Below are positions 1 through 64,000 of a DNA stretch of 64,000 nucleotides, in pieces (positions within the stretch are counted from its first letter, which is position 1; every line of letters starts with the position of its first letter). A program made the translations under genes and the position numbers. Source of the stretch: Struthio camelus (taxonomy: Eukaryota > Chordata > Aves > Struthioniformes > Struthionidae); assembly GCF_040807025.1 (NCBI RefSeq), contig NC_090951.1, forward strand, positions 30,345,573-30,409,572, read 5' to 3'. The notes below the pieces were generated by a model that had not been told where the DNA came from, made no database searches, and saw only the letters and a program-made list of their open reading frames with translations.

Positions 1-1490
1 GCAGCCAGAGGCAGGAGAAAGTACACAAAGAAGCATGTTCAGGAACGTGCCCCAGCCTCCTTCCTTCGAAAGGACGAGATACTGACTCTAGCTGCCCGCT
101 GTCCTTACATGCAGGAAAATACTTTGCTAACATCCAGGGGAAAGCAGTGTTTCCTGTTTTGAGGGCTGAAAGGACTGATGGGCGCAAAGAGGAACTGAAT
201 CGAACTGCAACCAAGTGTACGTGCCATGGTTGGAATAGAAGAGGGAGCTGCTGTCGCAGCAGACACCTTCCTTATGTACACAGCTGCATCAGTTCAGCCA
301 TCTCATTTCTTTGTGGGATGAACTTGTCACAGCTTATCATAACCCTCAACTGGATGCAGGGACATTCCTGGCAGGTTGTTCCTGCCACTCTAGTCACTGC
401 AACCAAGGCATTTACCCATTTCGAACCACATGCTGGGAAGAGCATGCCATTAAGAGCATCAAGAAAGCATTTCTGGTAGTACTTCAGAAGAACAGACCTG
501 GTACTTCCCTACATACTGCCTTGAAACCCCTCATCAGGTTTGGAAATTGTCCAGCGCTCATTTCCACACCTCTATCAAATTTCCTACAACAAACCCAACT
601 TCCTCCCCCTAACCTCTTCTGCCTTGGCTCTCCAGAAGTCAGGAACACCAACACACAAGAGCTGGAAAACGTGCGAGTTCCCCATAGCAACTTGGATAAG
701 CAAGTACAGCCATAAGAAATGTCCACTTCTGCCTTTTCACAAGGGAACAATTCAATACCCATATAAAAGTGGTTCAGAAATTCAGGTATAAACCACAAAA
801 CGCCACTGGTGGTGGCACAGCTTAAGAGCACAAGAGAAGCCCAAAGCATTCAGGCCAGGCAGGCTGTAGGTAGCATAGATGGTAGGTCAGAGGGCTGGAA
901 ACACTAGCTGAAGTTTTAAGGAGCATCTGCAGTAGAGCTAAGGCTAGTGAGGGCCAGCTCTCTGCTGTGACAAAAACACTGCCGTTGAACGGTTCCTCAG
1001 CCTGGACATGGATAACGTAGCTCGTGCACTTCTCTTCGCATCCCAGGGTGAAAGGAAAGAAGAGCTACTCCCTCCTCAGCACATCTTTAGAGACTGCCAT
1101 CCACCCCCACTGAGAAGAGACAACCCTGTGAGTACACACACAGAGAATTTTTGACTTCCAGCCACAAATCAGCAATTTCCAAACTCCAGTTACTTCTCCC
1201 TCAACCAGCAGTGTAACATACAAACCAGTACCATGAGCACCAGCTGTTTTGAGTCCAACATACCAGAACAATTGACTCCCAAGATGCACTGAAAACCTCC
1301 CGCTTCCTCTGTGGCCCGGAAGTGGACACAGTTTGCTGAAGTGAAACTCTTTGGTTGCAATTTTTCATGCTGTCAGCCCCAAGACTAAGAGCTCCCAATA
1401 CCCTTCTGATAAAAGGGGCAGGAACAGACAACGACCTCCTCTGGGAAGCAATGCCTTCAGCTGTTGCTCTTTCTGGATATCCCATACATT
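1..1490. other. Left flank, no gene recognised
   Basis: I see no exon with family resemblance on either strand. In mammals the next gene beyond CSNK2A2 on this side is CFAP20, but none of its sequence is recognisable here, so this is probably intergenic DNA between the two genes. The short open frames have no recognisable domains. Confidence 0.45.
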
Positions 1491-1520
1491 TCAGACCACA
1501 GACGTTCAGACGTATAGATA

Positions 1521-1584
1521 TTTATTGGTTTCAGTGAATTATACAAATGGATTGACCTGCTATCGATGCCAATAGAACTTTATT
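1521..1584 (-). terminator. CSNK2A2: Distal poly(A) signal pair for CSNK2A2
   Basis: Two AATAAA hexamers read on the minus strand at 1584-1579 and 1526-1521, 58 bp apart. The second is followed by a GT-rich run (near 1480-1515) that fits a downstream cleavage element. The sequence before them is AT-rich, like the end of a long 3' UTR. Confidence 0.5.
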
Positions 1585-2927
1585 GGAATATGGAATGTAA
1601 ACAGATGTTTCAAATAGAAACATTGTAACCTTATAAAAAATTAACTATTTCGACAATGCCGCAGAAGGAAATTCTGTGTTTAGGTGCTGGTGGGAAAACA
1701 CTATCTCCAGCTTCTAGGTTTAAGTATCACCAGAACCACTTGATGAAATTACACACAGAACAAGTAGAGGAGGCAACTGTGAATCGTGGGGCTATAAAGC
1801 CATCAAGGGATCTGATGAAAGAACCCACAAGACGAACCCCCCACCCCCCACAACAGGATCGGCACCCCAGAATTCAACAAATGGCTGATTTTGTTAAAAC
1901 ACTACGTGGATCCAAAGTCCTGGATCAGTAGCTGCACAGCCCCCTTCCCTGACAGCTCTGCTCCCACCACACTGCTGTTTCCTGATCCTTCCCCCCCCTC
2001 CCCATGCTCTCCTCCCAGGCTTCCTCTCCACTCCTCCGTCCTGCTTCCCTTTCTACAGTGCTAGATTGAACCACTCCAGAGCTGTGCTCTGGCATGAGTC
2101 TGCATCTGGCATGAATTCTCATGGTAGCCACATCACAAGGTACATGGCTGCACATCTATCACAACAAGTCTTGCAATATCGACTTTCCTGAGCTCTGTGG
2201 GAAAGTCTAGGTATTCCCTCCCCCCTCCTGCCACAACAGCAGCCCTTCACATTCACAAGTTTCCAAAGCAGGTCTACTGAGTTTCTTCTCAGATGGAGCC
2301 TTTGTCACATACACCTGGAGGGGGAAATCTTACCTCTCCCCAGCAACTCAGATCAGTGCCTTTGTTTTAACGGTCAAAACCAATCCCGAGATGCTACTGG
2401 CTTCATGGCTTTTTTGTTGACACCCCTCCCAACCCACTGCCCTGGCATCTGCAATTGAAACTGGAATTCAAGGGTCAAATTCAAGCCCAGAGTGAGCAGA
2501 AGGACTCGGACCTCAAAACAGAGTTGCACCTGCTAACCCTTAGCCTGAATTTGGTTCATCTAAAGTGTAAGTCAGAAAGGCATGTTTAGAAAGAGGCATG
2601 CTAAGGGCTGATGGTGGAACAGCAAATTTGCCCCCATCAGGTTGGTGGGGAAGGCTGGACTGAGAAGGAAGAGTAGGATCCATAGAGATGTGAACCAGAA
2701 TCAATCATGTTGGGCCCTGGGGATATCACTATATGTTTAGCTCTTGCAAAACCATTTGCCCAGGGCTTTGGTACCACAGGGTTAGAGTTACATTAACCAC
2801 AACCACCAGAGAGGAACTGAGGTTTATGACCCCCCCCCAAGGTTAGATTTCTGCCGAGTATAAAGGGGAGGGGAAGGGGGGGGGTCGTTGGTTCATTTCC
2901 CTTCACTGTGTGACCGAAGGTTTTGTT

Positions 2928-2933
2928 TTTATT
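2928..2933 (-). terminator. CSNK2A2: Proximal poly(A) hexamer close to the CSNK2A2 stop
   Basis: AATAAA on the minus strand begins only 37 bp past the CSNK2A2 stop codon. If used, it would give a 3' UTR of roughly 60 nt. The following sequence is not clearly GT-rich, so use is uncertain. Confidence 0.3.
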
Positions 2934-2969
2934 TGTAAACATCTTGAATTACCCGTCGTTTTCCAGTCT

Positions 2970-28560
<25,591 letters not shown>

Positions 28561-28572
28561 ACCCGCCCATCG

Positions 28573-29620
28573 CAGGCCCCGGGGCTGCCCCCGGCCCCCC
28601 CCCGCAGCCCCGTCCCCTGCCTCGCCCCGACCCCCGCACCCCCCCGCACCGCCCGGCCCCCCCCCCGCAGCCCCGTCCCCTGCCTCGCCCCGACCCCCCG
28701 CACCCCCCCGCACCGCCCGGCCCCCCCCCCCGCATCCCCCGTCCCCTGCCTCGCCCCGACCCCCGCACCCCCCGCACCGCCCGGCCCCCCCCCCGCAGCC
28801 CCGTCCCCTGCCTCGCCCCGACCCCCCTCACCCCCCCGCACCGCCCGGCCCCCCCCCCCGCATCCCCCGTCCCCTGCCTCGCCCCGACCCCCCGCACCCC
28901 CCGCACCGCCCGGCCCCCCCCCGCAGCCCCGTCCCCTGCCTCGACCCGACCCCCGCACCCCCCCGCACCCCCCGGCCCCCCCCCGCATCCCCGTCCCCTG
29001 CCTCGCCCCGACCCCCGCACCCCCCGGCCCCCCCCAGCCCCCCCCCCGCAGCCCCGTCCCCTGCCTCGCCCCGACCCCCCGCACCCCCCGCACCCCCGGC
29101 CCCCCCCTCGCATCCCCCGTCCCCTGCCTCGCCCCGACCCCCCGCAACTTCCGCACCCCCCGGCCCCCCCCCGCATCCCCGTCCCCTGCCTCGCCCCGAC
29201 CCCCCGCACCCCCCGCACCCCCCGGCCCCCCCCTCGCATCCCCCGTCCCCTGCCTCGCCCCGACCCCCCGCACCCCCCGCACCCCCGGCCCCCCCCTCGC
29301 ATCCCCCGTCCCCTGCCTCGCCCCGACCCCCCGCAACTTCCGCACCCCCCGGCCCCCCCTCGCATCCCCCGTCCCCTGCCTCGCCCCGACCCCCCGCAAC
29401 TTCCGCACCCCCCGGCCCCCCCCTCGCATCCCCCGTCCCCTGCCTCGCCCCGACCCCCCGCACCCCCCGGCACCGCCCGGCCCCCCCCTCACATCCCCCG
29501 TCCCCTGCCTCGCTCCAACCCCCCGCACCCCCCGGCACCCCCCGGCACCCCCCTCGCATCCCCGTCCCCTGCCTCGCCCGACCCCCTGCACCCCCCGGCA
29601 CCCCCCTCAGCCCGTCTCCC
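28573..29620. repeat. GC-rich minisatellite, about 16 copies of a 60-66 bp unit
   Basis: The string gtcccctgcctcgccccgac recurs about 16 times at spacings near 63 bp (first near 28612, last near 29562), separated by C-runs and gcaccccccgcaccgcccgg variants. Copies 9 and 12-13 share a cgcaacttccgc variant, which points to recent multi-unit duplication. The minus strand carries many runs of four or more G, so quadruplex formation is plausible. Because the period is near a multiple of three, all frames stay open over long spans; these frames are not genes. Confidence 0.93.
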
Positions 29621-29639
29621 CCCCCACCCTCTCACAGCA

Positions 29640-30235
29640 CCTGGTGTGAGAGGTTGCATCACAACCCCCCTCACCCATGGTCATCACGTTATCACCTGTC
29701 ACAGCCCCTGTCACCCCATCACCCCCATCTCAGCTCCTGCCTCCCACCCCTAGGGTACCCCCGTCACCACCCATCAGGCCCTGTCACGCCCTGTCACACC
29801 CCAGCCACAGCCCCTCAAACACTGTCAACCCATCTTCTCCTTTCAGAGCCCCTTCAGCTCCTGCCACCCCCATCACTCCCTGCCACAGCCCTGGAGCAGT
29901 CCCAGGCAAACACTGTCACCCCCATGACCTGCTGTTACAGCACCTTTCACCCCCTCAACTCCTGTCACACCCCCATCACAGTCCCCCACCACAACTCCTG
30001 TTGCACCATCACCCTGTCACCCCATCACCGTCCCCTTTCAACCCCATCAACCCATTACACCTTGTCACAGGCCTGTCACCCTGTCACATGCCCCGTCACA
30101 CACCCCATCACCCTGTCGCACATTCTTGTCACGCACCCATATCAGCCCCATCGCCCCATCACACACTCCATCACACCCTATCAGCCCCTGTCACCATCTC
30201 ATACCCCACATCCCTCACCGCTACACACACCTACA
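29640..30235. repeat. Degenerate C-rich repeat (gtcacaccccatca type)
   Basis: Loose tandem array of short units such as cctgtcaccccatcaccc and catcacaccctatcagcccc, one strand rich in C, A and T and nearly free of G. It abuts the 63-bp minisatellite and may derive from the same expansion-prone region. Confidence 0.75.
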
Positions 30236-30239
30236 GCCC

Positions 30240-30500
30240 CCCTAACCCCCAGGGAGCACCAGACAGTAGGACACTCTCAGCCTCCAGTGACCCCCAGACT
30301 CCTGAGCACCCCCAGTCCCCGAGCACCCCCAGCACCCACGGGCCCCCCAGTCTCTCAGGCACTCCAAGCTCCCATGGAACCCCCAGAACCCCCAGCACCC
30401 CCAGCCCCCATGGGACCCCCAGCCTCTGAGCACCCCCAGCCCCTGGGGCATTCCCAGCCCCCCCAGCTCTGGGGTCCCTCAACCCTTCCACCGCCAGCAC
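30240..30500. repeat. Degenerate cccccagcac repeat
   Basis: Repeats of cccccagcacccccagccc and catgggacccccag variants with irregular period of roughly 9-36 bp. It is the last field of the repeat cluster upstream of CSNK2A2. Confidence 0.7.
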
Positions 30501-30879
30501 TTTTCACAGGCCCTGCTGCCACTGCTACTTCATCTCCCCGAAATGCAGCAAGATCAACTGGCTGTACTTTGATGTGGGCATGAGGGGTATCCAGGCCTAC
30601 CCCTCCCGAACCAGGGCATGTGGTTTTGGAGGGCCTCCACGAGTGACAGCAGTTTGGAGCAGGGCTGTAGCCCCAAAAGGAATGCACACTCTTTGCCACG
30701 TTCCGGGCCTTGCTTTGACCAGGGCTCATGTCCTTGGTCTTCTCCAGACTAAACTGACCGAAATAACCCTGTGTCACCTGCCAGTCTTGTGTTGGCACTG
30801 CTTAAGAGATTTTCTCAGTGATATTTGAAACACCCTCGTCCAGGAGCTTACGGATGGTGATTAACTTCTAGGCAAAAAG

Positions 30880-31440
30880 CAGGGATTGCTCCTTTCCATT
30901 CCTAACTCTCTCCACCGGTTTCTAATCCCTACTTTTCCTTGACCACCAAAGAGTTTCTCAGGATTGCCTCTTCCAAAGGCTCTTTGGAAATCCAGAACAA
31001 AAATCTCTCAACTGATTCTCCTATTATATTGGCCTGAGGAGAGAGTCTGGATAGATTAGAGGCTCCACTTTCCTCTCTGCACTGCGGGAGACATGTTGAT
31101 TTGTCCACATCCTCTTCTAGGGCTTCATCAGCCTCTTTCTAATCATTGTTTCACTCCCTCCTCCAGCTGCTGAAGGGAGGTTAATTGGTCTGCAGGCCCC
31201 AACATCACCCTAAGGCTTTTTTTAGGAGGGGTGCTTTTTTAGCACTGACCGCATCACGGTTCCTCAGTTCGGTGTTTTATCCAAATGAGAGTGCAGGTTT
31301 TTCTTCACAGCTCAGCCACTCGGGCACAAAAGGAGTTGCCTTTGTAAGTGAGGGGTTTATTCCAGTGCTCTGCCACCTCAGGCTCTGACATAGCTTCATT
31401 TTCTCACATTTGAACCCCTGGATTAACTTGCCGAACTGGA
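30880..31440 (-). mobile_element. Ancient CR1/L2-group LINE fragment, reverse-transcriptase part
   Basis: The plus strand carries, in order, segments that match the reverse complement of a CR1-group ORF2 as I remember it: tttggaaatccag followed by ctctcaactgattc, then catgttgatttgtccacatc, then gaagggaggttaattggtctg, then a T-rich cttttttagcactgaccgca part. In sense these correspond to the RT block that includes the PVSLTS and DFQKAFD regions. No intact frame remains; it is an old truncated copy. The family within the CR1/L2 group is not certain. Confidence 0.55.
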
Positions 31441-31444
31441 GACG

Positions 31445-34400
31445 CAGGCTATGGCGTCATCATTATTAATACCAGGTTCATGTGCTGTTGGCTTGCCCAG
31501 CTGCCTGCAACAGCACTGTGTAGCTTTTTGGTACCTCAGCCCCACTCCCCTCACCCAAATCCCTTCCCTGGTCACAGTCTTTCATTTCCACAAAGCCAAC
31601 AGGGGAGTTTGCTCAAGCACCCAGGTGCTCCAGACCACTCTTCCAACTGGAAACGTGGTAGGACCAGTAAGAGTCAAATCAGCCCAGCAGGAATGCTGGA
31701 CACATCACATATGTGGACCCTTGGTCACAACTAGGCAAAAATGACCCAGGACCTGAATCTAAGCTGGAGCTGGTCCCTAACCTGCTGTTAGGGATGGTAA
31801 GAGGTGAAATTATGAGAAGAGCCATCCCCTCAAGCTGTCTCCTGAGCATGGGAATGTCAGTGCCCGGTTCCAGGTGCACGTTCATCTCCCTTGTGCTTGG
31901 TGAGTCACGGTGGGGGGCTGCTAATTCCAGCCTTTCTCCAAGGTCCTCACCTCTCCCATGCTTGCTGGATGCGTTCAGGTCTCAGTGCCAGCCTCCAGCT
32001 AACAAGGCGAGGAGAGCCGTGTGGATTGGTCAGCGTGGCCAGTCCTATCTCCACAGATTTAATGAGGCAGTGACATAGCAGCCAGGCTGGAGTGGCAGAT
32101 CAGCATCCCCGTCCTTGTTATGGGACCACAAGTCTGGCTTCGGGGAAACAGAGGAAGGTTTTAAAACTGTCCTGGGAGATAATTCCTATCTGCCAGAATT
32201 TGGTGACATCTCAGCACAAGAGTGAGCAGGGAGAGAGATGTCATTGGCCTTGTAGGGAGCCTGGGGGGAAAGTTTCAGGGATCAGGACAGTGCCAGCAAG
32301 GAGCTCGTGCTCCCAGGCCCATGCGGGACAGATGAGTCAGGCTGGCTGCTGTGGAGAAAAGAGGAGAGAAACCAAAAAGGACGGGGGCGGGTGAAGCAGG
32401 GCAGAAAATGAGCGTGAGAGCCTTGTTGAGAGCCTTCCTGCTTCTGAAAGGTTAAACTAGTAGTTGTCTGACAGTTCTTCCAGCCCCCCAGCAGCTGAGC
32501 GAGGAGAAGGGCTGGGAAGGCAGTTTCTGTGATGGAAAAGAGTAATTTGCAGTAACGCTTCAAATCAGCCCTTCAGCAGGCAGGTTGTCTCGGGCAGGAG
32601 GCATGGGGTGTTGAGGCCAGCAAGCTGCCCAGCTTTGCCCTTGGTGCCCACTCGCCTCTATCTCAACCTGCTGCCACCACCCCAGAGCCAGTGGCATTTT
32701 CAGGGTGCTCTCAGGAGGGGTACATGGGGGGCCAAGGAGGAGCATGTCAAGGAAGCCCTGGCCCCAGAGGAAAGGGGATTGAGGGGGAAACGTCAGCTCA
32801 CTTGCAGCTTCCCTCGTGCATCTGCTGTTCAGCGTTTTCACGCATTGAGAGGGACATGTTCTCACGCGCTGAAGCCCTTCTGGAGAAGCTCTGCTTCTGC
32901 CTGGGGCTGGCATTTAGGAGTGTTACAGACTCACAGATGAGCCTTTGCGCTTGCCCCAGCAATGCTATATTTTTATCTGCTGAAGGGAGAAGAACTTGCT
33001 GGGGCTTTGCTTCAAGCAGTGCAGAAAGGCCAGCAGAAGCAATGGGAGAAAAAAACACAGAAAGGCCAGCCTGAGCTGGGTCACTGTCACCAGGGGACAA
33101 GGGACGTTGTGGGCCACCAGCCATGCACCGAAGGGTATCAGGATTAACACCCAAGCTCAGGGATGCCAGCACCAGATGGGACCCACTGCAGGTGACAGCA
33201 TGGGTGGACAGCGGGGAGGACAGATCTGGCTGGAGACCAGAGGTTGAAGCATCACTAGTTTCTGAGAGGAGCTGGGGCTGCTGGAGGAGAAGGAATAGCA
33301 GCCTTTTCAGCCCGGTGACCTATAGAAATGGAGATCATGGGATTGCACCACCTCTGCCACCCATCAGTCCCCCTTAAAAAATCAAAGCAGATCTAATTTC
33401 CAGCCAAGACTAAGGTAATGTTTGGCCAATCAGAAACAAGGGCAGGGATCAAAAAGGAATTAAATTTCTCCAAATTTTGCAGAAATAAGAGGTAGGGAGA
33501 AAGAAGACACGTTAACTGGTACCTTTTCTGCCCCAGGAGCAAGCTGGAGCAGGAGGGCAGCCACATGCTGGGATGCAGGGATTGCCGCAGGGAGGTGCGC
33601 TTTGGGGCCACCGCTGTCCCCACTGATGCAGGGCGCTGGCCTGGCTTTTTGAGCATGGGTTGGGGCATGGCTTACTCGGTCTTACAGTGGCACTGTTCCT
33701 GGTGAGTCCTCAGGTAAATCTCAACTGCTATTTTTAATGTTGCTGCTGCTCTCGCTGAACGTATGCCTTATGTTCAGTACTGGCAACCAACTTCACAAGT
33801 CCTGGGCTGACTTGGCTGGCGCTGAACACGGTTTGTAATATCGCAGAGGAATTACTGCTAGCTCGGGATTGCATTCCTGCCCATCACTATGCTGCCTAAT
33901 AGTGGTGTCAATAGTATCACAGTGGCCTTTTTAACACCTCAGGAAGGCCAAAGGCAAAGGTAGTTTAAAGCTGGAGCCCTCACCTGGGACCATCCAAATG
34001 TCAGCTTCATCTTGGCTGGAAATTAGACCTGCTTGAGGCTGCTCTGTTTTATGCCGGCTGTCAAGGGACCTTTCCAGCCATCAGGTCACAAGGCCACCAC
34101 AGGTGTGCTTCCTTTTCTGCAGACACAGACTTTCCTGTCTGGAGTCAAAGGCAAGGCAACATTTTTATACTACATAAAGATTTTGTACTTCTTCATACTG
34201 CTAGTAATGGGGAAAGCATCACTCAGGGAGCTGAAGATATAAGCCTGAGACTTATGGAAATACACATAAGAGAGGTGATTTTCTTTTCCTTTAGGTGCTA
34301 AGAAAGGAAGTTTCAGTTCATTAGGCTAAAGCTGCTGTGGGTACCGGACTTTGAGGTTAAAGTGGAGGCAACCTAAAGAAAGTCTCACTGAGAAAATAAG

Positions 34401-37400
34401 CACATGGAGTCAACCACGCATGGCAAAACCCAGTGAACTTCCCAGGTGCCTGAAAGTGAATTACCAGAAAACCAAACAGGACTTTATAATTTTATACTTT
34501 GGGTTCTGACAGTACACAGTCCAGGTGAGACTTTCACAGGATTTTTGGAAAGCTAGGTGGATGGGTTCAAACCACTTGCTCTCGCAGCATCAGAGAGAAA
34601 AGGCAAGCCAGCAGCCACTTCTATAAGGTTTGTCTTAGCAAAGCAAGCAGAAAGTCAGCTATCCCTTGGGGAAGTCTGGCATAGTCAGAGGACAACTCAG
34701 CAGCCTCTTGTTATCAGGATTACAGACTGAAAATGAAAATCATCTACCAATGGCAGTGCGTGGTGGAATAAGACTCCGAGAAGATGCAGAAGTACATCAG
34801 CTTTCTTTCAGAGCAAAGATCCTTAGATAAGTTAAAATTTACAACAGTATATGCAAAGAGGTTGAGTCACAGGTTTAAAACAGCACCATGATACTGGCAT
34901 GTGTATACAGCTTTTTCTCAGAGCGAGAAGGCTAGAGCTGTGCCACTAGACAGCTGAGAAGTTCATTTGTCCCAGTAAACTCTACCCAGGAGCATGTTAA
35001 AGATCCAGAGCCAAACACCCCCAAGTCGTAGGGAAGTTTGGATCCATGTCCAGGCCTAACCTCTGAAAACTCAGGTGCCCATTGCCTGCCACCAGCAGCT
35101 GAGGTGCCCTGCAGCCAGCTGTGGTGGGACGCAGACGTACTAGCACGCTTCGTGGGAAGGCAGATGGCATCTGAGGTTTCTCCCTCTGCACGAAACCAAA
35201 GACATGGGGCAGGGATGTGTACAAAGTTGCCCTGCTTGCACCTGGAAGTTTGAGCAATGGCTAATTATGGCAATCTGCATACACTCCCCTTGCTCTGCAT
35301 GTACAAGCCAGGGAACAAAGCAGATGTGCCAGTCCTGCAATCACATACCCACTTTATGGAAGAAACAGACCCCCAAAGGCCCACTTTTTACAGTATGCTG
35401 CTCTTTGGGCATGCGTGCTCAAACATCAAGTCAGCTACCCTTTTTCTGATGGCTCATTTTCCCAGCAGACTACGCTGGCTCATCAGAAGTAACCCGTTTC
35501 ATCATAGGTGACATAACCCTGAGAGTTTCCCAGTGGGACGCAAGCAGGTTACAAAACCAGCTTGCTGGGCTGATTTCTGGCAGGAAACGCACCTGGAGAT
35601 CGGCCAGCTCCTCCAGCTGACTCCTTGGCTGCCCGTCTGCAGGCCTGTCCCAAAAGCAGGAACCCAAGGCTTCCTGGCTCCTGAGACAGCTGGTTCCTGG
35701 CGTTGCAGAGTCTTAATGTTGCCTGACACTTCCCACAATAAAAGCCCTGTTTGTAGTTACTTAGCAGTTTGTCAAGCTTTATCTACTTTCTCCAAAATGT
35801 TATTGAACGATTTTTATTGTTAGCACTATTTTCAGATCCAACCAAAAAGGTCCAGCTGTTTCCCAGAGTAAAGTTAGGGAAAATATTTTTCTGTTGTTTG
35901 GCCACTAGAAACACTTTGAGATCTTATCCTGAAGGTACTTCAGAGCTTTGGAGCAAATGCTTGTCATTTGGCAGGGGACGAATTCTGTGGCAGAGAAGTG
36001 CTGAGTCTCGCTGACCTCTGAAAAGCTTCGCAGAGCTGGACAGAGAAACTTTCTGAGCCACCCCCTTTTCTGCAGGATTCCTGTAGGGATACAAAAACCT
36101 GAAATCTTGGATAAATGCCACCACAGATACTAGGCAGATGATACGCTGCAAAGCTGGTGCATTCTGGACACACTGGACTCACTGCAAATTCACACATCAA
36201 CATCAGAAAGAGAGCAGGTTTCCTCTGCTTGTGGTAGCACTGGTTTGTAAAATCTCCAGAAGGGCTCTGCAAGATGAGTAGGAAGCAAGATAAGCCTATG
36301 GGCACACCTTCAACAAACAAAGCAACTGATGGGAAACAAAAATAATAAGCCAGCACTTGAAGCTTCTCATCGTTTTCTCTGGCTGTCATTGAAAACCTTT
36401 GCTGCCATACCACACAGGCCGAGAGCCTTTCCAAAAGGTTAGGTGTTGCAGCAGTTTAAAAAAAAAAAAAAAAAAGATGGAGAAACTCTACCCTGGAGCA
36501 CTGCTCCTCTCCTGACCCTGCAATGAGAGACTCCAGTATCTTGCTGTTGCTCCACTGTCAGGGAATATCTGGGACACCCACTGGCATAGGACATGGTTTG
36601 CCCTGCTCCGATGGGGGCCCAAGTGGAGGTTGACAGTCTAAGGTTATACTTGCCTATGCAGTCTTCATCAGCACAGCCTTTAATTTCATGAGCCCATGGT
36701 AAATTTTCCTGTGGGGTCCCTGTCTCACTGCACACAAGGAAGGCCTCTGGAAATGAACCAAGGCTGCATCGCACATATATTCTCCCCTTCTGTTTTATAA
36801 GAACATATCTCAAAAATCTCTTTATTTCACTCTGACACTGAGTTCCTGTAAGTGATGAAGAACCTCAAGTGAGTGCTGTGCTTCCTGCAGCACTAATGAG
36901 GGCAGGAAGCATGTTTCTTTGCCTATGGATCAGATGCGATTATGACTCAGATGTGTCCCGAAGATGAGTTTGGACATATTCTGGCCTTTATGTGGATTTG
37001 CAGCATCCTTGTCAGATTCTTCTGCAAGCCCAGCAAGATCAGGAGCATGACATAATAAATCAACTTTGTCAATGGGCCAGAAATAGGACTGGCATTGCCA
37101 CTGTATTGATTTTTTTCATCTGGTTATATAACTAGGTTGACTTGCGCCTCTCATCCCCAGAAAAGCTGTGTGGATGCAGCACTGGCTACATCACCAATTC
37201 TGAGAGGAGAGATGCACATCGTTGGCACTGAGCACTCAGTACAGTGCTGCCATTTAGAAGTGAAAGGACACTGGAGCACCACGAGCTGGATCTGACTCAT
37301 GGGTAGGGATGCTCAGACACGATGCTCCACACCCTTATAATGCTCCTGAAAATACACATGGCCATGGGGGCTCCCACTTTCCTGACCGGGTGCTAAAGGT

Positions 37401-38165
37401 TCCCATAGTTTTACTGCCGGACACGAGAATAGTGTAATAAAGCAAATTCAGAAACAAGATTAAAGCGTTGCAGATAAACACCTGCAACTGGGCATGGGTA
37501 TTCCCGTTGCACACCCACACCTAAGCAGGGGGAATGGTATTACTTGTATCCCTCCTTGGGCTTTGCCTGTACAAAACGTCGAGCTGATGGACAAGATCCT
37601 TTCAGGCAGCAAGCCAAAGCACATCAACAAGTCCCTTTGCGGAGGTGGTTAATGAGAACCAGGCTAACGAGGACCCTTAGGCACTGATGAGAGAAATGCA
37701 GAGGGAAACATTTAATCTGGGAGTTTCTGGAAGTACAAAACCCAAAATAGGAATGATGCAGACCTTCACCTTCAGCATCTCAAACATACCCCTTCTAATT
37801 CTTGCAAAACCACACCGATGCATTTGCACTGCTGAAGCCTTAGGGAAACCCCAAAACCCTGGTTCCTTTCCCAGGGCACCTGGCTGTGTCTTTCACTCCC
37901 CCTCCAACCCTTCCCCCCCCAAACCCTCATCTAGAATTAGCTGGGCCTGAGCTGGGGCTTGGGAGCGGTTGGCAAGCACCCCAAGGGCAAGTAGGGATGG
38001 AGCAACAGTGGGATCCTTTCAGAGCTCTCTCCCTGGAGATCTCCCGCCTTTGGTGGGAGCGGATCCCAAACCGTGGGGGAGCATCGCACCCAGATGCGGT
38101 GGGGAGGGTCGTCCCATGGGTGCCGGCCGCGCAGTGGGTCCCCCTTGTGGAGATTCCCTCTGCAG
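31445..38165. other. Intergenic DNA between CSNK2A2 and CCDC113
   Basis: 6.7 kb with no exon, RNA gene or repeat family I recognise on either strand. A run of 18 A lies at 36458-36475. Enhancers or a non-coding transcript cannot be excluded by reading. Confidence 0.6.
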
Positions 38166-38169
38166 CTTG

Positions 38170-38425
38170 GAGTGTAGGGTGGCCCTGGGGACCAACGTGG
38201 TGGCTCCGTGGCCCCTCCATGGTTCAAAGGCCAGGATGGCTCTGAGGACCAGCGCAGTGGCCTGGTGTCCCCTCTGTGGTTTGGGGTGGCCCTGAGGACC
38301 AGCACGGTAGCCTAGTGTCCCCTGCATGGTTTGGGGTGGCCCTGGGGACCCAGTGACATGGCCTGGTGTCACCTCAAGGTGCAGGGTGGCCCCCGGGGAC
38401 CAGTGAGGTGGCCTAGTGTGGGAGG
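38170..38425. repeat. Minisatellite, about 5 copies of a 50-58 bp unit
   Basis: The unit ggtggccctgaggaccagca followed by a tggcctggtgtcccct and tggtttgg stretch recurs with small changes from 38170 to about 38425. It ends where the purine tract begins. Confidence 0.8.
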
Positions 38426-38437
38426 GTGTAGCTGTAT

Positions 38438-39015
38438 GGGAGGAGGGGGGAGAGGGAGGGAGAGCGTATAGGGGGAGGGAGGGAGGGAGAGAGAGAGAGC
38501 GCGAGTGTGGGGGGAGGGAGGGGGAGAGGGGGGAGAGAGGGAGAGAGAGAGGGAGAGAAAGAGAGGGAGGGGGAGGGGGAGAGAGGGGAGAGAGGGAGGG
38601 GGAGAGAGGGGGAGAGAGGGGGAGAGAGAGGGAGGGGAGAGAGAGGGGGGAGAGGGGGAGAGAGGGGAGAGAGGGAGGGGGAGAGAGGGGGAGAGAGGGG
38701 GAGAGAGAGGGAGGGGAGAGAGGGGGGAGAGGGGGAGAGAGAGGGGGAGAGGGGGGAAAGAGAGGGGGGGAGAGAGTGTGAGAGTGTATGCTGGGGGAGG
38801 GAGAGGGAGAGGTGGAGGGGAGAGAGGGAGGGGGGAGGGGGGAGAGAGAGGGAGAGAGAGGGAGGGGGGAGAGAGGGGGGAGAGAGAGAGCGTGAGAGTG
38901 TTGGGGGAGGGAGAGGGAGAGAGGGGAGACAGAGAGCGTGGGGGGGATGGAGGAGGGGAGAAAGAGAGGGAGGGGGAGAGAGAGAGAGTGGGGGGGAGGG
39001 AGAGAGGGAGAGGGA
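38438..39015. repeat. Polypurine (GGGAGA)n tract, about 580 bp
   Basis: The plus strand is almost pure G and A for about 580 bp with only a few short interruptions (gcgcgagtgtg near 38498, gtgtatgctg near 38785, gcgtgagagtgttg near 38890). A block starting at 38581 repeats nearly unchanged from 38660, so 79-bp duplications have lengthened it. A mirror-like purine tract of this length can form triplex (H-) DNA. Confidence 0.95.
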
Positions 39016-39570
39016 GTGTGTGTGCGCGTGTGTGTGCATGCGTGTATGTGTGCGCGCGTCTGCGTGTGTGTATGTGTGTGTGCGTGTGTGCGTGTCTGCG
39101 TCTGTGCATGCGTGTGTGTATGTGTGTGTGCGTGTATGCGTGTTTACATGTGCGTGTGTGCATGTGCATGTGTCTGCGTGCGTGTGTGCGTGTGTATGTG
39201 TGCGTGCGTGGGTGCGTGTGCGTGCGTGGGTGCGCGAGTGTGTGCATGTGCATGTGTGTGTGCGTGCACGTGTGTGCGTGCGTGTGTGTGTGTGTATGTG
39301 TGCATGTGCGTGTGTTTGCGTGCGTGGGTGTGTGTGTGTGTATGTGTGCATGTGCGTGTGTTTGCGTGCGTGGGTGTGTGTGTCCGTGTGTGTGCGCGTA
39401 TGTGCACGTGTGCGCGCGCGTGTGCGTGTGTGTGTGTGCCTGCGTGTGTGCGTGTGTGTGCGTGTGTGTGTGTGTGTGGGCACGCGTGTGTGCGTGCGTG
39501 TGTGCACGTGTGTGTGCGCGCGCGCGTGTGTGCATGTGCGTGCGCGTGTGTGTGTGTGTGCGTGCGCGCG
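39016..39570. repeat. Alternating TG/CG tract, about 555 bp
   Basis: Continuous alternating pyrimidine-purine sequence of tgtgtgcg and tgtgcatg type. It contains a 46-bp duplication (tatgtgtgcatgtgcgtgtg at 39295 and again at 39341). Such sequence favours Z-DNA. It ends about 40 bp before the CCDC113 ATG. Confidence 0.95.
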
Positions 39571-39583
39571 CCCCCTCCCCCGC

Positions 39584-39596
39584 GTTGCCGGGAGAC
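39584..39596 (-). promoter_or_regulatory. CCDC113: RFX X-box in the CCDC113 promoter
   Basis: On the minus strand this reads GTCTCC-C-GGCAAC, an exact match to the X-box form RYYNYY N(1-3) RRNRAC bound by RFX factors, which drive ciliary genes. It ends 16 bp before the CCDC113 ATG. The match is seen in the sequence; its use is inferred from the ciliary role of the gene. Confidence 0.6.
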
Positions 39597-39612
39597 GGCG
39601 TTGGCGGCGGCG

Positions 39613-39716
39613 ATGGCGGCGGCGGCGGGCGCGGCTCAGGAGCGGGCTCGGGACGCGGCTCAGGAGCCGCCGGCGCCGCCGCTCCCGCAGCTCCGGGCCC
39701 TGCTGCGCGACGCCGG
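39613..39716 (+). CDS. CCDC113: CCDC113 coding exon 1
   Basis: Residues 1-34 plus two bases of codon 35: [20 protein letters not shown] onward to [11 protein letters not shown]-rich exon with donor gtagcg. Least conserved part of the protein, so the start is the least certain boundary. Confidence 0.8.
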
Positions 39717-42700
39717 GTAGCGGCGGGCGGGGGCCGGGCCGGGCCTGCGCCCGCGGCGGCGCACGGGGCGGGAGGGGCCTCGGGCCGGCGCGGGACCGGC
39801 GGCCGCGGCGCCGCGAAGGCCCCACCTGAGGTGACGGGGATTTTCCGGAAGCGGCGGCCTTGCTCCCACCCCGGGGCTGCTTCGCAGCCGTCTGCTGGCA
39901 ACGTTTTTTCCCTTTAGCAGCTAGCTCCCAAGGGGTGACTTCACCTGCCAGTCCAGGGAGGTGTGATGTGGCAGAGAATCCTCCCGGGGAGGCGAGGAAC
40001 AGGGACGGCCGTGCGGCCGCGTCGCCTCGGACGACTCGGGCTGGCCTGGCCAGGGCGAACCTGCCTCTCCAGGGGCTCCTTAGCACCGGGCAGCTGCGCG
40101 TGCAGCCAAAATGCTGTTGGCGCCCAGCGAGTCACTGGGTTGTCGCAGACCCTGTGCTGGGTGGTGGGTTTTTGCAAGGGATGTCTTAACTCCAGTTAGA
40201 AGAAAAATAAGGTCACTGTAAATGAAGTGTGCCTCTGAACCGGTCTTGTGGGCCTGTCACAACTTGCAGAAGCAGCGTCCCAGCCCAAGAGGAAAGGCTC
40301 TGGCTGCCTTTTCTGCATCCTGGTTTTGTGAGGGGGGGTCTGGGGCCCTCGAGTGCGTTTCAGGATGCCTGTTTTGCCCTAAATGGTTCTGGCTGTAGCA
40401 GTGTTGCCTTTACCCTTTGGCTGCGTGCAGTGACCCTGCGCTGAGCCCGGCTCTCACCCGCGAGAAGCAAAGCGTGCCTGACCCCCGCCTCTCTGCAGCC
40501 AGGCCAACGCCATGCTCAGAATCGAGATGGAAATGTTCGAAAAATGGTACCGTAAGATGGAGCCGCAAAGCCTGTCGCTCCACCTGCTGTCGGACGCATG
40601 TGACTCCTCACCAGAGATGATACAGGTACTGTTACAGAGTTAGGGCAGCAGCTGCGTGTTTGCAAGTAACTGTGTTTGCAGGTCTTCCTCCTAACATGAC
40701 TGCAACTAGCCATTCCCCTTGCTTTTTCTGCAGTTCTCCCTTTGTCCTCCCTGTCTTAAAGCTTATGTGGCAGGAGGTTTGAGGGCAGCAGTATACATAG
40801 ATTGCAGCAGATGAGCTCCTCTTGGCATCTCTCTCAGCTTGAAATGAGTCTCCAGCTATTTGAAACAGAGCGAGCAGAACAAGCTATGCTGGTGGTCGGG
40901 GAAGGTGCGCATCTGTCCCCCTGACACGCGTTATACTTAGGCTTCACAGTGAGGAACAACTTAACCTAGACACCTACTTGAAAAAAGATGCTACTGGTCT
41001 AGGTATGAGAATTTGGGCTCCCTTGCTGTTTCTGCATTCAGGCCAAGGGCCAGGCTGCCTTTTGATTTCTCTTGCAGCTGATGCTGTTTCTTCCCTATAT
41101 GACAGCACTTTGTCCTCTTGAACAGCGAGTGCCAGGGAGATCTGGAAACACTTCACACGAACACACAGCAATGAGTTAACCCCCCCAGTGCTTATTTTGA
41201 AGTAGATGTAAAATAAATAGGGAGGCTGATGCAGAGAAAGTAGGAGACTTGCCCAAGGCTGTGTGAGATCTGTGATAAGGGTGCTCCGCTCCTCCTCTTC
41301 TCCCTCTTGGGGAAGTTCCACATAGACTTAGATCTATATGCATTTGCATTCATTTACTGCTGTTGAATGCATATTGCTCTGCCCCTTTTCACTGGAGCCT
41401 GCGATGAGCCCTGAACAGACTTTTGAGCAGATTTTTGCCTCTTGGCCTGAACTTCACCTTTTCACCAGCGACTCAGTGTATAGAAGTTTAAGACCTTTTC
41501 TGGTGGAGCTCCTTTCAGCCAATATCTTGTACTAGATTTGAGCTGCTGCCTGAGTCCAAAGTAACCGCTTTCTGTTTTTTCCCAGACTGAGCCCTTGGGA
41601 ATTTTACCCTTGGCCAGATGGGAGCAGTCTCACTGTGAAGCAGCGCCTATGTTGTTGTGTCTCCTCATGAGCTGTTAATTGCTTCTGAGCGGTATTAGTT
41701 CTGAGAGCAAATTCCAGCCTCCTCCTGCTGCAGTGAGCTCAGTTCCTCAGTGTCTCTGACCCAGGCAGTTGTAGGAGACCTCATCTGTTCTACATGGGAA
41801 GTTGTAAATAATGTCCCCGTTAATTAGCATCTTCACTACAAAGAGGTGGTTTACCTGCTCAGGTAAAGTCCTAGTGTTGGCTTTAACCTATAGCCCTGGA
41901 TTTGCCTGTTGGATTGAATTGAAAGTGCTTGTGTAGGAGGGTTTTGTGGGTAGATGAGAGGACACATGGGGCAGCCCAGGTGTGGCCATGCATTATCCCT
42001 GCTCTGGAGATGTCCCCTTGTCCTTGCTGTAAACTGGAATCCGTCTAACATGTGGCCCAGGAGATTATTATATTTTTGAATACGGGAAAATACAGTAACA
42101 TTTGGTCAGGGCTGGTTTTCTAATGGCATCTGCATTGTTCCTTGGTGGTTGCAGACACGTGGCAGGTACAAATCCAAGTCGCGTGGTCCAACAGACCGTT
42201 TTGTAGGCCTGACAGTGGAGCAGAAATGTGAGCTGGCTGAGCGGGAGCTGGAAGAGACAAAGGATGAGATTCAGAGGCTGAAGGAGGACTCTGAGCAGAC
42301 TATACAAAACCTCGAGGTATGGCTCGCCAGGGACATTAGGATCACCAAGGTGTCAAACAGTTTTGTTACTTTTCACACCTCTTTCAATATGCCAGCCCTC
42401 ATGCCAGAGAGACAGACTTGTTTGGCAAGGGCTGTTCATAGCAGAGCACTGCTATGAGTGATCCTGAATTGAGGGTGGGAGCCAGTACCTCACCTCACCC
42501 TTTTCTTGAGGGCAAACACATGAATAGAGTGGTCCCCAGTCTCTAAAGCTACATTTTATTATAACACAAACTAATAAAAATGCAGACTAGAAGACTTTTA
42601 AATAAAGAAACTCAGCTCTGCTGTGTTAGATGGAAGAAATAGATGCTTGAAAGCAAAATCTCCTTTTTGTCTGTTTCTTGAAGGTCCTTTTTGTCAGACA

Positions 42701-45700
42701 GGTTCTTGTCCTTTTTGTCAGACATATTTTTCACTCTAACAGCTCTCAAGAGCTTCCTGGTTTGATTGGACTCTGTGCAGGGTCTATCTTTCCACTGCCT
42801 TTGAGATTTGTTTGGGGCGTGCTCCAAGTCTCCTGCTCTGTGTTCCTGCTGCAGGCTTCTTGCTGCTGTATCTCCATCCCTATCTGCCCTGGACTATCTG
42901 CCAAGAGCTCTGCCTTGCCAAGATGCTCGGGAGCTCTTGGGAAAGGAGGAACCTCCTCTTTTCTCAGTTGGGGCCACCTGATGCAGCATGCAGAAGCCGG
43001 GCCAAGGGAAGCTGATAGCCTGTCTGTCTTGTGTGGCCACAGGACACGTGCAGCGAACAAACAGTGATATTTTTTTGTCTTCTGTAGGTTTAGTTAGACT
43101 AGTGATGTTTATAGCTCAGGGTAGCGTGACAGACCCTGAAACTCAGGCATGAGAGATGTTTTTTCTTCTTTTTGAGTCAATGAAATAACAGTACTGTATA
43201 AGACTGTACCATGTGTCCCAAGCTACACAGTATGAAAATCATTGCTCCCAGAGGAGAAACGCTAGTAACACTAGCAGGAAGTATGCCTGGTCCATTCCAG
43301 TGTTGTCTATCCCCAAAGCTTTCTGAATAAGGGAAGCTGTCACCTCTTGACTGCTATGTGACTTTATTTCTGCAGGCAGTCATGGAAGAAGCAGATATTT
43401 GGTGGGCTGATGTTAAGAAAGCCATCAGTGATTTTGACAAAGATATCATCAGTACCATCTCCCTGAAGAAAGGGAGTATCGTAGCTTCTGAGAAGCTGCT
43501 GAGATACATGGAGGAGAAGAACCACCAGAGGGTCAGTGCAGCAGGGCAATTTTTGAACCTCGCCTCTCATCTGAACAGTATGTCATTTAGGCAGAATCCT
43601 AGTTCCTGTACTCATGTATGGCCTGTGTAAAATTTTCACACCTATCTTAGCAAGTCTGTTTGGACAACCCTTGTCACACGTGTCAGTCAGTGACTAGTTT
43701 GGATGCTCATCAGACCGGTGAGCTGCAGCGCAGCTGTGAGTAGAGACTGTGCAGGGCTCAGCCCTCCAACTTAATGGAGCCTGGGAAACTGCACAGCCAG
43801 TGTTCCCACATTTGGGGCACGGTGATGCTGAGCAGTGTTTCTCACTGAGAGAAGTGAGTGCTCCTTTCTCAGCCAGAGGTGAAGCAGTGTGATGACTGCA
43901 TGAGATGGACAGGAACCAGGTGCTCTTTCCCATCCCAGACTCTGCTGTTCCACTCTAATCTGCTTTCTTTCTCTAGGATCTGATGAAAGAAAAGTTGCGC
44001 TTGAAAAACGATTCGCTCAAGAGTTACAAGAAAAAGCTGCAGCAGCAGCTCAGGCAGGTGTGTGTGGCAATTGAGGGGAAGCAGGGACTATATAGCCCCT
44101 CGAAGAGCAAAGGGGTACAGCCTGGTGCAGAGATGTGTGGCCTGCCCTGTGCAGAGAATCATGGCCCTCCTCCTCCTCCTTGCTTTCCCTCCTTTGCTTC
44201 CGGCCTTGCTGCCTTTGTCAAAGGGCACTGTCGTCTGCCAGGAAAGGTTGAGACCTGAAACATCTCTGCACGCATGAGATGAGACCAGAAGTCTCACAGA
44301 CTGGAGGATGGCAAATCTCTTTGTGCTCTGCAAAAGATCTATGATGGATCAGCGCAATTTCCTGGGGAAGGGCTACTGGCATAGCAGGAGCCTGAGCAAA
44401 GGGAACCTTTGCTTTGCTGTCTGTATTGCTTGGATCCACCAGGCTAGGACACAGAGCACATGGGGAGCAGCATGCTGTGTCTCACATTTCTCCCTAAGCC
44501 CCAGGTTTGCAGCCAGGCTGAGGTCTGTTCTTTAAGTCTGCTTTCCCCACAGAGCAAAGCCCTCTTACTTGGGATTTAAATGTGGTCAGTAATCTGTAGC
44601 TGTGCTTTCGTGGGGTTTGCAGAAAGAGCAGATGGGAGAGACGCTCCGTGAGATACGTTTCGAGCAGCTGCAGATTAGAAACATGCAGTACCAGGAGAAG
44701 ATTGATGAGAAGAACCAGGAGCTGCTGCAGCTAAAACTGACCTCAGGAAAGACTGTCCAGGTCCTCAACTTCTATAAAGTGAGTGAAGCTCCCAGCGCCT
44801 CCATTTTCCCTTTCTTCAGTTTCCAAGAGTCAGACAGAAGATCATTAACAGCTCTTGCGTCTCAGAGAAAGGATGCCTTTCCACTGATTTAACAGTTCAG
44901 CTGGGAGGTTTGCTTGACACACCATAGAGTCCCACGTCCCTCTCTTAGCAGTGATGTCCTCATTCATGTTTGACTGCAGGCCAATGACAGGTCTCATGCT
45001 TTGCAACAGGGCTATTTTACATCCCAGGGAAAATTCTGGTTGGAAAGAGCTTTGGTGCTGACGTGCACAGGAAAATACATTTTTATGTAACCTGTGACAT
45101 TTGAAAGGATGTCAAGAACTGCAGCCATGTCTCTGAGGCTCTGATCATGTCAGTTAAAGCGCTTCTCAGCTGGGAGTATTTGCTTCTCTAGGAAGAACCT
45201 TTCTGTGTGGATCAGTCATAAACCTAGGCTGCTGTGCTGTGGGCTGTGCTGCAGTGTAACATAGAGGACATAACTACTAGGTCACTTGAAGCAGTATCTG
45301 TGGTAACTGGGTCAACACCTCTCCCCACCCCATCCCACCCCATGCCCACAGATTTTAATGGCTTTCGCGCTTTTCCCCTGTGTCCTGGCCATAGTTTGGT
45401 TCCAGCTTCCCATCTCAGCAGTGACCACACTGCTCTGGATGAGGAAGTGATGGCTGCCCAGCAAGATACGTATCTTACCTGTGCATACACAGAAGGGGGA
45501 TATTTTTCAAGTGGACATGGCTAGTGAGATGCTCAACTCTACCTGCAGTGAGTGTAGGACGCCTCTGCCATTTGTGCTTCTGAAGATCGGAGCTCATAAC
45601 CCACATCAAGGAGCGGCTGTTGGAATTACTCAGTTCTCTCTTCTTCCAGTAGGAAATGCTGGGCTGCAGCAATAGCTCTGTCTTTGTCAGCACAGGCTCT

Positions 45701-47339
45701 TGGCTCAGAATTACCTGCTCTCCTGGCTAATATTGCCCCAGCACTTGGCAGCCAGCGCTAGGGCATGCTGCTGCCTTCTACAGGGGACATGAGATGCCCA
45801 GTAGATCCATTTGGAGCAGGGTTCCTGCACCGTCAGCGGACACAAAGCCTGAAGAGGGCCTGCGCTTAGCAAACAAAGGGGTAGCTTCGCAGCTACCTGA
45901 AAGCTGTGGTTGTGCTTGTTGACACTATTCTGCTCTTGTATTCCAGAGGAGGCTGCAGAATGCCATGGAAACATCAGTATGCTTAATGAAAGACATCTCC
46001 CAGAGAAAGGAGCTGATGGAGAAAATTGAAAGAGAAGCCATTCTAGTGGAGGAGGTAAAAGGGATCTGTTCTAGGGTTTGGGAATTCCTAGGAGTTCACT
46101 TGGGGGGACCCTTTTAAGGTATTTTTTGTGGTAGATTGAATACCGTTCCCCATTTGAGGCACTGCAGTGGGCTGGATACCTGTCTACCTTCATGGGTCTG
46201 AGAGTAAATCCTGGAGCTTCTGCTAATGCCAGCGAGAGGCAGCAAGTTTGCAGAACAGGGCCCTTTGTGGATTTTGGCCACGGCTTCACAGGTGGTATCA
46301 GCCATCAGTTTCCTGAAATTTTGTTTCCTCGAACTCTTCATCAGCAGCGTCCTCTCCAGGGAGAAGTGGCACCACTGTCACACCAGTCTGGAGACACACA
46401 TCCCAGCTGGGACACCATAGCTTTGGGCAGTGGGTTCAAAGGGCTCCCTAGCAGCCGACTGACAGGTCCTGAGGCACTGGTGGATGCATCAGACTGTTCC
46501 TCCCAATTACATAGCCAGTGTTGGGGTCTTAGTTTATCCTGATGGCCTTCTTCCCTGGAGGAATGGCCATCAGCTGGCAGAAGACCATTTTCCTGGGATT
46601 TCCTTGCCCTCTGTCCCTTTTCCTCTTCTAGGAACGAGCCAAAGCTGAGAGCCTGAATAAGAAGCTGTGGAGGCAGCTCTCAGATTACAGAGTTCCCCCT
46701 GTTCTGAGGTATGTGCATGAGAAGATGGCCATTAGTGACCTCAGAAACAGTCTCAAGGCCTGGGAGAGGAAGGTGGCGATTGCTGAGGTGAGTGAGACAG
46801 GGCTGAGTGCATGTGGGCCTGGGCTTGCGCAGAGCTAGATGTTAGATCCCAGCAGGGCCACATCTGTGCCTGCCCACCTGCAGACACCCTAGGGACTGAG
46901 GTGGCTGCTCTCTACCTGCCAGGAAGCATGAGTGAGAGCTCTTGAGCTGTGGTTTCACTGATGTATAATAGAGCTGGAGGCGCTTCCTGTTTGCCAAGTA
47001 ACGATTGCTTCCTACTCCAAGGACAGAGCTGAAATATTAACAATTGAAGTCAGAAAGGAAGCCAGGGCAAGGACACAGTTTGTAATTTGACGGGAAGCAC
47101 CATCAGGCTGTTGTTATATTGAAGCCTGTAATGTGTTTAAGGAGAAGGGGACATGCAGGGGCTGATGCATCTCTAGCTCTGCATATGTAACCTGCATGGG
47201 CCTTTTCCAGCACCCCTCTGCCTCATATCACTGCTGTCTGAACATGTTCAGGCCCTTCTGCTTTCTTCTCTTGCAGATGTCCTTGAAAAGCTACCGCAGA
47301 GCATGGAACCTGGTCAAGATGGCTAGTAACCAGCACTAG
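39613..47339 (+). CDS. CCDC113: Coiled-coil domain-containing protein 113 (CFAP263), complete, 9 coding exons
   Basis: Ciliary and centriolar-satellite coiled-coil protein needed for cilium and axoneme assembly. Exons: 39613-39716, 40499-40625, 42155-42316, 43376-43531, 43977-44057, 44623-44778, 45947-46054, 46632-46787, 47277-47339; total 1113 nt, 370 residues (human about 377). Recognised by [62 protein letters not shown] and the end [13 protein letters not shown], all colinear with the human protein as I recall it. It is almost wholly alpha-helical and charged, fitting a long coiled coil. Start: ATG after gcggcggcg, first in-frame ATG after the X-box; the frame is open further upstream only because the TG repeat lacks stops. 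The N-terminus is Ala/Arg/Pro-rich and poorly conserved. Divergent to CSNK2A2, convergent with PRSS54. Confidence 0.95.
40499..40625 (+). CDS. CCDC113: CCDC113 coding exon 2
   Basis: Residues 35-77, with [20 protein letters not shown] aligning to the human SALKTETEMFEKYYAKLE region. Acceptor tctgcag before CCAGG keeps the frame; the neighbouring cag three bases later would drop residues. Donor gtactg. Confidence 0.88.
41221..41275 (+). repeat. MIR-like fragment in CCDC113 intron 2
   Basis: The stretch ggaggctgatgcagagaaag then taggagacttgcccaaggct resembles the GAGGCACAGAGAGGTTAAGT-ACTTGCCCAAGG part of MIR elements, then diverges. Short and old. Confidence 0.4.
42155..42316 (+). CDS. CCDC113: CCDC113 coding exon 3
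   Basis: Residues 78-131: [20 protein letters not shown] then a heptad-like acidic helix ending TIQNLE. Phase 0 at both ends, acceptor ttgcag, donor gtatgg. Confidence 0.93.
42655..42735 (+). repeat. Short tandem repeat in CCDC113 intron 3
   Basis: The string tcctttttgtcagaca occurs twice about 26 bp apart (near 42684 and 42710), preceded by a partial copy tcctttttgtctg near 42660. Intronic, no coding meaning. Confidence 0.6.
43376..43531 (+). CDS. CCDC113: CCDC113 coding exon 4
   Basis: Residues 132-183, [20 protein letters not shown] to YMEEKNHQR. Phase 0 at both ends; the donor is the less common gtcagt. Confidence 0.93.
43977..44057 (+). CDS. CCDC113: CCDC113 coding exon 5
   Basis: Residues 184-210, [20 protein letters not shown] then LQQQLRQ, one of the best conserved blocks. 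81 nt, acceptor tctctag, donor gtgtgt. Confidence 0.93.
44623..44778 (+). CDS. CCDC113: CCDC113 coding exon 6
   Basis: Residues 211-262, [20 protein letters not shown] to QVLNFYK. Phase 0 at both ends, acceptor ttgcag, donor gtgagt. Confidence 0.94.
45947..46054 (+). CDS. CCDC113: CCDC113 coding exon 7
   Basis: Residues 263-298, [20 protein letters not shown] through [16 protein letters not shown]. 108 nt, acceptor ttccag, donor gtaaaa. Confidence 0.93.
46632..46787 (+). CDS. CCDC113: CCDC113 coding exon 8
   Basis: Residues 299-350, [20 protein letters not shown] to WERKVAIAE. Phase 0 at both ends, acceptor ttctag, donor gtgagt. Confidence 0.94.
47277..47339 (+). CDS. CCDC113: CCDC113 coding exon 9 and stop
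   Basis: Residues 351-370, [20 protein letters not shown], stop TAG at 47337-47339. Shorter than the human end, which continues for several residues past the matching region. Confidence 0.92.
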
Positions 47340-47869
47340 AGTAGTCTGATGCTGCAAGGCAGCCAGTGAAAGCTGCAGAAAGCGCCCGCCTGGTCTGGGA
47401 GTTTGCTGTCAAGTGGGTAGATGTAACATGCTGCCAGCTGCAATGAGATGAAACCACTTCTGCATGAAATGATGAAGAAACTCAGCTCTGTTGTGAGGCC
47501 GTCTCTTTTGTCAAGTCCCAACAAATGCCAGCTTCCACCAGGCTCTATTGCCTGGCCTCTTTGCAGGCCCTGCTAGGTCAGTCAGTTGTGCTCTGAATGC
47601 TCCCTTCCTACCTCCCTCTATCACTACAAGCAGTTATTCTCTGGTGATCAAATCTGACATGTTTACATGGCCCTTTCTCTCTGGACCGGCCCTGGTGATC
47701 ACTTAATGTAGGAGGAACCAGAAGAGATTCTTTGGGAGACTAGCGTTTAATAGCTCAGAGTGTGCTCCCACAGTAGAGGAAGAGGGCACAGCAGTGCAAG
47801 TGTAGAGGGCAGGTCATTGCAACATGACATGCATGAACCAGGAAGGCTTTTTGAGTGCACAAGAAAGCC
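47340..47869. other. Convergent 3' region of CCDC113 and PRSS54
   Basis: The stop codons of the two convergent genes are 530 bp apart. No AATAAA or ATTAAA is visible on the plus strand here, so CCDC113 may use a variant signal or read into PRSS54. On the minus strand an ATTAAA (47751-47746) could end PRSS54. Confidence 0.6.
47746..47751 (-). terminator. PRSS54: Candidate PRSS54 poly(A) signal ATTAAA
   Basis: ATTAAA on the minus strand about 120 bp past the PRSS54 stop codon, the second most common vertebrate poly(A) hexamer. Position fits; no further support. Confidence 0.4.
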
Positions 47870-48349
47870 TCATGTAAAATAACATGTAAAATAACAAAAC
47901 AGGAAGAGAGGAACAGCAATCATTTCCCCAAGCACCTGAGGCTGGTATGAATGTCCATTGGAGATGGGAAGCTTTTCCCCCCTGTAGCAGTCATAGTGTT
48001 CTGGTCCTTTGTGGGTTCTGGCCCTACCTGGCCCATCCTCAGATGAGTTCAGGCGTGTCTTTTCCTGCTTGAGGTTGGAACCATCTTCCTGAAATACTCT
48101 CACTGCTAGTTTGAAAGCTTCTTCCCACTCTTCAGGGGGAGCCTGCAGAACAGCTCTCGCTCTGACTAGTGTGGGGAACACAGGAGCTCCTGCCCTTTCT
48201 GTGGTGGCCAAGATCCAGTCGCTGTAGTAGGACACTATCGTGTACAAGAATGGTCCATAGCATCTCATGCCGCCCTCACTGAGCACTCCTTTCAGGACCC
48301 ATTTCTCAGTACCCTTAATCTGACACATGACAGGGTTGCCTGGGTCACC
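47870..48349 (-). CDS. PRSS54: PRSS54 coding exon 5 and stop
   Basis: Residues 203-361 and [23 protein letters not shown], the end of the protease fold ([14 protein letters not shown]), then the low-complexity extension and a hydrophobic end. The last eight codons are two copies of a 12-nt unit (Cys-Tyr-Phe-Thr twice). Confidence 0.92.
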
Positions 48350-51038
48350 CTTTGAAAGACAAAAAGGCAGGGTTAGATCACCACAGCCCGATTTCCCGCC
48401 TGCCATTGTTCTTGCATCTGGTAGACTTCACTGGAGTGAAAGGAGGGCAAGTCGCATCAGTTCCTTCCTTTATTGTCACTGACAGCAAAGCACCACTGAG
48501 TCAGGGGCTGGCTGTCTTTGGGCTGATAGAAGACACCATTCCTGGGTGCCCCAGATGAAGTGACCAGGCTCTTGGGGGATCCACAAGCCCCTGACTGTCA
48601 GCCTAGCCCCATGCCTGACCTCTCTGTACATGCCACAAGGAATCCCTGTCTGCTTTGCCTTCCAGCGATCAAGCGAGATGCTCCCTGGCATTGGCCATGT
48701 CAAAGGGCCCTTGGAAATAAGCCATGTGGCCTTGTCAGTAAAAGAGGCTCAGAGACCAGAGCAGCACCCCACAGCCTACAGAGACACGGTTTTTCCCTCA
48801 ACCTGCAGGGAGACGGATGTCACACATTTAGGCAGAGTCTCCCACGCCTGCTATTTGCAAGCTGTGCTGAAGGGATCTTTTCCTGTAAGGATCGAGCAGA
48901 AGAGACCCAACAAGTGTTTTGGCTGCTCTCCCAGCCTTGAGTCAGAGTTGTGCAGAATGGGGGAGAACAGGGGAAGAAGTGGTTTGGCTAGATGTCTGCC
49001 CAGTTTGGGTTGGCGCTGCATGTTCCTTACCAAGCAGCCTGTCACATTATCGGAGTCCCTGTGGCTGCAGCACTCGGTTGTAGTGATCCTTTTCAGTGGG
49101 CAGGGATCCACATCCACCACAGAGATCATCCTCAGAAAGCCACCGCAGCACTTCCCCCTGGCTGGCCAAGAGATCCAATTAGCTCTTTGTCCTGGACAGA
49201 CCCTCGCCTCCAGAAAACAGGAATGGGCGACTGGCTGGTATTTCTTGTTCCTGAGACACATGGAGCAAAGACGAGCTCTGTCTGCTTTGCTCCCATTAGC
49301 AGTGTTGGAGGGGGGGAGTGGAGAAGCAGCTGTCTACCCTGTCAGGGAGGGTGGGGGGACTCTGGTTGCCATAGGATCAGGGGGTTACCTGCCATGGGAT
49401 GGAGCCAGCCCGAGACCCAGCAGTTCACGAGGTCTGACTTAGAAAGGCTTCTCTGGGGGAAGCAGATGGGCTGAACGGTGTCGTTGAACTCCAGCGGGGT
49501 GGCTGTCCTGAGCAGAGCTATGTTATTGTAGAGCGTGATCTTGTCGAAGTCCTCGTGGGGGATGATGGAGCTGATCCAATACTGGGGCTGGTCCTCCCAT
49601 CGCCTCTTCATGTCACTTAGCCCAACCACGGCCAACACCTGCTGCCTGCAGAGGTGGCCAGGAGGGGAGAAAAAGGCAAGGGCTCACCTGTCTTTATAGA
49701 CCACAGTAGAGGGGTGACCGGCGACTGCCGGCTGAAGCAGTGTTTCTGCAGAGTGATGCCATGGGCTTAGATATGTTGCATAAAGCAGGGCAGGGCCTGA
49801 GGGCGTGGGGAGGGTTTGGGGGAGTGCTCTGGGAGGGGGAGCCAGCCTTGACACAGGCTGTGTTAATGTCATATAGTTGAAGCAGGCCCTAATGTGACAG
49901 TCCTGTCCCTGTGCCCAGGGCCCAGGTGACCTCCCAGAGGGGGGTACCTGGCACATTCACACCAGTCCTTTTTCAGCTCGGTTCTCGCTGCCAAAGAGGG
50001 GAATCACAAGCCCTGTGTCTGAGGCTCCCACATCCCTCCTGGGCACAGGGCTTGTGATGGGACACATCATGTCTGGGAAGGGACATGCTGGGCCCTGGAT
50101 GGGTAGCCATCTGGCAGCCTTGTTTGTGAAGGCTGCCAAGGAGGACCCGCTAGGGGAGGGTTTTCCTTGCCTCAGCTGGAAGTGGTGGAGAGGAGAGCAG
50201 GTGAAACTGTGAGGGCTGTTCCCAAGCTGCCTACAAAAAGACCTGCTGATGAACCTAGCAAAGTGGGAGCTGGGGAGATCCTGGATGGAAACAAAAGCCT
50301 GGTTCAAACTGTGCCCCTGACTCTGATTTCAGGGCAATTCTTCCGGCTGCTGCCTCTGGACAGTGACAAACCCCTCCTGATCGTTCAGAGGTGTTTTTAT
50401 CTCCTGCAAATCCCTGAGTCTTGCCCAGGGGCAGGGGGGGTGCAGAGCACCTCTCAGGCTCTAGAGCGGGATACCCAAGGCACGGACCTGCTCTGCAGCC
50501 TGGACGCAACGCTAAGGAGCCAGTGCTCACTCAGGATGGAGCCGAAGGCCAGGTGGTCATGCTGCGGGTCCTGCAGTGCCACCACCCACGGGAACTGGGC
50601 CACAGTGGCAAACTCCTGTGTTGATCGCGAGGGGGACACGGTGGCCTGGATCCCACAGGCTGCAGGGCAAACGTGGGGCATGTTGCTGGGTGCATGTGGC
50701 CCTGCACCTCTTCTGCTCTCTTTGCTCTGATTCCCTCTTGTCCCCAAGGCTACCTCTGCTTCCCCTTCTCTCTGCACTCCTCCTTTTTCATTTTCCTGTC
50801 TCTTTCTTCCCTGGCAGTGGCAAGCTGCTGAGACCCATGCTGGTCCTCCAGGACCTGCATCCTCCCGGCTGTGGCTGTCCCAGATGCTGATCTTGCCTGG
50901 GACTGATGCCAGCAGCACCCACGATCGGTCACCATCAGGGCCAACTTGGTGGCACAAGGTACGCAAGGATCAGATCACGCTACTTTACTCACCTGCCACA
51001 GTGGACTGGGACAGACACAGCAACACGAGACCTCGCAT
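47870..51038 (-). CDS. PRSS54: Inactive serine protease 54, complete, 5 coding exons
   Basis: Secreted or surface-bound trypsin-fold pseudoprotease, testis-linked in mammals. Exons (minus strand): 51038-50993, 50659-50488, 49645-49389, 49161-49031, 48349-47870; 1086 nt, 361 residues (human about 395). Signal peptide [15 protein letters not shown], then an S1-like domain: [51 protein letters not shown]. The triad is gone: Ser68 for His57, Asn114 for Asp102, Pro205 for Ser195 (GDPGNP for GDSGGP). The Cys42-Cys58 pair is missing too (Ser56, Arg69). Human PRSS54 has lost the same three catalytic residues. The C-terminal EHYDCYRGE and [20 protein letters not shown] match the human YYDYYGGE and LYQPEEIILVSFVLVFF ends, including the hydrophobic tail. 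The domain is followed by a long non-protease extension. Convergent with CCDC113, as in mammals. Confidence 0.93.
49031..49161 (-). CDS. PRSS54: PRSS54 coding exon 4
   Basis: Residues 159-202: [20 protein letters not shown] to NVTGCL, matching the human block around VKDLDMCPLYKLQKTEC. Frame requires the acceptor ggccag directly before CCAGG. Donor gtaagg. Confidence 0.9.
49389..49645 (-). CDS. PRSS54: PRSS54 coding exon 3
   Basis: Residues 73-158 plus one base: [44 protein letters not shown] and [12 protein letters not shown]. The Asp102 position is Asn114. Acceptor ctctgcag, donor gtaacc. Confidence 0.92.
50488..50659 (-). CDS. PRSS54: PRSS54 coding exon 2
   Basis: Residues 16-72 plus part of Arg73: [10 protein letters not shown] to [14 protein letters not shown]. 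Contains the lost His57 position (Ser68). Acceptor ccctgcag; donor gtccgt is weak at +3 and +4 but needed for frame. Confidence 0.88.
50993..51038 (-). CDS. PRSS54: PRSS54 coding exon 1 (signal peptide)
   Basis: 46 nt, residues 1-15 plus one base: [15 protein letters not shown], aligning with human MRGVLLVLLGLLYSS. Donor gtgagt. The joined codon G+CC gives Ala16 before Cys17. Confidence 0.82.
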
Positions 51039-54000
51039 GGCCCCGGCCCACCAAGGAGCTGGGGCCATGAGGCCAGGGCCTCGCTTCCCTCCCCCTCCAC
51101 CAGGAGAGGGGGAAACTGTGCGCTGGGTGCCTGGCTGCAGCCTGCCCCCAGGGGCTTTTCGTGCCCATGCCAAGTGTGCAGGGCTGCTTTCCCTCCCCAG
51201 CGCTCGGGCCCTGCACCCAGGCGCTGGCTGGGGCCGGGAGTCAGGGATGCCCATTCCCAGCTCCCTGCCTCCCAGCCCCTCTCCCTGGCCCTTTTCCTGC
51301 TGAGCTCTGCCTGCTCCATCACCACCCTGCCAGGATCCGGCCTGCTCCGCATTCCCCCTTTGCTCGGCGCCCCAACACCTCTCCAGTGCCCTGTCCATGG
51401 CTGTGCTGTGCGGTGTCTCTCCGGCTGCGGGCTGCCGAGGCCCCACTGCTGAGGCCCCGCTCCCAGAGGCAGCAGAACATGGGCGCAATCTGCTCTGTTA
51501 GCTCAGTGTCGCCATGGCGGCCCATGGGACCCAGCAGCCGGCCGCTGGGAGGCCGTGCAGTGGTGGTGATCGGCAGCTCCCATTGTGGGGCCAGGCCAGC
51601 TTGCAAGTCCCTGTTCAGAGAGAGAGGTTCCCGAAAGGCTGCTGCAGTGGGAGAAGACATGATGATGCTGGGAGAAGAGGGGTCAGATGCTGGGATCACT
51701 GCCCATGTGCAAGGAGGATCTCCCTGGGGTGCAAGTGCCCTGAGAAGGCACCTGGCAGAGACTCTCATGGTGCATGTATGTGTGCACAAAAATGATCTTT
51801 GATACCCAGCTCCTGCCCCAGGGGTGCAGTGGGGTGGTCTCTCCCAAGGACAGCTCAGCCTGCCTGGGAGCTTCCTCGCAGCATGGCCACGTGCCAGGGT
51901 CTCTGGGCACACTGCTCCGGCCTGCAGGGAGAGGCAAGGGCAGTGAGAGCAAGAGGGAGCCCTGGTGCTGTGGAAGGGGGCTTCTGAGGGACCCTGAAAC
52001 CCTGAGGGAGGTTAGGGAACCTGCAGGGCAGCAGGACCTGGTGTAGGGGCACAGCCAGGCTACAGCAGCCAGCGGCTGGCCACTCCTGCAAGCAAGCCAA
52101 GGGTGGCAGGCAGCATGCCAGTGGGGAATGGGAAATCCCTTCCTAGCTCACGAGAGGCCAGACACAGCTTTGGAGAGCGGTATAGAGAAGGTGGGGAGGT
52201 GTGAGGGACATGCAAGCTCCTCCTTTCTGTTGAGGAAGATAAAACCATCAAGGAAGAGAAATGACAGTAGTGCTAGTATGCATTAATTAATGACCATGGG
52301 CCCCCTGATGAAAGGAGCTTGGGAAGGAGAAGCCAGGGGGAGGCAAGAAAGCAAAGGTGCTGGGTCCAGGAAAAAACGTGGTCAGGGCTGGCCAAAGGAA
52401 TGGGGCATGTCCTCCTTGCAAAGGTGGCTCTGGAGCAGCCAGCAAGAGCCCTCCCCACAGCGGGGGGCTCCCAGAGTGCAGGTTATCCATGGGCATCTTT
52501 TCTCCCTAGCAAGGCATATGGTGGCTGTGGGTATGCACACCCAGGCCAGTGCCTTGGATGCACGCTGCGATATTGAGGACAAGCATGGCCAAACAGAAGG
52601 AAAGTGATGCTGGGAGAAGGCTACACAACATGCATGGAGGAAAATGGAGGTCCAAGAACTTGTTTAAACTTCACATAGATGGAGGCAGTGTCATCTGAAC
52701 TGATTTCCTCCCAGCCTTTGAATACATGTTTCTTGTACACAGAATTAGCTGGAGGCAGGGTCTATGCTGTGTTCTGCTTAGGACAGAAGCACCCAGGGAA
52801 ACCTTACAAAGAGGATGGTTGTTTTCCTCTCCCTGGATATAGCTGGTCCTGCATGTAAGAAATTCAGCGTTCTCCTCTCTGTTAGTGCTTATCTGCCCTG
52901 CTGATAAGGGCCTTTCGTGTGTATTATCCCTGGCTCTTGTGATGTTGTGTTTGAAATGCCTTGGAAATCAGCTGGGAGGCAGCTGATGATCCACAGGCCC
53001 ATTTGCAGCCCATTTGTGCCAAAAGGGACCACTTGATCTGCAAGAAATGAGAAAAATATTTTTAAGAAGTGGATTTCGCCCTGCATTCCCTGAGAGGGGT
53101 GCTGCTCCGGGTCTGATCCTCAGGCACCAGCAGGGCTATTCCAGCATGATGCCGATGCCACTGCAAGAGTATTTCCAAAGATCACGCTTGTACCCGGCAC
53201 TTGACACCGCCTGAGCCTAAAGTGCTTGGCAGCCGCTCCACTGACCCATTGGTGCCCTCTCCTGACTCACTGAGTGTGACTTGAGTTATTTGCCATTATC
53301 TGGATCCACAAGGATCAAAGCCAACCGGCCTGAGACCACTGCAGGGTGCTGGTAGAACCAAGATCAGTCCCTCTGGAAGCACAGCCCGCATGGTGCTCGT
53401 CTAGGGTCCACCACGTTGGCCAGGCTGGGGATACCAGTACCCATGCAGCAGTCCCCATGGGCAGCACTAGACCCTTGCCTTGGCCTGCTCGAGCATCGTC
53501 CTTCACCCCAAGGACCAGCCGCCTCCTTGTTGCTGCTGCTGGGAGATGGGCAACTCTCTTGCAATGAACCTTGGCCCGCTGGCAGCCTGGCCACAGCCTG
53601 TGAACTAACAAGGTTTCAGCCCCATGGTTAAAGAAGCCAGCCTGATCCTGCACAGAGACAAAGCCCAAAGCCTGCCTCTGGCTCTGCACACGCAGAGCTG
53701 AACACGTTGATTTTCACGAGCCTGCACAAAGCCTTCCTTGTGCAGGAGGGAAGGGCTGTGCGGATCCAGCCAGACAAGTGCTCTCCTAGCCTGCATGTCT
53801 CCTGATGCTCCATCATTTTTATTCTTTGCTAGATTGTTCCTAGTGCCAAGAAAAATGTAACAAGTAAAAGCATCTGATAAAAATCTATTGACCACAGCCA
53901 AACCGGTCCACGTAACACAGCCTTAGCAGCTTCAGACACATGTCCACTGAGTTTTCCACCTAGGAAAACAAAGGCTGTGTCATAGTTACCACACTATCAG

Positions 54001-57000
54001 TACTTTGATTAAAGTTTGCATTATCAGAACATAGGGAGATGTCTGAGAAATGATTCCAACTTCCTTCTCTGAACCTGGTTTCCCATTGTGCAGTGACAAG
54101 GCTGTGCCCTGCCTCTTAAAACATCTCCTCAGCATTCTGTGTTTCTCCTCACCACTGGCCTTAGCACTGAGGCCCTTATTCTCAGGTTGGCAGGGAAGCC
54201 TGTAGATTGGCACCAACCCCTTCCAGCTGGGTGCCCTGCAGGAATGATGCACTTTGTCTTCCGGTGGGTATGTGGTGGGTGCGTACGTGTCACTCGGTGA
54301 CTTTCAGAAGGTTTCAATTTTCCTGGCAGCCTCCTGGTTTAAAGCCTATTTGGTTAAGAAGCAAAGACCAAAAATCATGCATGGCTGGATGTACCTTTCT
54401 CCTGCAGTTTCCATAGGGATTACCGAAGAACTGTATGGGAAAACAACTTTTAGCTACTGCTGCTTTCAAACTTCTGTCTCTAAGGCAAAAAATGTGAACC
54501 CTTTATGAGTAATCCCTTAAGATTTTTAGTGCCATGATGGATGGTTTTGGTTCTGTGCTGAAGGCAGTGGCTGCAATGGAGGCTCCCATGGAGAAGGCAT
54601 GCATGGTATGGGCAGGTCACGTAGCAGGACACAAGGCAGAATGAGCTCCCCACCATACTCCTCTTGATTGACATGTTTCTATAAGTATAGAACACATGAG
54701 GAACACATCTAACACCTAGAGACAATGGTTTGTGCCTTCCTCAGAGGTGGTGAGCTGGGACTGTGTGGCAAGTAATGCACGACCCTAGGCAAGGACAGCT
54801 GCTGCTCAGGAGGTCTGCTACACAGCTTGTTTAGCCAGCTCCATGGTTTGAAAACATCTCTGGGTGGCAACTTTGCTTCCTTATCCCTGCCTGCAACAGC
54901 CTTGGCAGGGCACTGTTCCTCATGCAATGATGCATGAAGCTAAGGTGCACAGGCTGCAGCAGCTCAGTGGAGCTACTTGGCCTTTATGGAGTTTGCAGGG
55001 AGCAGCCTGATGATGGTGAGGGCACAGAGAGGCCCATGAGACATTTTGTGCATTGGCTCAATACCTTTTGAAGGACCCTGGAGCCACTGGAACCTTAAGA
55101 TCCCTTCCAATCCTGTCCTCTATGATATCCTCTTATCCTCTTCTCCCAACGAGAACAGGGGGTAGCAAAAAAAAAAAAAAAAAAAGAGACAGAAGGTAAA
55201 AGAAATAGAAGGCAGATGAGGAGATGTATAATGAGGCCTTGGTTCAACATTATAACAATGGTGAAAAGAGCTGATCCAGTATAAACTCACTCTGCTGGCT
55301 CAGATTTGCTTAGGCATGTTGGTGGGTTAATGTTTCATTGGGAGGCTTTATGCCAGATCAAGTATCAGCCACCCTTTCGCAGGCAGTGTCCAAGCCTAAA
55401 GCTGCAACCCTTCAGTGTTATCTGTTCAGCACAGATGAGACTGTGTATGGCTAGCTCATCCAACAGACCGCAGATCCATCACCAGCAAGGGTGAGCCACA
55501 TTATTAGAGGCTGCAATGTTTCAGAAGCTTTTGACTGTATTTGTTCAAGGATCTTGTTCGTGTAATACTGAAGCATATAGCCAACCTCTAACCGTTGCGG
55601 GTTTTGCTGAAAGCATCGCCTGAGAAGGCTGGTGACAGACCTGCTAGACTCCCCTCCCCCCACCCCGAACCAGCCTAAGGGCTGAGCTCAAGCCAGCACG
55701 TCAGGTGAAAGAGCTCCTTCACATTTTGTACCATCCACAAAGTCCTCTCTGGGACATGCTCAGCCCTGCTGCCTGTAGAGTTGCGCCAGAGACTTTACTG
55801 ACTTTGAAAGATGTACTGAACTGGTCTTTCCCCACTCTAGCCAGTCTCAGTCATGCCGGAGCTCAGCACTTCTCAAAGTCACACTGAATTTGGCCCCCAC
55901 AGTGAGATGCACTGCTTGTCTCTTGGTCTACCTTGCTTCGCTTGGGCCGATGTGTGATGAGAACAGTGAGACAGCAGAGGCTGGTGCTGGAGTTGTTGGT
56001 ACTGGGCCACCCTTGGGTGCTTGCCTGCTCGGAGATGCTGCAAGGGATTCCAGCTCTGGCCAGCCGGCCGCTGAGGCAGTGTATGCAGGACATGAAGTGA
56101 TCATCTCCTAATTTACAGCGCTTATTCAAGGAGATAAAGGCAGCTGTGGGCAGCATTGCATCTACATGGCTGTTGGCACTCTCAGTCCTGCTCGTCTCCA
56201 GAGGCAGTAATTACAGCAGTCATTGCTGGCATGGCCAAATTAAACAATCCAGAACTGGTGCTTACAACACTCACGGCTTACTGCGTGCCTCATTCAGGCA
56301 CATCATTCAAGTTGGCTTCATCCCATTTAACTCAGAGTACTGAACCGAGGCATCCAGGCTAGCAGCCTGATCATCCTGGTGTCCTCAAAGAGATAGGCAG
56401 CCCCCCGGGGTAAGTCCACCCGTGGGACCTGAGTCACCTCGGGCACTTGTCTGCATCCCTCTCCAGTCTGCCAAAGGTACATTTAGGTTGAAGATGCTAT
56501 TAAATTTAGGTGGGGTGGACAAGCTCAGCCCTAACTGCACTGTTCCTGTTGCGTGTTTTTGCAATATGTCTAAAAAGCATCAGCCAGGAGTGAGGAGCCA
56601 TGCAAACACATGGAAAACAGGCAGTCCCTTCCCTTGGGGACTCCCAGCCAGAGCAAATCTCATTGTTGTAATGTAAGGGCTCAACCCTTCTCATAGTCAA
56701 CTTGCGTGCCAATATTAAGACAGTTGCCAGAAGCTGGAGTCAGCTGCGCTGGTGGATGTGGGGAGCGCTGGATGAGGCAAGGAGATGGTAAAATAGCTGT
56801 GCCTTGTTCAGGATGTGCTCAAGCACACACTTCATGTGCTTCTGAGAAGGGACCTTTCTTGCACTGCAGTCAGCTGCCACACCCTAGTTCCTGCAAATGC
56901 TGCTTGTTTCCCTGAGCCGAGGCAGCACAGGCCCACAGGGCTCGATATAGGTGGTCTGAAGCCACAGTTTGACAATACAGGGCATCCAGTGACACTGTGG

Positions 57001-57953
57001 CTCAAGGGCTTCAGAGGCATTGTTATTGCTGCTGTAACTTCCCACCACTGAGCCGTGGCCTCGCTGTCCTTCTGCATGGGAAGGGTGAGGCACACGTCCT
57101 CGGGAGATGAGCTGGCAGGCAGGAGGCAGCTGGGCATTCATTAGCCACAGCCACTGTCCTACTGCTGATTAGAGCCCCAATTCTGCCACCCTCAATTACA
57201 CTATTCGATGGTATTCTGCCAGCAGTGCTGCTGGTTTTAATGGGGCTGCTTAGGGACTAGAGGAAATATTCAACATCTGTGAGGGTGGCAGAACCAGCCC
57301 AAATGATTATACCTGCTAGAAAGTGGTCACTTGGAATAAAAGGAAAGGAGAAATGTTAATAAACCTCAGAATTTCCTATTGGGAGCAGAAATGTCTTTGC
57401 TTCACCTTAGTATTTTTCAAACAGTGGGAGAGTGTTCTCTTGCAATAGCCTTCTGTTCTATTGACATTATCTCCTCATTAACCCAATTTTACCATTTAAA
57501 TCAGTGGGGGGAGAAAACTGTATTTGTTTAACTGCTTTTTAAAATCAGTTTTTCAGGTGAGATGTTGTAACAAACAGCAATATTTTAATAGGAAGAAGTA
57601 ATTTTTACAGCTTGTATTTATATTCAGCAGAATTTTCAGTGGAAGAGCTGTTTCTCAATTGCCCAGGAACCTTGTGCAGAGAAAAACTTTTACACGAGAG
57701 GTGACTAAAGGCAAGGATTCCTGTAGCTCTCACAACTCTGCTCTGCTCATTAACCTTCAATATGGATAGTGGCCAGCCTGCAATTCTCTGTCTTTAGCTC
57801 TGCAGCCGGATAGAGTTTTACATCCTAGGTAGATCCTTCCATATTAAAGATGAGGGTACTTCAAACTTGGGGTTGTATCTCAAGGTATGTTTTGTTACAC
57901 CTGCTGCGTAGAAAGGAAGACAGAACGTACAGGGCAACAAGGTTCTGGGCAGG
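51039..57953. other. Intergenic DNA between PRSS54 and the DGAT1-like gene
   Basis: 6.9 kb without an exon I can assign. It may include the PRSS54 5' UTR and promoter (GC-rich to about 51.5 kb) and the 3' UTR of the DGAT1-like gene (nearest minus-strand ATTAAA at 57588-57583). A CR1-like end lies near 55070-55135 and a run of 19 A at 55167-55185. In mammals GINS3 and NDRG4 follow PRSS54; neither is seen here. Confidence 0.55.
55070..55135 (+). mobile_element. CR1 LINE 3'-end remnant
   Basis: The run aaccttaagatcccttccaa followed by tcctgtcctctatgat resembles the terminal CR1 sequence (TTAAGGTCCCTTCCAACCC ... TTCTATGAT). Only about the last 50 bp is recognisable; the body is too diverged or missing. 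Confidence 0.5.
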
Positions 57954-58121
57954 TCAGAAGAAAAACAGCCTCCAAGTTGAGTCCTTCCGGTGGTGAAGGA
58001 TGTAATAGTCATGGAAGTACAGCAGCACCGTGAGAGGGGGCCCCAGGACCAGGCTGATCCACATGAGGATATTACCGTAGCTGCCACCAAAAAGCCATTT
58101 CAGCAAGCAAGACAGTGGGAT
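57954..58121 (-). CDS. DGAT1-like last coding exon and stop
   Basis: 168 nt, 55 residues and TGA. IPLSCLLKWLFGGSYGNILM then the membrane segment WISLVLGPPLTVLLYFHDYY, aligned to human [20 protein letters not shown]. The tail after HDYYIL is basic then Phe-rich and unlike the DGAT1 end. Acceptor ccctacag. Confidence 0.88.
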   Translation of the reverse strand: MPLSCLLKWLFGGSYGNILMWISLVLGPPLTVLLYFHDYYILHHRKDSTWRLFFF

Positions 58122-61100
58122 CTGTAGGGAAAAGCAAACAGCAGTCACTAATAAAAGTCTGGTTGGTCATTCATACCATTCTCTAAGGGATATGTGTGCC
58201 CTTAACTAGAGGGCAGATCCATACTGAATTTGTTTTTCTATTATAAGGATGATGACTCAATTTATTTCTAGGGGTGCCCTTGCCAAAGGGCTCTGGGCCT
58301 TTGCGCTTCATAATAAAACAATTAAAAACCCCATTAATGGGACCACCTGCTAAAATCTTAGTAGGCTAGCACAGAAAGAGAAAGAAAGGGTCATATATGC
58401 AGAGCCAAGAGTTGCCAAACTTACAGGCACCATAGGAATGGAAAGATTTTGAAATGATTTTTAAAGGCTGAAAGAGATTAGATGGAAAGGATTTGAGAAG
58501 GCAATGTGTTTTGCATTCAGAGACCATCAGTGTTAGGTCATTACACTGAGGAAATCTGCCCCCTAACAATGCTCAAAAGCTTTCAAATTAGTGGCAGGCT
58601 TAGCACAGAGGGGGTGATCTAGATGGGGGATCTCCATCCTCATAGGGCTAGTTACAAAACCCTTTGGACTCTGTTCTCATTTGCTGAGAAAGATTTGACA
58701 AGTTCAGGTATAAATGACTCAAAGATCTGGTTTATTTTTTCTCACCTCTCTAGTGATTGTAGACAGTACACAAAACTCCCCAAAAATGAGGATACGTTTT
58801 CTTGATGGATTTACAAATGGAGGAGTCTGGATGCATGGCTTATTTTTTGTGACAGGAATGAAGGAGGCTCTTCACTACCCACCAAGAATTATATTGCCAT
58901 GGAGCGGTCCATTTTGAAACCCATCATTTACAGTCTTGCCTGTCTTATACATGCCAGAAAGTCAAAATTGATGGCTTTAATTGCTAGCTTAAAACTACAA
59001 TCCTTGTGCTTTACTTGTTAAATATCATTAAAATAACAGTACCAAGAGTTTTGTGAGCAGTGCTCTGACAGATTTAGGTCTGCCAGCAGATTCTTCATTT
59101 TAGTGTCAATGTCTTCCCATACCTGAGAGAGCATAACAATAAACATCCAAAACCGGAACATCTTCAATGGGATGGCGATTAGATACTGGAAAAGACAAGA
59201 TCAAGAGTCTGACATGCACTGGTCTGTGTGATCGTATCTTGTATTTTGCTCTGTACAATAAGTAAGGGGTAGTAGAGCATGAAGGGCCCAGTGCTGGTGA
59301 AACTTCATTGACAGTTTTTCTTCATATAGGAGTCAAACTTAAGTTCAAAGGAATTCAAAAGGGGAAAGAAAGCCTTGAGAGTCACAGCTTCTGACAAGCC
59401 ACCAGGCCATGACCCTGTTCCTAGGGAGCGGAGCAAAACAGAGCAGGACAGCCAAGACTTCTGTCCTAAGCGTGAGCTTTGTTCATCTGATGCTCCCATC
59501 ACTTTGGTATCTAAATGGCAAGAATCAGGAGTATATCGACACTCCAGTCCCTGTCTTGGATAGAGGCCCACTGGCTTTCCAGAGGTTCCTCATAGCAATG
59601 TCTGGAAGCCACAAAGTAATGTTCTTGGCATTAAGTGACAGTATATTCTGTGCTACAGAGCCTGCTGTCCTGAGAAGAGGAGATGCCATACAGAGTGATG
59701 ACTCTTCCAGTTTCTGCCTCCATCCTCGGCTATGCCCAGTTACTCTGCATCATGGATCTGAGGACAAGAGAGGCTCCTAAATTTGCCTGGGTGATATATC
59801 CCTAATCTCTGTGGGAAGTGAGCTCTTCTGCCATTTCCAAACCTGCAGGATGCCTGGAGACATGAAAGACTGACATACTCCCAGACATACTCCCCCCTTT
59901 CATCTGACTCCATGCTGTTTGCAGCCACTGTTTCCTATTTCCTGGGAAACTAAAAGCTTTTCTTCAAAGATCAGCTGGAGGTGTCTCCCCTAACCGTTGA
60001 AATTTCTAGCTTGACCTAAGGTTTACTCTAAACTCAAGCTAGCAGGCTGACAGCGAGGGCAGATGGAAGGTCAAGAACTGCACGCACTCAAGCGTAAGTA
60101 ATGCAGTGGGGACCCAACCACTCAGCACTGTTAATACAAGCATGCTGGGGTGCTAATCTAATCAGTTTGTGAAGCTCTAGTGCTATTTTGCAATGTGACT
60201 CCTCTCACTTGAACTTACATCAGTATTCAAAACTATTTGCTATCTAACTCAACCTCAAACCTTAGTCCTTTAGTCTAGATGCTGGTCTCAGCACAAGACA
60301 TCCAGCTTGGATTGGGATCTGTAAGCAACTAGAGCAACTCTCAAAATCTCAGAAGTCTCTCTTAAAGCTATGAGTTTAAGTGACTGAAAGTCTCTGGCAG
60401 CATCAGCTAAGTATGCCGTGATGGCTGCTACTGTGACCTACCTCGAAGAAACATGCAGAGAGTAGAAACACAGCCAGTCGGGCCTGCCACTTGTCATAAC
60501 CGTGATGCAGTAAGGGCTTGTAGACGTGTCTATTTACACAGCACAGAACAATGTGAAGAAGCTTGATAAATTGTTCCCCGTGCACTGCTAGTCATTAACA
60601 TCAGGATTAATCACACAGAGCAAGATAATGGGGTTTATATCAATCAGCCACCAAAGCCAAAGGAGTCGCTCCAAACATGCACACAAATAAGTGAAAGCAG
60701 CAGCTCACAGAAGAGCTACAGTGACTTGCAGAAACACTGTTCATTCTCACCTTGATCTAAAATCTTGGTAGTGACTGATGGAACTGGGGAAGAAGAGGCT
60801 GCTCTGAGCTGCTGGGTAGGTATGCTGCCATGAAATTAAGTCTAAACCTTCACAGGCTGCCCAGGATCCTGTGTGCTTCCATACAGGATGGGTTTTAACC
60901 CTTCCTTTGCATCTTTTACTGCACACACATTAGAAAGCTATTCATAAAGAAGGGTGAGATATTACAAAAAAATGATCATTTTTAAGTTAGGCTCTTTGTC
61001 CCTACCAAGGGCACTGAAAACCAGCAACCTGCTTCTGGTTTTCAGGAGTGCCGAGTACTTTGTGGATGCCATAAAAATAGCTGAGGAGTTTATTTAAAAA

Positions 61101-62242
61101 TCAAAACCAGGCCATTTATGTGTCTACCTATTTAGGTAGCCTAAGGAGCCTAATTTTATGAACTACTTTTTTAAAGCTCAGCAATAGCTTTTGTCTGTCG
61201 GGAGGTGACAGACACAAGGATCCTCCAGAAAATGCCTGCGACTTTGTAGAGGTGGAAGTCAGTATCAGAGAGTCATGAATGTTGCCAGTCCTGATCTCTT
61301 CACTTAAAAGGCTCAGTTCTTACACTGCTGCCTTTCTCACTTTGCTCAGCAGCCAAGCAGGAGCAAAGCTGATTTGTGTCCAACTCACAGGCTTTCACTG
61401 GGGTGGCAGGTGACTGCTGCTTTCTCCTGGAAGCTTTTGGGCTGAAATGCATAGGCATTCTTTAACTCTCCGAATCTGCATGGGAAATGCCATAAAAACA
61501 GCCTCCCAAAGGCACTGCTGGAAAGGAACATTTTCTGTCTATTTATAGTTTTATAGGAGCCACCTTCCAGCTGAAATATTAAGGAATTCCTTGGAATCTG
61601 CCTCCTTCCTAGCCAGGTCATAGAGATGCTCACAGCCTGGGCTTCCTGGACTTTTCCAAGATTTTGGCGTGAAGAAGTAGAGTGGGTGACACAAGAAGCA
61701 TTTATTCCCTGATAGGAGTCCTGATTCCTGCCCTCATAGTTTTCTGCAGTGTGATTTTCTGCTTAGATCCCTCCCCCGAGGAAGGCTAAGATTTAGCTTA
61801 CAGGGGCTACAATACTATTTCTGAAGAGACCATTCCCAGCAGTACAAACTACATGCTTACAGCAACTTTGAAGCTGTTAAATTAACAAAGTTTATTCATT
61901 TCAGTCAGCACCCTGCTATTCCTTTGAGACTACACTAACATGTAAAGCTCGCTAATTAATTACTTTAAATGTCAAGGTTTAATTACAATGCCTCAGAGTT
62001 AAATTGCAAGCCAGCCAAATTTTTGGGGCCATACAGGAGACAGACAGACATATTCTGAGCAAGTTAATCCTTCAAAAAAGATTATTATTATTAATGCTAT
62101 TGATTCCCCAGCAGTGATGGTTCATCTTTCAAATACAGCGCATGTTAACTGGAAAGTGCAGAAGGCAGTGTTGTACCTGTCTAGCCATCTGTGAGCCGGG
62201 ATATTCCATCTGGACCAGAACTGTAAGACTGAGTCTGCATTC
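57954..62242 (-). CDS. DGAT1-like MBOAT acyltransferase, C-terminal four exons (5' part off the window)
   Basis: Relative of diacylglycerol O-acyltransferase 1, an ER multi-pass enzyme that makes triacylglycerol from diacylglycerol and acyl-CoA. Exons (minus strand): 62242-62177, 60529-60442, 59185-59123, 58121-57954. They join in frame through phases 1, 2, 0, 0 with canonical splice sites and give about 127 C-terminal residues. Matches to human DGAT1 (about half identical by eye): SVLQFWSRWNIPAHRW, RHVYKPLLHHG, KWQARLAVFLLSACFFE, YLIAIPLKMFRFW, GNILMWISLVLGPPL and HDYYIL. The Asn of WNIP and the nearby His (human N378, H382) are kept. The catalytic MBOAT histidine (human H415, FFHEY) is Phe here (CFFEY). 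The last residues RKDSTWRLFFF differ from DGAT1. No upstream exon is found to 64000. Less likely a SOAT, whose C-terminus differs. Active enzyme, pseudo-enzyme and early pseudogene cannot be told apart from this part. Confidence 0.85.
59123..59185 (-). CDS. DGAT1-like exon, YLIAIPLKMFRFW block
   Basis: 63 nt, 21 residues, YLIAIPLKMFRFWMFIVMLS then Q, aligned to human [20 protein letters not shown]. Hydrophobic membrane segment. Acceptor tttccag, donor gtatgg, phase 0 at both ends. Confidence 0.88.
60442..60529 (-). CDS. DGAT1-like exon with the altered active-site motif
   Basis: 88 nt, completing Arg, then HVYKPLLHHGYDKWQARLAV to SACFFE. The codon aligned with DGAT1 His415 is TTC (60447-60445). 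Acceptor gtaaatag is a modest site, donor gtaggt. Confidence 0.87.
61861..62040. other. AT-rich block with clustered TAATTA-type sites
   Basis: Contains ctaattaattac, aaggtttaattac and gttaaattaac within about 160 bp in the DGAT1-like intron. These are homeodomain-type core sequences and could mark a conserved non-coding element, but AT-rich DNA yields such cores by chance. Confidence 0.25.
62177..62242 (-). CDS. DGAT1-like exon, FYxDWWN end and WNIP motif
   Basis: 66 nt, NADSVLQFWSRWNIPAHRWL then D and part of R. Begins with the third base of a codon that would be the last Trp of the FYxDWWN motif in DGAT1. Acceptor ccttgcag, donor gtacaa. Confidence 0.85.
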
Positions 62243-64000
62243 CTGCAAGGACAGAAGGAGTAGAACCAGTCGTCTTTTTATAACGCGAGAGGCACCATGC
62301 ACCCATCCTACCACACAGACATCCTTCCCCATGGGTGAGGTAAAGGTGTATCAAATTGCATTCGGGCTGGTTATCACAGCACAACTGAAAATCTTATCGT
62401 AAGAAAACTGGATTCCCTGTCACCCTTGGAGTCTGAAATGAAGACAACGCTCGTTTGGGGCAGTGGGGCCAAATAACCCAAAGTGGATGCTCCATGTACT
62501 CACACAGGCTGCCAATTTGAATGTGAGCAGTACTCCACATTTTTCCACATTTAGAATTTAGAGACCATGACCTCAAAGACATGATAACGCATACAATGTT
62601 GATGTGCTAAATCACCAAACTTACAGCTGATAAATTATTTTTGGCCCTTGTCAGCTGTGAGGGAGTTTCAGGCTTAATTATAAATGTGTGACTGAAGTTC
62701 TGAGTACAGACGGAGAGCCCCAGAAAGGCAGCAGCTGTTGATTTCAGCGAAACTGAGTGTAGGAAAGCGTTGCAGAGATTAGCTGCTACCTGTAGATATT
62801 TATCAGGAGGACTAAAGGAAACCTCCTCTGCCAGACTCCACACCTAACCTACTGTTCGCCTGGTCCATGATGTATGTTCAGTGCCGTGCAGCAGACGATA
62901 AGATCAGGTTGAACATTTGAGCAGTCTGTAATCTGAATGGCACCGTTCCTGATTTCCCTTTTAAAGCATTGGCAGTCTGAGAGAACTGGAACAGTCAGTC
63001 AGTCAAGGTAACAAATGTCTGACTGATGAGAGATACCAGCACACATTGCCTTATCATTGACTCTGCCAGGATATAAACATTTCATCTTCCTGACAACGCT
63101 TTCATCCGTCAAAGAGGATGAAACATCCGACGGAGCATCTCCTGGTTACACTCCAGGGACGGTAATTTTGCAGTTCTCTTAAATGCCGTGTCCATATTGG
63201 TAACTTACATTTAACTTATACTGTCTTAATAATTAAAAATCGGGACTTAGAAGATCATGGCATGGTTTCATCTCGTAATATCTACTGGCTTCCTTAGAGC
63301 CAGCTCTGGAGTGATGTTTCACTAGAGAAAAGAAAAAAAAATCTGCCCTTTGTGAAAAACCTGAACATTGTGAACTCTAAAGAGTCAGACATCAGAAGAA
63401 TATTTTAAAAAGCTACAGCCTGCTGAAAAAAAGATCTTTATGATTTCTAAGCCAGCTTCATGACTTTTGGGACTTGATTCATTATTTTCTAAATATATTG
63501 TTGTCAAAGCTGTAATTTAGCTCATAAAATGTTTGTTGTTCTAGGGATAACAACATTTCCTGGGTTAATAGATTCTGTGACCTCCTATGTTTTGGTTATT
63601 TTTAAAAATCAGTCACTGGCAGCCAGCTGGAGAGTGCTCTATTAGTGAACATCCCTGGAGAGCAGAGACTTTTAACCCTTGATATCTTTTTGGCATAGAG
63701 GATAGGGCAAGGACACAGAGCTCCTCACTGAACCTTGGAAGAGAAGAGAACTACAATGACACAGCCTAAATCGTGCTGTGCAGCACCCCTGTTGACCAAT
63801 TTCCTTGGCACAGAGCTCCTCGTGTCCTGTGTCTGCTCTAAAATCAGGGTGCCAGGTCAGGGTGGGCAGTCTGACCTGCACCTTGCACTGGAGTGTCACC
63901 TGCTGCATCTCTAGCTGATTTTTGCATTTCATATGAAGTAATATTAAAATATTAGCATTACATATTAACATGTTAGAATGTATTTTACGATTTTGTAATG
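62243..64000 (-). other. Intron of the DGAT1-like gene to the window edge
   Basis: I looked for the preceding DGAT1 exon (hydrophobic segment ending in FYRDWW) on the minus strand and found none, so the upstream exons lie beyond 64000. Nothing else is recognisable in this stretch. Confidence 0.6.

Follow-up and report, generated by a model that had tools for sequence, protein, structure and literature searches.

Background

Is the ostrich gene whose last exons lie near the end of the window studied here (the whole stretch of DNA analysed, 64,000 nucleotides of Struthio camelus contig NC_090951.1) the enzyme diacylglycerol O-acyltransferase 1 (DGAT1) under which it is annotated, or a relative that has given up catalysis? 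DGAT1 is a dimer of interest as a drug target, with a single histidine at the heart of its chemistry. PMC10227072 names His415 and Asn378 as its catalytic residues, and PMC12008735 reports an almost complete loss of activity for mutants of H415 and E416, a loss of >80% for W377, N378, H382 and S411 in one study and a loss of 50-75% for N378, Q437 and Q465 in another. An earlier note, made from the letters of this DNA alone, had proposed a DGAT1 paralogue lacking the catalytic histidine, with early decay as an alternative. We have followed up this proposal through gene structure, orthologues, phylogeny, residue conservation and structural modelling.

Gene structure and genomic context

The gene, which we name DGAT1L here, lies on the minus strand and its upstream part extends beyond the window, which contains the four C-terminal coding exons (together 127 residues). 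The fourth exon from the end (62177..62242) supplies one base finishing a codon, then NADSVLQFWSRWNIPAHRWLD(R), and holds the equivalents of W374, W377, N378 and H382. The third from the end (60442..60529, (R)HVYKPLLHHGYDKWQARLAVFLLSACFFE), with AG and GT at its borders, carries the site equivalent to His415 and ends in ...QARLAVFLLSACFFE, spliced onto YLIAIPLKMFRFW of the second from last (59123..59185, YLIAIPLKMFRFWMFIVMLSQ). The last coding exon (57954..58121) reads IPLSCLLKWLFGG...TWRLFFF and a stop codon. The three introns separating these exons are all GT-AG and an AG stands ahead of the first exon in the window; a frame or splice error is thus ruled out, and the earlier statement that the exons are in frame with good splice sites holds for these four. 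Searches of 62243-64000 with a human query and with the ostrich and tinamou proteins gave no further upstream exon.

The spliced tail is 100% identical to the end of two Struthio camelus protein records (P0001 and P0002), annotated "diacylglycerol O-acyltransferase 1 isoform X8" and "isoform X5". It matches the Pfam MBOAT profile (PF03062, E 1.3e-20), which the full-length orthologues carry too, and belongs by profile to that family. In a phmmer search against PDB, it aligned to human DGAT1 (6vp0, E 8.7e-42) over 117 residues without any gap, as had been stated before, and the minus-strand codon TTC (60445..60447) places Phe opposite His415, which confirms the substitution that was originally read in this exon.

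Several genes were recognised on the downstream side. The nearest one found, on the same strand, is PRSS54 (inactive serine protease 54), with an exon at 50487..50663 located by aligning the alligator record P0015 to the window and additional minus-strand matches within 47888..49647 (49384-49647, 49031-49177 and 47888-48349). Two synteny markers, both with coordinates counted along the open reading frame, are a plus-strand exon of CCDC113/CFAP263 (42170..42319; PDB 9fqr, E 4e-08, and 8j07, E 2.4e-05) and a minus-strand exon of a casein kinase II catalytic subunit (27557..27679), which scores slightly higher with alpha' (CSNK2A2, 68.8 bits) than with alpha (67.3 bits). The records named "inactive serine protease 54" of alligator (P0015) and golden eagle (P0016) consist of DGAT1L exons fused with PRSS54 and each maps to both genes in the window (47888-62242), so that DGAT1L and PRSS54 are apparently adjacent in these two species as well. 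The fusion itself may reflect read-through transcripts or an error of the gene models. Two repeat arrays were also observed: a GC-rich tandem array (28588-29606, period 63, 16 copies), which in minus-strand orientation lies immediately upstream of the casein kinase II exon (~27.6 kb), and, in the interval from that exon to the one of CCDC113, a purine-rich array with a long GT-type repeat after it (38514-39568).

Orthologues and the histidine position

Three protein searches provided 151 distinct records; two of them gave the best 120 of 1426 and the best 120 of 1029 matches, so that weak or short orthologues may be missed. Among the matches listed, 23 of the 151 records, from 20 species, are DGAT1L: palaeognaths (ostrich, the tinamou Eudromia and emu), Neoaves (penguin, stork, ibis and eagle), Alligator, turtles (Pelodiscus, Chelonia, Malaclemys, Emys, Mauremys and Gopherus), frogs (Ascaphus and Discoglossus), caecilians (Rhinatrema, Geotrypetes and Microcaecilia) and the newt Lissotriton. 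The Emys record, marked LOW QUALITY PROTEIN, and the Rhinatrema record, cut at its C-terminus, are included in the counts. None of the matches listed is a DGAT1L of a mammal, squamate, fish or shark, which suggests that these groups do without the gene.

In the alignment of the 151 records, the His415 column contains 129 His, 12 Tyr, 5 Phe, 4 Cys and one gap. The gap belongs to the second Gopherus record, in which the exon is absent, and the His of the ibis record P0017 is a misalignment; as the sequence reads ACFCK, this record was counted as Cys. Histidine is therefore present, among the matches listed, in 128/128 records on the DGAT1 side and in 0/22 DGAT1L records having the exon. The DGAT1 label is a tree position (31 records were placed by a careful tree and the full 128 by a FastTree that included 16 DGAT1L records), and about sixteen of the 128 are "lgn" records. 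Counted by species among these matches, the site holds Tyr in 11 (turtles, alligator, frogs and caecilians), Cys in 5 (a tortoise and the four Neoaves) and Phe in 4 (ostrich, tinamou, emu and newt).

Orthologues with His, the outcome named beforehand as contradicting the proposal, were absent (0/20 species among the matches listed), and a change specific to ostrich is ruled out in the same way. Sequencing error is excluded, as at least two bases must differ to turn His into Phe and the other 19 species among the matches listed lack His as well. A single base change can suffice for each of His to Tyr, Tyr to Phe and Tyr to Cys, and parsimony on a 25-row tree gives 5 changes among the four residues. 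Since DGAT1 has His, and frogs, caecilians and turtles have Tyr, the step from His to Tyr was presumably the first; Phe in ostrich, tinamou and emu would have come later. Absence of His from all 20 DGAT1L species and its presence in all 128 DGAT1 records listed suggest that it was lost before the amphibian-amniote split, about 350 million years ago.

The newt record (Lissotriton P0128, DGAT1-like) is peculiar in other respects: besides Phe at the His site, it has FYQDWWE for FYxDWWN and Asp for E416, and its end branch is the longest of the 44-row tree described below. The Asn of FYxDWWN was considered as the catalytic one, which would make the newt WWE a loss; this was rejected, as mapping to human numbering makes it N366 and N378 is kept in 17/17 records.

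Phylogeny and age of the duplication

In a tree of 44 rows, a single branch with support 100/100 separates DGAT1L (13) from DGAT1 (31), the DGAT1L stem being long, and the same split was recovered in the FastTree of 144 rows, with the warning that long branches meet there. DGAT1L thus falls outside the clade of DGAT1 orthologues, and both genes occur together in four species (Pelodiscus, Lissotriton, Geotrypetes and Microcaecilia). Turtle DGAT1L is homologous along its whole length to five DGAT1s, at 46-48% identity. Taken together, these comparisons support the ostrich gene as a DGAT1 paralogue devoid of the catalytic His, rather than DGAT1 itself, in agreement with the earlier note.

That the locus might instead be a true DGAT1 distorted by assembly, sequencing or annotation could draw on the plain name DGAT1 that NCBI gives to the ostrich record. 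We regard this reading as already refuted and its chance as negligible: the ostrich tail is identical to human DGAT1 at only 61/117 positions (52%) whereas the true DGAT1 of Pelodiscus reaches 104/117, this His-bearing turtle DGAT1 is a record of its own (P0116), the DGAT1L locus is that of CCDC113-PRSS54, and His is missing throughout the 20 species among the matches listed.

The age of the duplication is less narrowly placed. AU tests rejected neither a duplication restricted to tetrapods (p 0.313) nor one within bony vertebrates (p 0.208), and are compatible both with an origin before jawed vertebrates and with one no older than tetrapods. The two genes could hypothetically be a whole-genome-duplication pair; DGAT1 lies beside HSF1 on human 8q24, and the DGAT1L locus corresponds to human 16q21.

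Conservation versus decay

Over the columns of the ostrich record, DGAT1L of Pelodiscus is identical to that of ostrich at 346/401 positions (86.3%), to that of tinamou at 84.8% and to that of emu at only 78.6%. For DGAT1, the same turtle gives 80.0-87.3% with five birds (all Neoaves, no palaeognath, one partial and one low-quality record) and 86.2 and 89.1% with two lizards. As the turtle-ostrich value resembles the turtle-bird range, the conservation of the His-less copy is close to that of the enzyme in this comparison, and long-term conservation without the catalytic His, as expected of a pseudoenzyme, is seen at the protein level across at least 20 species. In amphibians, DGAT1L evolves faster than DGAT1 (Geotrypetes-Microcaecilia, 0.384 vs 0.120), with identities of 81.8% for DGAT1L and 91.3% for DGAT1 between these two caecilians, and of 55.0% and 76.7%, respectively, between turtle and caecilian.

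A gene that lost His under relaxed selection, and whose ostrich copy is now being lost, would account for part of the record. The neoavian copies (penguin, stork, ibis and eagle) look decayed: they are represented by short, fused or disrupted records or by ones flagged as low quality, and their end branches in the 25-row tree measure 0.19-0.46 on a stem of 0.2 (the eagle row having 39% of its columns filled, and resolution among sauropsids being poor in this tree, which includes decayed copies). The alligator model is without some exons, and the emu branch (P0004) is long in the 44-row tree (0.21 vs 0.023 for ostrich), possibly because constraint is relaxed or because the gene model is poor. 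Decay in Neoaves, probably in alligator too, and the patchy presence of the gene indicate that DGAT1L is dispensable in several lineages. However, the ostrich end branch in the 25-row tree is only 0.016, its four exons have sound frame and splice sites, in turtles, ostrich, tinamou, frogs and caecilians the predicted protein remains long and similar, and the loss of His is common to all 20 species among the matches listed. We therefore consider decay of the ostrich gene quite improbable, a plain pseudogene in ostrich being rejected on conservation and short branch; the alternative of early decay, as first offered, applies to the neoavian copies and not to ostrich.

Active-site residues and structural model

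Residues were compared, in human numbering, between 17 DGAT1L records (16 species) and the 128 DGAT1s among the matches listed, leaving aside the four neoavian copies, the Gopherus record lacking the exon and the second ostrich isoform. W374, W377, N378, H382, Y390 and K400 are retained in 17/17 DGAT1L records, S411 in 16/17, Q437 in 15/16 and E416 as 15 Glu and one Asp of 16 (with a gap in the alligator row). N378, the reaction-chamber Asn of MBOATs, is Asp in the excluded, decayed-looking eagle record; among the neoavian copies, W374, N378 and Y390 are each altered in one record and S411 and E416 each in two. Conversely, the DGAT1 majority residue is never found in the 17 records at H415, Q465, V381, C385, F413 and T371, the Q465 position being Pro, Thr, Ile or Asn, whereas DGAT1 is invariant (128/128, matches listed) at H415, N378, E416, Q437, Q465, V381, C385 and F413. 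Of the active-site set H415, E416, N378, Q437 and Q465, DGAT1L has thus replaced H415 and Q465 wherever a letter is present and largely kept the others. The former remark that other signature residues are kept is accordingly correct for most of the residues handling acyl-CoA, and incorrect for Q465, V381, C385, F413 and T371. Of the 184 columns along the full protein that show at least 98% invariance among DGAT1s, DGAT1L (13 records) keeps 76 fully and has 25 replaced throughout; 13 of these 25 fall in the last 117 residues.

The predicted fold of DGAT1L matches that of DGAT1 (PDB 6vp0/6vyi/6vz1), an agreement partly built in since 128 of the 142 rows of the model alignment are DGAT1s. This final model has a mean pLDDT of 73.9 and is superposed less well by Foldseek (rmsd 8.1 A, TM 0.67 by query); a poorer initial model, with a mean pLDDT of 60.8 and an rmsd of 18 A in Foldseek, was discarded.

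The main rival to loss of catalysis is that DGAT1L still transfers acyl groups by an altered chemistry, in which Tyr, H382 or E416 would serve as base in the Tyr lineages, perhaps towards another acceptor, the Phe and Cys lineages having lost or losing the activity. The kept E416, N378 and H382 also fit such an enzyme; N378, H382, S411 and E416 are largely retained, Tyr is kept in 11 species across frogs, caecilians and turtles (matches listed), four of the five species with Cys are those of the decayed-looking neoavian copies, and the newt and emu branches, which bear Phe, are long. Against this, the Phe-bearing ostrich and tinamou proteins stay conserved with respect to Pelodiscus and Q465, V381, C385 and F413 are also replaced. 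We judge altered chemistry unlikely, and DGAT1L likely to be non-catalytic.

A putative pseudoenzyme and its known relatives

The shared loss of His, the conservation and the retained tunnel, taken together, lead us to read DGAT1L as a tetrapod DGAT1 paralogue adjoining PRSS54 and a long-conserved MBOAT pseudoenzyme, comparable to HHATL but of DGAT1 type and probably binding lipid or modulating DGAT1; this reading is more probable than not. DGAT1L would be unable to make triacylglycerol by the DGAT1 reaction and would still fold like DGAT1 and bind acyl-CoA, perhaps diacylglycerol. From its fold and the HHATL precedent, it may bind lipid and/or pair with DGAT1, thereby tuning neutral-lipid synthesis. 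A fuller history is tentative. In it, a second DGAT1-type protein would have arisen in early vertebrates or early tetrapods, lost His before the amphibian-amniote split and then persisted over some 350 million years, either as a partner that binds lipid or as a sensor of neutral-lipid synthesis, whereas mammals, squamates and most birds would be without it. The specific mechanism of a DGAT1 partner or lipid sensor, proposed by analogy, is more doubtful.

With DGAT1, DGAT1L shares homology over the whole length, the predicted fold and largely the same tunnel residues (W377, N378, H382, Y390, K400, S411, E416 and Q437); it differs by the missing His415, the replacements at Q465, V381, C385, F413 and T371 and its separate clade. 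Hedgehog acyltransferase-like (HHATL) appears to be the closest precedent: this MBOAT has Leu in place of the His, is described in PMC5831804 as regulating the Hedgehog pathway negatively, and is a vertebrate paralogue that has been retained without the catalytic residue next to a sister enzyme that is active. However, HHATL is a relative of the protein acyltransferase HHAT whereas DGAT1L derives from DGAT1, and HHATL is kept in mammals while there is no mammalian DGAT1L among the matches listed. SOAT1/SOAT2 (ACAT) are more remote (22-24% identity), act on sterols and possess the His, as PMC10213974 states for ACAT2/SOAT2. Zebrafish dgat1a and dgat1b are likewise two DGAT1 copies in one vertebrate, derived from the teleost-specific genome duplication according to PMC11663968, but the fish DGAT1s among the matches listed keep His and sit on the DGAT1 side.

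Conclusions

The gene is already known as database records under the names DGAT1 or DGAT1-like, and no report of the paralogue was found in the open-licence PMC full texts searched (vertebrate DGAT1 paralogues and bird gene loss); the published string "DGAT1L" was rejected as a mention of this gene, since it means DGAT1-Low there. To our knowledge, HHATL is so far the one vertebrate MBOAT paralogue known to have persisted without His, and DGAT1L would be the second. Because public records say plain "DGAT1", lipid studies in ostrich and some turtles may mistake a probable dead copy for the enzyme. Finally, a natural, long-conserved relative without the histidine would offer a test of what the DGAT1 fold does beyond catalysis, such as acyl-CoA binding, control within the dimer or the passage of lipid.
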